A stretch of DNA of 64,000 nucleotides from Leptospirales bacterium. Lineage in GTDB: Bacteria > Spirochaetota > Leptospiria > Leptospirales > Leptospiraceae. Positions 1 through 64,000 of this stretch are shown here, piece by piece. The notes under the pieces were generated by a model, which saw only the letters and a program-made list of their open reading frames with translations, did not search any database and was not told the origin of the DNA. How positions within the stretch are numbered: position 1 is the stretch's first letter; every line of letters begins with the position of its first letter. Location: positions 1 through 64,000 of the forward strand of contig JAAFIR010000010.1 of the NCBI GenBank assembly GCA_013297885.1, read 5' to 3'. Made by a program: the position numbers and the translations under genes.

Positions 1-2
1 TA

Positions 3-104
3 ATCAAAGCAAGAAATAACGAAGCATTAATTGAAGAAGTCAAAAAAAAGATTTTACTTGTTCCAAAAATCCCTATTAGAAAAAATCAGGAAGCGAAGGT
101 TTGA
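3..104 (+). CDS. C-terminal end of an unidentified protein (partial)
   Basis: An open frame enters from the left edge and ends at a TGA at 102-104. The visible 33 residues are lysine- and glutamate-rich and end RKNQEAKV. This is too short to assign a family. The last codons lie close to repeat copy C1, which may have inserted just downstream of this gene. It could also be a chance open frame, since AT-rich sequence often stays open for 100 bases. Confidence 0.35.
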   Translation: MKARNNEALIEEVKKKILLVPKIPIRKNQEAKV

Positions 105-136
105 AATGAATAGATGATTGCTTCCCTGGTTGATAG

Positions 137-272
137 CAGTGGGTCTCGACCCCTGTTCTGACCCACTGGCACTGTCAAAAAAAACCGTGCTTTCAACTAC
201 TTCTTCTAGTAACGTGAGACTTGATTCTCACGTTACTAGAAGAAACGTTTCAATCACTTTCGCTGAGTGTTG
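137..272 (+). repeat. Structured intergenic repeat, copy C1 (left-truncated)
   Basis: Box B is at 184-200 and box C at 245-265. The P4 hairpin is perfect: arms 201-219 and 226-244 (19 bp, loop CTTGAT). P3 pairs GTG (187-189) with CAC (255-257). A further hairpin, CAGTGGGTC (137-145) with GACCCACTG (160-168), lies where P2 belongs. The right arm of a normal P2, CACTGTCAAAAAAAA before box B, has no left partner here although copy C4 has one, and box A is not convincing. I read this copy as truncated on the left. Its P4 sequence is nearly that of copy C7, 38 kb away. Confidence 0.85.
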
Positions 273-786
273 AAAAAACTTTTTTTGTTTTGCAAAACAA
301 AATTGTAATGTTGTATTGGAAAACATATTTTGAATTGAGAAATTTTTTAGTTTTCGTGGTGTTATTGCAATGAAAAACTTATCCGAAACTAAAAACTCGT
401 TCGTATTGGGGGACTTTTCTGTTTTCGTAAAATCCACAGTATAGGAAAACCTGCTCGATACAACTTCATCACAAACAGCGAAGCGAATCTTTTTTCCATG
501 GCTCAAAATCTTTCCGAATTAAATTTTGTCCTTTCTCTTGATACTCTGTTTTTAGACGACATGAATACGGAACAATTCCGCTCTTAAAATATATTTCAAA
601 CTTGATGAGCAAATAAGCAAAATAGTTTTTCAAACTTCCAAAATTTCCTATTTTAAAATGTAATTCTTCCCAATATTGTTCTAGAATTGAAAGTGTACAC
701 GAAGTTTCTACAACTTCTTCCATTTCATGAACTTCTGCGGCTTGTTTGTTCTGAAAATAAATTTTGTTTTCATAAATATTAAACAT
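228..786 (-). pseudogene. DUF1564-like Leptospiraceae protein, probably frameshifted
   Basis: The minus-strand frame from 786 to 469 encodes 105 residues. It contains a LKNYFAYLLIKFEIYF stretch followed by TEYQEKGQNLIRKDFEPW, which resembles the core of DUF1564, a family known mainly from Leptospira. The frame then ends early. Removing one base from the T6 run at 490-495 (A6 in the gene) joins it to a second open frame (506-228) that continues KKIRFAVCDEVVSSRF, a plausible family C-terminus. That second frame runs on into repeat C1, which supplies its stop. DUF1564 function is unknown. The family call rests on recalled motif similarity, and a sequencing error in the homopolymer could mimic the frameshift. 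Confidence 0.45.
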
Positions 787-1107
787 ATTTTGTGATGAAA
801 AAGTTTACACAGAAACGAACTTGTTGGAATTTTTTTTAAAAAATTTTAAATTAATATCTAAAACTATAGTTTGTAAATCGAAGGAGTTCCATGGAATTTC
901 GCTTTTTTGCAAATCAAATTTACTATTATGAAAAAAAAATTCTGCATAACTATCTGTTTTGCAAAAAAAAAATTCAATAAGGAAAAATTTCTTAAAACAA
1001 ACAAGTTCGATTCATTTGTAATGTCTAGTTTGTAAATCATGTTTTTTATTTAAAAAAAAATCATCTTGACTAAATTTTTTTTCATAACTATTCAATTTTC
1101 CAATACT
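787..1107. other. Gene-poor spacer with one tiny ORF
   Basis: This stretch is very AT-rich with long A and T runs and no convincing gene. The only suggestive item is a 29-codon plus-strand ORF (891-980) with AAGGAG four bases before its ATG, encoding a basic, aromatic-rich peptide starting MEFRFFANQIYYYEKK. I do not recognise it. The 13-base string TAGTTTGTAAATC occurs twice (868-880 and 1026-1038). Confidence 0.3.
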
Positions 1108-1303
1108 AGCAAAAGTGATTGAAGCATACCTTGGGTATGTTCGCTGACAAAAGTGAAGGGGGATCCTTTTGCATTTTTTTGATATGTTCTTCATTGGAAA
1201 TTTTTTTGCAAAAGATTGTAGCAGAAAGCACGCTTTTTTTTTGTGGTTAACAAAATGGAAAATAATTTTTAAAAATTTATTCCTACAAAAAAATTTGCCA
1301 AAA
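1108..1303 (-). repeat. Structured intergenic repeat, copy C2 (diverged, enlarged P4)
   Basis: Read on the + strand the order is box C' (GCAAAAGTGATTGAAGC, 1109-1125), box B' (GTAGCAGAAAGCACGC, 1218-1233), then box A' (AATTTGCCAAAA, near 1292-1303). P1 pairs GCAAA (1109-1113) with TTTGC (1294-1298), and P3 pairs GTG (1115-1117) with CAC (1229-1231). The P4 region is a mosaic: a small hairpin CATACC/GGTATG (1125-1130/1134-1139) and a larger pairing of CCTTTTGCA with TGCAAAAG. A 60-codon minus-strand ORF across this copy is not a gene. Confidence 0.7.
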
Positions 1304-1371
1304 AATTTTAACTAGAAAATCTTTTCGTATTTTTTAATTCACAAAAACACAATTCGATTGAATCTCACTAA

Positions 1372-2115
1372 CTACTTCTTTAGTTTCTTGGAAGGTGAAT
1401 TTAATTCTAGACTTTTTTCATAAATTCTGTTCAACACTGGAAATGGAATTTTTAAATAAAATCCAATTTTCATGATTTGATTTAAAATGATTTGAAATAA
1501 AATTCCATTTTTTCTAAATCGAATTGTTGAAGTAGTGCTAAAAAAATTTAACCGCTTCGGGCAAACTTTTTTCCTTAGCAAAATAGATAAGCAAGTATCT
1601 TCGAAAATTTCTAATTCAGGAATTTCTTCTGTTTGTAGTAAATTTTTTTTAACATAAATACAATGATCCAAATAAAAAATTTGATTCAAGTCAGCTCGAA
1701 TAAAATTTGAATAAAAGGAAGTAAATCTAAAAAATAAATTTCTTTCATCAAATCTATGAGTGAATCCTCCCCAATCTAAATTTTTATAATTTGAAATTAA
1801 ATAATCAAAACCAGATATTTCGATGACACTTCGTGGATGGTGAAATAAAATAATTTTTCCAACAGCAACTTCATATCCTTCTTTTAATCTTTTTCCTCTT
1901 GCAATAGAATCAGAAAGAATCAGTTTAAAAAATTTAGGATCTAGTAATTTACTTAATTCATTTATCAATTTCAAAGTAGAATCATCATCTTTCTTATGAA
2001 CAATAATGAATTCGATTTGTTTTAATCCAATAATGGATTGGAATATTTTTTCTAAATATCCAATATTACTTTCTTTATAGGTTGGTATAATGATTGAAAG
2101 GATAACTGAATCCAT
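1372..2115 (-). CDS. Glycosyltransferase family 2, rSAM/selenodomain-associated transferase 2-like
   Basis: This 247-residue GT-A-fold transferase has no membrane segments. It opens with LSIIIPTYKE, has a KDDDST nucleotide-binding stretch near residue 43, WGGFTHRF near 115-122, LDHCIYVKK near 150 and IFEDTCLS near 171. The last three correspond to the WG.F..RF, DQ.IFV and MED motifs I recall from the TIGR04283 family, which often sits beside the radical SAM protein ArsS. It is divergent from the AhpD-like/ArsS pair, with repeat C3 between them. A role in glycosylating an arsenosugar intermediate is inferred from that context only. A general GT2 enzyme is the alternative. Confidence 0.65.
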   Translation of the reverse strand: MDSVILSIIIPTYKESNIGYLEKIFQSIIGLKQIEFIIVHKKDDDSTLKLINELSKLLDPKFFKLILSDSIARGKRLKEGYEVAVGKIILFHHPRSVIEISGFDYLISNYKNLDWGGFTHRFDERNLFFRFTSFYSNFIRADLNQIFYLDHCIYVKKNLLQTEEIPELEIFEDTCLSILLRKKVCPKRLNFFSTTSTIRFRKNGILFQIILNQIMKIGFYLKIPFPVLNRIYEKSLELNSPSKKLKK

Positions 2116-2242
2116 ATGTATATTTGATTTTTTAAGATGAATCGTGCAATAAGAAATTAGAATTTATGACTTGAAAAAGTTCATCTATTTTTATTTCTTA
2201 CTTATAATAAAACATACTCAAACCAAAGTGGTTTTCGGATAC

Positions 2243-2318
2243 TAGCGAAATGGGATTGAAACGGAAATCGAAGATTGAAGTGGAAAGCCCGCTTTTTGCG
2301 TTAGCAAAAATTCGCCCT
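2243..2318 (-). repeat. Structured intergenic repeat, copy C3 (compact)
   Basis: One of the shortest copies that keeps all boxes. Box C' is TAGCGAAATGGGATTGAAACGG (2243-2264), box B' GAAGTGGAAAGCCCGC (2277-2292) and box A' TTCGCCC (2311-2317). P1 pairs GCGAA (2245-2249) with TTCGC (2311-2315), P3 pairs GGG (2252-2254) with CCC (2288-2290), and P2 is TTTTTGC/GCAAAAA (2293-2299/2304-2310, loop GTTA). P4 is reduced to about 12 bases. It lies in the shared upstream region of the divergent glycosyltransferase and AhpD-like genes. Confidence 0.85.
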
Positions 2319-2390
2319 AAAGTCTTAAAGCAAATTTCAATTAGTATGAAACCGGAAACCAACTTGCAATGAGTAAATGAAGGAACCACA

Positions 2391-2723
2391 ATGGCAAATT
2401 ATTTTGATTCAGAAGACCTAGGAAAATTTGGAAATATTGGCAGAGTGAATAAAGAACTCTCAGATAAATTTTTCGACTATTACAATTCAACAATGAAAGC
2501 AGGTGCTTTATCCGAAAGAGAAAAAGCTTTGATTGCACTTGCTGTGTCACATGCATTAAAATGTCCTTATTGTATTGATGCTTATACTAGCACTTGTTTA
2601 GAAAAAGGAGCTGATGAAGAGCAAATGAGTGAAGCTGTTCATGTTGCTGCTACTATGGCTGCAGGAATTACACTTGTTCATAGTGTTCAAATGATGAATA
2701 AAATCGATAAGCTAAGTATATGA
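2391..2723 (+). CDS. AhpD-like carboxymuconolactone-decarboxylase-fold protein, arsenosugar-associated
   Basis: This is a small (110 residues) all-helical AhpD-like protein. The redox motif CPYCIDAYT follows ALAVSHALK, the usual arrangement for the AhpD/CMD family. It is preceded by GAAGGAACCACA and starts at ATG 2391. Its stop overlaps the start of the next gene (ATGA, 2720-2723), so the two are translationally coupled. I recall a subfamily (TIGR04169) that occurs beside the radical SAM protein ArsS in arsenosugar clusters. The exact reaction is not established. A thiol redox or peroxidase-like role is likely from the CxxC motif. Confidence 0.75.
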   Translation: MANYFDSEDLGKFGNIGRVNKELSDKFFDYYNSTMKAGALSEREKALIALAVSHALKCPYCIDAYTSTCLEKGADEEQMSEAVHVAATMAAGITLVHSVQMMNKIDKLSI

Positions 2724-3706
2724 TGAAAATTGAAGAACAGCTTTCGATACTAGCAAATTGGAAGGGAGAATCTTTTTTTGAAAAAACAAATCATCAAAAT
2801 TTAAAAGCACAAACACTTACTACTTTTCAAATTAATGTTGGACGATGGTGCAATCAAACTTGTAAACATTGTCATGTCGATGCTTCACCCATTCGAAAAG
2901 AAAGTATGGATCGAAAAACAGCAGAAGCTTGTATTGATTTAATCTCAAAAATTCCTTCTGTAAAAATTGTAGATATAACTGGCGGAGCTCCTGAAGGAAA
3001 TCCAAACTTTGTTTATTTAGTTGAAGAAAGTAAAAAACTGGGCAAACATATTATCGACAGATGCAATTTAACAATTTTAGAAGAAGAAGGTTTTGAATAT
3101 CTTTATGATTTATTTTTACAAAACGAAGTAGAGGTAATTGCTTCTCTTCCTCATTTTGCTAAATCACGAACTGACGGACAAAGAGGTCAGGGTGTTTTTG
3201 AAAAATCAATTTTAACATTAAAGAAATTAAACTCATTAGGTTACGGAGATAAATTACCATTAAATTTGGTTTACAATCCTTCTGGACTTTTTCTTGCACC
3301 AACTCAATCTCAATTAGAAAGAGAATACAAAGAGATATTACTATCGCAATACGATATTAAATTTAATAATTTGTATTGTATGAATAATATTCCAATAAAT
3401 AGATTTTTAAACTCCTTAGATAAAAGTGGAAAATTTGATGAATACATGCAACTACTTTGCAATTCATTTAATTTATCTACTTTAGATGGACTAATGTGCA
3501 GACACCAAATTTCAGTGGGTTATGATGGAAAGATTTACGATTGTGATTTTAATCAAATGTTAGAATTAACTACTCAATCCACAAAAGATATAAATGTTTT
3601 TAATTATGATTCTTTCTTAAATAGAGAAATCGTTACAGGGAATCATTGTTTTGCTTGTACAGCTGGTAGTGGTTCTAGCTGTGGTGGTGAGATTACAAAC
3701 TCTTAA
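2720..3706 (+). CDS. arsS: Radical SAM protein ArsS, arsenosugar biosynthesis
   Basis: The protein has 328 residues. The radical SAM 4Fe-4S motif is CNQTCKHCHVDASP near residues 44-57, and TGGAPEGNP near 92 matches the SAM-binding loop. The C-terminal third holds the extra cysteines typical of the ArsS/DUF3641 type: CRHQISVGYDGKIYDCDFNQ and a final CFACTAGSGSSCGGEI. Known family members transfer the 5'-deoxyadenosyl group of SAM to dimethylarsenite, making the arsenosugar precursor. No ArsM methyltransferase is visible in this window, so the methylated substrate must be made elsewhere if the pathway works. It is coupled to the AhpD-like gene by a 4-base overlap. Confidence 0.8.
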   Translation: MMKIEEQLSILANWKGESFFEKTNHQNLKAQTLTTFQINVGRWCNQTCKHCHVDASPIRKESMDRKTAEACIDLISKIPSVKIVDITGGAPEGNPNFVYLVEESKKLGKHIIDRCNLTILEEEGFEYLYDLFLQNEVEVIASLPHFAKSRTDGQRGQGVFEKSILTLKKLNSLGYGDKLPLNLVYNPSGLFLAPTQSQLEREYKEILLSQYDIKFNNLYCMNNIPINRFLNSLDKSGKFDEYMQLLCNSFNLSTLDGLMCRHQISVGYDGKIYDCDFNQMLELTTQSTKDINVFNYDSFLNREIVTGNHCFACTAGSGSSCGGEITNS

Positions 3707-3916
3707 TTTTAATCTTTTTTTCAAATAGGATTTCGGTGCGAAGTATTGTAATAAAAAATGAAAACACCCAAATATCATATAAAAAGGATTCTATACTAAT
3801 TTATTAACCCAAAAGAAAGAGTCAGAAAATAAATTAAGAAAAAAAAGAGGGCTTAAATTGAGATTAATTAATTCAAAATCATTTCGGAAAAGACTAAAAG
3901 GAATAGAGGAGGCTGT

Positions 3917-4015
3917 ATGATGAGAAAAATAATTTTTATAAATCAAAAAATCGAAATTATAATATTTAGTAAAACAAATTTTCCTAATGAAAAAAGTTTC
4001 CCAAAAAAAATTTAG
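3917..4015 (+). CDS. Possible 32-residue basic peptide
   Basis: In the 396-base space between arsS and the FHA gene, AGAGGAGGCTGT precedes two consecutive ATG codons (3917, 3920). This is a strong ribosome-binding site for so AT-rich a region. The frame encodes 32 residues, MMRKIIFINQKIEIIIFSK and on to a TAG at 4013-4015. There is no signal peptide, cysteine or recognised motif. The position after a radical SAM gene invites thoughts of a modified peptide, but ArsS acts on a small molecule, so I see no support for that. The rest of 3707-4102 shows nothing clear. Confidence 0.2.
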   Translation: MMRKIIFINQKIEIIIFSKTNFPNEKSFPKKI

Positions 4016-4026
4016 CTAAAAAAAAT

Positions 4027-4042
4027 TGATCCTTCTGGATCA
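4027..4042 (+). terminator. Weak hairpin with distant T-run
   Basis: TGATCC-TTCT-GGATCA forms a 6-bp hairpin just after the small ORF. The T7 run begins only at 4052, so it is a weak terminator candidate at best. Confidence 0.25.
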
Positions 4043-4102
4043 TAAATTAATTTTTTTATGAAAAGAGAGGAATCTGAGCTTGCAAAGAAATATTAATAAA
4101 GT

Positions 4103-4471
4103 TCAAAACTTCCGCTGAAATCTAATTTCCACATCGCCGAGTAAAATTAAATCTTCATCCAGTAGAATATATTTTTCGTTTGGAAATAATTTTTCACCAT
4201 TTAGAAAAGTTCCGTTGGTGGAATTCAAATCTTCGATATAATAATTCACTGATTTTTTTGTAATTAGAGCATGTTTTTTACTTACAGTTTCAGAATTTAG
4301 CTCTATATCTGAATTGACTCTACCAATTCTAATTTCTTTTTGATTTAATTTTTTTATTAAAATGGAACTTGTTCCTTCAGTTAAATAAAGTTTGGGCTTT
4401 GTGAATAATTTATAAAAAAATAATTTTGTTTTAACCGTTTGAATTTTTACTCTAGTTTTAAAATCAATCAT
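4103..4471 (-). CDS. FHA-domain protein
   Basis: This 122-residue protein is essentially one forkhead-associated domain. The FHA signature is clear: IRIGRVNSDIEL, then VSKKHALI, then DLNSTNGTFLNG, with the conserved G-R, S-x-x-H and N-G residues that bind phosphothreonine. The first 30 residues are basic and hydrophobic and have no cleavable signal. Its start overlaps the end of murD by four bases (ATGA), so it is the downstream partner of murD on the minus strand. Recruitment to a phosphothreonine partner is likely. No Ser/Thr kinase is encoded here, so the partner is unknown. Confidence 0.85.
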   Translation of the reverse strand: MIDFKTRVKIQTVKTKLFFYKLFTKPKLYLTEGTSSILIKKLNQKEIRIGRVNSDIELNSETVSKKHALITKKSVNYYIEDLNSTNGTFLNGEKLFPNEKYILLDEDLILLGDVEIRFQRKF

Positions 4472-5805
4472 GATGGAAAATACTTCTCTATTAAAGAATT
4501 AAATTTTTCACCTCTATCTTCAAAATTTTTAAATTGGTCAAAGCTAGCACAAGCTGGTGAAAAAATTATTTTATCTATTTTTTCAGATTCGATAATTTTT
4601 TTCGTTTGAGAAATACATTCTTCTAATGTTTCAAATAAAAAAACTTTTTCCGATTTAGTTTTTTGAATTTCAGAAAACCATTTTTCTCTTGCTTCTCCAA
4701 AAAGAAAAATAGTTGAGTTTATTTCTTTAAGTCTATTTAAAAGCGGAGTAAGCTCTTCTCCTTTTTCTTTTCCACCGAGATATAAAATTAAATTTTCATT
4801 TTTAATTCCTGAAATTCCTGAAAGCATGGAATGAATGTTTGTGGATTTTGAATCATTTATAATTTCTATTCCATTCCAATTTTTTATAAATTGAAAACGA
4901 TATTTTAAACCTTCAAAACTTTTAATAGATTCTTGAATTGAATTTGAAGGAACACCAACTGATTCAGATAGCAAAATGCTTGCTGCTAAATTTTCTAAAT
5001 TATGATTTCCTTTTAATCGAAAATTTTTATAAGGATAAGAAAAAATATTTGTAATGATTCTTTGCTGATCAGTATTTATAAAGGCATCTAAATTTTTTTT
5101 GTAACCAAAAATTTTTAATTGAGTTGGCGAATTTAATTTTTCAAATTCTAAATTAGGCAATAATTTTTCAGAAGTAACAAAAAAAGAATTTTTATTTTCA
5201 CGATTTATAATTTTCTTTTTTGCTTCTTTATAATTTTCCATTGTAATATGTCTTTCCAGATGATCTGGAGCTAAATTTAAAAATGCTGTAGAATTTAAAT
5301 TTAATAAATTAGAATCATCTAACTGATAACTACTTAGTTCCAATATTGCAAAATCTAAATCCTTTTTACAAAAACTAACAAAAGGTAGTCCAATGTTTCC
5401 GCCCATTTCTGTTTTTGGAAAAAAAGATTTTATAATATGATTTGTTAAAGCTGTTGTTGTAGATTTTCCATCTGTTCCTGTAATTCCTAAAATGTTCCCT
5501 TTAAAGAAAAATTTAGCAAATTCGATTTCAGAATAGATTGGTATTTTAGATTGAAGTAAAAATTCATGAACTGGATGTGTTGGTTTTATTCCAGGGCTTT
5601 TTAAAATTAAATCAAATTTTATATTTTTAAAATTTTCACTTAATTCTTGAAATTGTTTTATTTTAACAGAATCTATTTTTTTTTCATCAAATAGAAATAA
5701 TTGGCAATCTTCTTGCTCCAAAAATTTAATAAGTGCGGTTCCAGTGATTCCAGCTCCAAGAATCAAAATATTAGGGTTATTAGATAAAATTTTCGTAAAA
5801 TCCAT
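4468..5805 (-). CDS. murD: UDP-N-acetylmuramoylalanine--D-glutamate ligase MurD
   Basis: This 445-residue cytoplasmic enzyme adds D-glutamate to UDP-MurNAc-L-Ala in peptidoglycan synthesis. It opens with a Rossmann-like ILGAGITGTALIKFLE. The ATP-binding loop is GITGTDGKSTTTALT near residue 110, followed by GGNIGLPF, ELSSYQLD and LNLAPDHLERH, all typical of MurD rather than MurC, MurE or MurF. ILYLGGKEKGEE and FSPACASFDQFKNFEDRG near the C-terminus complete the ligase domain. Length and motif order are normal. It is the first gene of a two-gene minus-strand unit with the FHA protein. Confidence 0.93.
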   Translation of the reverse strand: MDFTKILSNNPNILILGAGITGTALIKFLEQEDCQLFLFDEKKIDSVKIKQFQELSENFKNIKFDLILKSPGIKPTHPVHEFLLQSKIPIYSEIEFAKFFFKGNILGITGTDGKSTTTALTNHIIKSFFPKTEMGGNIGLPFVSFCKKDLDFAILELSSYQLDDSNLLNLNSTAFLNLAPDHLERHITMENYKEAKKKIINRENKNSFFVTSEKLLPNLEFEKLNSPTQLKIFGYKKNLDAFINTDQQRIITNIFSYPYKNFRLKGNHNLENLAASILLSESVGVPSNSIQESIKSFEGLKYRFQFIKNWNGIEIINDSKSTNIHSMLSGISGIKNENLILYLGGKEKGEELTPLLNRLKEINSTIFLFGEAREKWFSEIQKTKSEKVFLFETLEECISQTKKIIESEKIDKIIFSPACASFDQFKNFEDRGEKFNSLIEKYFPS

Positions 5806-5821
5806 AAATAAAAAAGATTAA

Positions 5822-5851
5822 TTGACATTATATAAGCATAGGTTTTATTGT
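5822..5851 (+). promoter_or_regulatory. Candidate sigma70-type promoter for the STAS gene
   Basis: TTGACA (5822-5827) is followed after 18 bases by TATTGT (5846-5851). This lies about 25 bases before the TTG start of the STAS gene and would also serve trpC. Confidence 0.45.
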
Positions 5852-5876
5852 CTTTAATAAATTTGAGGTATCAAAA

Positions 5877-6215
5877 TTGTTAAAACATACAGTAAAAGAT
5901 GATATTTTAATTGTAAATTTGGAAGGCAGACTAGATGTTTCTGTCGCAAATGAAGTCGAAGAAGGTTTATCTGAATTAATAGATAGCGGTAATTATCGCA
6001 AAGTTCTTCTAAATATGGACGGAATTGAGTATATGTCATCATCAGGATTTAGAGCTTGCATATCAACTTTAAGAAAGCTAAATGCAAAAGAAGGTACTCT
6101 AAAAATGTGTAACATCAAACCAGCTGTAAAAAGAATTTTTGATGTAATTGAACTCACTTCTTTATTTGATATTTTCGCAAACGAAGAAGAAGCAATTGCA
6201 GATTTTAATAAATAA
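5877..6215 (+). CDS. STAS-domain anti-sigma factor antagonist (SpoIIAA/RsbV type)
   Basis: The 112 residues form one STAS domain. NLEGRLDVSVANEVEEGL and KVLLNMDGIEYMSSSGFRA carry the typical D-x-S-G region with the serine that a partner anti-sigma kinase phosphorylates. The start is TTG at 5877, preceded by TTGAGGT. No ATG sits at the expected N-terminus. In partner-switching systems this protein, when dephosphorylated by a PP2C phosphatase, binds the anti-sigma factor. Three PP2C/SpoIIE-type phosphatases occur in this window, but no RsbW-type kinase. trpC follows with no gap. Confidence 0.88.
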   Translation: MLKHTVKDDILIVNLEGRLDVSVANEVEEGLSELIDSGNYRKVLLNMDGIEYMSSSGFRACISTLRKLNAKEGTLKMCNIKPAVKRIFDVIELTSLFDIFANEEEAIADFNK

Positions 6216-6217
6216 AA

Positions 6218-6964
6218 ATTAATCCTGTCCTCCAAAAAATTATCAATGAAAAGGAATTTGAAATTGCAAAAATTCCTTATTATGTTGATTTAAACAAGCC
6301 AAAATTCAGTTTAAAATATTCGCTTCTTCAATCTCAAAATTCCATCATAGCCGAATGTAAAAAAGCTAGTCCTTCTGCTGGTGTTATCCGCAAAAATTAT
6401 AATGCAATTGAACATGCTGTCTTATATGAAAAATTAGGTGCAAGAGCAATTTCAGTTTTAACAGACGAGAAATTTTTCCAAGGGTCTATTTTTGATTTAG
6501 AACAAGTTGCAAAAAAAGTATCTATTCCAGTAATCAGAAAAGATTTTATCATTCATGAAAAACAAATAAGAGAAGCCGCGAGATTTGGTGCTTCAGCAAT
6601 TTTACTAATTGTTAGAATTTTGAAACCAAACCAATTAGAAGAATTGTATAAGTTTACAAAAAAAATTGGACTAGAAGTTTTAGTTGAAACTCACACAGTT
6701 AAAGAATTTGAATTAGCAAAGGAAATTGGATTTGATATAATTGGAATTAACACAAGAGATTTAGATACTTTTCAAATCAATTTAGATATAATTGAAAAAA
6801 TAGCAAAGAATAAACATGAAAATATTCTTTTAGTAGGAGAATCAGGTATAAATGGAAAAAAAGACTATTTAGAAATGAAAAAAATTGTACAATCTGTTTT
6901 AATTGGAACTTATTTTATGAAATCTGAAAATATCGAATTAGCTTATAACTCTTTATTAAAATAA
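6218..6964 (+). CDS. trpC: Indole-3-glycerol phosphate synthase TrpC, probable ATT start
   Basis: TrpC closes the ring of carboxyphenylamino-deoxyribulose phosphate in tryptophan synthesis. The frame shows the whole (beta/alpha)8 motif set: ECKKASPSAGVIR, SVLTDEKFFQGS, IRKDFIIHEKQIREA, FGASAILLIVR, LVETHTVKEFELA, IGINTRDL and LVGESGI. The frame opens after tandem TAA codons at 6206-6211 and has no ATG or GTG at the N-terminus. The first TTG (6620) would remove more than half the enzyme. The expected N-terminus, NPVLQKIINEKEFEIA, directly follows an ATT at 6218, two bases after the STAS stop. ATA at 6212 is the alternative. About 248 residues is normal for the family. Confidence 0.88.
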   Translation: MNPVLQKIINEKEFEIAKIPYYVDLNKPKFSLKYSLLQSQNSIIAECKKASPSAGVIRKNYNAIEHAVLYEKLGARAISVLTDEKFFQGSIFDLEQVAKKVSIPVIRKDFIIHEKQIREAARFGASAILLIVRILKPNQLEELYKFTKKIGLEVLVETHTVKEFELAKEIGFDIIGINTRDLDTFQINLDIIEKIAKNKHENILLVGESGINGKKDYLEMKKIVQSVLIGTYFMKSENIELAYNSLLK

Positions 6965-7094
6965 ATTATTTAATTAAAAAAAACTTATCTTCTTGTACTA
7001 AGTTTTAGAATTCATAAACCGATATTATTTTTGGAAATCTCTTGTTTTTTAAATTAGGTTTTAAATGATTGAGATTTTGGTAATCGGAGAGGCC

Positions 7095-7310
7095 ATGCAG
7101 ATAGACCCTGAAATCCAAACAGAAAAGATAGTTACTAATAACAAAACTTTTTTGGTGGATTTAAAGAAAAATCAAGGTGGCTTCTATTTAAAGATTTCCG
7201 AGTGGTCAAATAGCAAAAAATCTTCTGTATTTTTACCTTCAGAAGGGATTGATAAACTTGTGGAGATTCTCAATGCTTACAAAACGAGAATTTCTAAAGA
7301 AAATATTTGA
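7095..7310 (+). CDS. PUR-alpha-like nucleic-acid-binding protein (DUF3276/BpuR family)
   Basis: This is a single small PUR domain of about 71 residues. The FLVDLKKNQGGFYLKISEW and FLPSEGIDKLVEIL segments match the Pur-repeat pattern of DUF3276 proteins, found in spirochaetes (Borrelia BpuR) and Bacteroidetes. These bind single-stranded DNA and RNA. I chose ATG 7095, which has GGAGAGG just upstream, over an in-frame ATG at 7065 that would add ten residues outside the domain. It sits alone between trpC and the flaA operon. Regulation of gene expression or RNA is likely but not shown. Confidence 0.75.
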   Translation: MQIDPEIQTEKIVTNNKTFLVDLKKNQGGFYLKISEWSNSKKSSVFLPSEGIDKLVEILNAYKTRISKENI

Positions 7311-7316
7311 ATGTGT

Positions 7317-7345
7317 TTGACTATATTTGTAAGCAAAAATAGATG
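7317..7345 (+). promoter_or_regulatory. Candidate promoter of the flaA2-flaA1 operon
   Basis: TTGACT (7317-7322), a 17-base spacer, then TAGATG (7340-7345). A strong ribosome-binding site, AGGAAGGAGAG, follows at 7353-7363, six bases before the flaA2 ATG. The arrangement fits a sigma70-type promoter better than a sigma28 one. Confidence 0.45.
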
Positions 7346-7368
7346 ATTGATTAGGAAGGAGAGTTTTA

Positions 7369-8133
7369 ATGAAATTAAGTCATTTGTTAAGCATAGCCTT
7401 AGCATGTATGTTAAGCACTATTTCACTTATTGCACAGGTTAAAGAAGCAGCACCTGCGGCAAAAAGTTCTAGTGCAGCTGGTGGTCCAACTGTTGAACCT
7501 TTAGAAAGAGTTACTCTTGAAGATTTTGAGGAATCAGAAGACTGGAGAGCGAAAGCTACAACTCCTCTTGGACAAACAAAAGTTTTAAAAATGGTTCAAA
7601 GAGGAATCATCAAAGATGTATTTGATGAGAAATCTGCTCCAGATAAAAAAAACGATAAAGGTGAATATTCACCTGCAACTGAAGATCAAAAAGATAGAAT
7701 AGGAACTAATCATGTTCTTGGTGTTAAAACTTATTTTAACGACAGAGGATTCGATAGAGTTGAACTTTCTCCTCCGCATGAGTATATCATAAAAGGTAAA
7801 GCTAGACAAGTTTCTGTTTGGGTTCTTGGAAGAAATTATAAACACACTCTTTTTGCAAAATTCAGAGATTACAAAGGAAATACTCATAACATCAAATTAG
7901 GTAAATTAGATTTTTATGGATGGAGAAAGCTAACTGCTCCCATTCCTGGATTTTTACCACAAAGTACAAGATATTCACTACTAGACAAAAATATTCATTT
8001 TGTTTCTTTATTTGTGAATTCTGATGTTCATGAAGTTGGTGGAGAATTTTATTTTTATGTTGATGATTTAGAAGTTAGATCAGATAAATATGATATGATT
8101 TATCCAGGTTTTGAAATTAAAGACAATTGGTAA
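7369..8133 (+). CDS. flaA2: Flagellar filament outer-layer protein FlaA2
   Basis: This is an exported sheath protein of the periplasmic flagellum, 254 residues. Residues 1-23 form a signal peptide ending SLIAQ. The mature part begins with a low-complexity Ala/Ser stretch. FlaA-family features follow: LEDFEESEDWRA, VSVWVLGRNYKHTLFAKFRD, WRKLTAPIPGFLP and FYVDDLEVRSDKYD. It is followed directly by flaA1. In Leptospira the FlaA proteins sit mostly on the inner side of the filament curvature and are needed for coiling. Excellent Shine-Dalgarno sequence, so probably highly expressed. Confidence 0.87.
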   Translation: MKLSHLLSIALACMLSTISLIAQVKEAAPAAKSSSAAGGPTVEPLERVTLEDFEESEDWRAKATTPLGQTKVLKMVQRGIIKDVFDEKSAPDKKNDKGEYSPATEDQKDRIGTNHVLGVKTYFNDRGFDRVELSPPHEYIIKGKARQVSVWVLGRNYKHTLFAKFRDYKGNTHNIKLGKLDFYGWRKLTAPIPGFLPQSTRYSLLDKNIHFVSLFVNSDVHEVGGEFYFYVDDLEVRSDKYDMIYPGFEIKDNW

Positions 8134-8150
8134 ATCGAGAGGCAAAAGTG

Positions 8151-9143
8151 ATGAAGAAAAAATTACAATATATATTTATTCTTTTTTTGGTTTCTGCAAT
8201 CTCCTTAGTTGGCATTGCATTCGCTGAAAAAAAAGGGGTTAAAACCTCAAACGGAAGTGACTTAAGTGTGAACGAATTAAAAGCACTTACAGTTGAAAAT
8301 TGGGACAAAACAGAATGGGAAGTTTTTACAGACAAAGATTCTGAAATTCCAGATACTTATGGTAAACGTCCATACAAAAAAGATTTAGCTGCATCTAGTC
8401 AAGCTTCAAGAGAAGTGAAATTAGTGAAAGGTTATCCTAGAGATGTTAAAAATATCGATTTAGGTAGTGAGAAAGATAATGCACAAGTTTTAGCATTAAA
8501 ATTCTTTTTTACATTCCCTGGAAATAATGAAGTTACTATCAGACCACCTAGGACAGAAAATTTTTTAGTTAAAAGACCTAGATATTATGTTGGTGATAAT
8601 GCATTTAATTCTGATGAAGCAAAAAAAGATCCTGCTTCTAGAGATATAAAAAACATGAATATTCAACCAATTTATGGAATTGATTTACCTGGTGTGGTAA
8701 AATCTCTATCAGTTTGGGTGCTTGGTCGTGGAAATGATTATACTCTTGAAGGTTGGATAGAAGATTGGAAAGGTGATACTCATATCTTAAAATTTGGTTC
8801 TGTAAATTTTGTTGGTTGGAGACCCTTAACAGCTACAATTCCTGCTTATATTCCTCAATTTGTGGAGGCTTATCCTGCAACAAAATCTTTGGTATTCAAA
8901 CAATTTAAAATAAGATCAACACCTCAAACTGGTGGTGACATTACTTATTTATTTTTTGATGAGTTCAAAGTCTTAACAGATGTTTTTGATGTTCATTTTG
9001 ACGGTGCTTCAATTGATTTTGATGCAGATGATTGTAACAATAAACAAAAAGTTGAACAATTAGAAGTTAAAACAAGAAAAGAAGGAAAACCTTCTAGAGA
9101 TTGTGGTGGTGGAAGTAAATCAGCTCCTCCTGCTAAACAATAA
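8151..9143 (+). CDS. flaA1: Flagellar filament outer-layer protein FlaA1
   Basis: The second sheath protein has about 330 residues. I chose ATG 8151, which has GAGAGG at 8137-8142 and opens directly into a signal peptide (MKKKLQYIFILFLVS, cleavage near AFA). The ATG-like start at 8127 would put eight residues before it and overlap flaA2. FlaA features include VKSLSVWVLGRGNDYTLEGW, GWRPLTATIPAYIPQ and YLFFDEFKVLTDVFD. The tail is rich in Lys, Gly, Ser and Pro with two cysteines (DDCNN, RDCGG), longer than FlaA2. It is co-transcribed with flaA2 and followed by a strong terminator. Confidence 0.87.
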   Translation: MKKKLQYIFILFLVSAISLVGIAFAEKKGVKTSNGSDLSVNELKALTVENWDKTEWEVFTDKDSEIPDTYGKRPYKKDLAASSQASREVKLVKGYPRDVKNIDLGSEKDNAQVLALKFFFTFPGNNEVTIRPPRTENFLVKRPRYYVGDNAFNSDEAKKDPASRDIKNMNIQPIYGIDLPGVVKSLSVWVLGRGNDYTLEGWIEDWKGDTHILKFGSVNFVGWRPLTATIPAYIPQFVEAYPATKSLVFKQFKIRSTPQTGGDITYLFFDEFKVLTDVFDVHFDGASIDFDADDCNNKQKVEQLEVKTRKEGKPSRDCGGGSKSAPPAKQ

Positions 9144-9167
9144 TTGATCAAACCTTCCTAAAGACTA

Positions 9168-9196
9168 AACCCTGTGTTAACACAGGGTTTTTTCTT
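9168..9196 (+). terminator. Rho-independent terminator of the flaA operon
   Basis: AACCCTGTG-TTAA-CACAGGGTT (9168-9189) is a perfect 9-bp hairpin followed by TTTTTCTTTTTC. It directly follows flaA1. Confidence 0.9.
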
Positions 9197-9327
9197 TTTC
9201 TTTAAATTTCTATATACATATAAAATTATTAAATAGAGTAATCAGTTTTGAATATTTATTTACTAAATAAAAACTTTAAAAAACATAGAAAATGTTCTAT
9301 TTAATTTGAAACTATCTGGAGTAATTC

Positions 9328-12090
9328 ATGTCCCAAGAAACAACTAATCCTACAGTTGAAAAAGCTGTAAATGATTTAGATAAATTAACAAGTCTCTTCA
9401 ATGAAGAAATTTATGTAAGAGTGGATGCTAGTTCTGTCCCAGTTACAAAATTTAAAATTTTAGACGATTTGATTGAGTTCTACAAATCAAAAGAATTGCT
9501 CGACCCAGCTGTAAAAAAAATCGAAGAACATCTTAAAGATCATTCTGAAAGTATTTCTGGAAGATACTTAACCGGAATCATAAACTTGATTCAAAATAAA
9601 TTTGAAGAAACTGGTCATTTAAAATCATTATTAGAACAATTTAAACTTCATTCTAAATGGACCATTTTAGAATACATAACAGATAAGATTTTACAATTTG
9701 GTGAACAAAGAGTTGCACTCAAATATAAAGTAGAAGCTCTTGAAAAGCAAAATAAAAATAAAGAGCTAAAACCAACACTAGAAAAATTAGCAAGACATGA
9801 TAGGAAAAATCCTGAAGTTGCAAAAAAATATGCTTTATCAATTTTAGATGAAGACAAAGAAAAAGCAATTTTCTTTTTAAAACAAGCTGCTGAATCTTTT
9901 GCAAGATCAAAAGAATACGAACAATTGGAAGAAATTTGGCCAATAATCGTTCAACATAATTTTGATGATATGCCTTTCTTTGAAAAAATTGAAAGAATTT
10001 TAGTTTCAAGTAGAGAAAAACCAAGAGTTGTTATTTTACTTTTTCCATTAGTAGAAACTTTTAAACAATATGAAGATCATGAAAAAACAATTTTATTATT
10101 AAAAAAAATATTAGAACATGAACCCTTACAACAAAAAGCTAGAACAGATTTAATTAGAGTTTTTAAAGCAAAATATAAAGATCATTCATTACTTGAAGAA
10201 TTTATTAAGATGTCTGAAATCGGTAACAATAAAAAACCAATTAAAGCATGTATCTCGAGTTTTGAAAGAAATATCGTATTTGATACAAACAATTATGTAC
10301 TTCATAGAAATTGGGGAGTAGGAAAAATCAATTCGATCAGTAGTGAAACTGATTCTATTATAGTTGATTTTCAAAATAAAAAAGAGCACAAACTTTCTAT
10401 TCAAATGGCAATTACAAGCTTGAAACCATTAAAACAAGATCATATTTGGGTTAAGTTTTATGAAAGTAAAAATGAAGTTATGGATTTATTTCAAAATGAT
10501 GTTCCAAATTTTATTTCTAGTTTACTAACTTCATATGATAACTTGATGACTTTAGGTGATATCAAATCTGAAATTACAACAAAATTTATTAAATTAGAAG
10601 ATTGGTCAAAATGGTGGAATAAAACTAAACTTCAATTAAAAAAAGATCCTAGGATAGGTTTTAATCCAAAGAAAAAAGATGAAATTATTTTTAGAGAAAA
10701 ACCCATTTCATTAACTGATCAACTTTCAGAGAAATTCAATGTTGCAACGGACATAAATAAAAAGTTAGATATCGCTCTAGAGGCTTTAGATGTTCATGAA
10801 GAAGCTGAAGGTGCTGTAGAATCAATTAATCATTTCTATTATGAAGAAGAAAGTTCAAGAGATATGTTTAAAAGAATTATTGCTTATATTTATCTGGACA
10901 ATGCAGCACATATTCTTCATAATGATGAAATTTTGAGAAATCAAAAAGAAGAAGATATTAAAAAATTAATTTCTTCTTTAGATAGAAATGATCTTTTACA
11001 ATATTCTAAACAAATTACGAATGCTGATATTAAAAAAGCTTATGCAGATTTAATTCAAGACTATCATCCTGATTTTACAAATATTTTTCTAGGAATTTTA
11101 TTTGAAGTTCCAGTAAAAGTTAACAAATATGTATTTTCAAATTTAGTTGGAGTTGAAAAATTTTCTGAATTAAATTTATTTATTGAAACTGCCTTAAATA
11201 AAGCAAAAGAAAATCCTGAAGTATTTTTATGGGTCGCGAAATCAATATTAACAGGAATATGGAAATATTCATGGTTAAATATTTCAGAACAAGATTTAGT
11301 ATTAAGAGTATTTCGATTATTAAAACCTCTTGATAAAATTGAATTAAAAGGTACTAAACTCAAAAATATTGCAGTTGAAATTCTTTTTGGAAATGAAAAC
11401 GAAGTAGTAACAAAAACTATCAAAGCTTCTGATGCAGACTACATTAGAAAAATTTATGCTTTATACAAAGAAGTTCCATATTTTACTGATATTGAAAAAG
11501 ATAGATTTTTTGATTTAATCAATCAAATCAAACCAGGTATTCAATGGAGAGATAAATTTGAAGAAGAATCAGATTCTGATTCAAATGATGAAGGATTTCA
11601 TATTCCAGTTGGTGTTATTTTGGTTACAAGAATGGGTTTTAACACCAAAAAAGAAGAATTTGATCATTTAGTAAATGTTAAAATGGCTGAAAACTCACGA
11701 GATATTGGTGAAGCTCAAGAACGTGGTGATTTACGTGAAAATGCAGAATACAAAGCTGCAATGGAAAGACAGGTTCAACTTCAAGCTCAAGCAAAAAAAT
11801 TAGAACATGAAATTAAATCAGCTCAAATTATTGATATTGCAGATGTTAAAACTGATCGTGTAAACATTGGTTGTAAAGTCAAAGTCAAAAATATGCAATC
11901 TAATGAAGAGATTTCTTATTCTATTTTAGGGGCTTGGGATACAGATACTGAAAAGAATATTATTAGTTATGTTTCTCCAATAGGCAAAGCATTACTTGGA
12001 AAGAAACCTGAAGAAGTAGCTTCTTTTGATTTAGAAGGAAATAAAAATAACTTTAAAATTTTAGAAATCTCAAGATTTACAAACAACTAA
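9328..12090 (+). CDS. greA: Giant spirochaete-type transcription elongation factor GreA
   Basis: The protein has 920 residues, about six times the usual GreA. The C-terminal 150 residues are a complete GreA: the coiled-coil tip reads AQERGDLRENAEYKAAME, keeping the acidic residues that stimulate transcript cleavage by stalled RNA polymerase, followed by the globular domain ending SPIGKALLGKKPEEV. The first 770 residues are mostly helical, repeat-like and TPR-like in character, with a beta-rich NWGVGKINSISSETDSIIVD insert near 330. Similarly long GreA proteins are known from Borrelia and Leptospira. The N-terminal part probably mediates extra contacts; its role is unknown. It is monocistronic with its own terminator. 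Confidence 0.9.
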   Translation: MSQETTNPTVEKAVNDLDKLTSLFNEEIYVRVDASSVPVTKFKILDDLIEFYKSKELLDPAVKKIEEHLKDHSESISGRYLTGIINLIQNKFEETGHLKSLLEQFKLHSKWTILEYITDKILQFGEQRVALKYKVEALEKQNKNKELKPTLEKLARHDRKNPEVAKKYALSILDEDKEKAIFFLKQAAESFARSKEYEQLEEIWPIIVQHNFDDMPFFEKIERILVSSREKPRVVILLFPLVETFKQYEDHEKTILLLKKILEHEPLQQKARTDLIRVFKAKYKDHSLLEEFIKMSEIGNNKKPIKACISSFERNIVFDTNNYVLHRNWGVGKINSISSETDSIIVDFQNKKEHKLSIQMAITSLKPLKQDHIWVKFYESKNEVMDLFQNDVPNFISSLLTSYDNLMTLGDIKSEITTKFIKLEDWSKWWNKTKLQLKKDPRIGFNPKKKDEIIFREKPISLTDQLSEKFNVATDINKKLDIALEALDVHEEAEGAVESINHFYYEEESSRDMFKRIIAYIYLDNAAHILHNDEILRNQKEEDIKKLISSLDRNDLLQYSKQITNADIKKAYADLIQDYHPDFTNIFLGILFEVPVKVNKYVFSNLVGVEKFSELNLFIETALNKAKENPEVFLWVAKSILTGIWKYSWLNISEQDLVLRVFRLLKPLDKIELKGTKLKNIAVEILFGNENEVVTKTIKASDADYIRKIYALYKEVPYFTDIEKDRFFDLINQIKPGIQWRDKFEEESDSDSNDEGFHIPVGVILVTRMGFNTKKEEFDHLVNVKMAENSRDIGEAQERGDLRENAEYKAAMERQVQLQAQAKKLEHEIKSAQIIDIADVKTDRVNIGCKVKVKNMQSNEEISYSILGAWDTDTEKNIISYVSPIGKALLGKKPEEVASFDLEGNKNNFKILEISRFTNN

Positions 12091-12100
12091 TAGAATTACA

Positions 12101-12130
12101 AACCCGATAAGTTTTTTTGTCGGGTTATTT
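12101..12130 (+). terminator. Terminator after greA
   Basis: AACCCGA (12101-12107) pairs with TCGGGTT (12120-12126) around a T-rich loop, followed by ATTTATTTTTG. It separates greA from the convergent topA. Confidence 0.75.
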
Positions 12131-12183
12131 ATTTTTGTATTTTTAAACTTCATTTTATTTAAGTTTATCTTTAAAAAATATAA

Positions 12184-14010
12184 TCATTCAACATATTTCA
12201 TAAAATCGCAAATTGGAAAGCCACTACATAAAAAATAATACTTTCCTTTTTTTGATTTTTTCTTTTCTAAATTTTTTCCACAACTTGGACAGGCTTCTTT
12301 TTTTTGTTTAATTTCATCGATATTAGATTTTACTTTTTTAGAAACATTTTTTAGTTTTGTGAGTTCTTCGTAAAATTCTTTAATAAAAACTCCACGTTCT
12401 TTTTTTCCTATTGAAATCAAATCTAGATCATCTTCCATTTTTTTTGTAAATTCATCTTCTAGAAATTGAAAAAAGTTTTGTTTTAAGATTTCAATCACAT
12501 CAAAACTAAATCCAATTGGATGAAGTGATTTTTCTTTTTTTTCTACATAAGCCCTTTTGTATAAAGTTTCTAAAGTATTGGAATAAGTGGAAGGGCGGCC
12601 GATTCCAGTCTTTTCTAATTTTTCTATTAGGCTTGCCTCTGTAAAACGGTTTGGGCTTTCTGTAAATTTTTGTTCTAAGTTGATTTTATCTATTTTTAAT
12701 TTTTCATTTATATTAAATTTTAGTTTTGGCTTGGATTCTTTTTTCTCACGAAGAATTTTATATCCAAGTTTAATGTCTTCATTTTCAAAATAATGAAATT
12801 TTACAGAATTCAATTCACCAATAATTTCTTTTTTGATAAATTCATGTTCACTCATTTGGGACTCAAGGAAGCGATTGAAAATGAATTTATACAATTCTAG
12901 TTCATCTTTTTTTAAAAATTTTTTTAAACTATCTGGAGTTTGACTTAAAGAAGTTGGTCTAATTGCTTCGTGAGCGTCTTGGGAGTTATTTTTATTTTTA
13001 GAAATTTTTTCTTTAATAAATTCATGTCCAAAATTCTCTTTAATATATTTTTTGGCTTCTTCTTTTATATCATCTGATACTCTAAATGAATCTGTTCTCA
13101 TATAAGTAATTAATCCGGTTATTTTTTTTTCTCCAATATTAATTCCTTCATATAATTTCTGTGCCAGTTTCATAGTTTTGTCAGGAGGAAATTTTAAATA
13201 ATTACTAGCTTCTTTTTGTAAACTGGAAGTGATAAAAGGAGGTGGAGAGGGAGAGATGATTTTTTTTTCTTTTGCTTCAATTATTTTCAAATAAACAATT
13301 TTAGGGATTGTTTCACCGAATTGTAAATTTTTTAAATTCATTTTTTCTAAAGCAAAATCTAATTCTTGTTTAGAATCGATTTTTTCTATATTTTGAAAAG
13401 AAAAATCATTTCCGCTTTGGTTTAAATTAAGATTTATTTGAAAAAATTCTTTTGGAATAAATTCTAAAATTTCTTTTTCTCTTTCTACAATCCATTTAAG
13501 TGCAACTGATTGAACTCTTCCAGCAGATAAAAAATAATTTGATAAGAATTTCCACAATACAGGACTTAATTCAAATCCAAAAATTCTATCTAATACTCTT
13601 CTAGAATATTGAGCTTCCACTAAATTTTTATCAATTTGTTTTTTGTTATCAATTGATTTTAAAATTTCTTTTTTGGTAATTTCTTTAAAATAAATTCTAG
13701 AAATTTTTTTTTGAAATTTTTTTAATATTTCTTGTAAATGAAAAGAAATTGCTTCTCCTTCTCTATCAGCATCAGTTGCTAAAATAATTTCATTTGATTT
13801 TTTTGCTTCTTCAATTATATACTTAACATTTTTTTTTGCTTTTGGATTTATTTCAAATTGTGGTTCAAAATTATTTTCAAAATCAATTCCATATACTTTT
13901 TTGGGAAGATCCATAATATGACCAAATGAAGCTAGAACTTTGTATTCTTCTCCTAAATAAGAAGCGATGGTTCTTGCTTTGCTTGGTGATTCAACAATTA
14001 CTAAAATCAT
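12184..14010 (-). CDS. topA: DNA topoisomerase I (type IA) TopA
   Basis: This 608-residue enzyme relaxes negatively supercoiled DNA. The Toprim domain is at the N-terminus (LVIVESPSKARTIASYLG, then ATDADREGEAISF). The active-site region GLITYMRTDSFRVSDD contains the catalytic tyrosine. SAGRVQSVALKWIVERE and DAHEAIRPT are the other type IA signatures. At the C-terminus there is only one C4 zinc ribbon (CPSCGKNLEKK and LCSGFPICDF), fewer than the three or more of many bacterial enzymes, which accounts for the short length. Repeat C4 separates it from the upstream dNTPase gene, which reads the same way. Confidence 0.93.
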   Translation of the reverse strand: MILVIVESPSKARTIASYLGEEYKVLASFGHIMDLPKKVYGIDFENNFEPQFEINPKAKKNVKYIIEEAKKSNEIILATDADREGEAISFHLQEILKKFQKKISRIYFKEITKKEILKSIDNKKQIDKNLVEAQYSRRVLDRIFGFELSPVLWKFLSNYFLSAGRVQSVALKWIVEREKEILEFIPKEFFQINLNLNQSGNDFSFQNIEKIDSKQELDFALEKMNLKNLQFGETIPKIVYLKIIEAKEKKIISPSPPPFITSSLQKEASNYLKFPPDKTMKLAQKLYEGINIGEKKITGLITYMRTDSFRVSDDIKEEAKKYIKENFGHEFIKEKISKNKNNSQDAHEAIRPTSLSQTPDSLKKFLKKDELELYKFIFNRFLESQMSEHEFIKKEIIGELNSVKFHYFENEDIKLGYKILREKKESKPKLKFNINEKLKIDKINLEQKFTESPNRFTEASLIEKLEKTGIGRPSTYSNTLETLYKRAYVEKKEKSLHPIGFSFDVIEILKQNFFQFLEDEFTKKMEDDLDLISIGKKERGVFIKEFYEELTKLKNVSKKVKSNIDEIKQKKEACPSCGKNLEKKKSKKGKYYFLCSGFPICDFMKYVE

Positions 14011-14033
14011 TTATTCAGCACAAGAATGTTCAT

Positions 14034-14205
14034 GCGAAAGTGATTGACTCGGTGTCAAAAAATTTCCGCACTTCGATAAGAATGTTTTGCATTCACTAAT
14101 GTCGACCGGAAATTTTTTGACAAGAGAGGAAAGCACGGTTTTTTTTGACAGTGGTAGTGGGTTAAGATCCACTGCCTTACCACTGTCAAAAAAAATTTGC
14201 CCAAA
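14034..14205 (-). repeat. Structured intergenic repeat, copy C4
   Basis: Read on the + strand: box C' GCGAAAGTGATTGA (14034-14047), P4 hairpin GTCAAAAAATTTCCG/CGGAAATTTTTTGAC (14054-14068/14107-14121, 15 bp perfect), box B' GAGAGGAAAGCACGG (14124-14138), P2 hairpin with 18-bp perfect arms (14139-14156/14178-14195), and box A' TTTGCCC (14196-14202). P3 is GTG (14040-14042) with CAC (14134-14136). P1 is GCGAA (14034-14038) with TTTGC (14196-14200), including one G-T wobble. The P2 loop has AGTGGGTTAAGATCCACT, like modules in C1 and C6. ORFs over this copy on both strands are not genes. Confidence 0.88.
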
Positions 14206-14231
14206 AATTTTTTTTAAAGAAACTAAAATCA

Positions 14232-15365
14232 TTAAATTGAATCAGAAATTTGGATTGCATAACGATCTGTCATTCCAGAAATATAATCAGATATAATTCT
14301 AAATTTTTCTTCATGAAGTTTGTTTTTAAAATCATCAGGAATTTTTTCAAAATTATTTTTATAATACTCAAACAATTTTTCAATTCTAGAAATTCCTTTA
14401 TTAGACATTTCTAATACTTTTGGATGTTTATAAAGTGAATGAAATAAAATAGATTTTAATTCTAAAATTTTTTCTTCAGTTTTTGGAAAATGTGAAATTG
14501 GTTTTGTTCCAGTTAACCAAATTTTTTTTAAATCATCTTTTGATTTTATATTTTCAAAAGTCTTTGCAATACTATTTGTTAAATCAGTAACAAGTTCATC
14601 TAAAATATTTCTAATTGTGATGCGAATTAAAATATCTTTGTTGGAATTTTTATTTTTTTCTTTTGTTATTGAATAATTCTTATTCCAAAGTTTTGACTGA
14701 TCTAAAATTTCAAAATTTAAAAAATTCATTTCTAAACCATCTTCAATATCATGACAAGTATAAGCAATTTCATCTGAATAATCAGTTATTAAAGATTCAA
14801 TTGAAGGACCTTCTAAATTTCTATCTTCATTTAATTTTGTTTTTTTATAATCGCCCCCATGTTTCATAATTCCTTTAAGAGTGGCTGTTGTTAAGTTCAG
14901 TCCATCAAAATTTGGATAACGATTTTCCAAATTTTGTAAAATGCGAAGAGACTGTTTGTTGTGTTCAAATCCTCCATAAGACTTCATCAACTCTGATAAA
15001 ATATCTTGCCCTGCATGACCAAAAGGGGCATGTCCAATATCATGTGCTAGTGCAATACATTCAGCGAGATAAGAATTAAATCCTAATGTAATAGAAATAG
15101 AACGTGCAATCGCTGAAACTTCTAATGTGTGGGTGAGTCTTGTTCTAAAATTATCACCTTCTGTATTCGTAAATACTTGTGTTTTGTATTGAAGTCTTTT
15201 AAAGTATCTAGAATGAAAAATTCTATCTCGATCTCTTTGTAGAGGCAAACGATATGTGTGAGAATCTTCCTCATGAACTCTGTAAATTGAATCTTTATGT
15301 GAAATAGAATATGGATTTAGTTTGGAATCTTCTTCTTGAAAAATTTGTTCAATTGATTTAATCAT
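14232..15365 (-). CDS. dgt: dGTPase-like deoxynucleotide triphosphohydrolase
   Basis: This 377-residue HD-domain enzyme hydrolyses dNTPs to the nucleoside and triphosphate. RDRDRIFHSRYFKRLQYKTQ and RTRLTHTLEVSAIARSI give the first metal-binding histidine, and ALAHDIGHAPFGHAG the HD pair. ITDYSDEIAYTCHDIEDG supplies the last aspartate. Length and motif order match the Dgt-type subfamily that includes spirochaete members. Substrate preference among dNTPs cannot be read from sequence. The C-terminal ISGMTDRYAIQ is also a family feature. Confidence 0.9.
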   Translation of the reverse strand: MIKSIEQIFQEEDSKLNPYSISHKDSIYRVHEEDSHTYRLPLQRDRDRIFHSRYFKRLQYKTQVFTNTEGDNFRTRLTHTLEVSAIARSISITLGFNSYLAECIALAHDIGHAPFGHAGQDILSELMKSYGGFEHNKQSLRILQNLENRYPNFDGLNLTTATLKGIMKHGGDYKKTKLNEDRNLEGPSIESLITDYSDEIAYTCHDIEDGLEMNFLNFEILDQSKLWNKNYSITKEKNKNSNKDILIRITIRNILDELVTDLTNSIAKTFENIKSKDDLKKIWLTGTKPISHFPKTEEKILELKSILFHSLYKHPKVLEMSNKGISRIEKLFEYYKNNFEKIPDDFKNKLHEEKFRIISDYISGMTDRYAIQISDSI

Positions 15366-15414
15366 AATTTATTGCTTGTCTAAATATTCGACTTAATTAA
15401 ACTTTAAATCATTC

Positions 15415-16017
15415 ATGGATTTGCTCGGGCAACTAGTCAATTTCTTTTCTGGATATGGATACTTAGCTGTATTTGGTGTTTTGATCTTATGCGGGTTAGG
15501 TTTACCTGTTCCTGAAGATATTACACTTGTTGCAGGAGGTGTTATTTCTGCATTAGGTAATACTAATGTTCATTTGATGTTCTTAATTGGAATGATCGGT
15601 GTGCTAATTGGAGATTCTTTTGTTTTTCTGCTAGGAAAATTCCAAGGAGAAAAACTTCTAAAGTTAAAATTTATTTCAAAAGTTTTTACAAATGAAAGAT
15701 ATAATTTAGTTCAAGAAAAATTTGAGAAGTATGGTAAATGGGTTATATTTATGGCTAGGTTTATGCCTGGACTAAGGATGCCGATATATTTTACTGCTGG
15801 ACTTAGTGCAAAAGTTAGTTTTCTAAGATTTTTTGTAACAGATTTTTTAGCATCCATCATTTCTGTTCCAGTTTGGATTTATCTTGGATATTATTTTGCA
15901 AATAATTTTACAAAGCTCATGGAACTAGTTCATAACGGACAAATTTTTTTTATTAGTATAGTAGGAGTAATTTTAGTTTTCTTTTTAGTAAAATATCTAT
16001 TAAATCGAGGTAAATAA
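15415..16017 (+). CDS. DedA/SNARE-associated family membrane protein
   Basis: A 200-residue inner-membrane protein with four or five hydrophobic segments. GLPVPEDITLVAGG near residue 28 is the conserved re-entrant loop, and FMARFMPGLRMPIYFTAG near 113 is the F-x-x-R-x-x-P-G-x-R signature. DedA proteins are linked to membrane homeostasis, and some members to recycling of undecaprenyl phosphate. The exact substrate here is unknown. It is divergent from dgt and ends immediately before the HNH gene (16017/16018), so the two are probably co-transcribed. Confidence 0.88.
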   Translation: MDLLGQLVNFFSGYGYLAVFGVLILCGLGLPVPEDITLVAGGVISALGNTNVHLMFLIGMIGVLIGDSFVFLLGKFQGEKLLKLKFISKVFTNERYNLVQEKFEKYGKWVIFMARFMPGLRMPIYFTAGLSAKVSFLRFFVTDFLASIISVPVWIYLGYYFANNFTKLMELVHNGQIFFISIVGVILVFFLVKYLLNRGK

Positions 16018-16566
16018 ATGGATTTGTTGTCCCAACCAGTTTTGATTTTAAATTCTAGTTACTTACCAATCTCAATTAAATCAGTAAAAGATGCAATTTG
16101 TATGTTGTTACTTGATAAAGCAGAAGTTTTAAAAGAAGCAAAAGATGCATTTATTAGATCGGAAAAATTAAAAATTCCAGTGCCTCATGTAATTTTACTT
16201 TCCAATTATTACCAACTTCCGAAAAGAAGATTGAGAGTTTCTAGGCATACTATTTTAGAGAGAGATAATTATACTTGTGTATATTGTCAAAAAAAACCTG
16301 CACCTTCTAAACTAACCTTAGATCATATTATTCCAAGAAGCAGATGGGAAATAATTTCAAATGAAAAAAAATTTTTTGAATTTAATTCATGGGAAAATAT
16401 TGTTACTGCTTGTAGGGACTGCAATACAAAAAAAGGCTCAAAACTTTTATCTGAATTAAAATGGAAAATTCCTGAAATCAAGAAAATAAATCAAAATTCA
16501 CCTATTCCAAATATCTCAGAAACTAAAGCTGAAAAATATGGTTGGACTGAGTTTTTAAATTATTAA
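16018..16566 (+). CDS. HNH endonuclease family protein
   Basis: The protein has 182 residues. The core is LERDNYTCVYCQ, then LTLDHIIPRSRW, then NIVTACRDCNTKKGSK: two CxxC pairs that hold zinc around the DH...N nuclease motif. The N-terminal 70 residues (PVLILNSSYLPISIKSVKDA) match a widespread stand-alone family of unknown biological role found in cyanobacteria, spirochaetes and others. It is not in a restriction or phage context; it sits behind a DedA gene with no spacing. Its end overlaps the convergent lipoprotein gene by four bases. Confidence 0.85.
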   Translation: MDLLSQPVLILNSSYLPISIKSVKDAICMLLLDKAEVLKEAKDAFIRSEKLKIPVPHVILLSNYYQLPKRRLRVSRHTILERDNYTCVYCQKKPAPSKLTLDHIIPRSRWEIISNEKKFFEFNSWENIVTACRDCNTKKGSKLLSELKWKIPEIKKINQNSPIPNISETKAEKYGWTEFLNY

Positions 16567-16910
16567 TTTTCAACTTGACCAATTAGTTCAGTTCTTACAG
16601 GAGTGAATAAAAAAGAAAAAGGGGGATAAGCATACCAATAAACAGAGTATTCTTTACTATACATTATAACTTTTTTTACTGATTTTTTATTTGCTTCTGT
16701 ATAAAAATCTTTTGTTGTGCCAGAAATACTTGCATCACCCCAAATAGGTTTTATTCCAAAAAATAAATGTAGTGCAAAGTTTTCTGTAACTTGGTATTGG
16801 TCTTGTTTGGTAGATTTTAAATTTTCTTTAACTAGTTGTGTATTTGAACATTTTAAGAGGAAGAATAAACTTATAGTTAAAATAACTAATAATAAATTTT
16901 GTAATTTCAT
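16563..16910 (-). CDS. Small predicted lipoprotein
   Basis: A 115-residue exported protein. The first 20 residues are hydrophobic and end in LFFLLKCSN, a spirochaete-style lipobox with cysteine near residue 20. The mature part includes NFALHLFFGIKPIWGDAS and a hydrophobic VYWYAYPPFSFLFTPV stretch. I recognise no domain. Likely an outer- or inner-membrane lipoprotein. It is convergent with the HNH gene and is followed upstream by a 400-base space. Confidence 0.65.
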   Translation of the reverse strand: MKLQNLLLVILTISLFFLLKCSNTQLVKENLKSTKQDQYQVTENFALHLFFGIKPIWGDASISGTTKDFYTEANKKSVKKVIMYSKEYSVYWYAYPPFSFLFTPVRTELIGQVEN

Positions 16911-17312
16911 TTAGCATTTATTTATTTTAAAAATTCTTAGTCAATCAATTTTTTATAAAACAATTCTTCAATTCTCAATTTTAATTTTAGAAATCAAAAT
17001 GAAGTTTTTTTATTACTAACAAAACTGATTAAAGTGTTTCTGAAGGAGCTCTGACTTTAGTCAGATGATTTAGAATTTTCACTCAGCTAAGAGGTTAAAT
17101 CTCATTTAAAATTGAAGAAAATTTTACACTTTATTTTCGTACCTACTTAAAATGTACAATATTATTTTTATCTAAAATGAAATAAAAGTTAGAGTTCAGA
17201 ATACAATTTTAGTATTTTCTTGGAAAGATAGAATCATAAGTATAAGATTTGATGAAGTAATGCAAAGTCGTGAAGATCGGAAAAAAAGCTAATTAAAAAC
17301 TACTAGAAATTC
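16911..17312. other. Intergenic region without a recognisable gene
   Basis: About 400 AT-rich bases between the lipoprotein start and the mltG end. The only structure seen is a short hairpin, TCTGACT-TT-AGTCAGA (17050-17065), beside AGGAGCTC. It has no conserved boxes of the repeat family. Some of it must contain the lipoprotein promoter. Confidence 0.4.
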
Positions 17313-18344
17313 TTAATCATACAGGACATCAATGTATTTTTTCTTTGCATCTAAATGTTCTTTATGATTTTTTGAAAAATAATGCGAACCATCAGGTTTT
17401 CTTAAAAAGAATAAATTATCTGTTTCAACTGGCTTAAAAGCAGCTTTTAATGCTGGCAGCCCTGGACTTGAAATTGGACCAGGTGGGTAACCTTTATGAA
17501 GATAAGTATTATATGGTGACTGGGTTTCTAAATCTTTTTCAAAAAGTCTTTTTTTAGGTTTTGGAAAAAGATACTGAACAGTTGCACAACTCTCCAATGC
17601 AATTCCTTTAGATAGTCTTTTTGTAAAAACTCCAGCCATTAAAGGTTGTTCTGATTTTACTTTTGCTTCTCTTTCAACTATGGAAGCAAGAATAACTTTT
17701 TTATGTAAATCTTCACCAAAAATATTTTTAAAATCAGGGATTTTTTCTAGGCTTGAAAAAAATTTTTTTATCATCATTTCTGTAATTTTTTCTAGTGGAT
17801 AATTATAAGGAACTGAATATGTATCTGGAAACAAATAACCCTCAGAAGTATCAGCAGGAATATTGTATTTTTTTAAAAAATTTTTATCATCATTTAACTT
17901 AAAAAAGTCATCTTTATTTGAAATTAATTTTTTTGATAAAAGAACCTCTGCAATTTGACGGTTATTATAACCTTCAGGAATTGTAAAAGAAATCATTTTT
18001 ACTTTTCCTTCAATCAAAACATCCATTACTTTTCGGCAACTCATACCATTATCTAATTGATAAAGACCTTGTTTTAATTTCTGAGTATTACCAGTTAATT
18101 TCATTAAAAAATTAAAATAAGAACTAGATTTGATAATATTTGCTTTCTCTAATTTTGTTGCAATTTTGGAACTAGAATCCCCTGGCTGAATAAGTAAATC
18201 AAATTTTTCTTTTCCATCACTAATAGCACCACCATTCTTTGAATCAATTATAAAGAAAATTCCAATTCCTATAAATATTAAACCAAATAAAATTGGTAAA
18301 ATTTTTTTTAAAATATAATCTTTATTTAAAATAGAGAAGTTCAT
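17313..18344 (-). CDS. mltG: Endolytic murein transglycosylase MltG
   Basis: A 343-residue protein anchored by one N-terminal membrane helix (around residues 12-30). It cleaves nascent glycan strands and is thought to end peptidoglycan polymerisation. The YceG domain is clear: IQPGDSSSKIATKLEKANII, FTIPEGYNNRQIAEVLL, and VILASIVEREAK with the catalytic glutamate, then YNTYLHKGYPPGPISSPG, characteristic of the family. It is the last gene of a long minus-strand run beginning with the response regulator at 25.7 kb. Confidence 0.93.
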   Translation of the reverse strand: MNFSILNKDYILKKILPILFGLIFIGIGIFFIIDSKNGGAISDGKEKFDLLIQPGDSSSKIATKLEKANIIKSSSYFNFLMKLTGNTQKLKQGLYQLDNGMSCRKVMDVLIEGKVKMISFTIPEGYNNRQIAEVLLSKKLISNKDDFFKLNDDKNFLKKYNIPADTSEGYLFPDTYSVPYNYPLEKITEMMIKKFFSSLEKIPDFKNIFGEDLHKKVILASIVEREAKVKSEQPLMAGVFTKRLSKGIALESCATVQYLFPKPKKRLFEKDLETQSPYNTYLHKGYPPGPISSPGLPALKAAFKPVETDNLFFLRKPDGSHYFSKNHKEHLDAKKKYIDVLYD

Positions 18345-18377
18345 AGTTCTTACTTTTAATTTTTTTGGTTTATAAGG

Positions 18378-18890
18378 TCAAATTATTTTTTTGAAGTCTA
18401 TTTGGGTTAATATTAAATTTTCAAATTTCCTATAAAAACATGAATAATATCCATCATGACAAGCAGCTAAATTTTGTTTAACGACATAAACAAAAAACTC
18501 ATTTTTATCATCAAAAAAAATTTCTTTTATAACTTGAGTTGAATTACTAGTCCCACCTTTAAACCATAAAGAATTTCTAGATCTACTAAAATAATTTCCA
18601 AATCCTGTTTCAAAAGTTTTTTGTAATGCAAGTTGATTTAAAAAAGCTTGCATTAAAATATTATTTTTTTCATCAATTGTAATTACAGGATAAAGTTTAT
18701 CTTTTAATTCAATAGCATGTTTAATGGTTTTTAGATTTTCATTTTCGAAATATTGAGATTCTAAAATAATTGAATCTAAGTCACAATCAATAAATCCAAT
18801 TTTAAAATCGAAATAATTTTTATCAGAGATTTCAAAATTGATAATTTTTCTTGTAGATACCGACTGATATATGATCCCTAATTTTTTCAT
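18378..18890 (-). CDS. hisI: Diverged phosphoribosyl-AMP cyclohydrolase (HisI)-like protein
   Basis: 170 residues. The second half reads like HisI, the third-step enzyme of histidine synthesis: YFSRSRNSLWFKGGTSNSTQ and LAACHDGYYSCFYRKF, with two of the three zinc cysteines. The expected D-C-D-x-D segment is replaced by FFDDKNEFF, which removes the third zinc cysteine and changes two of the Mg-binding aspartates. The first 65 residues do not resemble HisI but hold a DCDLDS sequence (near residue 35). Its start overlaps the stop of the PP2C gene (ATGA). It may be inactive, may work with altered metal ligands, or may have a new role. Confidence 0.65.
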   Translation of the reverse strand: MKKLGIIYQSVSTRKIINFEISDKNYFDFKIGFIDCDLDSIILESQYFENENLKTIKHAIELKDKLYPVITIDEKNNILMQAFLNQLALQKTFETGFGNYFSRSRNSLWFKGGTSNSTQVIKEIFFDDKNEFFVYVVKQNLAACHDGYYSCFYRKFENLILTQIDFKKII

Positions 18891-21199
18891 ATTCTTCTTA
18901 AATAAATCATTGAAGTATCATCAAGTATATTATCTCCATTTCTAAAAACTTTTAATTCTTCAACCAATTTAAAAATATTCTCTTTTGCTGATAATTTCGA
19001 ATTCTTTTTTATTAATTCTTTCAAACGATTTTCACCAAAAATTTCATCTTTTTGATTAAATGTTTCTGTGATTCCATCTGAATATAAAATTAATTTATCA
19101 TCTTTTTCCAACTTTAATCTTTTGATTTCATACACTGTTTTTAAAACACCTAAAACTCGATTATTCTCTTTTGCAGTTTCAATTTTTCCATCAGATTTTA
19201 ATATGATTGGAGATAGATGACCTGCATTAATAAATTCAAATTCACCTTTACTAGTATCATATATTCCTGCTATCAAAGTCATAAACTCTGAACCAGCATA
19301 TTTTTTTAATAAAAAATTATTTACTTTATCAAAGATTTCATTTAAAGTAAAATCTCTTTTAATAAGTTCCCTTATTAATGCTCTGATTGCAGAAGCTATG
19401 TAGCTACTTCCAAGGCCATGTCCAGTTACATCACCTAGAAAAATTGCAATTTTATTTTCAGATAAATAAAATATATCTACATAATCACCATTTAACTCTA
19501 AAGCAGGTGTTGAGAAAAAATCCAAATCGATATCTTTTAATTTTTGATTAAATTTTTCAAAATTTCTATATGAATTTACTGTTTCTTCAATATTAGAAGC
19601 AAACTTTAATGTTCTTTCTTGTTTTTTCTTAAGAATATCATTTAATAATAATTGATAATTATGAATAATTAAATCAGCAAATCTTGCACATTCTTGAATA
19701 AAACTAATTTCACCAATTGTAAAACTCTTTTTAGTTTTTTTTTCCCCTATTAAGAAAAATGCATCAATACTACCATTCTCTTCAAATCCATACATTGGAA
19801 AAGCCAATTGGATTTCTAAATTCTTGAGAAATTTATATACGTCATTTCTAATTCCAGAACCTATTGAAAGACTAGAGGTAATTATAACATCCGTTTCAGA
19901 TTTTAAGTATTTCCAAATTTCTGACTTTTCTGTTAACCTAAGTAAACTAACTTGTCTCATATTTAGTGAAGGGAATTTTTCGTTAGATACTAGAATAATT
20001 ACTTGATCAACTTCTAATACTTCATTTATTTTTCTTATAAATTGTCTAAATCCTTTTCTTAAAAAAATAGGTCTAGAAATTAAACTAAAAATTTCTTCTA
20101 AAGCTTGATTTAATTTTTTATTATTATCAAAAGTGTATTTTTTAACTAAATATTTTATTCTGTGTTTTACTGAATTCATGATATAAACAGAAACAAAAAT
20201 CATAAAAACATATAGCGTATCTAAATTTTTTATAGAAAAATTTTCTTTTAAAAAATTAACTCCAGTAAAAAAAATTCCAAAAATTATTGAATAAAATGAA
20301 ACTAATAAAACCCCAACTAAACTTGAAGCAAAATAAAATTGATCTGGTATTGCCAAATAATTATAACTTGCTAATATGAATAAAACCGGTGAAGCAAAAA
20401 TTAAAATCAAAATTGGGTAATAAGAATATGTAAAAAAATTTTTTTGAAAAGATAAAACAGGAAGTAAAATACAGAAAAATAAATAAATAGCAAGACTTGC
20501 TTTTCTAAGAAAAATATCTGAACTATTCGAATATTTAATTAAATCATAAGACAAAACAAGTATACATACAAATATTGAAAAAAATAAAAAACCAATCCCT
20601 AAACTAGATAAATATGAGAAAATTCTCTGACGATCAGATTCTGAATGACCAATATAAGAAAGAGCTAATGAAAATAAAATTTCAGGTATAATCCATTTAA
20701 AAGGAACATCTTTACCTTTTAATCTTCTACTTAAATTTAACAATAAAAACCCAAGACATAGCAAAGAAAAATAAAAAAGGAAAAAGTATTCTTCAAAAAG
20801 TAACACTAAAAAATTAGAAAATAGAAATGTTGATAATGAATTAAATAGTAAAAACAAATACAAATCAAATTTTCTTAATAAAAAATAAAAAGATGAAACT
20901 GCAATACCAATTATCACTAAAAAATAAAACCAAAAATCATTTACAATTTTGTAAAATTTATTTTCATCATAAAAAGAATATTCATCTATTTTAAAATTAA
21001 TTTCAGGAATTTCTTCAGCAGTTAAAATATTAATTCCAATCAGATGCCTATTTTCAGAATTAGTAAAACCAATATATCCATTTGGATAAGAATAGAAAAA
21101 TCTTTTTGTGGTTATTGAAGAATAATCAAAATTACCCAACTTAATAAAAAAAACTGTGAATAAAAATAAGCTGATTATTAAATATATACTCTTTTTCAT
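18887..21199 (-). CDS. Membrane PP2C/SpoIIE-type serine phosphatase
   Basis: 770 residues. After a short N-terminal membrane segment and about 70 exported residues come seven or more hydrophobic helices (roughly residues 85-345), like 7TMR sensory modules. A GAF-like region (about 365-520) precedes a SpoIIE phosphatase domain: VDIFYLSENKIAIFLGDVTG with the metal-binding aspartate, HGLGSSYIASAIRALI, INAGHLSPI, ILYSDGITETFN and DDTSMIYL. Such enzymes dephosphorylate STAS antagonists such as the protein at 5.9 kb. It overlaps its neighbours on both sides by four bases, so it is translated as part of the operon. Confidence 0.87.
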   Translation of the reverse strand: MKKSIYLIISLFLFTVFFIKLGNFDYSSITTKRFFYSYPNGYIGFTNSENRHLIGINILTAEEIPEINFKIDEYSFYDENKFYKIVNDFWFYFLVIIGIAVSSFYFLLRKFDLYLFLLFNSLSTFLFSNFLVLLFEEYFFLFYFSLLCLGFLLLNLSRRLKGKDVPFKWIIPEILFSLALSYIGHSESDRQRIFSYLSSLGIGFLFFSIFVCILVLSYDLIKYSNSSDIFLRKASLAIYLFFCILLPVLSFQKNFFTYSYYPILILIFASPVLFILASYNYLAIPDQFYFASSLVGVLLVSFYSIIFGIFFTGVNFLKENFSIKNLDTLYVFMIFVSVYIMNSVKHRIKYLVKKYTFDNNKKLNQALEEIFSLISRPIFLRKGFRQFIRKINEVLEVDQVIILVSNEKFPSLNMRQVSLLRLTEKSEIWKYLKSETDVIITSSLSIGSGIRNDVYKFLKNLEIQLAFPMYGFEENGSIDAFFLIGEKKTKKSFTIGEISFIQECARFADLIIHNYQLLLNDILKKKQERTLKFASNIEETVNSYRNFEKFNQKLKDIDLDFFSTPALELNGDYVDIFYLSENKIAIFLGDVTGHGLGSSYIASAIRALIRELIKRDFTLNEIFDKVNNFLLKKYAGSEFMTLIAGIYDTSKGEFEFINAGHLSPIILKSDGKIETAKENNRVLGVLKTVYEIKRLKLEKDDKLILYSDGITETFNQKDEIFGENRLKELIKKNSKLSAKENIFKLVEELKVFRNGDNILDDTSMIYLRRI

Positions 21200-22467
21200 T
21201 TTTTTAAATTGATCGTAAAAATTTTAATTTTTTTAAAAAAAATAAATAATTCTTGTGATTTTAATAAATCAACTTTATATCTCCATCCTGAAGAAACTTT
21301 ACTAATAGTAGAATCATCAAAATCATTAATTTTCAAGTTTCCACCATTTACTAAAAAAGTTAAAACTGGATTGGTCTCTGAAAAACTAGCAATTAAAAAT
21401 TCATAATTATCTTCAACTGCAGTTTCTTTAAATAGATTTTGAATTTCATTTCTTAAAGATCTAATGTCATATTTTTTTTTATTTGTATTTAAAGAATAAA
21501 CTCTTCCAAGATTATAAGAGTTTATTACTTCAGAACCAAAAGAATTTTCTTTAATCACAAGTATTAAAAAAAGTTTTAGGAATTCATTCATATTAAAAAA
21601 TTCTATTATAATATTAGAAGAGTTAGAGTAAGTTTTTATTTCTAAATTATTAAAAGTTGGAATTTTATAATTAAAAATATTTTTTTCTATTTTTCCCGCC
21701 ACTTCAAATTCTTGGTTATATTTTTTTTGAATAGCAATCTCTGATGAAAGTAAATTATTAAAAATAGCAACCGCAGATTTAGTTGATAAAATTTTTAAGG
21801 TGCTTCGTTCTTCATAAGTTGGAGGACTTGGGAAAGCTAGAAAACCAAATAATTTCTCTCGAAAAACAAAAGGTAAAATATAACTAGCATTAAATAAATT
21901 AATTTCTTCAACAATTTCTGTATTCGAAAGTAAATCTGATGTAGATATTCCTGTTTTATTGTTTAATAAAATCTGTTCTAATTCTAAAGAGACATCAATT
22001 TTAAAACCAGATTTTATTTTTTTTCTTTTCCCTTTTTCATATGAATAAGAGTCGTACATTCTTTCTGTTTTTGAAGTGAGGATAATAATTTTTCCAGAAA
22101 TATTACCTGACATATTAATCATATCAGGAAATACATGGGAGATTACAGCATTTAAATCAAATTTTCTTCTAGCATTTTTTAAACTAACTAAATCATTAAA
22201 TATAAATTCTGATAAAAATTTGCTTTTTAGAAAAACTTCAATTGATTCAAAAAAACTTATTAGAACTAACATAGCAAATAAAACTGTAATTATTAAATAA
22301 ATTTCACTAGAGTAGGATAAATCTAAAGGAAAATAAATTTTTAAAAAATAATACAAACTCACAGATATTAAAAACAATCCTGATTTAGTTGAAGTTTGAA
22401 TGATTATAGATTTCATTCTATAATTTGTAGCAAAAAATTCTTTAAAATTACTAAAAAATTCACTCAT
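21196..22467 (-). CDS. Membrane protein with GAF-like sensor region
   Basis: 423 residues of unknown function. Two membrane helices lie near residues 28-48 and 55-73. A soluble region follows, with INLFNASYILPFVFREKLFGF and LKILSTKSAVAIFNNLLSSE (about 190-255), which looks like a GAF domain and its exit helix. The C-terminus is mixed alpha/beta with no catalytic motif seen. It overlaps argJ upstream and the PP2C phosphatase downstream by four bases each. I infer that it senses or scaffolds for the phosphatase, from gene order only. Confidence 0.55.
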   Translation of the reverse strand: MSEFFSNFKEFFATNYRMKSIIIQTSTKSGLFLISVSLYYFLKIYFPLDLSYSSEIYLIITVLFAMLVLISFFESIEVFLKSKFLSEFIFNDLVSLKNARRKFDLNAVISHVFPDMINMSGNISGKIIILTSKTERMYDSYSYEKGKRKKIKSGFKIDVSLELEQILLNNKTGISTSDLLSNTEIVEEINLFNASYILPFVFREKLFGFLAFPSPPTYEERSTLKILSTKSAVAIFNNLLSSEIAIQKKYNQEFEVAGKIEKNIFNYKIPTFNNLEIKTYSNSSNIIIEFFNMNEFLKLFLILVIKENSFGSEVINSYNLGRVYSLNTNKKKYDIRSLRNEIQNLFKETAVEDNYEFLIASFSETNPVLTFLVNGGNLKINDFDDSTISKVSSGWRYKVDLLKSQELFIFFKKIKIFTINLKK

Positions 22468-23639
22468 GTTGTATAAAATGCATTTTCCTTAATATATTCT
22501 TCAGTAAAATCACATGACCAAAATGTTTTTGTAATATTTCCTGTATTCAGACTGACTTCGATAAAAATAAGTTCATTTGATTTTAAATATTCACTCATTT
22601 TTGAAAGAGTATCTTTGTTTGCATTTTTAACTTCAAGTTCACCGATTTTGATTTTTAAACTATCAAAAGGAATTACTTCATCAAAAACTTTTCCAACCGC
22701 CATTACAAATCTTCCCCAATTTGGATCTCCCCCATAAATTGCAGTTTTGACTAATGGTGAATTTAGAATAGACTTTCCAATTTTACTTGCTTGCAAATCG
22801 GATTTTGCAGCTACAATTTTGAGCTCAATTAATTTTGTTGCACCTTCACCATCCCTAGCAATTTTTTTTGTAAGCTCAATACAGATTTCATCAAGTGCAG
22901 TTTGAAAAATCTCTTTTTCAATTTCACCAGCTAAACCATTTGAAAGTAGTGCAACAGTGTCAGAAGTAGAAGTATCAGAATCTATTGTGAGGCAGTGAAA
23001 ACTTTTATCTACAGAAGATTTTAAAATTGGTTTTAAATCTGAATTTACTGAAATATCTGTCAAAATATAAACAAGCATAGTAGCCATATTTGGCTCAATC
23101 ATACCTGCACCTTTTGCAATTCCATATATCACACCTTCTCCCAAATTTGTTTTTAATTTGCGAAAAGAAATTTTTTCTTTAGTATCTGTAGTCATAATCG
23201 CTTGTGCGACTTGGTCAAGATTTCCTTCTTTTAAATTTTGTTTAACAGATTTACAAGCATTTAAAATTTTATCTATTGGAAGGGGAACACCTATAACTCC
23301 GGTGGATGAAGGCAAAATTAAATTATGAGAGATTCCTAAATTTTCACCAAGAACCTGACATGTTTCCAAAGCATCTTTGATTCCTTTTTGTCCATTTGCT
23401 ACATTTGAATTTTTTGAATTAATAACAATAGCTTGAATTTCACCATTTTTAGAATGATCTTTACCAACAATAATTGGAGCTCCAGGATAATTGTTTTGGG
23501 TAAACATTGTTGCTGATTTACAAACTTTTTCTGAATAAATAACAGCAAAATCTAAAGTAGAATCTTTAATACCTATATTTGATGCGTATGAATAAAAACC
23601 TTTTGGGAACACATAAGTAGTGTTAAACGATAAACTCAT
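22464..23639 (-). CDS. argJ: Bifunctional ornithine acetyltransferase / N-acetylglutamate synthase ArgJ
   Basis: About 391 residues. ArgJ transfers acetyl from N-acetylornithine to glutamate in the arginine cycle. GAGMIEPNMATML contains the threonine that becomes the N-terminal nucleophile after self-cleavage. Other family segments are LPSSTGVIGVPLP, IMTTDTKEK, TIDSDTSTSDTVALL and YGGDPNWGRFVMAVGK. The start is placed at ATG 23639 (MSLSFNTTYVFPKGF), which matches the usual N-terminus. A start at 23696 would lie well inside the histidine kinase gene, which it still overlaps by 17 bases. The location in a signalling operon is odd. Confidence 0.92.
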   Translation of the reverse strand: MSLSFNTTYVFPKGFYSYASNIGIKDSTLDFAVIYSEKVCKSATMFTQNNYPGAPIIVGKDHSKNGEIQAIVINSKNSNVANGQKGIKDALETCQVLGENLGISHNLILPSSTGVIGVPLPIDKILNACKSVKQNLKEGNLDQVAQAIMTTDTKEKISFRKLKTNLGEGVIYGIAKGAGMIEPNMATMLVYILTDISVNSDLKPILKSSVDKSFHCLTIDSDTSTSDTVALLSNGLAGEIEKEIFQTALDEICIELTKKIARDGEGATKLIELKIVAAKSDLQASKIGKSILNSPLVKTAIYGGDPNWGRFVMAVGKVFDEVIPFDSLKIKIGELEVKNANKDTLSKMSEYLKSNELIFIEVSLNTGNITKTFWSCDFTEEYIKENAFYTT

Positions 23640-24999
23640 TTTTGTCAATTGGTAAATTAATTTTGAATACAGATCCCTCTGATAGTTTTGATTCAACCCT
23701 GATTTTTCCAGAGTGAAGATTTACTATATGCTTGACAATTGAAAGTCCTAGTCCTGTTCCACCTGTTTTACGTGAACGATCGTGATCTATTCTATAAAAT
23801 CTTTCAAAAATTCTACCAAGATGTATTTCTTCAATTCCAATTCCCTGATCAACTACTTCTAAATTTATTGAATTTTCGAATCTTTCAGCTTTAAAAGTAA
23901 TATCAGTATTTTCTGGAGAATAATTGGAAGCGTTTTGAACTAAATTCAAAACTAAATGTTCAAATAAAACTAAATCAACAAAAAGTTTTAAATCATCTTG
24001 AATTTCTATTTTAAATTTTTGGTTTTTTAATTGAAGAAATCCATCTACTGTAAGTTGAATTTGTTCAATAAAGTCCTTGAGTTCAATCTCTTCGGGCTGA
24101 AAAAACGTTTTATGAGATTCCATTTTTGAAATCATAAGCATATCATCTACAATTCTGATCATTCTATCTGAATTTCTTAAGATGGCATCTAAAAATCTTT
24201 TTTCATGAGAGTCATTTTTGGGATTAATTTTTTGATGTAAAGTTTCAGCGTAACCTTTTATTGAAGTAATTGGTGTTTTTAATTCATGTGAAGCTGATTG
24301 AACAAATTTTTCTTTAAAAATTTGAGTTTCTCTTTCTTCTGTTTTATCAGTTATAATTCCAATAAATAAAATTGGATTTGATTTAAGTGCATAAAATTTC
24401 ACTTTATAAAATCTTTTTCCAGATTCCAAATGTAGTTTTCCTTCAAAACTAGAATCAATGTGCTGGTTCAAAAAATCGAGCAGCTTTTTATTTTGAACAG
24501 AGTCTGAAATATTCATAGCTGAAGAATTTGGGGAAATTAAACTTTTAGGTACAGAAGAATTTTGGAATAGAATTTTTTTATCACTTGAAATTGCAAATAC
24601 ACCTTCTTTTAAGTTTTCCAATAAAAAATTAAATTTTTCCTTTTCTGAATTCAAATCTTTAAACTGGTTTTGTAGTCTTTCACTCATTGAGTTAATTGAG
24701 TTTGCAAGATCTGAAAGTTCTTTAGTATTATCAATTGAAATTAAATTTCCAAAATCTCCAGCATTAATCGCCATAGTTTTTTTTTCAATTAGAGAAAGTT
24801 TTTCTGTTACATTAGTGGCTAGTTTATAGGAAAGATGAAAAGTTAAAAACAAAGAAAAAATAAAATAGAACATAAATAAAAAAATTTTATAATCACCTGA
24901 TATAACTCCTTCAGAAAAAAACAAAATGGAACCAGTAAAAGACAAGATTAGTAAAAATATCCAATTGGAAACTAAAACTTGTGAGAAAAAACTACGCAT
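23623..24999 (-). CDS. Sensor histidine kinase, PhoR-like
   Basis: A 458-residue inner-membrane kinase. Two membrane helices near residues 12-30 and 38-60 are separated by almost no periplasmic loop. A HAMP domain (about 60-110) and a PAS-like domain (about 120-225) follow. The H box is SASHELKTPITSIKGYAETL, the N box LVLNLVQNASNYSPE, and the G boxes VVDQGIGIEE and TGGTGLGLSIVKHIV. Its start overlaps the end of the response regulator gene by eight bases. The signal is unknown. PhoR-type phosphate sensing is possible, but no pst genes are near. Confidence 0.9.
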   Translation of the reverse strand: MRSFFSQVLVSNWIFLLILSFTGSILFFSEGVISGDYKIFLFMFYFIFSLFLTFHLSYKLATNVTEKLSLIEKKTMAINAGDFGNLISIDNTKELSDLANSINSMSERLQNQFKDLNSEKEKFNFLLENLKEGVFAISSDKKILFQNSSVPKSLISPNSSAMNISDSVQNKKLLDFLNQHIDSSFEGKLHLESGKRFYKVKFYALKSNPILFIGIITDKTEERETQIFKEKFVQSASHELKTPITSIKGYAETLHQKINPKNDSHEKRFLDAILRNSDRMIRIVDDMLMISKMESHKTFFQPEEIELKDFIEQIQLTVDGFLQLKNQKFKIEIQDDLKLFVDLVLFEHLVLNLVQNASNYSPENTDITFKAERFENSINLEVVDQGIGIEEIHLGRIFERFYRIDHDRSRKTGGTGLGLSIVKHIVNLHSGKIRVESKLSEGSVFKINLPIDKNEFIV

Positions 25000-25684
25000 T
25001 ATTGAATCTATATCCGATACCTCTCACAGTTTCTAATCTTTCTTTTTCTTCAAGCAATTTGTCACGTAGTCTTTTAATATTTACATCAACCGCTCGATCA
25101 GTAACATATATATCATGTCCCCAAACTTTATCTAAAAGTTTTTCACGAGTGAATGCGAGCATGGGGTTTGTCATAAATAAATGTAAAATTTTGTATTCAA
25201 TTAAAGTTAAATCAATTTCTTTTTCTTCTATATACACTTTATGAGCTTTTTCATTTAAGAAAATTTTTCCGATAGTTAGATTACCACCTAACTGCTCTTC
25301 TTCGCTTGTTTGTCTTCTTAAAACAGAACGTACTCTTGCCATTAATTCTCTGGGACTAAACGGTTTACGAACATAATCATCTGCTCCTAGTTCAAGCCCA
25401 AGAACTGCATCTGTTTCACCCACCTTCGCTGTGACCATAATAATTGGAATATTGGCTTTACTTTTTATTTTTTTACAAAGATCAAGCCCGTTTATTCCTG
25501 GAAGCATAATATCTAAAATTATTAAATCAGGTTGATTTTTTTCAATTTTTGGTAAAACTTCAAGACCATTAATAGCTGTCTGAACAAAAAATCCTTCTTC
25601 TTCTAAATGAAATCTAATTAACTCTAAAATATCTTCTTCATCATCAACAACTAGAACTTTTAAACCGTTTAAAACTTTTGGCAA
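24992..25684 (-). CDS. OmpR/PhoB-family response regulator
   Basis: 230 residues. The receiver domain has the acidic pair in VLVVDDEEDIL, the phosphoacceptor in PDLIILDIMLPG, and the lysine in DYVRKPFSPREL. The C-terminal winged helix ends AVDVNIKRLRDKL and VRGIGYRF, typical of PhoB/OmpR DNA-binding domains. It leads a minus-strand operon with the histidine kinase, argJ and others. The 269 bases upstream should hold its promoter; a GGGCGAA at 25704-25710 resembles box A of the repeat family but has no partners. Confidence 0.92.
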   Translation of the reverse strand: MPKVLNGLKVLVVDDEEDILELIRFHLEEEGFFVQTAINGLEVLPKIEKNQPDLIILDIMLPGINGLDLCKKIKSKANIPIIMVTAKVGETDAVLGLELGADDYVRKPFSPRELMARVRSVLRRQTSEEEQLGGNLTIGKIFLNEKAHKVYIEEKEIDLTLIEYKILHLFMTNPMLAFTREKLLDKVWGHDIYVTDRAVDVNIKRLRDKLLEEKERLETVRGIGYRFNNA

Positions 25685-25953
25685 GCTTTACCTCTTTTAA
25701 TTTTTGGGCGAATACCGAGCCAACTTTTTTTTAAAAAAAATCAGAAGGCTAATGTCGAGTTCTTCAAAACTTTGACGACCTTACACATCACTTTTGCAAA
25801 AACTATATATAATATAAATTTTCTATATTACAAATAGATTACAATGAATTTAACTTTCAAAATAAGTAAAAAAAAATACTAAATTATTCTTCAATTCATT
25901 TTCCCATTGTAAAAAATCAATATATTCAAGCTTTATTTACCGAAAATTTATTT

Positions 25954-27204
25954 ATGAACAGATTCATTTTTACAGCAATTATTTTACTTTTTACATTTGA
26001 AATTCATACTGAGAAAACAAAAAGAAATGAAAAACCTGACTTACATAGAATTGTTTTATGGGAAGGTGATATCACTGGAGTTTATAAAGATTCTAGTAAA
26101 GTAAAAGTTTATTTAAAACATAATCCTGAATATCTTGGAATTAACTTTAAAGAAATTAAATCAAATATACTTTCTAAAAAAGATTTTGAGATCAGACAAA
26201 AAGTTACTAATAAATTAATTGGTTATTTTGTTCCTCAGCAAGTTGAATTAGAAAAAAAAATTGAGAAAAAAAATAAAACTGATTTTGAAGTAATGATTTT
26301 TGGGAAATTAGTTCCTCAAAAAAACTCCTTTTTAGAATTAATTTCAAATGATTTTACAATATCTCTTGTTAGATACGAAGAAGCCTATTTAGATCCTTCT
26401 GCATTTTTTTCAGATTCTTATATTGGTCCAAAAGAAAAAATGATTTCATTTATAGATAAAAAAGAAATGGTTTTAATCCCTTCAGGATTTTTTATTTATG
26501 GGCAGGCTGTTGACGGAGAAAAAGATAATTTTAATCCAAGTATAATAAATCCTGATGAATCAAATATGATGGAGCTTCCATCTTTTTATATTGATAAATA
26601 TGAAGTAACAAATTCTGAATATGAGAAATTTCTTCGAGAAACAAATACCAAAGCTCCAAGTCATTGGGAAAGTGGAGTCATGCCTGCAGGAAAAGATTCT
26701 CATCCAGTTATAAATTTAACTTACCGTGAAGTTGAAAAGTATGCGTCATGGGTTGGAAAACGACTTCCAACTGAATTTGAATGGGAAAAAGCAGCACGAG
26801 GTTCAGGTTTTGAAAAAAATTTAAATAGAGACGAAACTTATACTATCAAATTAAAAACAAGAAAATTTCCTTTTGGAAATAAATTTGAAGGTATGTTCTG
26901 TAATACTAAAGAATCAAAAATCATGGACACAGTTTCTGTTTACGAACTATCTATCAAAGGAGCAAGCCCTTATGGAGTCATTGGCATGTGCGGTAATGCT
27001 CCTGAATGGACAAGTAGTTGGTATTTACCTTATTTAGGACATGAAATAGAAAACTCCTCTTATGGAAAACAATACAAAGTAATTAGAGGAGGAAGTTTTT
27101 TTGAAGAAAGAAAAAAAGCGACTACCTATTATAGAAATTTTGGAGGAAATCCAAATTTACAATCTGACAGAAGAGCCGGTTTTAGATTAGTTAAGGATTT
27201 GTAA
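25954..27204 (+). CDS. Exported FGE/SUMF1-like (sulfatase-modifying factor fold) protein
   Basis: 416 residues with an N-terminal signal peptide (about 1-18). Residues 20-165 are unassigned. From about 165 the FGE-sulfatase fold is clear: LPSFYIDKYEVTNSEYEKFL, HPVINLTYREVEKYASW, KRLPTEFEWEKAARG, GMCGNAPEWTSSW, VIRGGSFFEE and RRAGFRLVKD. True formylglycine-generating enzymes carry a cysteine pair after the RGGS segment. None is present here, so this is probably a binding or structural member, as is common in spirochaetes. It is preceded by a long A/T-rich leader and converges on the next lipoprotein gene with a 14-base overlap. Confidence 0.82.
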   Translation: MNRFIFTAIILLFTFEIHTEKTKRNEKPDLHRIVLWEGDITGVYKDSSKVKVYLKHNPEYLGINFKEIKSNILSKKDFEIRQKVTNKLIGYFVPQQVELEKKIEKKNKTDFEVMIFGKLVPQKNSFLELISNDFTISLVRYEEAYLDPSAFFSDSYIGPKEKMISFIDKKEMVLIPSGFFIYGQAVDGEKDNFNPSIINPDESNMMELPSFYIDKYEVTNSEYEKFLRETNTKAPSHWESGVMPAGKDSHPVINLTYREVEKYASWVGKRLPTEFEWEKAARGSGFEKNLNRDETYTIKLKTRKFPFGNKFEGMFCNTKESKIMDTVSVYELSIKGASPYGVIGMCGNAPEWTSSWYLPYLGHEIENSSYGKQYKVIRGGSFFEERKKATTYYRNFGGNPNLQSDRRAGFRLVKDL

Positions 27205-27568
27205 AAGATTTTTCAGAAATTAAATTTAAATTTACACAGGAAAGTTCTGTAAAGCTAACAAACATAAAAGATTTACAATCAATTTCTAAAATTTTTTCAT
27301 AACAAGATTTTGATAATAATTTCATTTCTTCTGTTTGGTATTTTAACTTTTCATCTAGATTTTGAAGAATTTTATTTTTACAAGATTCAACAGTAAATTC
27401 TTTTATCTGTTCATCTGAAAATGTTCTAATAAAACTTTGATTACACTTGATCATCTTTTTACAGATTTTTTCTGATGAAATACTTATAAATTCTTTATAT
27501 GGATTTAAAGCAGGAAGTTTTTCTTTACAAGAAAAAAGAAATATAAGTATAACTAAAATAGTCTGCAC
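27191..27568 (-). CDS. Cysteine-containing small lipoprotein
   Basis: 125 residues. MQTILVILIFLFSCKEK is a short lipoprotein signal with cysteine at 14. The mature domain has five or six cysteines (ICKKMIKCNQ, VESCKNKI, KSCYEKI, EIDCKS, LSCVNL), which suggests a small disulfide-linked helical protein of the periplasm or outer membrane. Similar cysteine-patterned lipoproteins are common in Leptospira, and their role is unknown. It overlaps the GT39 gene upstream by 16 bases, so the two are coupled. Confidence 0.6.
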   Translation of the reverse strand: MQTILVILIFLFSCKEKLPALNPYKEFISISSEKICKKMIKCNQSFIRTFSDEQIKEFTVESCKNKILQNLDEKLKYQTEEMKLLSKSCYEKILEIDCKSFMFVSFTELSCVNLNLISEKSFTNP

Positions 27569-29193
27569 TGGGTTTCTCCTTTTTTATCTAAATAATCTGT
27601 CAAAATAGAAATATCCTCTGCTTTCATTGGATTTTTCATTACGTAAGGATTTTTGCCTTTTAAGTTTGGCATTAATTCTTCAATTAATCTATTTGAAATA
27701 AATTCCTGAATCGGAATAGACCAAACTCTTTTATAATTTTTTAGGTACCAAATTTGGTATCTTTTAATTACAATCCCATTTTCCATTATTTCTTTTTCTT
27801 CAAAATTTTTAACTTCTTCAAACATGAATTTTAAATAAGGAGTAAAAAAAGTAGGGGATTTTACACAAGTATTTTCTTGTATAAAAATTAAAAAATAATT
27901 TTTTCCAACTTCTAATTTGTTCCAATGATTGTATTGATTTTTTTGTAAAATATTTATAGAAGGAACAAATTTTTGACTTTCTTCATACCAGGATAAAATT
28001 GCAGCATCTTGGTATCTATTAGCAATTGTATTTGCATTTTTATCAATTTGATACTTTAAAGTTTTTAAATTTTCTGATATTTCTTTAAAGCCTCTATCTC
28101 TATATCCTGGAATAAAATGAGAATCTAATTTGATTTTAAAAAAAGATATAATTTCAACAGAATAAAAACTATATAAATTTAAAATTAAAACAGGAAGAAG
28201 TCCCCATCTCATCAAATTGGAATAAATTTTATCTTCAAAAATTTTATCTTTTGAAATTAAAATTGATAAACCAAGATAACTAGGAAATAACCAATTGCCT
28301 TGGATTTCTTTAATTAATGATAAACACAAAAAGAATATTGGTAAAAATAAGGAAATCAAAATTAGAAAAATTTCTGTTGAATCAAATTGTGAATTTTTCT
28401 TGAACTCAATCAATTTTTTTATTCCCAAATAAATTAACCCAATAAACCAAAATGGGGAAATTGCTAAACTTTGTGCGACTAAAAAAGGGATTAAATTGTT
28501 TTTTTTATAATTCGCACCACCTGAAGAACGTAAATTTAAAATTGCATCCACATTTTCCCAATTATGTTGAACATTCCAATAAATCAATGGTGCGATAAGT
28601 AGAAAAGCAATACCAAAAGCAATATAGAAATGTATGTTTCGAAATAAAAAACGTTCTTTGGAAATAATCGCCCATAAAATTAATACTATTGCAAAAAATA
28701 CCATAGTATGTTTTGATAATGCACCTAAACTTAGAGAAATAAACAATAAATAAATAAAAATATTCTTCTTCGTTTTGAGATAAGAAATTATAAAAAAAAT
28801 TGCACTAGCCCAAAAAATATGTAATACAGTATCATGAAGAATAAATATAGAACCTCCAAAAAAAGCAGGAACTAAAATTAAAAAAATAAGAAGTCTTTTT
28901 TTTTCAGTATTAGTATATTCTAATATACTAATACTTTTATAAATTAAAAATAAACAAATTATAAATCCTGAAAAAGAAGCTAACCTTAAAGCAAAAATAT
29001 TATTTCCAAAAACACTTGTGAATAATTTTATATAATAAGCAGTACCAGGACCTTGGTCATAATAAGATAAATCTAAATTTCTTGACCATTCCCAATAATA
29101 AGCTTCATCAGGAATAAGCCCAACACCTAAAGAATAAAAAAATTTATATACTAAAAATAATCCAGTTAAAGTTAGAAATAAATTCATATACAA
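27553..29193 (-). CDS. GT39/ArnT-like membrane glycosyltransferase
   Basis: A 546-residue polytopic membrane protein with about ten or more helices. Near the N-terminus GLIPDEAYYWEWSR followed by LDLSYYDQGP is the acidic loop motif (D-E, D-x-G-P) of the PMT/ArnT family, which uses polyprenyl-phosphate-linked sugars on the outer face of the inner membrane. LHDTVLHIFWASAIFF and LGALSKHTMVFF are further family segments. The last 200 residues are a soluble periplasmic domain. The acceptor (protein, lipid A or other glycan) is not known. The gene contains a long perfect palindrome (28906-28935). Confidence 0.82.
   Translation of the reverse strand: MYMNLFLTLTGLFLVYKFFYSLGVGLIPDEAYYWEWSRNLDLSYYDQGPGTAYYIKLFTSVFGNNIFALRLASFSGFIICLFLIYKSISILEYTNTEKKRLLIFLILVPAFFGGSIFILHDTVLHIFWASAIFFIISYLKTKKNIFIYLLFISLSLGALSKHTMVFFAIVLILWAIISKERFLFRNIHFYIAFGIAFLLIAPLIYWNVQHNWENVDAILNLRSSGGANYKKNNLIPFLVAQSLAISPFWFIGLIYLGIKKLIEFKKNSQFDSTEIFLILISLFLPIFFLCLSLIKEIQGNWLFPSYLGLSILISKDKIFEDKIYSNLMRWGLLPVLILNLYSFYSVEIISFFKIKLDSHFIPGYRDRGFKEISENLKTLKYQIDKNANTIANRYQDAAILSWYEESQKFVPSINILQKNQYNHWNKLEVGKNYFLIFIQENTCVKSPTFFTPYLKFMFEEVKNFEEKEIMENGIVIKRYQIWYLKNYKRVWSIPIQEFISNRLIEELMPNLKGKNPYVMKNPMKAEDISILTDYLDKKGETQCRLF
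28906..28935. repeat. Perfect 14-bp inverted repeat inside the GT39 gene
   Basis: AGTATTAGTATATT (28906-28919) is followed after CT by its exact reverse complement (28922-28935). It lies within coding sequence for an ordinary membrane-loop segment (ISILEYTN). The 17-base core ATTCTAATATACTAATA also occurs at 43321-43337, just upstream of the FlaA-like gene. Confidence 0.85.
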
Positions 29194-29196
29194 TTC

Positions 29197-29502
29197 TTAT
29201 TTTGCTTTTTTCTTAGTTAAAGTTCGTTTGATTACAACTAGATTTTCTTTTCGGTTATCTAAAGTGTTTCCATTTTTATGCTTAACAGCAATATTCGGAA
29301 GTTTTACATTCATAATAAAACGATGCATATAAACTTTAGTACCTTTTAAACTTTTATCATCAGTTTTTAATTTTGTTCTCATCGCATAAACTTTTGTACG
29401 TTCAGCATTTTCATTTAAATACCAATTGTATTTTGATAATTTTTCAAAATCATCATTATCCACAATTGCAAGTTTTCCTCTAGACAAAGATATTTTTTTC
29501 AT
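29197..29502 (-). CDS. Small HNH-like protein, homing-endonuclease type, degenerate
   Basis: 101 basic residues. LSRGKLAIVDNDDFEKLSKY, then YNWYLN, then VYMHRFIMNV, then KHKNGNTLDNRKENLVV follow the pattern of small HNH/AP2-type homing nucleases, where the last part usually reads DHxNGxxLDNRxxNL. Here the D-H is K-H, so the catalytic aspartate is missing. No AP2 DNA-binding domain follows. It could be a solitary remnant of a mobile nuclease or a DNA-binding derivative. Its start overlaps the LptE-like gene by four bases; the GT39 gene begins four bases downstream. Confidence 0.6.
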   Translation of the reverse strand: MKKISLSRGKLAIVDNDDFEKLSKYNWYLNENAERTKVYAMRTKLKTDDKSLKGTKVYMHRFIMNVKLPNIAVKHKNGNTLDNRKENLVVIKRTLTKKKAK

Positions 29503-30071
29503 TCTGTTTTGCTCCCAGCAATATTTTTATAGTATTTGTTTTTTACATAATAATACCAAGCATTTTCACTTTCTTCTGAAATTCGATATGATAAATTTTT
29601 TAACATTCTAGTTATTGCTTGTTCTTCAGATTCTTTATAACCAAGTTGAGTTGAAAAATAAGCACGTTGTAAGATTTCATCCCTCTCTAAACTGATTTTT
29701 TCATCAGTTCCAACTTCCTGTATTTCATATTTAACAATTACAGAAATTTCAGAGCTAATATGTTGCCCATAATTATCCATTAAATTACCAACTTTTTGAT
29801 AATGAGTAACTGTTCCGTAAAGTCTGAACTTTGCTTCAGCTTTATTTCTTGTTTGTATAAATCTTCCTCTTCTATCGATTTCAGATTTTAATTGAGAAGT
29901 GAGGATTATATGAACTGGTTCACCATAGGAATCATTTTGAAAATTTTGAATATAAATTTTGCGAAAACTGTCGTCGATCAGCACATTATTTACTTTTGGG
30001 GGTCTACCAGGTTCTTTTATAAGATAGGAACAGTATAATAACTGCACAAGAAAAATAAATAGATAACGCAC
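29499..30071 (-). CDS. LptE-like LPS-assembly lipoprotein
   Basis: 190 residues. The N-terminus MRYLFIFLVQLLYCSYL is a lipoprotein signal with cysteine near 14. The core pattern fits the LptE fold: KIYIQNFQNDSYGEPVHIILTSQLKSEI (beta strand then helix), AEAKFRLYGTVTHYQ, and a C-terminal helix ITRMLKNLSYRISEE. LptE forms the plug of the LptD LPS translocon in the outer membrane. Leptospira-like spirochaetes make LPS, so the assignment makes sense, but sequence similarity in this family is low and lptD is not in the window. Confidence 0.6.
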   Translation of the reverse strand: MRYLFIFLVQLLYCSYLIKEPGRPPKVNNVLIDDSFRKIYIQNFQNDSYGEPVHIILTSQLKSEIDRRGRFIQTRNKAEAKFRLYGTVTHYQKVGNLMDNYGQHISSEISVIVKYEIQEVGTDEKISLERDEILQRAYFSTQLGYKESEEQAITRMLKNLSYRISEESENAWYYYVKNKYYKNIAGSKTE

Positions 30072-30180
30072 TAATCAACAAGTTTAAGATGAAATCATTT
30101 TGTAAATTAAATTTTAATAATACTTGAATTTTTTAGAATCAATCAAAAATTAAGTTTAAGACTAATGAAAGGATTTTTTA

Positions 30181-31716
30181 ATGGACTCAAATAGTTTTAA
30201 TAAAAGATATTTTGAAGAATCAAAAAGGAATGATAAATTTTTTATTTACCTTTTTGCAGCACATATTCCAATTTCTTGTCTTTTAACAATTGGTTATGGA
30301 ACTCTGACGCTTGTTTTGTTAAGTTCAGTTTTAAATTTTATTTTGGCATTATTTTTATATTTATTTTTTGCTGGTTCAAAAATTTCAAGAAGAGGATTTG
30401 CTTTTGTTGGATTAACATTTTCAACAATTTTTATTACTGCTCAACTTGGACGAATTGAAATGCACTTTCATGTTTTTAGTGTTTTAGCTTTTTTTCTCGT
30501 ATATAAGGATTATTGGACAATAGTAGTTGCAGCAGCTTCAATAGCTGTTCAACATGGGCTGTTTAACTTATTTCAACAGCTTAATTTAAAAATTTTAGAT
30601 ACACCTATAATGGCATTTAATTATGGCCATGGCTGGGACATAGTTATTCTTCATGCTGCTTTTGTGATTTTTGAAAGTGCAGTATTAATTTATTATTCAA
30701 AAAAATTACGATCACAAGCTGAACAAATTGATTTATTTGAAAAATTAGAAAAAATTTTGAATAATAACAAAGAAGTGATTATTAATCTTCAAGAATCTAC
30801 AAAAAAAACCACAACAGCAATTATAACACTGAATTCAAGTTCAGGTTTAATTTCCGATTCCGCAATTAAACAAGCATCTTCAATGGAAGAATTATTCAGT
30901 ACAGTTACACAGTTTTCTAATTTAGTTGAAGAAGTAAAAAATTCTTCATTAGAACAGTTTTCTAAAACAAAAACTTTAAATAAATTAACTGATGAATTTA
31001 TAGATGACAACCAAGTTTTGAATCAGAAAATTATTATTTCCACAAAATTAATTGAAGGTTCTACAAAAGATGTAATTGGAGCTGAAAATTCACTTTCTGA
31101 AATGAACTCAGTATTATTTGAAATTGACAAAACTTATTCCAATATGAAAAATATTATGAATTCAATTCATGAGATTGCAGATAGGGTAAATTTATTATCT
31201 TTAAACGCTTCAATTGAAGCTGCAAGAGCAGGAGAATTTGGAAGAGGTTTTGCTATAGTTGCTTCAGAAGTTTCAAAATTAGCAGATCAAACATCTAGCA
31301 GTATTAAAGAGTCTGATTCTTTAATGAAGGAAATTAAAAAGCAACTAAACATTTTTGCAGAAGTGATTAAAAAAAGCTCTATGGGAATAAAAACTATACT
31401 TGAAAAATTTAATCATATTGGTTCTGGAGTAACTGAATTTTCTGAAATTTCACAAAAGCAACTATACAAATTTGAAAAACTAGTAAAAGAAATCTCTTCA
31501 ATTAAAGTTGATTCTGAAAATATTAAAACAAACACTGAATCACAAAAACTTTCAATTAATGAAGTTATAATTGCATTAGAATCCATCAATGAAAATACAC
31601 AATTTTTTTCAGATAGCTCAAATGAACTTCACCAAGTTAGTATTGAGGCTCAAAATATTATAAAAGAATTAAATTCATCTGTTAATAGTTTAAATGAAAC
31701 TTTAAAAAATGACTAA
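30181..31716 (+). CDS. Methyl-accepting chemotaxis protein with multi-helix membrane sensor
   Basis: 511 residues. Residues 20-175 contain five or six membrane helices with short loops and no periplasmic domain, so it probably senses a membrane or energy state. The signalling domain occupies about 185-511. Its hairpin tip reads [18 protein letters not shown], then [17 protein letters not shown], the CheA/CheW-binding MA signature. No HAMP domain was recognised between sensor and signalling parts. It is followed by an overlapping Sco gene (eight bases), so the two share a transcript. Confidence 0.88.
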
Positions 31717-32248
31717 AAAAATTTTTATCTTTTTAGTTTCAGTTATAGTTTTTATAGTATTATTTTTTTATTTAGATAAAAATAATACTTATGGTTTTTT
31801 GGTAAATAATTCTGAATTAGAATCTATTTTTAAGAATCAAAATGAGTTTAATAAAAAATTTCTTTTTATTTATTTCGGTTATTTGAAGTGTAAAACTTTT
31901 TGTCCAAGTTCAATTGGTTTAATGAAACAAGTTTCTGATAAAATAAAATCAGATGAAATCAAATTTATTTTTGTTTCAATTGATAAAGAAAATGATTCAA
32001 AAGAAAAATTAGATGAGTATAAAAAAAATTTTGATAAAAGGTTTTATTTTTATTCATCTGAAGAACTAATATCGATTAAATTGATAAAAACTTTCAAAAT
32101 TCAATTTTCAAAAAACTTATTCGAGAAAGATTTATCTCATCATTCAAGTAACTTATTTTTTTTAAACAAAGATAAAACTAAATATTTAATTTATCCATCA
32201 AATTATACAGAAATATCAAAAATAATTAATGATAAAAATTTATTCTAA
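31709..32248 (+). CDS. Sco1/SenC-like copper chaperone or thiol protein
   Basis: 179 residues with one N-terminal membrane anchor (about 5-22) and a thioredoxin-like periplasmic domain. [16 protein letters not shown] contains the C-x-x-x-C-P copper site, and [13 protein letters not shown] supplies the conserved histidine. Sco proteins deliver copper to the CuA site of cytochrome oxidase or act as thiol reductants. No oxidase genes are in view. Coupling to a chemoreceptor gene is unusual. Its stop codon abuts the stop of the next, convergent gene with no base between. Confidence 0.83.
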
Positions 32249-32494
32249 TTATCTAGTATTAGTTGAAGAGCTAGATGAACTTCTTGAATTAGTAGTTGTG
32301 CTACATCCAAGATAACAATTATTATTCAATGTTTGACAAAATAATACATTAGGAAGTTGATTAGATTGTGTTGATGTAAATGCTCCATATGAACATAATA
32401 AAAATTGATCTGAGCATTTTTTTCTACATTCTTGAGCGGTCTCACCACCACAAAATTGGATTAGCAGGATTAGAAAAAAAATTGAATATTTCAT
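32249..32494 (-). CDS. Small cysteine-rich lipoprotein
   Basis: 81 residues. MKYSIFFLILLIQFCGGE is a lipoprotein signal with cysteine at 15. The mature peptide has seven further cysteines in a regular pattern (QECRKKCSDQFLLC, FCQTLNNNCYLGC) and a Ser/Thr/Asn-rich tail. This looks like a disulfide-stabilised surface or periplasmic peptide. I cannot name a family. It reads toward the Sco gene and its last base touches that gene's last base. Confidence 0.6.
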   Translation of the reverse strand: MKYSIFFLILLIQFCGGETAQECRKKCSDQFLLCSYGAFTSTQSNQLPNVLFCQTLNNNCYLGCSTTTNSRSSSSSSTNTR

Positions 32495-32645
32495 ATATCT
32501 TAGATTTAAAAAATTTATTTTATTAGCAATATAATTTTATTTTAATTTTTACAAAAAAATACTAATTAAAACTTAAATGTAAAAATAGCTTGCATTTTTA
32601 TAGTGAGATAAATACTATACTGAAAACAAATTTATAACAGGTGAT

Positions 32646-33389
32646 ATGATACAAACTTTTTTAATTATTGATAAAGTAGAACAAGAAGCAAATGACATTT
32701 CTGAGTTTTTATCCGGTTACAAATATAAAATTGTGAAGTTACATGATTTAAAAAAAGGTCTTGAAATGGCTAAATCAGCTTTACCTGATTTAATAATTTT
32801 AGGAATTGAATCAGATGATCGAGAATCAATAGCTGCAGTTCAAAATTTAAAAAGGGATCCAATTACAAAGGAGATTCCAATTATCCCCACGATTCGTTCT
32901 AATGATAGAACATTATTGGAATTTATTCGTAAATTAGGTATTCATGATTATTTTGTAAAACCAGTTAATAAAATGAAACTTATTGAAAAAATAAAAAGTT
33001 CTTTAATTCAAGCAAGAGAGCAAAAAAAAGATAATATTTTATTTCGCAAAAATCATATTGTAGTTGAGACACCAACAGATTCAATAACAATAATTGCTTT
33101 TAAATCTGGTATGAAATATGTTCTTCCTGAAATAAGAAATATCTTTAGTCCAGAATTTTTAAAAAGTATTGCTCCAAAAAATGTCAGTTTAGATATCCGA
33201 GATATTCAAGAAATGGTTCTGGATGAATTAAAAATTCTAGAAAAAGTAGTTTCTGTTTTTGGAGCAAAAAAGATTTCGATTATTGCTGGAAAACATTTAG
33301 GTTATATCATTGCTTCTTCTGAACTAGAAGAAAAAGTAAATTTATTTTTATCTCTTGAGGACTATGTTTCTTATTTAAAGAAAGGTTGA
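32646..33389 (+). CDS. Atypical receiver-domain protein lacking the phosphoacceptor Asp
   Basis: 247 residues. The first 120 fold as a CheY-like receiver: TFLIIDKVEQEANDI, ALPDLIILGIESDD and IHDYFVKPVNKMKL. The position of the phosphorylated aspartate (normally LDI) is LGI, and the first acidic pair is D-K. The lysine and its K-P are kept. It is therefore likely a pseudo-receiver that signals without phosphorylation. The C-terminal 120 residues have no DNA-binding motif I can recognise. The HAD gene starts at a TTG overlapping its stop, so the two are translationally coupled. Confidence 0.75.
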   Translation: MIQTFLIIDKVEQEANDISEFLSGYKYKIVKLHDLKKGLEMAKSALPDLIILGIESDDRESIAAVQNLKRDPITKEIPIIPTIRSNDRTLLEFIRKLGIHDYFVKPVNKMKLIEKIKSSLIQAREQKKDNILFRKNHIVVETPTDSITIIAFKSGMKYVLPEIRNIFSPEFLKSIAPKNVSLDIRDIQEMVLDELKILEKVVSVFGAKKISIIAGKHLGYIIASSELEEKVNLFLSLEDYVSYLKKG

Positions 33390-34105
33390 AAAATTTTTTA
33401 TTTTTAGATGTCGGAGACACAATTTTATTTTTAAAAGAAAATCCTGGAAAAATCTATTTTAGAATATTAGAAAAATACAATATTATTTCCACAAATTTAA
33501 ATCTTGAAATAAAAAATCAATACTTTAAAGAAGCTTGGAATGAACAAAATAAAAATCTTCCTCCAAATAATAAAGATCGTTACGCTCATCATAAAAATGG
33601 GAATCGTGGATTTTGGAAAGATTTGATTCAAAGTTTTACAAAAAAGACAGATTCTACATCAATTATCACTGAAGAAATCTTTGATGAAATTTTTTCAATT
33701 TTTGATGATCCAAATACTTGGAAGCTAGAAGAAAATTTTTTTGATTTAGTCGAGTTTGCAAATGAAAATAAAATTAATCTAGGTCTAATTTCAAATTGGG
33801 ATTTAAGACTTCGAAAATTATTGGAAGATTTGAATATAGCAAAATACTTTAAAGTGATTTTAATTTCATCTGAATTTGGTTTTGAAAAACCTTCACTAAA
33901 AATTTTTGAAGAAGGAATAAATTCAACAAAACATCTTTCTATTCAAAATTATTTTTATTATGGTGATAAAATCGATTTGGATTATTATCCTCCAAGAGTT
34001 TTAGGTTATAAATCTTTTTTGAGATCAAAACCAGTAGAGGGAATTGAAACAGCTGAAAATTTAAAAGAGCTAATTTCTATTTTAGAAAAAAAATTTTTAG
34101 TTTAG
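33386..34105 (+). CDS. HAD-superfamily hydrolase
   Basis: 239 residues. Motif I is FLDVGDTILFL, with the nucleophile aspartate but glycine where many HADs have a second aspartate. Motif II is LGLISNWDLR, and motifs III-IV are EFGFEKPSLKIFEEG and YYGDKIDLDY. The alpha-helical cap lies between I and II, so it is a subfamily I enzyme, similar to the HDHD3/REG-2 group. Substrate unknown. The start is TTG at 33386, overlapping the previous stop (TTGA). No ATG is available before motif I. Confidence 0.8.
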   Translation: MKNFLFLDVGDTILFLKENPGKIYFRILEKYNIISTNLNLEIKNQYFKEAWNEQNKNLPPNNKDRYAHHKNGNRGFWKDLIQSFTKKTDSTSIITEEIFDEIFSIFDDPNTWKLEENFFDLVEFANENKINLGLISNWDLRLRKLLEDLNIAKYFKVILISSEFGFEKPSLKIFEEGINSTKHLSIQNYFYYGDKIDLDYYPPRVLGYKSFLRSKPVEGIETAENLKELISILEKKFLV

Positions 34106-34130
34106 CATAAAATTCAATTCTGTAAAGGCT

Positions 34131-34335
34131 TGGCGAATCATTCCTTTGGAATGACCGAGCTTTTCGCTACTTCCTAGGGGCTTTTTAAAAAGAAGTCACT
34201 AGATGATTTAAACGCAGTTGTTTCAATAAAAAAACCCAGTTTATACGGGATTTTCACTAAGTAACCTTCGTGAAAATTACATTGAAGTGTTTTTTGGCAC
34301 AGCCCCTAGGAAACGCTTCAATCTCTTTCGCTCGT
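34131..34335 (+). repeat. Structured intergenic repeat, copy C5 (118-base P4 loop)
   Basis: Box A is GGCGAA (34132-34137), P2 TCATTCC/GGAATGA (34138-34144/34148-34154), box B CCGAGCTTTTCGCTAC (34155-34170), P4 TTCCTAGGGGCT/AGCCCCTAGGAA (34171-34182/34301-34312) and box C ACGCTTCAATCTCTTTCGC (34313-34331). P1 is GCGAA (34133-34137) with TTCGC (34327-34331). P3 is GAG (34157-34159) with CTC (34323-34325), the rare state of this helix. The P4 loop of 118 bases holds a smaller hairpin and no ORF. It lies between the ends of two convergent genes. Confidence 0.9.
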
Positions 34336-34350
34336 AAATAAAAACTTTAC

Positions 34351-35385
34351 TTAAATCTTAGCGAATTGTTTTAGAAATCTCAAATTTCCAGAATGTAAAT
34401 ATCGAATATCGTTAATTCCATAACGCATCATGACTAGTCTGTCTAGTCCGAGTCCAAATGCAAAACCCTGCCATTCTTTTGGATCGTGTCCAGCATCTCG
34501 AATCACATTTGGATGAACAAGTCCACAAGGAAGAAGCTCCACCCAACCAGAATGTTTACAAACTGCACAACCTTTTCCGTTGCAAACCATACACTGGATG
34601 TCTAATTCAAAACCAGGCTCAACAAATGGAAAATATCCCGGACGAAGACGAACTGTAACTTCTTTTTTAAAAATTTCTGAAAGCAAAACTTTCATTGTAT
34701 AAATTAAATTGGAAGTAGAAACTTTTTTATCTAGAACCATTCCTTCAATTTGGTAAAATGTATTTTCATGAGAAGCATCCACTTCTTCATAACGAAACAC
34801 ACGACCCGGTGCAATAATCTTAAATGGAGGTTTTAAAATTTTTAATGCACGAACTTGAATTGCAGAAGTATGTGTGCGTAGTAAATTTCCATCTTCTGTA
34901 TAAAATGTATCTTGCATGTCACGAGCTGGATGATCTGCGGAAAAATTTAATGCTTCAAAATTATTAAAATCAGTTTCCACTTCTGGACCATCCATAATTT
35001 CAAAACCCATGGATACAAAAATATCTTCCACTTCATATTGGATTTTTGTTACAGGATGTAAACTTCCAAATTCTTGCTCTTTAGTGGGTTTAAGCACATC
35101 AAATTTTTGTTTTTTTAGCTCTACTTCATAAAATGCTTTTTTGAGATTTTGTTTTACTTCTGTTACAAAGTTTTCTATTTCTTTAGAAATTTCATTAGCT
35201 CTTGCACCAACAGTTTTTTTTTCTTCTACTGAAAGAGTTGCAAGACCTTTTAAAACTGCTGTGAGTTTACCTTTTTTTCCAATAAACAAATTTTTGTTAG
35301 TATCCAAATCTTGTTCAGTTTTGGATGAAGATAAAACTTCTTTTGATTCTTTTAGAATTTCTTCTAATTCGTTTGTTATGCTCAT
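34351..35385 (-). CDS. pheS: Phenylalanyl-tRNA synthetase alpha subunit PheS
   Basis: 344 residues, normal length. The N-terminal coiled coil (about 1-90) is followed by the class II catalytic core: [55 protein letters not shown] (motif 2), and [17 protein letters not shown] (motif 3). [15 protein letters not shown] segment is a small extra cysteine cluster also seen in some bacterial PheS. pheT is not in the window, so the subunits are encoded apart or pheT lies elsewhere. Its start overlaps the end of mpl by four bases. Confidence 0.95.
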
Positions 35386-36779
35386 CGTTCGCTCACCATT
35401 GAAATTAATTTTGGATAAATCCCACCAAATGCTCCATTAGACATTGCTAATATACAAATTTTTTCTTTTGAAAATGGAGTTAATTCTTTTTTGAGTTTTG
35501 TCAAAAGTTCATTTGGGTCTTTTGCATAAAGAGAAGTTTTTACTTTGGATAATTTTTTTGTATCCAAAACTAATTTTTTTACATTTAATCTATTTTTTTT
35601 ATCAACTTTGTTTAAGTTAAAAATTTCAGTAATGATAACTAAATCAGATTTTTTAAAACTTCCAGAAAATTCTTTTTGGAAAACATTTCTATGTGAAGTT
35701 GCTGATCTTGGTTCAAATAGTGAAATTAATTTTTCAGTTTTGTATTTCATTTTGATAGCTGAAATTGTTTCTTCAATTGCAACAGGATGATGAGCAAAAT
35801 CTTCAATGATAACAGATTTTTCATCTTCATATAAAACTTCTTGTCGTCTTTTTACTCCGGGAAAAGTTTCAATTCCATAAAGAATTTCTTCATCAGTGAG
35901 ACCTATTTCTTTACAAATTCGATATGCAACTTCTGAATTTCTGAGATTATGTTGTCCAAGTAAATTTGTATCCAAAACTTTTTTTCTAAATTTAGAAAAT
36001 GCTGAATCATTTTTAATTTCTAAATAAGAATTTTTTTGACTTATATCATATTCTTCTTTTGGTGCATGAGAAAAATTTTCTAAAATCTCGGAAAGATTTT
36101 TTGAATTTTTATAATAAAAAATTTTTCCTTTTGAAGGAACTAAATTCAAAAGTCTTTTGAACATAATTTTAATTGCATCAATGTCTTTAAAAATATCTGC
36201 ATGATCAAAATCAAGTGAAGTCAGTGCTAAATAAAAAGGTCTATAGTGTAAAAATTTTGAAGATTTATCAAAAAAAGCTGAATCATATTCATCACCTTCT
36301 ATAACAAAATAATCTCCAGTTCCAAGTTCAAATCCAGCATTTCCATCTTTTCTAATTCCACCGACAAATAGTCCTGGGTTAAATCCTGCTGATTTTAAAA
36401 TATGATGAATTAAAAAACTGGTTGTGGTTTTGCCATGAGTTCCAGCAACCACAATTACTTTTTTTTGTTTTAAGAAAAAATGACTAATAGCAGCAGACAT
36501 ACTCATATAATCGATTCCACGATTTAAAACTGCTTCCACTTCAGGATTTCCTCTTGAAATTGCGTTTCCAATAATTACTAAATCTGGGCTTCCCAAATTT
36601 TCTTCGTTAAAACCTTCATAAGTAATAAGTCCCCACTCTTGTAATTTGTCTGACATCGGTGGGTATAATTTTTGGTCTGAGCCAGAAACATAATGTCCTG
36701 CTTCTTTTAACATATAAGCCAAATTGCCCATAGCAATTCCGCCAATACCAATCATGTAAATTTTTAATCTTTGTTTCAT
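35382..36779 (-). CDS. mpl: UDP-N-acetylmuramate:L-alanyl-gamma-D-glutamyl-mDAP ligase Mpl
   Basis: A 465-residue Mur-ligase-family enzyme that reattaches recycled murein tripeptide to UDP-MurNAc. [20 protein letters not shown] and [14 protein letters not shown] are the Mpl-type opening; MurC has a different opening after the glycine loop. The ATP loop is [15 protein letters not shown], followed by [17 protein letters not shown] and [27 protein letters not shown] completes the C-terminal domain. MurC is the main alternative but would be expected near other division genes. It is coupled to pheS downstream and to the Yip1-like gene upstream. Confidence 0.85.
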
Positions 36780-37357
36780 CTGATCACTTTAAATATAAAT
36801 AAAAATAGGGAACTGAGTAATAATAGAAAAATAAAAATATAAGAAATAAAAACCAAAATTTGTTTTAAAGTAAAATTTAATAATTTGCTTAAAGACAAAT
36901 AAGATAATTGTATGGAATAAATAAAGGATATAAATATTAGAAAAAAATTAAATGGTTTTGGTAAAAAATAAAATAATGCTGACGCTGAAAAAGGTAAAAA
37001 TGATAATAAAAAAATATCTTTGTTTTCGATTTCGTTTAAATCTGTGTCACCAGCTCTTAGTTTAGAAAGTAAAATATCAATATGAAAAATAAAAAATAAA
37101 ACACCTAAGAAAAAAATTGTCCCCGATAAAATTCCATCTAGTAATTTTATTTCATTTGGATAAAATTTATTTACTGCGTACACAAAAATTAAATTATAAA
37201 TTAATTTGAATAAAGGTGCAAATAGAATCAAACTAAAATGAATTTTGAATATACCAAGTCTAGAAATATAATTTTCATTTAAAAATAATTCAAATGCTTC
37301 ACCTGGAGATTCAAAAATATTTCTTAAGACTCTGACTTCTTTAGTTTCCATTTCCAA
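36776..37357 (-). CDS. Yip1-domain-like integral membrane protein
   Basis: 193 residues. [16 protein letters not shown] near the start is the short cytoplasmic motif seen in Yip1-type proteins. Five hydrophobic segments follow (around 35-65, 72-100, 110-130, 135-155, 165-190) with few charged residues between them. Function is unknown. It is the first gene of a minus-strand unit with mpl and pheS (four-base overlap with mpl). Two in-frame ATG codons, two codons apart, could each be the start. Confidence 0.6.
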
Positions 37358-37465
37358 AAACTATAATTCTAAAAAGGGGAACTTTGTCCAGTAGATAGAG
37401 ATTAGAACAAGGATTCAAAACAAATGAAATTTTTATCTATTTGAAATAAAGATATTTAATTTTAA

Positions 37466-37650
37466 GGGCGAATTTTTTTCCAAGTGACAGATACAAATAG
37501 ACAGCTGGTGGCTACCAGCTGGACAGTGGGTTTCAACCCAATGTCTGAATTAAACTATTGCTTGGAAAAAAACCGTGCTTTCCGCTACTTCCTAGACAGT
37601 GGGTCAAGACCCACTTTCTAGGAAACGCTACAATCACTTTCACTTCGTGT
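37466..37650 (+). repeat. Structured intergenic repeat, copy C6
   Basis: Box A is GGGCGAA (37466-37472). P2 has 12-bp perfect arms TTTTTTTCCAAG/CTTGGAAAAAAA (37473-37484/37561-37572) enclosing two more hairpins (AGCTGGT/ACCAGCT, 37503-37509/37514-37520, and GACAGTGGGT with ACCCAATGTC). Box B is CCGTGCTTTCCGCTAC (37573-37588). P4 is TTCCTAGA/TCTAGGAA (37589-37596/37617-37624) around AGTGGGTC-AA-GACCCACT. Box C is ACGCTACAATCACTTTCAC (37625-37643). P3 is GTG (37575-37577) with CAC (37635-37637). P1 has one mismatch, a G-T wobble on the other strand. Confidence 0.9.
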
Positions 37651-37702
37651 TGAAAAATACTCTTGTTTAACGATAGTATTTTTTTAATTTATCGTTAAGT
37701 AA

Positions 37703-38284
37703 TTATAATAATTTTGCAATTTCAGAACATTTAATTAGCCAATCTTTTCTTTGTTGCTCAGTTAAATGTTTTAAACCAGAACGATAAAATCTTTTTACAT
37801 GTTTAAAGCCTGCATAACGAAACAAACCAAATTTAATTGCAAGCCAACCAGGATCAAATAGTGCAACTAAAAATGGTGCATCCAAAGTATAAAAACAAGA
37901 AATTTTTTTATCTTTCATCAAACCAATTGGAAAAAGAGAGCCTTTTTTTGTACCTTTAAAACTGTACACAAAATCAGAAGCAATTACTCTATCAATAAAG
38001 CCTTTTAGAATTGCTGGAAAACCATGCCACCAAACTGGATAGATAAAAACCAAATGGTCTGCTTCTTCAATCATCTTTCTATAAACTGTTGTTTCAGGGT
38101 CGATATGTAAATCTCTTCTTCTATGTTCATTATCTACTAAAAGCACAGGATTTAATTTTTCTTTGTAAAGATCTAACACATTTACTTTTACATTTCTTGT
38201 ATTTAGTGAATTTAGAATTGATTCCAAAACAGCTTTTGTATAGCTCTTTGGATTTGAATGGGAGTAGATTAAAAGATAATTCAT
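37703..38284 (-). CDS. NAD(P)H:quinone oxidoreductase, flavodoxin-2 fold
   Basis: 193 residues, a soluble FMN/FAD flavoprotein. LLIYSHSNPKSYTKAVLE binds the flavin phosphate, and HLVFIYPVWWHGFPAILKGFIDRV is the strong family signature (FxxPxWW, GxxDR). It resembles KefF, MdaB and NQO-type reductases that carry out two-electron quinone reduction. It is monocistronic and flanked on both sides by repeat copies C6 and C7. Substrate cannot be read from the sequence. Confidence 0.88.
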   Translation of the reverse strand: MNYLLIYSHSNPKSYTKAVLESILNSLNTRNVKVNVLDLYKEKLNPVLLVDNEHRRRDLHIDPETTVYRKMIEEADHLVFIYPVWWHGFPAILKGFIDRVIASDFVYSFKGTKKGSLFPIGLMKDKKISCFYTLDAPFLVALFDPGWLAIKFGLFRYAGFKHVKRFYRSGLKHLTEQQRKDWLIKCSEIAKLL

Positions 38285-38374
38285 ATTTACTACTTAAATT
38301 CTCAACTGAAAAATACAAATCTATTTTAAAGTATTAATTTTGAATTCTATTTTCTTTTTTATTACAGCCAAGCC

Positions 38375-38508
38375 CGCGAAACGGGATTGAAGCGTTTCTT
38401 CTAATAACGTGAGACTTAAGTCTCACGTTATTAGAAGAAGTAGCGAAAAGCCCGGTTTTGTTTGATAAGGACTTATTGCTTAAGTCCTTACCAAACAAAA
38501 TTCGCCCA
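38375..38508 (-). repeat. Structured intergenic repeat, copy C7 (best-preserved)
   Basis: On the + strand: box C' GCGAAACGGGATTGAAGCG (38376-38394), P4 as a 44-base perfect palindrome (arms 38396-38417 and 38418-38439), box B' GTAGCGAAAAGCCCGG (38440-38455), P2 with 20-base arms and a single A-C mismatch (38456-38475/38481-38500), and box A' TTCGCCCAAA (38501-38510). P1 is GCGAA (38376-38380) with TTCGC (38501-38505), and P3 GGG (38383-38385) with CCC (38451-38453). Every helix is intact, so this copy is the best model for the family. Confidence 0.93.
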
Positions 38509-38562
38509 AAGAGTCTTCGAATAGCTCAGGGCATTTCAGGAGTGATCGCCACCTAACTTTGA

Positions 38563-39495
38563 TTAAGCGAATAGACCTTCTATACTTAAATATCTTTCTC
38601 CAGTGTCATAGCAGAAAGTTAAAACTTTTGCACCTTCAGGAATTTCTGGAAGTTTTTTGCTTACTGCAGCTAAACTTGCACCCGAAGAAACTCCTAGAAA
38701 AATTCCTTCTTCTTTTGCAGACTTTACAGCAAATTCAAATGCTTCTTCTTTTGTGATTTGAATTACTCCATCAAGTAGCTTTGTATCTAAGTTTTTTGGA
38801 ATAAAACCTGCCCCTATTCCTTGGATTGGATGTGGACCTGGTTTTGGTGGTTCGTTCGCTAGTGTTGCAGTAATAACTGGACTTGCTGCTGGTTCAACAG
38901 CAAATACTTTGAGGTTTGGAAATTTTTCTTTTAAAACCTTTGCAACTCCAGTGATATGACCACCAGTTCCAACACCAGTGATGATATAATCTAAACCATC
39001 ACCAAAATCTGCTAAAATTTCTTTTGCTGTTGTGTCGATATGCACTTGAATGTTTGCTTCGTTTTCAAATTGTTGTGGCATCCAAGCATTTGGTCTTTCA
39101 GCAACCATTTGTTTTGCTTTTTCAATTGCACCTGGCATACCTTTTTCTCTTGGAGTGAGTTCAAAACTTGCTCCATATGCAGACATCAATCTTCTTCTTT
39201 CGATACTCATTGATTCTGGCATAACTAAAATTAAAGGATAACCTTTTACAGCGGCAACCATTGCAAGTCCAACACCAGTGTTACCTGAAGTTGGTTCAAT
39301 GATGATAGAATCTTTTTTTAGTATTCCTTTTTTTTCTGCGTCTTCAATCATTGCAAGAGCAATTCTATCTTTTATGCTTCCGCCAGGATTTGCTTTTTCT
39401 AATTTTACATATACATTTGCTTTGTTTCCATAAATTTTGTTTAATTTTACATGGGGTGTATTTCCGATTGTGTCTAACACTGAATTAAATTTCAT
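38563..39495 (-). CDS. cysK: Cysteine synthase A (O-acetylserine sulfhydrylase)
   Basis: A 310-residue PLP enzyme making cysteine from O-acetylserine and sulfide. [18 protein letters not shown] carries the PLP lysine, [18 protein letters not shown] binds substrate, [17 protein letters not shown] binds the phosphate, and [14 protein letters not shown] and [11 protein letters not shown] complete the set. AGGAGAGCAAG lies just before the ATG, and a possible -35 (TTGACC) is near 39547. Length and motifs are normal. It stands alone between repeat C7 and the SPOR-domain gene. Confidence 0.95.
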
Positions 39496-39753
39496 CTTGC
39501 TCTCCTAAAACTATTTCCAATATTTTAGACCTACTTTTTTTGGTCAAGAATTATCCAATAAATTGGAAAATATGCCAAAATAACAGAAAAAGAAAATTTT
39601 GATAGTTATGCAATTATGAATTATGACTTTTTTTTAGAAATCTTTTTTAAACAATTATTCTTATCTTCTGATTCTAGATTGATATTATTTTGTAGCAATT
39701 CAAAAAAAAGTTACAAAGAAAAATATTATGTCGATAAACAAACAGAGGGTATT

Positions 39754-40419
39754 ATGCAAAACATTGACTATTCCAGAAAATTAAAACCTTATCGTTCTAG
39801 CTCAGAACCAAAACCAACGAAAAGCCAATATAAAAAAAAACAGTCAATATTTAATTTATTTCAACAAAATTCTGGTGGAATTTCTTTCTTATATCTTTTG
39901 ATTGGAGCTTCATTGCTTTTTACATCTGGCCTTGTAATTGGAATGAGAATTGACCAAAAAGAAAACCAATTTTCTGAAAACGAAAATCAATCAATTAGAA
40001 ATCTTGGTAAATTATCACCTGAAGAATCTGGTGAAGAAGAAATCACTGCCCCAAAGAAAAAAGATGGAACTGAAAACAAAGCAGAATTTACTGATAGTTT
40101 CTCTATTGATCAAAATACTCAAAAAAGTACTAAATCCAATTTTCCAATTAGTAAAGATTTAAAATATCCCCCAAAATTAAACCAAGTTAATTATATTATT
40201 CAACTTGGAACTTTTTCAAAAGATGAAGCAAATAAATGGGCATCTATTTTAATTAAAGAAAAACAAGAATACCAAGGTAGATTTTTTAGAACTAGTTCAG
40301 GTAAATTGTATTTAGGATATTATTATACTTTAAAAGATGCGAACCTTAGTTTAAAATCTCTAAAAAAATTAAAAGATGGTGCTTTTGAAGAATCATCTTT
40401 AAAAAAAGTAGAATTTTAG
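39754..40419 (+). CDS. SPOR-like domain membrane protein
   Basis: About 221 residues, starting at ATG 39754 (AGAGGG four bases upstream). The longer open frame from 39616 has no ribosome-binding site and no plausible N-terminus. There is a basic cytoplasmic N-terminus, one membrane helix near residues 43-63, a charged linker, and a C-terminal region of about 75 residues beginning NYIIQLGTFSKDEANKWA, which looks like the first half of a SPOR repeat. SPOR domains bind denuded glycan at septa. It could help cell division or wall remodelling. The similarity is modest. Confidence 0.62.
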   Translation: MQNIDYSRKLKPYRSSSEPKPTKSQYKKKQSIFNLFQQNSGGISFLYLLIGASLLFTSGLVIGMRIDQKENQFSENENQSIRNLGKLSPEESGEEEITAPKKKDGTENKAEFTDSFSIDQNTQKSTKSNFPISKDLKYPPKLNQVNYIIQLGTFSKDEANKWASILIKEKQEYQGRFFRTSSGKLYLGYYYTLKDANLSLKSLKKLKDGAFEESSLKKVEF

Positions 40420-40438
40420 GCTTTATTTGAAAAATTGC

Positions 40439-40468
40439 TTGACAAATCGAATTTTTTCATGTTAAAAT
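40439..40468 (+). promoter_or_regulatory. Promoter of carD
   Basis: TTGACA (40439-40444), an 18-base spacer, then TAAAAT (40463-40468). This is close to the sigma70 consensus and about 50 bases before the carD start. Confidence 0.65.
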
Positions 40469-40518
40469 TTAATCAGTTTTACGGATTAATATAAAAAATT
40501 ATTCTATCGGAGTTAGTT

Positions 40519-41070
40519 ATTTCTGCAGTTGAATTTAAAGTCGGTGATTATGTAGTTTATCCAATGCACGGTGTTGGAGCAATTACTGAGGTAAGTAAGA
40601 AAACCATTCTTGGAAAAAAAATGGATTGTTATAGTCTTGAGATACAATCTTCAAAAATGAAAGTAATGATTCCAGTTGACAAAGCCAAACAAGTTGGCAT
40701 TAGAGGAATCATTCCCAAAAAAGACATTAAGAAAGTTTTAAACCTTCTCATGAAAGATGAGATGGATACTGAAGAAGACTGGAAAATTCGTTACCAAAAT
40801 AATATGAACAAAATTAAATCGGGTTCGATTTATGAAGTTGCAGATGTTTGCAGGAATTTATATAGAAGGGCAAATGGAAAAGAACTTTCCATTATGGAAA
40901 GAAAACTTTATGAAAGTGCTTACAATTTAGTGAAAACTGAAATTGCTTTGAGCAAAGGTGTACCAGCAGAAGAAGCCGGCAACATTGTTTCAGATATTCT
41001 GTCTAGTACTTTTCAACCACTTCCCCAACCTGTTAAGCAGCAACCTCCAGTAGAAGAAAAAGAAGAATAA
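40519..41070 (+). CDS. carD: CarD-family RNA-polymerase-binding regulator, ATT start
   Basis: CarD binds the RNA polymerase beta subunit and stabilises open complexes. The N-terminal Tudor-like domain reads [19 protein letters not shown], then a helical C-terminal part ([20 protein letters not shown], then [21 protein letters not shown]) typical of the family. The frame begins after TAA 40492-40494 and has no ATG, GTG or TTG before ATG 40564, which would delete half of the conserved first strand region. An ATT at 40519 sits six bases after GGAG (40509-40512) and gives [14 protein letters not shown], the expected N-terminus, 183 residues in all. The C-terminus is Pro/Gln/Glu-rich. Confidence 0.85.
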
Positions 41071-41109
41071 TTCAGTAAAACTCAAATATATTTTTTTTAG
41101 GATTTGAGT

Positions 41110-42111
41110 ATGCTTCATGTATATCGTATTTTATTCGCAATCTCGATTTCCATTATCAGTTTTGGATTATTAACCCAGAACTCAAATAATTATCAAATGC
41201 CTTCTGTTTATGCAGTTGTAGTATTTTGTTTAACCCTATTTGCAATTTATTTAGGTTCAAAACTTTTTCCAGTCCCAAATGCTGAAGCTGGATTTTGTAT
41301 AGGACTTGGAATTTTAGTTGGTCTTGGAATTATTAGAACTTTTTCTGGTGTTTGGGCAGAGCAAAAAATTGCTGGTTTAGATTTAATTCTTTATCTAATG
41401 GCTGGTTATATAGGCGCAAGAGTAGGTTATGTATTTTCGAAAAAACCGGGTCTTGCAATTTTTGGTGGAAGTGGAGAAGGTGGCAGACCCATTTCTTTTG
41501 GCGGCAAACCAGAAGAAAATCGTGAAAAAATTCTAGACACATCAGTTGTAATTGATGGAAGAATTCTAGACATTGCTGACACCCATTTTATTGATGGACC
41601 TTTAATTTTGCCAAACTTTGTGCTTCGTGAAATTCAATTAATTAGTGATTCTTCTGACCCAATCAAAAGGGCTAGAGGAAGACGTGGGCTTGACATGTTG
41701 AACAAACTCCAACGCAAAGGCTCCATTGAAGTTAAGATTACCTACACAGATTACACAGACACCCGTGAAGTTGACGCGAAGTTGATTAAACTCGCTCGTG
41801 ACACTGGTGGAAAAATTGTAACAAATGATTTTAACTTAAATAAAGTTGCTGAACTTCAAGGTGTAAAAGTTTTAAACTTAAACAATCTTGCCAACGCTTT
41901 AAAACCAGTTGTTTTACCAGGTGAAGAAATTGCAATTCAAGTTATCAAAGAAGGCAAAGACGAAAACCAGGGAATAGGATATTTAGAAGATGGCACAATG
42001 GTTGTTATTGAAAACGGAGGGCATTTGGTTGGTAAAGATGTTAAAGTTTCTGTTACTTCAATCATTCAAACTGCTGCTGGAAAAATGATTTTTACAAAAG
42101 CAATTAAATAA
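41110..42111 (+). CDS. PIN-TRAM domain membrane protein (YacL-like)
   Basis: About 333 residues. The ATG at 41110 has AGGA seven bases upstream and is preferred over the TTG six bases earlier. Four membrane helices (about 3-110) are followed by a PIN nuclease domain, [16 protein letters not shown], with acidic residues continuing in [22 protein letters not shown]-terminal TRAM domain ([31 protein letters not shown]) probably binds RNA. This protein is often next to carD in other bacteria, which supports both calls. Its RNA target is unknown. Confidence 0.88.
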
Positions 42112-42116
42112 TATTT

Positions 42117-42320
42117 AGGGCAAATTTTTTCACCTAACCCAATTTTGTTTGAATTGAATAATATTACACTGCTGTCCCTTCCTGTTAGGGAAGGGAAAGA
42201 GGGTTAGGTAAAAAAAACGGGCTTTTCGCTACAATCTTTTGCATCTTTTGCAATCAATTTTCTTATAAATCCTTAATCAAAAAATTGCAAAAGTATTTTC
42301 GCTTCAATCCCTTTTGCTCC
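42117..42320 (+). repeat. Structured intergenic repeat, copy C8
   Basis: Box A is AGGGCAAAT (42117-42125). P2 is ACCTAACCC/GGGTTAGGT (42132-42140/42201-42209), enclosing a second hairpin TCCCTTCC/GGAAGGGA (42175-42182/42189-42196). Box B is ACGGGCTTTTCGCTAC (42217-42232), P4 CTTTTGCAAT/ATTGCAAAAG (42245-42254/42284-42293) and box C CGCTTCAATCCCTTTTGC (42300-42317). P1 is GCAAA (42120-42124) with TTTGC (42313-42317), a compensated change from GCGAA/TTCGC. P3 is GGG (42219-42221) with CCC (42309-42311). Confidence 0.9.
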
Positions 42321-42439
42321 TTTTTGAGAAACTTTAATTTAACATTCAATCCTATTTGATTTTTGCTTGCGGAAAGTTTTGAATTTTGAATCCTTGAATA
42401 TGGTCTCCCAAGAGATACTACTTTATAAGCTAGGTTTAA

Positions 42440-42730
42440 ATGGACTTAAATACAGAACTTTATCCAATAGATTTTTCCGATGAAGAAATTGATGTTTTAA
42501 AAAATCAATCTATCATAATTAAAACTGTACAAAAAAAAATCACAACTTCTAAAGTTCAAAAAGATGGTTTTTTTTATATTAAATTTACTGTGAAAGAAAT
42601 TAAAGATCTCAATCAAAGTTTAGCTTCGATACTAAATAAAGGTACAGAAGATGAGGATGTTATCAGTGAAATCATAGATAGATTAGATTCCACTTTAAAA
42701 AATACTATGGGATATCCTATTGTAGAATAA
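42440..42730 (+). CDS. Hypothetical 96-residue protein
   Basis: A small soluble acidic protein starting MDLNTELYPIDFSDEEIDVL and ending TMGYPIVE. No signal peptide, cysteine or known motif. The middle (VQKDGFFYIKFTVKEIKDLNQSL) suggests strand-helix structure. AGG lies upstream of the ATG, and codon use is like that of its neighbours, so it is probably real. It follows repeat C8 and converges on the FlaA-like gene with three bases between stops. Confidence 0.5.
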   Translation: MDLNTELYPIDFSDEEIDVLKNQSIIIKTVQKKITTSKVQKDGFFYIKFTVKEIKDLNQSLASILNKGTEDEDVISEIIDRLDSTLKNTMGYPIVE

Positions 42731-42733
42731 ATC

Positions 42734-43315
42734 CTAAAATTTACTAATCATTCTTTGTTTAAATTCAATACTAATATCATCAATTGCTAAAATTAAATCT
42801 TTTTTGTTAGGTAAATCCGCTTGAATTAAAAAACCAACAAATTTTGTTTTTGTTTTTTTTAAATGTGAATAATCTTTTTGGGAAATAATATCTGGAAGCG
42901 AAATTTTTAGTTTTTTCCAACCTTCTTTTTTAAAATCTGTAATCAAAATCTTATGACGTTGAAATTTAGTATCATCAAAATAAAAATAAATTTCACCTCG
43001 AGAGGAATTTGAATATATTAAAAATTCAAAACTGAGAATATAATCTTCAAATAAATAAGGTTCTTTAAAAATTAGTTCCATTGGAATTTTGGAGTTGATG
43101 GATTTTATTTGAATTAACAAACTTTTTTCATTTTTTGCATCTGGAGAAATAATTTGATTTGAAATTGAAACTTTTAGATCATTTTGTTTGTTAGAATGAA
43201 TTTGAAAATCAGATATAGAAAAGTTTTTTGTTTCAAAATCTTCAACTATTTTGTTACTTATTTCTAAATCATTAGAGGATAAAAAAAGAACGAATAGTAA
43301 AAAAAAAATAAACAT
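42734..43315 (-). CDS. Exported FlaA-like protein
   Basis: 193 residues with a signal peptide (about 1-15). The mature protein has VEDFETKNFSISDFQ near the start, KKEGWKKLKISLPDII in the middle and LAIDDISIEFKQ near the end. These correspond to the DFE, GW..L...P and DD..V features of FlaA1 and FlaA2 in this window, though the protein is shorter. I infer a jelly-roll FlaA-related protein, perhaps a minor sheath or other periplasmic component. A general carbohydrate-binding-like fold is the alternative. Confidence 0.5.
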   Translation of the reverse strand: MFIFFLLFVLFLSSNDLEISNKIVEDFETKNFSISDFQIHSNKQNDLKVSISNQIISPDAKNEKSLLIQIKSINSKIPMELIFKEPYLFEDYILSFEFLIYSNSSRGEIYFYFDDTKFQRHKILITDFKKEGWKKLKISLPDIISQKDYSHLKKTKTKFVGFLIQADLPNKKDLILAIDDISIEFKQRMISKF

Positions 43316-43357
43316 GATTTATTCTAATATACTAATATTAAAAATTCAACCAAAAAA

Positions 43358-44101
43358 TTAAAATCTCAAAATTTCTAAATATTCTTTGATAGTTGGTTCT
43401 AGACCTTTTAATAAAGATTTAGATATTAGTCTATGTCCAATTGAAACTTCTTTTAACCCTGATAGTTTATGAAATAATTTTAAATTGTTTGTATCTAAAT
43501 CATGTCCTGCATTAATTTCTAATTTTGCTTTGAGTGCTGATCTCGCTGCTTCTTCATATTTTAAAAAAGATTCAATACCTTTTCCATTTTCAAAATCATT
43601 AGCAAATGGACCTGTATATAATTCAATTCTATCAGCACCAATATCATTTGCAATAGGAAAATTTTGGTGAGTAGTTTCTAAAAACAATGCAACTCGAATT
43701 CCAACATCTTTTAGCTTTTTTATAATAGGTTTTAATTTTTTTTGATCTCGTTTTAAATCAAATCCATGATCTGAAGTAATTTCGCCTTGCTTCACTGGAA
43801 CTAGAGTTGCTTGGTCAGGTCTTAATTCCAAAACTATATCTAAAAATCTTTTATCAGGAGCACCTTCAATATTGTATTCAATAAACTTTTTATTTTTTTT
43901 ATTGTATTTCCTGATTAAATTGGATAAATCAATTGTATCTTTTTTAGTAATATGTCTTTCATCAGAACGTGGATGTACAGTAATTCCTTGAACTCCTGAG
44001 TTCATAATTATTTCAGTGTATTCAATTAAATTTGGAATATCACCACCTCTTGAATTTCTGAGAGTAGCAATTTTATTTACATTTACGGAAAGTGAAATCA
44101 T
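43358..44101 (-). CDS. pdxJ: Pyridoxine 5'-phosphate synthase PdxJ
   Basis: 247 residues. PdxJ condenses aminoacetone phosphate with deoxyxylulose phosphate in DXP-dependent vitamin B6 synthesis. LSVNVNKIATLRNSRGG is the Bacteroidetes/spirochaete variant of the usual NVDHVATLR start. GVQGITVHPRSDERHITKKD, ATLVPVKQGEITSDHG, LEINAGHDLDTNNL and EVSIGHRLISKSL are the remaining active-site segments. Length is normal. The partner pdxA is not in view. Confidence 0.93.
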   Translation of the reverse strand: MISLSVNVNKIATLRNSRGGDIPNLIEYTEIIMNSGVQGITVHPRSDERHITKKDTIDLSNLIRKYNKKNKKFIEYNIEGAPDKRFLDIVLELRPDQATLVPVKQGEITSDHGFDLKRDQKKLKPIIKKLKDVGIRVALFLETTHQNFPIANDIGADRIELYTGPFANDFENGKGIESFLKYEEAARSALKAKLEINAGHDLDTNNLKLFHKLSGLKEVSIGHRLISKSLLKGLEPTIKEYLEILRF

Positions 44102-44137
44102 AAAAATCCTTTGCTTTTTATTAATTCTTAAAACACT

Positions 44138-44193
44138 ATGCGAAAGTGATTAGCGAAAAGTTTGGTTTTTGTTTTAGCAAAAAATTTGGCCAA
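44138..44193 (-). repeat. Structured intergenic repeat, copy C9 (P4 deleted)
   Basis: On the + strand GCGAAAGTGATT (box C', 44140-44151) runs directly into AGCGAAAAGTTTGG (box B', 44152-44165), with no P4 hairpin between. A short P2 (TTTTTG with CAAAAA) and box A' (TTTGGCCAAAA, 44185-44195) follow. The P3 partner has decayed (GTG against TTT), and P1 has one extra base. This is a deletion derivative. Confidence 0.7.
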
Positions 44194-44199
44194 AAAAAA

Positions 44200-45141
44200 T
44201 TATTTCTTTATTTCTTTTTGGTCTTTAACTTCTTTAGTTGACTTAGTTGGGGTTAGAGTTTCAAGTTCATCTTCAGAAGTTTTTTTTACTACATCAAATT
44301 TACAAAGTTTCATATAGTCTGCTTTTTCATTTTCTTTTAAAACAATTCCGTTTGAAATAAACTTGATTGTTTTCTTTTCTACACGTTTGAATTGATTAGA
44401 ATCTTTTCCATAGGACAAATCTGCAAATCTAAGCATATGACAATTTTTATTAAACTTATTATCATTTAACATCGCTTCTTTTCTATATTTAATAGCTAAC
44501 CTTTCTTCAGACTCATAACAAATTGCTAATAGTTTATGTGGTTCAGCTTCTTTAGAATATTGTTCACCAAGTCCAATATACATAGCTAAAACTTCAGCAG
44601 CTTGGTTATAATTTTTTAATCGAATTTGGTGTTTTGTATATTCACGATAGATACTTGCTTTGAGATCTATAAAAACTGGAGAAGTTATTGTAGCTGGGTT
44701 TTCAATTTTATCGAGTGCATGCATTGCTTTAACTAATTCAACAACAGATTTTTTTCTTCCATCTAGTGATAGCCTTCTGTATTCTTTTTCTTGATTAGAT
44801 TCACGAGCTTTTTTTTGCCATTCAAATTTATCTTTTGTTTTGGCTTCTTTTTCTTTTTGGTCTTCTTCTTTTTTTTCTTTAATTAGCTTTTCGGTTTGTT
44901 TAAATTCAGTAAGTGAGGAATTAAAAAAATTTCTTGCCTCTTCCAATCTCATTTTGGTGTTTTCTTCACTGAGTTCGTCAATGATTTTGATATCTTGAAA
45001 TGCTTCTACTTCATCTGATTCTTTTCCCCAAGAACCTTCAGCTTTTTTTGGATCTTGTAGGATTAATTCAATCTTGTCGTCTTGTTTTGTCTCAGAAAAA
45101 AGAATTATGGTTAATAAAAAAAAATAAAAAAATGACTTCAT
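44200..45141 (-). CDS. Exported coiled-coil and TPR-like protein, possibly FcpA-like
   Basis: 313 residues. Signal peptide about 1-18 (ends LFSETKQ). Residues 60-115 are a highly charged coiled coil (LIKEKKEEDQKEKEAKTKDK). Residues 120-240 form paired helices like TPR repeats (AMHALDKIENPA, LKNYNQAAEVLAMYIGLG, LLAICYESEERLAIKY). The lysine-rich C-terminus is disordered. The layout resembles what I recall of the Leptospira flagellar-coiling protein FcpA, which would fit with FlaA1 and FlaA2 here, but I cannot confirm the homology from sequence alone. Confidence 0.5.
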   Translation of the reverse strand: MKSFFYFFLLTIILFSETKQDDKIELILQDPKKAEGSWGKESDEVEAFQDIKIIDELSEENTKMRLEEARNFFNSSLTEFKQTEKLIKEKKEEDQKEKEAKTKDKFEWQKKARESNQEKEYRRLSLDGRKKSVVELVKAMHALDKIENPATITSPVFIDLKASIYREYTKHQIRLKNYNQAAEVLAMYIGLGEQYSKEAEPHKLLAICYESEERLAIKYRKEAMLNDNKFNKNCHMLRFADLSYGKDSNQFKRVEKKTIKFISNGIVLKENEKADYMKLCKFDVVKKTSEDELETLTPTKSTKEVKDQKEIKK

Positions 45142-45473
45142 AGAATTAATATCGGAAAACTTAATTTTTTACTTAATCCTCTATTTAAAAAGTTTCTCGG
45201 TAGATTAATCATTTAAACAGATTAAAAAAAGAAGCTTGATTTTCTAAAAAAACTACAACCACCTTTTTTTGAGGTTTTGTCACATTAACAAGACTAACTT
45301 TGGTATTTGAGCAATTTGCTCATAATCCCTATCTAAGATTTTTTTTAAAAAGCAAAAATTTTAGAAATCATATCACTGTATTCTGTAATTCCTTAATTAA
45401 AACTTGTTTTTAATTAAAACGTAAAAATAGAAATCTTTTTTTTATTGCAATTCTATTTAAAAAAGAAACTTTA
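45142..45473. other. Divergent intergenic region
   Basis: 332 bases between two divergent genes, so it must hold both promoters. I see a hairpin TGAGCA-ATT-TGCTCA (45318-45332) and a direct repeat TTAATTAAAAC (near 45393 and 45410), but no repeat-family boxes or RNA gene. Confidence 0.4.
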
Positions 45474-48032
45474 ATGGTGATGAAGTTAAGAACTAAAATT
45501 ACACTAATCACAATCGTTACTGTTTTTGCATTATTCATGTTAGCAATGATAATTAACACTTTAATTTTTTATAATGAAGCAAAAGAATTTAGAGAATCAG
45601 AAATTAAAAGTTCCTTTAATTTTTTTTTAGAAAAAGTGAACTTTGCAACCTTAAGCACAGAATCTATTGGCTTTGATATTGCTCGTGCAGGTGAGCTGAT
45701 TTATAAATATAAAAATGGAACAGATTCAAAAAAAGAATTAGAATCTTATTTACAATCCAGAATGGTTCGTGAAAAATCTGTTCTGGGAGCAGGGTTTTGG
45801 TTTGAACCAAATTCTTTTGGTGAAAAATATATGGGACCGTATATTTCTTGGGATAAAGAAAATTTAAAAATCACTTGGGAATATTCTAATAATAAATATG
45901 ATTACCATAATCAAACATACTATCGTTTGGCGATACCACAAGGAATAGATAGAAACAGTAAACGTGAAAAAGATTTTTATTTAGTTCCGCCATATATGGA
46001 TAAAATTGCAGATAAAGAATTTTTATTTATCACACTTTCTAGTTTGATGTATGACTCATTCGGAAAAATTTTAGGAATTACAACTGTAGATTGGACTTTA
46101 GAAGATTTAACAAAATTATTAAGTCAATTTCAAATTACAAAAAATTCATATGTAACACTTTCAGAAATAAGCTCTTCAAAAATCATTTTTCACCCCGATA
46201 AAAATTTTATCCTCCAAGATATGAAAACTCTTACTTGGACAAAAAAAATTGATTTTTCAAAACTTAAAACAAATGAAATTCAATTATTTGAAAAAATAAA
46301 AATAAATAATGAATATTATGATATTTATTATACATTAACTAGTTCAAATTTTTTATTAGCTGCAATAATTAATACAAAAGAGGCCTATTCTATAGTTGGT
46401 GGAATTGTAATGAGAAATTTTTTTCTAAGTTTTGTAACTTTAACTTTAATAGGAATATTTATTTTTTTTGTAGTAGATTTAAGCATAAAACCTTTAGCAA
46501 AAATCATTTTTGTATTAAGAGGAATTGCAAATGGAGATGTAGCATTAAGTGAAAGAATTTTAATTAAATCTAAAGATGAGTTTGGGGAATTAGCAAATTC
46601 ATTTAACCAAATGGCATCTACAATTGAAACTCAAACAAAAGAAATTAAAGAATATTCAGAAAACTTAGAAGATAAAGTTAAAGTTAGAACTAATCAATTA
46701 AATTTAAGTTTAGATGAAGTTACAAAATTAAAAAAACAACAAGATGGAGATTATTTTTTAACTTCATTACTTTTAGATCCATTAGGAAAAATTAATATTC
46801 CTAACAGCGAAAATATTAAAATTGAATCTTTATTAAAACAAAAAAAGACTTTTGAGTTTAAAAATAAAATCCACTCGATTGGTGGAGATTTAAATGTAGT
46901 TGATGAAATTAATTTAAAAGGGAAATATTATACTGTTATTCTTAACGGTGATGCAATGGGGAAATCAATACAAGGTGCTGGTGGAGCATTGATACTTGGT
47001 TCTGTTTTTTCGGCAATTAAAGATAGAACTAATTCAATTCAAACAATTCGAGATCAAAATCCTGAACGGTGGTTAAAAAATACTTTTATTGAACTTCATA
47101 AAACTTTTACTTCATTTGATGGAAGTATGTTGGTTTCAATTGTAATTGCACTTTTGGATAACGAGTCTGGGGTATTATTTTTAATTAACGCTGAACATCC
47201 TAAAACAGTATTATATCGTGATGAAAAAGCTAGTTTTTTAGAAGACAATTTTATGTTACATAAACTTGGAATGCAAGTAGATGGCTCAAAAGGAAATATA
47301 TATATTCGAACTTACCAATTAAAAGAAAATGATTCAGTTTTTATAGGCTCAGATGGTCGAGATGATATTCAAATTGGAGAAACTGATTCAGGAGAAAGAA
47401 TCATCAATGAAGATGAATTTTATTTTTTAAGAAAAATTGAAGAAGGTGGAGGTAATTTAGAAAAAATATTAAGTTTGTTAACTAAAAATGCTCAATTAAC
47501 TGATGATTTTTCAGTAATAAAAGTTCAATTCTTTGGTAAAAATCTGGTTCGGATTTCAAAAGAAGATGCTGAGAGAATTGATCTTAAATTAAAACAAGCA
47601 AAAGAATTTGAAATTGAAAAAAAGTATTCTGAAAGTTTTAAAATATACCAATCTATTTTACTAATACAAAAAAATCATACTATTGCTTTAAAAGAATTGG
47701 TTAAAATTAGTATCAATTTAAAACTTTACGAAAAAGCTATTGAATTTGCCGATACTTATATTGCTTTAAGACCAATTGATACTGATGTAGTTTATGCTAA
47801 ATCTCATGTATTAAAAAAATTAAATCGTAAAGATGAATCAATTGATTTAGCTGAGTTAACTAGATTAAGAGATCCGAAAAGTATTAAGTATCTATCTCAT
47901 CTGATAGAACTTTATATTGGGGTTAATAATTTTAGAGCAAAAAAACTTTTAGAAGAAGCTTTAGATATAGAACCAAATAATTTAAAACTTCTTAATCTAA
48001 AAGAATCGATTAAAAGTATGGATTTGATATGA
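45474..48032 (+). CDS. Cache-HAMP-PP2C phosphatase with C-terminal TPRs, paralogue 1
   Basis: 852 residues. Membrane helix 1 (about 10-30), an extracytoplasmic dCache sensor (about 35-300, with GAGFWFEPNSFGEKYMGPY and TVDWTLEDL), helix 2 (about 310-340), HAMP (KSKDEFGELANSFNQMASTI near 365), a coiled coil, then a PP2C/SpoIIE domain: IGGDLNVVDEI, GDAMGKSIQGAGGALILGS, INAEHPKTVLYRD, VFIGSDGRDDI and TDDFSVIKVQF. TPR-like helices fill the last 150 residues. It probably dephosphorylates an anti-anti-sigma protein in response to an external ligand. Start at 45474 or the ATG two codons later. Confidence 0.85.
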   Translation: MVMKLRTKITLITIVTVFALFMLAMIINTLIFYNEAKEFRESEIKSSFNFFLEKVNFATLSTESIGFDIARAGELIYKYKNGTDSKKELESYLQSRMVREKSVLGAGFWFEPNSFGEKYMGPYISWDKENLKITWEYSNNKYDYHNQTYYRLAIPQGIDRNSKREKDFYLVPPYMDKIADKEFLFITLSSLMYDSFGKILGITTVDWTLEDLTKLLSQFQITKNSYVTLSEISSSKIIFHPDKNFILQDMKTLTWTKKIDFSKLKTNEIQLFEKIKINNEYYDIYYTLTSSNFLLAAIINTKEAYSIVGGIVMRNFFLSFVTLTLIGIFIFFVVDLSIKPLAKIIFVLRGIANGDVALSERILIKSKDEFGELANSFNQMASTIETQTKEIKEYSENLEDKVKVRTNQLNLSLDEVTKLKKQQDGDYFLTSLLLDPLGKINIPNSENIKIESLLKQKKTFEFKNKIHSIGGDLNVVDEINLKGKYYTVILNGDAMGKSIQGAGGALILGSVFSAIKDRTNSIQTIRDQNPERWLKNTFIELHKTFTSFDGSMLVSIVIALLDNESGVLFLINAEHPKTVLYRDEKASFLEDNFMLHKLGMQVDGSKGNIYIRTYQLKENDSVFIGSDGRDDIQIGETDSGERIINEDEFYFLRKIEEGGGNLEKILSLLTKNAQLTDDFSVIKVQFFGKNLVRISKEDAERIDLKLKQAKEFEIEKKYSESFKIYQSILLIQKNHTIALKELVKISINLKLYEKAIEFADTYIALRPIDTDVVYAKSHVLKKLNRKDESIDLAELTRLRDPKSIKYLSHLIELYIGVNNFRAKKLLEEALDIEPNNLKLLNLKESIKSMDLI

Positions 48033-50488
48033 GACTAAGAACTAAGATTACAGTTGCTACCACTATTTGTTTGTTTATATTATTTTTAATTATCATGAGT
48101 TTTAACACATATACTTTTTATCAAGAAGCAAAAAATTTTAGAACAAAAGAAATCGAATCAAATATAAATAATTATAAATCTGAAATTGAAAAATTAATTG
48201 GTTCTGCAACTAAGCTTGGAAAAGAAGTTTCTAATTTAGGAGAAAATTTATATTATTTCAAAACTATAAGTACATTTAATTTTAAAGAAATATTACCGCT
48301 AGAATTAAATGAAAGAGTAAAGGAATATCCTGAAATTTTGGGAGCTGGAATTTGGTTTGAACCAAACTTAACTGGTGAAAAATTTTTTGGTCCATATTCA
48401 GCTTGGTTAGAGGGAAAAAATAATATTACTTGGGAATATTCAAACGAAAAATATAATTATTTTTCTAAAGACTGGTACAGACTTGCAATACCTGATACTT
48501 GGAATCGAAAACAAAAAAGAGAAAATTTAGTTTACAGACTTTCTCCTTATGTGGATGATTTGGATGGTATAAAAACAGTATTTTTAACTTTTTCAACTTT
48601 GATGTATTCCAAACAAAATGAAATTCTTGGAGTTTCAACAGTTGATATTGGATTAAACAATTTAAAAAAACTTCTCAGTGAATTTAAAGTTACTGAAAAT
48701 TCATTTGTAATCTTAGTTGATAAATATTCTGGAAAATTAATTTTTCATCCAAAAGAAGAAAATCTTTTATCTAATTATAAAGACATTCCTTATTTAACTG
48801 ATCAAAAAATCGATTCTGAAATTCGAGCAGAGTTTGATGTTGGGTTAAATAATCAAAAATATAAATTAATTTCAATTCCAACAAAATATTCATTTATCAT
48901 TTATGCAATGGTAAACCAAAATGAAGCTTATTCAGTTATGTATAAATTGATTTTAAGGAATTTATTAATTGGAGTTATTTCCTTAATTTTAATTGCATTT
49001 ATAATTTTTAGCTTAGTGAAAGAAAGTACAAAACCTCTGGAAGAAATTATTCAATTACTCAGAGATATTTCTTCAGGAAAAAAAAATATTAATGAAAAAA
49101 TTAAAATCAAAACAGAAGATGAGTTTGGAGAATTAGCTAAAACATATAATGATATGTCTTTTACCATTGATAAACAAAATCAAGAAATTAAAGATCATAA
49201 TGAAAAATTGGAAGAAAAAGTTGCAAATAGAACTGCACAATTAAATAAAACACTTGAAGAAATCACTTCCTTAAAAACAAAACAAGATGGTGATTATTAT
49301 TTAACTTCTCTTTTACTAGATCCATTAGGAAAAAAATCTGTTAATAGTGGAAATATAGATATAAATTATAGAGTGATTCAAAAGAAAAAATTTAACTTTA
49401 AAAAATACAATAAAGAAATTGGTGGAGATTTATGTACTGCTTCTGAAATTATTCTTCAAGGAAAAACTTTTACAGTTTTTTTAAATGCAGATGCCATGGG
49501 AAAATCTATCCAAGGTGCTGGTGGGGCTTTAATATTAGGTTCAGTGTTTAATGCAATTGTACAAAGAACAATGTTTAATGAAGAAATTCAAAAAGAAACA
49601 CCTGAAAAATGGTTAAAAAAATCTTTTTTAGAACTTCATAAAACTTTCGAAACTTTTGATGGTTCAATGTTAGTATCAGTTGTTATCTCTTTATTGGATA
49701 ATTACACTGGACTGGTATATTTTGTAAATGCTGAACATCCAACAACAGTGTTGTATCGTGATGGGAAAGCTGAATTTTTAAATCCAAAAAATCTATATAT
49801 GAAACTTGGTGTTTCAAGTCATGTCAAAAGCACTATATATGTAGAAACTTTTCAATTACTTAAAGGAGATATTTTAATTTTAGGTTCAGATGGAAGAGAT
49901 GATATTCTAAATTCTGAAACTAAAATGATGAATGAAGATGAAACTAAATTTTTAAAAATTGTTGAAAAGTCTGGGACTGATTTAGATAAAATGATTTCTT
50001 ATTTGCAAGAGTCTGGAGAAATTTCTGATGATTTATCTTTATTGAGATTAGAATATAAATGGAATCAATTTGATGAAAAAATATTAACCGAAGATGAGTT
50101 AAATAAAATTGAAGAAGCTAAGTTAGCAAGTTCAAGAAATGAATTTGAAAAAGCAATTTTTATTTTAAATCAAATTCCAAATTCACCAACTTTATTAAAA
50201 GAAAAAATTCAAGTTTATTTAAATACAAAAAGTCATTTAAAAATTATAGAACTTTGTGAAGAATATTTAAATTTTAAACCAGATGATGAAGAAATTATAA
50301 ATGAGCTTTCAATTTCTTACAAAGTTTTAAAAAAACTTTCCAAAGCATATTCAATATCTGAAAAACTCTGGATACGAAATTCAAATAATATTAATTTCTT
50401 AACTAATTTTTCAGAAATTAATGATTTGATGGGAAATAAGAATAAAAAAGATTTAATTGACTATAAGATTAATCAGTTAAATTCTTAA
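48029..50488 (+). CDS. Cache-HAMP-PP2C phosphatase with C-terminal TPRs, paralogue 2
   Basis: 819 residues, the same architecture as the preceding gene and clearly a tandem duplicate: LRTKITVATTI start, GAGIWFEPNLTGEKFFGPY in the Cache, KTEDEFGELAKTYNDMS in HAMP, EIGGDLCTASEI, DAMGKSIQGAGGALILGS, VNAEHPTTVLYRDGK and ILGSDGRDDI in the phosphatase. The metal-binding aspartates are kept. It overlaps paralogue 1 by four bases (ATGA), so both are made from one mRNA. The sensor domains differ most, as expected if they detect different ligands. Confidence 0.85.
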   Translation: MRLRTKITVATTICLFILFLIIMSFNTYTFYQEAKNFRTKEIESNINNYKSEIEKLIGSATKLGKEVSNLGENLYYFKTISTFNFKEILPLELNERVKEYPEILGAGIWFEPNLTGEKFFGPYSAWLEGKNNITWEYSNEKYNYFSKDWYRLAIPDTWNRKQKRENLVYRLSPYVDDLDGIKTVFLTFSTLMYSKQNEILGVSTVDIGLNNLKKLLSEFKVTENSFVILVDKYSGKLIFHPKEENLLSNYKDIPYLTDQKIDSEIRAEFDVGLNNQKYKLISIPTKYSFIIYAMVNQNEAYSVMYKLILRNLLIGVISLILIAFIIFSLVKESTKPLEEIIQLLRDISSGKKNINEKIKIKTEDEFGELAKTYNDMSFTIDKQNQEIKDHNEKLEEKVANRTAQLNKTLEEITSLKTKQDGDYYLTSLLLDPLGKKSVNSGNIDINYRVIQKKKFNFKKYNKEIGGDLCTASEIILQGKTFTVFLNADAMGKSIQGAGGALILGSVFNAIVQRTMFNEEIQKETPEKWLKKSFLELHKTFETFDGSMLVSVVISLLDNYTGLVYFVNAEHPTTVLYRDGKAEFLNPKNLYMKLGVSSHVKSTIYVETFQLLKGDILILGSDGRDDILNSETKMMNEDETKFLKIVEKSGTDLDKMISYLQESGEISDDLSLLRLEYKWNQFDEKILTEDELNKIEEAKLASSRNEFEKAIFILNQIPNSPTLLKEKIQVYLNTKSHLKIIELCEEYLNFKPDDEEIINELSISYKVLKKLSKAYSISEKLWIRNSNNINFLTNFSEINDLMGNKNKKDLIDYKINQLNS

Positions 50489-50599
50489 ATTAAAAAGTCA
50501 ATATTCGCTTTTTTTTAAAAAAACATTTAATTTTGAATCATAATTGAATTCTACTAATTTCAAATTGACTAATCATCTTATTCTTAAAGATTTATCAAA

Positions 50600-53149
50600 A
50601 TGGCAGATAAAGCAAAATTACTTTCCAATTTCCGAATTAAATTTTGGATAATTGCAGATTTTTTACCTGTTGGATTTTTAGTTCCAGCAGTAGTTACATT
50701 TATATTATATTTTAATGATTTAACAAAAGATCAAATCAATGTAATTTATTTTATAGCAACTTCAACTACATTATTTGTAAACGGAATTTATTTTTTTGTA
50801 AAAAATAATCAATTAAAAAAAATCGAAAATTTTTTTGATAAAATTTTAAATAACCAAACTTTTTCAGAAGAAGAATATGAAAAAGTAAAAACTTATTTGT
50901 TCCAGCTTCCATTTGCAGAGATTAGATCAGTCCCAATTAGATGGTTAATCGGTTTTTTGGGAGTTTATTTTGGATTAAAAACTTTATCTGAAACAACTAC
51001 TCATTTAATTATAAATATTTTTTTTGGATTAATTGTTTGTACTTTATTTCAAATGGTTTTTGCATTTTCATATTTAGATTTAAAAATTAGGAAAATTTCT
51101 TCAACTGGAATATTTGATAAAATTACTGAATCAGATAAATTACTTAAAAAACCTTTTTTTGCATCACTAGCTTTTCAGACTTTTAGTTTATTTGGAATAC
51201 TTGTTTCCATAATTTTACTTTTTAATTTTAATTTGAATATTTTTACTTTAAAAGATTCTTATGTAAATCAAATGAATAATTTAAATGAATCAAATTTACA
51301 ATCATTAGAAAAGTTTTATTTTCGAGCTGAAACAGAAATCACCCAGTTTACTTCTGCACTAAATACAATTAAATTAACTGATCAAAAAAGATGGCTTGAA
51401 TTAGATTCAGATTTGTCAGAATATTATAGTAATGGAAATTCTGCATTTGAAAATAATTTTGTTGCTAGCACTGAAACTGATGAATATAAAATTATCTCAA
51501 CAGGTTTACCAAATCGAGCTGGAATTGGTTTTTCATTAAAAAATGTTCCTGAAGCATATGAAAATATTAAAATTAACTTAGAAGGAAAAATAGCTTTTAG
51601 TAAAGTGCATCTTTCTCCTGTGACAAAAGTTCCTGTTGTTTTATTAACAATGCCAATTTTTTCGAAAGGGAAAATAATTGCTATTGCAGGTTTTCCATTT
51701 AAAGTTGGTGAGTATACTTTTGATTTGATTAAAAATGTTGTATTAGGAAAAAATGGTTATCCACAAATTATTTCAAAAGAATTAATTTGTATAGCAAATA
51801 AAGATAAATCTCTAATTATGTATGATTATAAAAAAGATAATTTTGCAGACAACTTAGTAAAAGCAAATGATTTAGAATTGATCAACTTCATCCACAACCA
51901 TGATTCAAAATTTATGATAAAAAAAACAAGTTCTAAATATGATTTTATAGTTTTGTCCACTTTACCACTTGAAGATGTTCATAATCCGGTAATACAAACT
52001 GCTATAAAAGGACTTTTAATTTCAATAATTTGTCTATTTTTAATTGCAGTATTTTTTTATTTCACATTCCAAAGAAAATTTTTATATTTAACAGATTCTG
52101 CTTTAAAAGTTTCTCAAATGTCAAAAGGAAATTTGCAACAAGAAATTAACATTACTTCAAATGATGAAATTGGTAATATACAAAAAAATTTAAAAGAGTT
52201 TAATCGAATTTTAAAAGAAGTAGTAAAAAATGATAGTCAAGTTTCAGAAAATTTAATTCATTCTACTGATTTAATGCAAATAAAACTAAATGAAATAAAT
52301 ATTAATGCAAATAAACAAGTAGATTCTTCAGAAAAAATTTCTACCTCGGTTAATAAAATTTTACAGAACACAGAATCTGTGAACGAAGAAGTTGGAAGTC
52401 AATTTCAAAGTTTAGAAAAACTATCTATAAATATGGATAGTTTAACTGATGGATTAAAAAAAGTACAAAAAGATATTTCAGATTCATCAATCAAAGTTTC
52501 TTTAATTGTAACAGATGCTGCTATTGGACAAAACTCACTAGATCAAATGGGTGAGAGCATGAAAAAAATAAATGATAGTTCCAAAAAAATTAATTCTGTG
52601 ATGGAGATTATTACTAATATTTCTGATCAAATCAATTTACTTGCATTAAATGCTTCTATTGAAGCAGCAAGAGCTGGAGAACATGGAAGAGGTTTTGCAG
52701 TTGTTGCAGATGAAGTTGGTAAACTTGCAGATAAGACTTCCATTAGCATTAAAGATATCACAAGTTTAGTTAAACAAAATGATAAAGAAATTAATCATGG
52801 TACAATTTTAATCGAAAGCACGATTAAACTAATTCAAAAAATTATTGATAATATTTCTACATTTGAACTTATGATAAAAAATTTTAATCACCAAGTGAAT
52901 AATCAATCAGAAGTAAACCAAACAGTTAATATTGAAACTAAAGAACTAAAAAAGATTTCTGAAAAAATTAAAGTTTCAATGAGTGAACAATTAAAATCTA
53001 TAAATGAAATTACAAATTCAATTAATGAAATTTTAGATTTAAGTGTTGAAAATAAAACTTCTGTTTTGAAAGTTTCAAAATCTTCAGAGGATTTAAAAGA
53101 GCAATCAGACTTATTAAAAGAACAAATTTCATTTTTTAAAATAAAATAA
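50600..53149 (+). CDS. Methyl-accepting chemotaxis protein, large
   Basis: 849 residues. Four hydrophobic helices near the N-terminus (about 15-35, 42-62, 110-150) and one near 190-215, then an extracytoplasmic Cache-like sensor (about 220-465, with [16 protein letters not shown]), another helix (about 470-495), HAMP ([20 protein letters not shown]) and a signalling domain. The tip reads [18 protein letters not shown], then [19 protein letters not shown]. The doubled membrane module before the Cache domain is unusual. It probably belongs with the two PP2C genes upstream (112-base gap). Confidence 0.87.
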
Positions 53150-53342
53150 TTTTTTTAAAAGTTCAAATAAAATACTTTTTTTACTTCATTTACAGATATT
53201 TTTCAGAAAGCAACTTCGTTTTTAGAATTAGCAAATTTCATTGCTAGATTTTTTTTGGCTAACCAATATTTGTAAATAAAACTGTGTAAAACTAATAAAT
53301 TTTACATTCTTAATTTTCTCACTCCACCCATTCTTTTCTATT

Positions 53343-53392
53343 GCTAAAAAATCATCATTTTTTTAGCGAAGTTGAAAAGAACAATTCGCCCA
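53343..53392 (-). repeat. Structured intergenic repeat, copy C10 (remnant)
   Basis: GCGAA (53366-53370) and TTCGC (53385-53389) are the P1 strands, with TTGAAAAGAAC between them as the remains of boxes C' and B'. A hairpin GCTAAAAAA/TTTTTTAGC (53343-53351/53359-53367) overlaps the left strand. P2 and P4 are gone. The rest of the 414-base space (53150-53563) is AT-rich and shows only a short hairpin TAGCAA/TTGCTA (53229-53246). Confidence 0.5.
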
Positions 53393-53563
53393 AAAATAAA
53401 CTATTAAAAAAATGATTTATTTAAAGCAAAAAACTAATCCGTTTGTAAATATTTTCAAAATTAAAATTCTAAATTCATAAATTATTGTTTTTGTTTAGGA
53501 CTAAAAATAATAAATGCTTTAGAATTTACCAGCAATAAAACGATAAGTTAATTAGGAATAAAA

Positions 53564-53815
53564 ATGAATAATGATCTAGATGAATTAATTTCCAAAATGA
53601 ATGAAGATTTGGAGAATGTTCACAAAACTCTTCAGAAAGCTAGATTTAAAGAAAGTTCCAATTCTAAAACGAAACAAGAAGCATTGATGTATATTGAAAA
53701 AGCTGAAAAAGTAATTGAACAAGCTGAATCTGGAAAAATTAATTTATCAGATGAACAAGTGGATCGAATCAAAGAAACTTTACAAAAAATTCTTCAATTA
53801 TTTAGATACACCTGA
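53564..53815 (+). CDS. Small coiled-coil protein
   Basis: 83 residues, almost entirely helical and charged: MNNDLDELISKMNEDLENV, then KQEALMYIEKAEKVIEQAES, ending KILQLFRYT. Heptad spacing of Leu/Ile/Val suggests an oligomerising coiled coil. No signal peptide or known domain. AATTAGGAATAAAA precedes the ATG. It overlaps the convergent lipoprotein gene by 18 bases at the 3' ends. Confidence 0.55.
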   Translation: MNNDLDELISKMNEDLENVHKTLQKARFKESSNSKTKQEALMYIEKAEKVIEQAESGKINLSDEQVDRIKETLQKILQLFRYT

Positions 53816-54148
53816 AGTTAATTTTTTAATTCTAGACCAAAGTGATACTCTCGGTCCTTTTTTTCTAATATAAATTTTTATATCTTGGTCTTTTCTGATT
53901 TGAACTCTATGCTCACTTAATACTTCAAGCATAAAAGAATTTGCGTCCAAATTAAATTCATACTGGACACGTGAAATTTGACCAAGCAAAAGTTCTTTTT
54001 TGTCTAAAACTAATTTTTTTTCTCTGAAATCGACTTCAATACATTCAGAAACTTCTTGCATGGGAACACAAAATTCTCCTTTATCGGGATAACGATTTTG
54101 AAGATCACAATTTACTAAAACCAAAAATACTAGAAAAACAAATTTCAT
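53798..54148 (-). CDS. Small predicted lipoprotein
   Basis: 116 residues. MKFVFLVFLVLVNCDLQ is a lipoprotein signal with cysteine at 14. The mature part has two more cysteines (FCVPMQEVSECIEV), a beta-rich middle (KLVLDKKELLLGQISRVQYE) and a basic C-terminus. No family recognised. The next gene upstream on the same strand ends at 54149, the base after this gene's first base, so the two are probably co-transcribed. Confidence 0.6.
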   Translation of the reverse strand: MKFVFLVFLVLVNCDLQNRYPDKGEFCVPMQEVSECIEVDFREKKLVLDKKELLLGQISRVQYEFNLDANSFMLEVLSEHRVQIRKDQDIKIYIRKKGPRVSLWSRIKKLTSGVSK

Positions 54149-54586
54149 TTACTCTCCTATAAATCGAATAGAACTAATCATATCACTTAAAATTAAAGAT
54201 AAACTTTTATTTGGTGAATTATCCGAGTTATATGTACATACCAATAATCTGTTCAGATTAGCAATCATATAAACCATCCAAAATCTTTCCTCAGAAATAA
54301 ATTCGCAAGCCATGATTTTGCTTCCTTCATTATTTGTAAAACTTGCTACTGCTTCTTCATCAAATTCGAAAGTGTGAAATTTCAAAAATCTTTTCATTTC
54401 TTCGTTTAAATCAAATTCCCCAATTTTATTTTGAAATGAAGAAACTTGAAATGCTCCATCATTTATTTCAGGATCATAAAAAGCTGGAATTTCTTCAATA
54501 ATTTCATAAGTCCAATGCTCCGGATAAGCAAACATATAAATACCTTTTGGTGAACGATAAGCTTGGTATTGGATATTTTCTTCCAT
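54149..54586 (-). CDS. Cytoplasmic alpha/beta protein, PsbP/DUF3805-like
   Basis: 145 residues without a signal peptide. YRSPKGIYMFAYPEHWTYEI, then ISFYDPE-type turns and GAFQVSSFQNK, resemble small single-domain proteins related to PsbP or DUF3805, in which a strand-turn P-x-x-W motif is common. ACEFISEERFWMVYMIANLNRLL is a beta-rich C-terminal half. Function unknown. It is the upstream gene of the lipoprotein and divergent from the hydrolase gene, with only 46 bases between starts. Confidence 0.5.
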   Translation of the reverse strand: MEENIQYQAYRSPKGIYMFAYPEHWTYEIIEEIPAFYDPEINDGAFQVSSFQNKIGEFDLNEEMKRFLKFHTFEFDEEAVASFTNNEGSKIMACEFISEERFWMVYMIANLNRLLVCTYNSDNSPNKSLSLILSDMISSIRFIGE

Positions 54587-54632
54587 AAATTTCCTTTGTT
54601 GACAAAAATTTTTCTTTAACTTCTATTGAAAA

Positions 54633-55757
54633 ATGATTCGTACTTTAAATCATTTTCAACTTTGGCTGTTTATATTTTTTGTAATTTTATTTTTGTTTCC
54701 AACTTTAATTTTAGTATTTTTTGGATTTAGTTTCTTAATACTTCTAGAACCAATTTTTCGGTACTATTATAGAAGAAAATATAAATTAAAAACATCTCCC
54801 ACTAAAGACAAATTGGTTATTGAAACTAAAGACGGTTTTAAAATTTCAATTCATAGAACCAAACCGATTAAATTAAAACAAAATTCTATTCCAGTAATTT
54901 TATGTCATGGACTTGTAGCAAATTACCAATTTATGGATTTGGATAAAAGACATTCGCTCGCTGAGTTTCTTGCTGAAGAAGGTTATGATGTTTTTAATGT
55001 TTCATTACGGGGAACTTTAACTTCTGAACACCCAAAAGGAAAAAAAGATCATTCAATTGATGATCATATAAATGATATTGAGCAAATAATCGAAAAAGTT
55101 TTAGATACAACTAAAAAAAAACAAATTCACTGGGTAGGTCACTCGATGGGTGCGATGATTTTATTTTGTTATCTTGCTTCTCGTGAAAAAATTAAATCCA
55201 ATAAAATAAAATCTTTTGTTTCTCTTGGAGGGCCGGGTGTATTATTTAATATTCCACCTACAGTCGCTCGAATTTTATGTAATTATACAAATTTTTTTCA
55301 AAAGTTTGATTTGATTTTGCTTGGAAGAATTTTTATCCCACTAATGAACTTAATTCCTTCAAAGTTAATCAAGTATTATTATTCTCCTGAGCTTTCTGAA
55401 AAAAGTATAATAAAAAAAGCATTATATAGTTTAGAAAATATTCCAGGTTCAATGATAAAGCAATTTATGCAATCTGTTATGCTTGGTGGAGAAATTCATA
55501 GTTTAGATAAAAAAATAAATTATTCAAAAAATTTTTCTAAAATTACAACTCCAAGCTTATTTTTTTCCGGAAGTAGGGATGTTGTAGTGCCAATTCATAG
55601 TTCAAAATTTGTTTATGAAAGAATAAAATCTAAATCTAAAAAATTTGTTGAGCTCTCAAAAGAAAACGGAACTGGAAATTATGGTCATGTTTGTATGGTA
55701 CTTGGAGAAAATGCCAGAAAAGAAGTGTTTGAAAAAATTAAAATCTTCTTAAGATAA
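54633..55757 (+). CDS. Membrane-anchored alpha/beta hydrolase (lipase-like)
   Basis: 374 residues. One or two membrane helices at the N-terminus (about 8-45), then an alpha/beta-hydrolase fold: VILCHGLVANYQFMDLD (oxyanion region), YDVFNVSLRGT, HWVGHSMGAMILFC with the nucleophilic serine in GHSMG, TTPSLFFSGSRDVVVP with the acid, and GNYGHVCMVLG with the histidine. The layout resembles eukaryote-like acid lipases and bacterial polyester depolymerase relatives. The substrate is probably a lipid or ester, not known. Start at ATG 54633. Confidence 0.82.
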   Translation: MIRTLNHFQLWLFIFFVILFLFPTLILVFFGFSFLILLEPIFRYYYRRKYKLKTSPTKDKLVIETKDGFKISIHRTKPIKLKQNSIPVILCHGLVANYQFMDLDKRHSLAEFLAEEGYDVFNVSLRGTLTSEHPKGKKDHSIDDHINDIEQIIEKVLDTTKKKQIHWVGHSMGAMILFCYLASREKIKSNKIKSFVSLGGPGVLFNIPPTVARILCNYTNFFQKFDLILLGRIFIPLMNLIPSKLIKYYYSPELSEKSIIKKALYSLENIPGSMIKQFMQSVMLGGEIHSLDKKINYSKNFSKITTPSLFFSGSRDVVVPIHSSKFVYERIKSKSKKFVELSKENGTGNYGHVCMVLGENARKEVFEKIKIFLR

Positions 55758-55784
55758 AAAAAAACCAGACCAAAAGGGTCTGGT
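55756..55784 (-). terminator. Rho-independent terminator of recA
   Basis: On the minus strand ACCAGACC-CTTTT-GGTCTGGT (55784-55764) is followed by TTTTTTTTTATC. It is an 8-bp perfect hairpin, oriented to end recA transcription. The + strand has no T-run after it, so the hydrolase gene is not clearly served. Confidence 0.88.
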
Positions 55785-55814
55785 ATCAATGTTTGCTAAA
55801 AAGAAAGCCAAGTT

Positions 55815-56963
55815 TTAATCATTTGCCTCATTTAGTTCGTCTTCAAGAGCTTGATTTTTTTTGGAAGCTCTTTCTGATTTTACAGGCAATTCAGTGATTT
55901 TAGCTGTTTCAGGTTTTTGCTTCCCTTCAATAGGTAAATCGTTCAATTCTCGAATTGTAGTTTCAAGCTTATTTGCTAGTTCTGGATGTTCAAGCAAATA
56001 TTGTCTAACATTCTCTTTTCCTTGACCAATTTTTTCAGTATTGTAAGAATACCAAGACCCACCTTTTGCAATTAGCTCATGTTTTACAGCCAAGTCGATA
56101 ATAGAACTTTCTCGGTTTATTCCAGAGTTAAACATCACATCAAATTCTGCTTGTTTAAAAGGGGGAGCACATTTGTTTTTGACAACTTTTACTCTAACTC
56201 TGTTTCCTATTGGGTCTTCTTTATCTTTTAATGTTTCAATTTTGCGAATATCAAGCCTAATACTAGCATAAAATTTAAGTGCATTTCCACCTGTTGTTGT
56301 CTCTGGTGAGCCAAACATAACCCCTATTTTCATTCTAATTTGGTTAATAAATACTACTGTGGTCTTAGATTTGGAAATGGTGCCAGTTAATTTTCTGAGG
56401 GCTTGGGACATGAGCCTAGCTTGAAGACCCATATGGGAATCGCCCATATCTCCTTCAATTTCCGCTTTTGGAACAAGTGCTGCTACCGAATCGATTACTA
56501 TAAAATCAATTGCATTGCTACGAACTAAAGATTCACAAATTTCCAAAGCTTCTTCACCGTTGTCAGGCTGTGAAACAAGCAAATCATCAATATTTACACC
56601 TAATTTTTTTGCATAAGATGGGTCTAAAGCATGTTCTGCGTCAATAAATGCAGCAATTCCACCTTTTTTTTGAGCTTGTGCGATTGTGGATAACATCAAA
56701 GTCGTTTTACCAGAAGATTCTGGACCATAAATTTCAACAATTCTACCCACTGGCAAACCGCCAATTCCAAGTGCAATGTCCAAATCAAGGGATCCAGTTG
56801 AAACTGATGGAATCACTTTGTCTTGGTTTGCACCAAGTCGCATAATGGAACCTTTTCCAAATTGTTTTTCAATTTGTCCCATTGCTTCATCAATTGCTCT
56901 TTTTTTCTCTTGAGCCTTTTCATCTAATTCATCTAGACGATCTTCTTTTGCTTTCTTCATCAT
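55815..56963 (-). CDS. recA: Recombinase RecA
   Basis: 382 residues. RecA forms filaments on single-stranded DNA, drives strand exchange and triggers LexA cleavage. The Walker A is [10 protein letters not shown], Walker B region [12 protein letters not shown], loop L1 [20 protein letters not shown] and L2 [19 protein letters not shown], all as in active RecA. A charged, coiled N-terminal extension of about 25 residues precedes the usual [11 protein letters not shown]. The acidic C-terminal tail ends [15 protein letters not shown] lies before ATG-ATG. I looked for a TTTG-N5-CAAA LexA site in the leader and did not find an exact one. Confidence 0.96.
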
Positions 56964-57173
56964 TAACTCCTATCTATAGCCGTTTTAAAAGTTCTTTTTC
57001 ACTGAAAAAAAACTTAACTTTCTTTATTTTTCTTTTTAGCCCGACAAATTAGATATATTTATAAAATTATTTTTTCATTCACTTAAAAATTGTATAGTCT
57101 TTTTTTGAAAAAAAATCAAAATTTAGCTACTAATTTATGTAGCTGTTTTAAGTTGAATCAGTTCAAATATGAG

Positions 57174-57412
57174 TTTTTGGTAAATTTTTTTTCTGTCTAA
57201 TTCTTTTTTTAGCAAATATTTTAGTAAATAGGACAGAAAAAAAACCGGGCTTTTCGCTACTTCATTAGACAAAATTAGCTGCTTTGCATTTTCCGGTTTG
57301 CTTTTCGCTTCCAATGGCAACTGGCAATCACGGCAAGAAAATGCCTGGCAAGAAAATGCCTGTGCTTGTTTGAACCCAATGTCTAACGAAACGCTACAAT
57401 CCCTTTTACTTA
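57174..57412 (+). repeat. Structured intergenic repeat, copy C11 (108-base P4 loop, possibly nested)
   Basis: Degenerate box A is TTTTTGGTAAA (57174-57184). P2 is TTTTTTTTCTGTC/GACAGAAAAAAAA (57185-57197/57232-57244), box B CCGGGCTTTTCGCTAC (57245-57260), P4 TTCATTAGACA/TGTCTAACGAA with one A-C mismatch (57261-57271/57380-57390), box C ACGCTACAATCCCTTTTAC (57391-57409). P1 is GTAAA (57180-57184) with TTTAC (57405-57409), the most changed but still paired state. P3 is GGG/CCC (57247-57249/57401-57403). The loop contains a second box-B-like CGGTTTGCTTTTCGCTTC (57294-57311), so another copy may have inserted. It lies between divergent recA and the AlkB-like gene. Confidence 0.88.
57332..57361. 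repeat. Perfect tandem duplication of 15 bases
   Basis: GGCAAGAAAATGCCT occurs twice without a gap (57332-57346, 57347-57361), inside the P4 loop of copy C11. Each unit is itself nearly a hairpin (GGCA...TGCC). Confidence 0.95.
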
Positions 57413-57466
57413 GTATTGAGAAATTATCTACTATTTTTGGGATAAAAATTGTTTTCCATTTAATAA

Positions 57467-57540
57467 CTCACCTTACGCACTCCGTGCTCAGGTGAGGTTT
57501 TTGGGTACTCCTCGCGGAGGGCGTGCTGCCGCAGGCTTCC
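57467..57540. repeat. GC-rich hairpin cluster next to C11
   Basis: CTCACCT (57467-57473) pairs with AGGTGAG (57490-57496) around an inner GCAC/GTGC. It is followed by CTCC-TCGC-GGAG (57509-57520) and a GC-rich run to 57540. This is much more GC-rich than its surroundings and has none of the C-family boxes. It may be a second repeat type or a fragment of foreign origin. Confidence 0.6.
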
Positions 57541-57692
57541 TTAATTTATTCGTAAATAATGACTTTGTAATTTTCTTTAATATACAAAAATATTCTAGAA
57601 ATTAATTTTGCGTAATATGAGTTAATAATAATTTTTAATATTAAATATTGTATTAATTTAAAGTTAAATTCTTAAAGTCGTATTTTAAACAA

Positions 57693-58304
57693 ATGAACTT
57701 ATTCAAAACTGAAATCAAAAGCAATTTAAACTTATTACCAAAAGATGGAATTGTAATTTATTATGGGAAAATTTTTTCAGAAGAATTAGCCAATTTGTAT
57801 TTTGAAAATTTAATGAATCAAATCGAATGGAAAAATGACCAAGCAATAATCTTTGGTAAACAAATTACCACAAAAAGAAAAGTAGCTTGGTATGGTGAAA
57901 AAGAGTTTGAATACACTTATTCGAATATTACTAAAAAGGCTTTACCTTGGACTAAAGAATTATTAGAATTAAAATCTTTTACAGAAAAAATAATTGGTGA
58001 TACTTTTAATTCTTGTCTTTTAAATTTATATCATACTGGTGAAGAAGGAATGGCTTGGCATTCAGATGGTGAAAAAGATTTAAAAAAAAATGGAGCGATT
58101 GGTTCACTTAGTTTTGGAGCTGAAAGAAAATTTGCATTTAAACATAAAGTCTCAAGCGAAAAAGTTTCATTAAATTTAGAAAATGGAAGTTTATTAGTTA
58201 TGAAAGATACTACTCAAACAAATTGGCTTCATAGACTTCCTCCCACAAAAACAGTTTCTGAGCCAAGAATTAATTTAACTTTTAGAACAATAGTTTTAGA
58301 TTAA
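57693..58304 (+). CDS. AlkB-like 2-oxoglutarate/Fe(II) dioxygenase
   Basis: 203 residues. GMAWHSDGEKDL carries the H-x-D of the iron site. The distal histidine is in TNWLHRLPPTKT, and PRINLTFRTI has the arginine that binds 2-oxoglutarate. The AlkB nucleotide-flipping region NITKKALPWTKELLEL and a RKVAWYG segment match the AlkB/ABH2-3 type that reverses alkylation in DNA or RNA by oxidative demethylation. Length is typical. It is divergent from recA, with 730 bases between holding repeat C11, so shared DNA-damage regulation is possible but not shown. Confidence 0.87.
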   Translation: MNLFKTEIKSNLNLLPKDGIVIYYGKIFSEELANLYFENLMNQIEWKNDQAIIFGKQITTKRKVAWYGEKEFEYTYSNITKKALPWTKELLELKSFTEKIIGDTFNSCLLNLYHTGEEGMAWHSDGEKDLKKNGAIGSLSFGAERKFAFKHKVSSEKVSLNLENGSLLVMKDTTQTNWLHRLPPTKTVSEPRINLTFRTIVLD

Positions 58305-58333
58305 AAATAAATTTTATTTCTATTCAATAAAGC

Positions 58334-58438
58334 TTGCGATAGAGATACAAAAAGTCCGAAGGAGTTGCCGCCCAAAGGCGAAGCAGCCTAGCTTTTTGTA
58401 GCTCGGACGCTCTTCAAAATCGAAGAGCGTATCGCCCA
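58334..58438 (-). repeat. Structured intergenic repeat, copy C12 (diverged)
   Basis: On the + strand: GCGATAGAGATA (box C', 58336-58347), P4 TACAAAAAG/CTTTTTGTA (58346-58354/58392-58400) holding a GC-rich inner hairpin, a reduced box B' GCTCGG (58401-58406), P2 ACGCTCTTC/GAAGAGCGT (58407-58415/58422-58430), and box A' ATCGCCCAAA (58431-58440). P1 is GCGAT (58336-58340) with ATCGC (58431-58435), and P3 GAG (58342-58344) with CTC (58402-58404). The box sequence has drifted but all helices still pair. The rest of 58305-58620 shows nothing clear. Confidence 0.78.
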
Positions 58439-58620
58439 AAATTTTAAAAGAAAGTAATTTCTAGATTTAGAATCTGGCTTATTCTTCTCAGCTCGATGAT
58501 AAATCTGGAGCTCAATTTTAACAGCCTTCTAATTCTAGATTTGGGTAATGTGCAATACTCAATTTCTGAACTAGACTTAATTGTAATTTACCGTATAGGT
58601 GTCTAAAATAATTTGGCATT

Positions 58621-60180
58621 ATGCTAAGTATTATAACAGTTCTTTTTATTTCGATCTATCTCATTGATATATTAATCCTTTTTATTTTTGGATTACATAC
58701 ACTTTTAATGGTTCAACTTTACAGAAAATACAAACAGAATTGTGTTTCTGAACCTTCCAAGGTTCTCTCTGGTTCTGAAAAAGATTTACCAAAAGTAACA
58801 GTTCAACTTCCTATATTCAATGAGTTTTATGTTGTGGAAAGGCTTTTAGAAGCTGCAGTTGCTTTAAAATACCCACATGATAAATTAGAAATTCAATTGC
58901 TTGACGATTCCACAGACGAAACCATTGAAAAAGCTAGAAACTTAATTTTAAAATACCAACGCCAAGGCATCCCAATTAAACATCTCCACAGAACAGACCG
59001 CACTGGTCACAAAGCTGGTGCTTTAGAAAAAGGTTTGGAACAAACTGAAGGTGAATTTATTGCAATATTTGATGCTGACTTTATCCCTGAACCAGATTTT
59101 CTTTTAAAAACAGTTGGCTATTTTGACAATCCTGAAATCGGAATGGTGCAAGCTCGTTGGGGTCATATAAACCAAGATTACAATCTTCTAACCAAAGCTC
59201 AAGGTTATGGAATTGACGGTCATTTTATGATCGAACAGGTTGCAAGAAATGGTGCTGGACTTTGGATGAACTTCAACGGAACAGCTGGAATTTGGCGTAG
59301 AGCTTGCATCATTGATGCTGGTGGTTGGGAACATGATACTTTAACTGAAGATTTTGATCTTTCTTATCGTGCAGAATTAAAAGGCTGGAAATTCAAATAC
59401 CTCAAAGATGTGGTTTGTAAAGCAGAAATTCCTGCAATGATTAGTGCATACAAATCTCAACAATTTAGATGGTGTAAAGGTAGCATCCAAACAGCAATGA
59501 AACTTCTTCCAACTATTTGGTCAGCAAATTTACCTTGGAGAATTAAATCTGAAGCAATTATGCATTTGATTAATTATTCAGTTCATCCTTTGATGATAAT
59601 TAATATTTTATTCACTGCTCCACTTTTACTCATGGAATTTTGGACTGGAATGAAATTATCTGATATTCCTGTATTTGCTCTTTTTGCAACTGCAGCGTTT
59701 ATGTCTATTGGTTCCATTGGTCCAATTATATTTTATGCCTATTCTCAAAAAGAAATTTATGGGGATTGGAAATCTAGAATTTATTTTTTACCTGTGATGA
59801 TTATGATTGGAACTGGTGTGGCTGTTGTAAACACAAAAGCTTGGCTTGAAGCAGTTCTTGGAATTCAATCTAGTTTTAAAAGAACTCCAAAATTAAAACT
59901 TGAATCTAAAAGTGACAAACTTAAAGAAAAATTAAAGTATACAGTTCCTTTTGATTCTTTAACATTTTTAGAATTCTTCATGGGAATTTATTGTTTATTC
60001 TGTGTTTATGTTTCCATCATTGTTGAAAAACCAATGATTATCGGATTTTTATTTCTCTATTCTCTTGGATTTTTCTTTGTTGCATTTACTTCAATCAAAG
60101 ACGCATACATGGGATACAAAGCTTCTGCAAAATCCAAAACTGAAGAATCTATTCCAATGGAAGTACCAAGTTCAATTTAA
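58621..60180 (+). CDS. Membrane glycosyltransferase family 2 (cellulose-synthase-like)
   Basis: 519 residues. An N-terminal helix (about 5-30), a GT2 catalytic domain, and four or more C-terminal helices. Motifs are KVTVQLPIFNEFYVVERLL, QLLDDSTDET, FIAIFDADFIPEPDFL (D-x-D), TLTEDFDLSYRAELKGWKF (the TED base) and QQFRWCKGSIQTAMKLLP (QxxRW). Such processive enzymes make beta-glycans or glucosylate lipids. A similar protein is common in Leptospira, and its product is not settled. Monocistronic with a strong terminator. Confidence 0.88.
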   Translation: MLSIITVLFISIYLIDILILFIFGLHTLLMVQLYRKYKQNCVSEPSKVLSGSEKDLPKVTVQLPIFNEFYVVERLLEAAVALKYPHDKLEIQLLDDSTDETIEKARNLILKYQRQGIPIKHLHRTDRTGHKAGALEKGLEQTEGEFIAIFDADFIPEPDFLLKTVGYFDNPEIGMVQARWGHINQDYNLLTKAQGYGIDGHFMIEQVARNGAGLWMNFNGTAGIWRRACIIDAGGWEHDTLTEDFDLSYRAELKGWKFKYLKDVVCKAEIPAMISAYKSQQFRWCKGSIQTAMKLLPTIWSANLPWRIKSEAIMHLINYSVHPLMIINILFTAPLLLMEFWTGMKLSDIPVFALFATAAFMSIGSIGPIIFYAYSQKEIYGDWKSRIYFLPVMIMIGTGVAVVNTKAWLEAVLGIQSSFKRTPKLKLESKSDKLKEKLKYTVPFDSLTFLEFFMGIYCLFCVYVSIIVEKPMIIGFLFLYSLGFFFVAFTSIKDAYMGYKASAKSKTEESIPMEVPSSI

Positions 60181-60205
60181 TTTTTTCCCCAATCTAAAAA
60201 TTCTC

Positions 60206-60233
60206 AAACCCAAGTTTCGGCTTGGGTTTTTTT
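60206..60233 (+). terminator. Rho-independent terminator after the GT2 gene
   Basis: AAACCCAAG-TTTCGG-CTTGGGTTT (60206-60229), a 9-bp perfect stem, then more T residues. Confidence 0.92.
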
Positions 60234-60252
60234 TATATTTTATTAAAATGAT

Positions 60253-60365
60253 TTGGGCGATCCATCGCCTAATACTAATTAGGCGATGTCGGGCTTTTCG
60301 CTACTTCTGAATCGGCAGGCTAAAGCCCGCCGCTATTCAGAAACGCTACAATCCCTATCGCTTAT
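60253..60365 (+). repeat. Structured intergenic repeat, copy C13 (compact, intact)
   Basis: Box A is TTGGGCGAT (60253-60261). P2 is CATCGCCTAAT/ATTAGGCGATG (60263-60273/60278-60288, loop ACTA), box B TCGGGCTTTTCGCTAC (60289-60304), P4 TTCTGAAT/ATTCAGAA (60305-60312/60335-60342) around CGGC-A-GGC-TAAA-GCC-C-GCCG, and box C ACGCTACAATCCCTATCGC (60343-60361). P1 is GCGAT (60257-60261) with ATCGC (60357-60361), a compensated state shared with C12. P3 is GGG (60291-60293) with CCC (60353-60355). Confidence 0.93.
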
Positions 60366-60461
60366 ATAGAAAAATTTTATATAATTTTAAAAACATTTTT
60401 TTTATTCCATAAAAAATACTTGAACTAAATAAAATGAAGTTGTCGATTGTTAATAATAAAT

Positions 60462-61070
60462 ATGAAAAAAATAATTCTTTATTTAATACCTATTCTACTT
60501 AATAGTGAAATATTAAATTTTAAAAAATACAAAGAAAAATTGGAATTAGGTGCAACTTCAAAAGATACTCATGAAATTGAAAAAAAAAATAATGATCCCG
60601 AAACTCCAATTCGATCTAAATCAATTCCTGAACCAAATAGAGATATTAAAAGAATAACTCATCATCTCATTAAAACTGTTGAAGAAAAACAAATTTCAAA
60701 TCCAAAAAGTTTTTCATTTCAATTGCCATTTACAAAAAAACTTTTAGTAACAAATCAATATTCTGAAGACCCAGAAAACCCTCATTATGGAATTGTATTT
60801 AAACCAATTGATTTGGGTTCAGTAATTGCTTCAATGAGTGGCAAAGTTGTAGCTGTTGATTATATGGATGGATACAATAATTATATTATTTTGGAACATC
60901 CTGAAGGTTTTTATACTATTTATGGCAATTTGGAACAATCTTTAGTAGGGGAAGGACAGCTTGTAAAAAAAGGTGAAACTTTAGGTGTTTTGCTCAAAGA
61001 AAAAGGATTGTATTTTCAAATCAGTCAAGGGAAAAAGACTTTAGACCCAAATTTGTTAGTTAAAAATTAA
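60462..61070 (+). CDS. LytM/M23-like protein with lost metal ligands
   Basis: About 202 residues. ATG 60462 is chosen because it opens a signal-like MKKIILYLIPILL; a TTG five codons earlier is possible. The C-terminal domain (about 100-200) follows the M23 fold (GSVIASMSGKVVAVDY, YIILEHPEGFYTIYGNLEQ, GQLVKKGETLGVL), but the zinc ligands are largely gone: HYGIVF instead of HxGxD, YGNL instead of YGHL, LYFQI instead of LHFEI. It is probably an inactive amidase activator or wall-binding protein, like EnvC or NlpD. It precedes two cyclic-nucleotide-domain genes. Confidence 0.78.
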   Translation: MKKIILYLIPILLNSEILNFKKYKEKLELGATSKDTHEIEKKNNDPETPIRSKSIPEPNRDIKRITHHLIKTVEEKQISNPKSFSFQLPFTKKLLVTNQYSEDPENPHYGIVFKPIDLGSVIASMSGKVVAVDYMDGYNNYIILEHPEGFYTIYGNLEQSLVGEGQLVKKGETLGVLLKEKGLYFQISQGKKTLDPNLLVKN

Positions 61071-61089
61071 TCTTTTTTAGAGTGTAGAA

Positions 61090-62115
61090 ATGCCAGGACC
61101 AATTATAAGATCATACAAAGCAGGATCAATTGTTTATTTTGAAAAAGATAAAGCAGATGATATTTATGTTTTACAAAGTGGAAGAATTATTTTATCCTAT
61201 ACTCAGGTGGATACAAAAGTTGAAGTAAAAGAGGATGTAAAACTTGGAGAATTTTTTGGTGTTAAATCTGCGTTAGGTAGATACCCTAGAGAAGAAACTG
61301 CACAAGTCGTGGGTGGTGCAAATGTATTAGTTTTTAAACTCGCCGATTTTGAAGTTTTTGTAGCATCCAAAACTCATCTGATTTTAAAAATGATGAAAGT
61401 TTTTTCTAGTCAACTTAGACAAATTCATGGAAAAGTTAGAGAACAACTTGGACAATTTGGTGATCAAAAATCACCCTCATTTGAATTAGTAAATGTTGCA
61501 GAAGTATTTCACAAAGCAGGAAATTTTGATCATGCAGTTTATGCTTACCAAAAATATTTAATCAATTACCCAAATGGAAATTATGCAAATCGAGCAAAAG
61601 ATTTATTAGGCTTAGCACAAAAAAATTCTATGTTTCCTATGAATTATGTTGATTTGATTTATGAACCAGAAATGAAGTCAGCTCCCAACAACAAACCAAG
61701 TTTTAATGTTCCACCAAGTTCAGGTTCAGTGATAAATGATACTTTTGAAAAATCCATGAATTTATTTAACGCAAGTGATTACCAAACTTCATTAGAAGCA
61801 TTTAGAGCAATTGCAAATGCTAATCCAACTTCTGAAACAGAAATTGTAAATGTAGAGAAATCAAATTATTATTTAGCAATGAGTCAATTCATGTTAAATC
61901 AACTGGATCCAAGTTATTCCTCATTTTCAACTTATGTTAAAAAATATCCAAAAGGTGATAAAGTAAAAGACTCAATTCATTTACTTGGAAGAATTTCTGA
62001 AAAAAAAGGTGAGCGTGATAAAGCTATTATGTTGTACAAAAAAGTGACTACCCTTCCTCCCGATGATGAAATTACAGAAAAAGCAAAATCTGATTTAGTA
62101 AGGTTAGGAGCTTAA
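61090..62115 (+). CDS. Cyclic-nucleotide-binding domain protein with TPR repeats
   Basis: 341 residues. The N-terminal cNMP-binding domain (about 10-115) reads [21 protein letters not shown] and [21 protein letters not shown], with a phosphate-binding-cassette-like arrangement. No helix-turn-helix follows. Instead residues 135-340 are TPR-like: [40 protein letters not shown] and [18 protein letters not shown]. It probably passes a nucleotide signal by protein contacts. One base separates its stop from the next gene, a Crp-type regulator, so the two are co-expressed. Confidence 0.82.
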
Positions 62116-62116
62116 A

Positions 62117-62749
62117 ATGTTAGAAGCAATGTTTGGAAAATTTGGAAAAACATTTCAACCCAATGAAATTATATTTTGTGAATACGAACCGGGTAACGAT
62201 TTTTATTTAATCCAAGAAGGACAAGTAAAAATAACTAAAACCGTTGGTAGTTCAGTAAAGACTTTAGATGTTTTAGAAGCGGGTGATATTTTTGGCGAAA
62301 TGGCAATTTTAGAAGAACAACCAAGGTCAGCTACTGCTTCAGCTATAAATGAAGTTAAAGCTTTAAATTTTAATAGAGCAAATTTTGAACTACTGATGAC
62401 AAAACAACCTCAATTGGCTTTAAGACTACTTACAATTTTTTCAACTAGAATTTATGATGCAAAAAGAAGATTAATGATTTTACTAATGGATGATATCATC
62501 GGTAAAGTTAGTGACGTATTTTTGATGTTATATGAAAAACAAACTTTCACAGATGGATTAAAAGAAATTACTTTAAAAGTTACTGCTGACGATGTTGCAA
62601 ATTGGTGTGGGCAACCTGTTGGTGAAGTTCAAAAAGTTTTAGCCCAATACAAAAAATCAGGCAAAATTGAAGTTTACGCTGATAGAATTCAAATTTTTAA
62701 CATCCAAGAATTCCAAAGAACAGTAGCTCAAAAACGTAAAGAGAAATAA
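62117..62749 (+). CDS. Crp/Fnr-family transcription regulator
   Basis: 210 residues. The cNMP-binding domain reads [22 protein letters not shown], then [21 protein letters not shown], which is close to the cAMP-binding consensus (GE(L/M)A..., PRSAT). The dimerisation helix follows, then a winged helix-turn-helix ([19 protein letters not shown], then [20 protein letters not shown]). It is likely cAMP- or cGMP-responsive. It follows the cNMP-TPR gene by one base and ends seven bases before tRNA-Arg. Confidence 0.88.
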
Positions 62750-62755
62750 TTTTTT

Positions 62756-62829
62756 GCTCCCGTAGCTCAGGTGGATAGAGCATTTGTTTCCTAAACAAAG
62801 GGCCACTAGTTCGAATCTAGTCGGGGGCA
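62756..62829 (+). tRNA. tRNA-Arg (anticodon CCT)
   Basis: A 74-base cloverleaf. The acceptor stem GCTCCCG pairs with CGGGGGC (one T-G pair), discriminator base A. D arm GCTC...GAGC. Anticodon stem TTTGT/ACAAA with loop TTCCTAA, so the anticodon is CCT (62790-62792), reading AGG. T arm ACTAG-TTCGAAT-CTAGT. CCA is not encoded. Confidence 0.96.
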
Positions 62830-63083
62830 AGTTGCTTTTAAATTTTATTTTTGTCTTTGCTTTTGCTTGCATTTTTTTGAAATATCTATTATCGTTAAAC
62901 AATTGCTAGAAAATTTGTGTATTACTCACGTATTATTAGCTTTATAAATAAAAAAGTTTTGAGAGTTTTTGATTTTTCTTTATAAAATGTTATTCTTTAT
63001 CTTTTAAAAAGTCAAAAAACTTTTCTTGGAAAGTCTGTTTAGTTAAAAATTCATGGAGTAATTCTTTAGTTACAAGTATTTTT

Positions 63084-63689
63084 TTAGAATCCTAAAATAA
63101 AATTTTCAATCATTTTTTTTCCACCTTCTGTGGCAAATGATTCTGGATGAAATTGGATTCCTTCAATCGGAAATTCTTTGTGGCGAAGTCCCATAATTTC
63201 AAATTCATTTTCCTTGTTCACTTTTGCAGTAATCTCAAGACATTCTGGTAAAGAAGAAATTTCTGCCACCAATGAATGATATCTCATCACTTCCAAATCT
63301 TGTGGAAGATTTTTAAAAACACCTTTTTCATCATGAGTGATTTTAGAAATCTTCCCATGCATTGGAATTTTTGCTCGAACCACTTTTCCGCCAAAATAAT
63401 GAGCAATTCCTTGCATACCAAGACAAACTCCAAGCACAGGAATTGTTTTTCCCAAATTCAAAATCACATCAGCACAAACTCCAAAATAATTTTTGTCTTT
63501 GGAATCTCCTGGACCTGGTGAAATAATAATTCGATTGTAATTTTGGGATTCAATTTCTGTAATACTTTTTTCGTCATTTCGTATTACTTCCAAAACAAAA
63601 TCAGTTTTGGAATTTTCTAAAATTTCCCCGAGGTATTGGTACAGATTAAAAGTAAATGAATCATAATTATCAATTAGTAAAACTTTCAT
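63084..63689 (-). CDS. trpG: Anthranilate synthase component II / glutamine amidotransferase TrpG (PabA-like)
   Basis: A 201-residue class I glutamine amidotransferase. LLIDNYDSFTFNLYQYLGE is the start, PGPGDSKD the oxyanion region, PVLGVCLGMQGIAHYFGG contains the nucleophile cysteine, and IQFHPESFATEGGKKMIENF the catalytic histidine and glutamate. It supplies ammonia to the synthase subunit encoded just upstream (ATGA overlap, 63686-63689). TrpG and PabA cannot be told apart by sequence alone, and one protein may serve both tryptophan and folate synthesis. Confidence 0.9.
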   Translation of the reverse strand: MKVLLIDNYDSFTFNLYQYLGEILENSKTDFVLEVIRNDEKSITEIESQNYNRIIISPGPGDSKDKNYFGVCADVILNLGKTIPVLGVCLGMQGIAHYFGGKVVRAKIPMHGKISKITHDEKGVFKNLPQDLEVMRYHSLVAEISSLPECLEITAKVNKENEFEIMGLRHKEFPIEGIQFHPESFATEGGKKMIENFILGF

Positions 63690-64000
63690 AAAATTTTTTT
63701 GGATAAAAAAGAATTTAAAACTTTTTCACCAGCTCCGAGTTTATTTTTAATTTCTTGGTATTCATTTTTGATAATCGAGTCATACACAATTCCACTAGAT
63801 GCTTGGGTAAATAATTTTTCACCAGAAATAAAAATGGAACGAATTGGAATTGCAAAAGTGCAGTCTCCATTTAAACCAAAAATTCCCACCCCTCCACCAT
63901 ATGGACCACGAGGATTTTTTTCTTCACGAGAAATTATTTTCATCGATTCAATTTTTGGTGCTCCAGAAAGTGTGCCAGCAGGAAAAGATTCAGCAAGACC
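63686..64000 (-). CDS. trpE: Anthranilate synthase component I TrpE (or PabB), C-terminal part
   Basis: The frame is open to the right edge of the window, so only the last 104 residues are visible. Reading inward from the edge, SFPAGTLSGAPKIESMKII is the chorismate-binding signature of TrpE and PabB. REEKNPRGPYGGGVGIFGLNGD and then FTQASSGIVYDS complete the active-site end, with the final glutamate-rich helix. TrpE and PabB are both possible. The pairing with TrpG and the presence of trpC in the window favour TrpE slightly. Confidence 0.87.
   Translation of the reverse strand, partial: GLAESFPAGTLSGAPKIESMKIISREEKNPRGPYGGGVGIFGLNGDCTFAIPIRSIFISGEKLFTQASSGIVYDSIIKNEYQEIKNKLGAGEKVLNSFLSKKIL

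Follow-up and report, generated by a model that had tools for sequence, protein, structure and literature searches.

Very likely AUU initiation of a CarD/CdnL-family gene in one genus of Leptospiraceae, on a family background of non-AUG starts

CarD/CdnL-family proteins are global regulators of RNA polymerase (RNAP) that bind its β subunit and stabilise the open complex. Fixed AUU start codons are, to our knowledge, extremely rare, with infC and a handful of other genes known. The gene described here shares with Escherichia coli infC an AUU start on an intact, conserved gene, with sensitivity to initiation factor IF3 expected; infC, however, encodes its own regulator, which carD does not, and in the family under study infC itself starts with ATG. 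A second parallel is sigR of Streptomyces, likewise a transcription regulator with a noncanonical start behind a strong ribosome-binding site, conserved across a single genus and not evident in others; there, the start is GTC rather than ATT, repression by IF3 is experimental, and the arrangement serves the sigma/antisigma ratio (PMC5472188).

The window analysed is a stretch of 64,000 nucleotides from a Leptospirales bacterium (assembly GCA_013297885.1, contig JAAFIR010000010.1, positions 1-64,000, forward strand; genome G000). Its carD coding sequence occupies 40519..41070 (+), i.e., 183 amino acids from ATT to a TAA stop. Profile searches of the frame matched the RNAP-interaction domain (RID; PF02559, E 3.4e-18, profile positions 1-56 of 57) and the CarD C-terminal domain (PF21095, E 1.8e-27). 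The solved CarD structures 2lwj and 4ilu align from query residues 5-6 over nearly the full length, the C-terminal helical domain included, with residue 3 of Mycobacterium tuberculosis CarD (4ilu) falling on query residue 6. Having both the RID and the C-terminal helical domain, the product is by sequence a member of the CarD/CdnL family, and it shares these two domains as well as the N-terminal motif FKVGD.VVYP with M. tuberculosis CarD and Borrelia burgdorferi LtpA.

The open frame is bounded upstream by an in-frame TAA (40492..40494), after which it reads AAA ATT ATT CTA TCG GAG TTA GTT ATT(40519) TCT GCA GTT GAA and continues TTT AAA GTC GGT GAT TAT GTA GTT TAT CCA ATG(40564). That ATG (40564..40566) is the first canonical in-frame codon, with ATG, GTG and TTG all absent from the frame when scanned from 40492 to 40564, and it is internal to the RID. 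The PF02559 match begins at the Phe codon at 40534 (residue 14 reading from 40495), ten codons 5' of the ATG, and the domain is complete only with a translation start before 40534. The inferred ATT start (40519..40521) lies six bases 3' of a Shine-Dalgarno GGAG (40509..40512), whose duplex with the anti-Shine-Dalgarno is −6.1 kcal/mol, which places it in the top ~22% by strength among start sites sampled from this genome; the anti-Shine-Dalgarno sequence is an assumed one throughout, as no 16S was found in the assemblies searched. The predicted N-terminus is fMet-Ser-Ala-Val-Glu-Phe-Lys. An earlier note on this DNA had reported both the missing canonical codons and the GGAG spaced six bases from ATT, and its coordinates are correct in the sequence; it had also called the ribosome-binding site "ideal", which is slightly overstated given the duplex energy and its rank.

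The corresponding position reads ...AGGAGTCAGATT ATT TCT... in three more members of the genus, each a separate species (Leptospiraceae bacteria UBA2033, Go_SlAct_bin_98 and 336R_metabinner_194; G001-G003, loci L003-L005), whose genomes were assembled independently and whose CarD proteins are 92-93% identical to that of the window. The comparison that the earlier note had proposed thus returned ATT TCT, not ATG, at this codon in all three, though three of the four ATT genomes (G001-G003) are close to one another, so that the independent observations of ATT are few. In these relatives, AGGAG stands seven bases 5' of the ATT, and ATG, GTG and TTG are absent from the carD frames scanned back to their own in-frame stops; all four species therefore show a non-NTG codon conserved at Shine-Dalgarno distance, with no NTG before the conserved N-terminus. 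The codons after ATT TCT differ between species (GCA GTT vs GAT ATA), and from the ATT to the first ATG the within-domain differences are synonymous, with residue changes only at the two positions after Ser. As ATT is conserved in the genus, accompanied by a strong Shine-Dalgarno and by no canonical start, translation of carD from AUU at 40519 is very likely on this comparative evidence; the claim of an ATT start thus has good support from four-species conservation, Shine-Dalgarno placement, domain coverage and the synonymous changes 5' of 40564. The carD case joins the known class of rare noncanonical starts.

Beyond the genus, the carD start is TTG in three other genera of the family (G005, G006 and G007). 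The predicted anti-Shine-Dalgarno pairing is weak in these TTG species (−0.4 to −3.5 kcal/mol) versus −6.1 to −6.9 kcal/mol in the ATT species, which agrees with a reported pattern in which a strong Shine-Dalgarno is paired with a weak start (PMC5622118). Wherever the N-terminus is covered in the other CarD loci compared, an in-frame ATG, GTG or TTG stands no later than the first codon of the domain, whereas the window genus has ATT; the genus Leptospira is absent by name among the loci returned. With TTG in the other family genera and canonical codons in the other loci, the carD ATT is to be read from these alignments as derived within a single genus, against a family background of non-AUG starts.

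We consider it probable, with good confidence, that the AUU start and strong Shine-Dalgarno of carD together give a modest, tuned synthesis of CarD, as part of a wider use of non-NTG starts in the family. In such a scheme, the ordinary initiator fMet-tRNA(CAU) would read the AUU at 40519 with a third-base mismatch, and the strong Shine-Dalgarno would raise 30S binding, partly offsetting the weak codon. Net synthesis, driven by a good promoter, would be modest and tuned, and the initiator Met would be removed before Ser. Because IF3 rejects the AUU-CAU pairing, CarD synthesis would be expected to increase where IF3 runs short or is impaired; by analogy with the described systems, it may thus respond to the strictness of the cell's start-codon selection. 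The carD start would then be one case among AUU, AUA and other non-NTG starts in the family. As a conserved AUU on the gene of a global RNAP regulator, it offers a clean case in which to ask whether a weak start is retained as a means of tuning or regulating protein synthesis.

The survey of other rare starts compared 200 clean ORF pairs, with ~0.81 Mb of sequence covered on the window-genome side and 1.6 Mb on the side of G006, and also took in ORFs in which the first canonical codon lies far inside. In the window, trpC (6212-6961, +) has a likely ATT start at 6218, with no ATG, GTG or TTG before codon 137. The codon preceding its Asn is ATT in G000, G001 and G002, ATA in G003, ACG in G005, GTT in G006 and TTG in G004 and G007, i.e., never ATG across the family sample; in G002, a stop two codons upstream limits the first codons to TTC, GCC or ATT. 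The gene lies directly 3' of a STAS-like gene (judged by eye), and the window-genome copy is without a Shine-Dalgarno. Elsewhere in the window genome, recR (L143:19281-19907, −; contig C7) has an apparent ATA start seven bases downstream of a GGAG; it overlaps the stop codon of the YbaB-like gene that precedes it, and relatives carry GTG, TTG or ATG in place of the ATA. A tetratricopeptide-repeat (TPR) gene (L190:1231-2166, −; contig C15) has ATA five bases downstream of AGGAG and lacks a canonical start over 125 codons, the ATG of its relatives being two codons upstream. A rare start is therefore not special to carD, since three other genes of its genome (trpC, recR and the TPR gene) have AUU or AUA.

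On the G006 side of the survey, candidate non-NTG starts were seen at miaA (L209:2013-2954), nth (L215:3261-3932), a Sua5 gene (L253:15759-16688, −), hemW (L252:10720-11919) and an M61 peptidase gene (L195:1020-2780, −), whose domains begin before any ATG, GTG or TTG. A TrmJ-like methyltransferase gene of the same genome (L192:5170-5872, +), whose family domain likewise begins ahead of any canonical codon, reads ATG GAG AAA TAG AAA TCT..., with an in-frame stop at codon 4, and may reflect an error in the sequence, a damaged gene or a rare start. All of these, the TrmJ-like gene included, are single-genome cases, and errors or damaged genes may be among them.

In a homology-free count in G000 and G006, neither ATT nor ATA was significantly enriched after strict Shine-Dalgarno words (for ATT, 1 observed vs 2.2 expected in G000 and 6 vs 5.4 in G006). 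Taken alone, the count lends no support to frequent AUH starts driven by a Shine-Dalgarno, and the wider claim of rare starts therefore rests on the homology cases. Those cases lead us to suggest, tentatively and at less than even confidence, that AUU and AUA, with occasional ACG, GUU or CUG, make up a minor but regular class of starts in the family, at roughly one gene per few hundred, by way of a less strict check on the start codon; the best conserved examples would then be carD and trpC, kept at weak codons across species. The recurrence of odd starts at trpC, recR and other genes points to a lineage whose selection of start codons may itself be different; these recurrent AUU/AUA starts may outweigh carD in importance and are the lead most worth following. 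Gene finders restricted to NTG would misplace such starts and shorten the CarD protein, and, were the minor class real, they would truncate or miss genes of this kind.

The turnover among these codons also bears on why carD came to have AUU at all. Start choice may simply be relaxed, with AUU a nearly neutral substitute for an ancestral UUG that is tolerated by virtue of the strong Shine-Dalgarno and is under no selection for weakness. The TTG of three sister genera at carD, the interchange of AUU, AUA, ACG, GTT and TTG at the trpC start, and AUA in single species at recR and the TPR gene are all consistent with such drift, to which we would give a substantial chance, if well short of an even one. 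Set against it, ATG is found at the start codon of neither carD nor trpC across the family members sampled, suggesting that initiation there has been kept weak. AUU is, moreover, otherwise almost never fixed: switches to AUU were seen at 1 of 61,358 ancestral AUG starts and 0 of 2,468 ancestral UUG starts, counts from annotated starts that would undercount such cases (PMC5622118). A low, tuned translation rate is most likely the role of the carD AUU.

It is less probable, and on balance unlikely, that carD is a dedicated IF3-controlled switch, i.e., that AUU has been kept to couple the regulation of RNAP open complexes to initiation fidelity or the IF3 level. Such a switch would suit the retention of ATT in all four species of the genus. 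Raising IF3 in vitro lowers the full-length product from AUU/CAU (PMC10158994), and IF3 represses the noncanonical starts of infC and sigR (PMC5472188), the latter a precedent in a transcription regulator; given this discrimination and repression, sensitivity of carD synthesis to IF3 is plausible by analogy. The infC start, read in 28 genomes of the order, is nonetheless ATG in all eight of the family genomes (CGGAGTATGAATG in the window genome), so that the E. coli-type AUU autoregulation loop is absent and does not set the IF3 level; TTG stands at carD in sister genera, and the AUU/AUA starts elsewhere in the same genome, at trpC, at recR and at the TPR gene, indicate a feature that is not aimed at carD. 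A special link between carD and IF3 is thus only partly supported, and a switch dedicated to carD is possible but not favoured over modest, tuned synthesis.

The window genome encodes a full-length IF3 in which R25, D69, Y70 and G71 are conserved, with residues numbered on the E. coli IF3 sequence. Substitutions C65V and R131K are found in the window genus (L136 for the window genome, L133-L135 for its relatives) and P63S in the window species; the rest of the order mostly has Cys at 65 and Arg at 131. An unusual initiator tRNA was also considered and discarded, as the 30 tRNA loci scanned were ordinary, with a CAT-anticodon tRNA-Met and no AAT or TAT anticodon.

As to the position of the start itself, initiation at another non-canonical codon upstream of 40519 is possible. 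The ATG at 40564 is the first canonical start and the choice of a simple gene caller, and its use would make the upstream conservation merely apparent; it would, however, drop the first 10 residues of the RID, it has no Shine-Dalgarno (anti-Shine-Dalgarno duplex +0.6 kcal/mol), and the codons upstream of it change synonymously and match M. tuberculosis CarD from residue 3, for which reasons we rejected it as very improbable. A sequencing error hiding a true ATG, or a gene damaged upstream or decayed to a pseudogene, might be entertained for an assembly of 72 contigs, but the same ATT TCT in the assemblies of three other species rules out the error, and with the remainder of carD intact and conserved this is the slightest chance of all.

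Upstream of carD, the sequence contains the predicted near-consensus promoter described in the earlier note (40439..40468, +), with TTGACA at 40439-40444, an 18-nt spacer and a TG-extended −10 TAAAAT at 40463-40468; it has 11 of 12 consensus matches and is the best site in the region. Weaker promoter-like sites, with at least nine matches, are expected by chance in so AT-rich a region, and the support for this promoter accordingly lies in its quality and conservation, TTGAC being invariant in the seven family members aligned. The predicted transcript would start at about 40475 and have a leader of about 44 bases. A structured leader masking the Shine-Dalgarno or start was discarded, as the leader folds of four species were no stabler than shuffles (z +0.4 to +1.3). 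At the predicted +1 lies a conserved element, AGTTTTACGGA (40475..40485, +), with one exact match in the window; in all seven aligned family members, AGTTTTACGGA, AGTTTAACGGA, AGTTTAATGGA or AGTTTTAACGGA stands at the same place, giving a consensus of AGTTT(A/T)ACGGA with small variants. As GAGTTTWACGGA, it occurs 0-3 times per genome, so that the element is nearly unique in each; a role as an initial-transcribed-region element or as a regulator site is conceivable.
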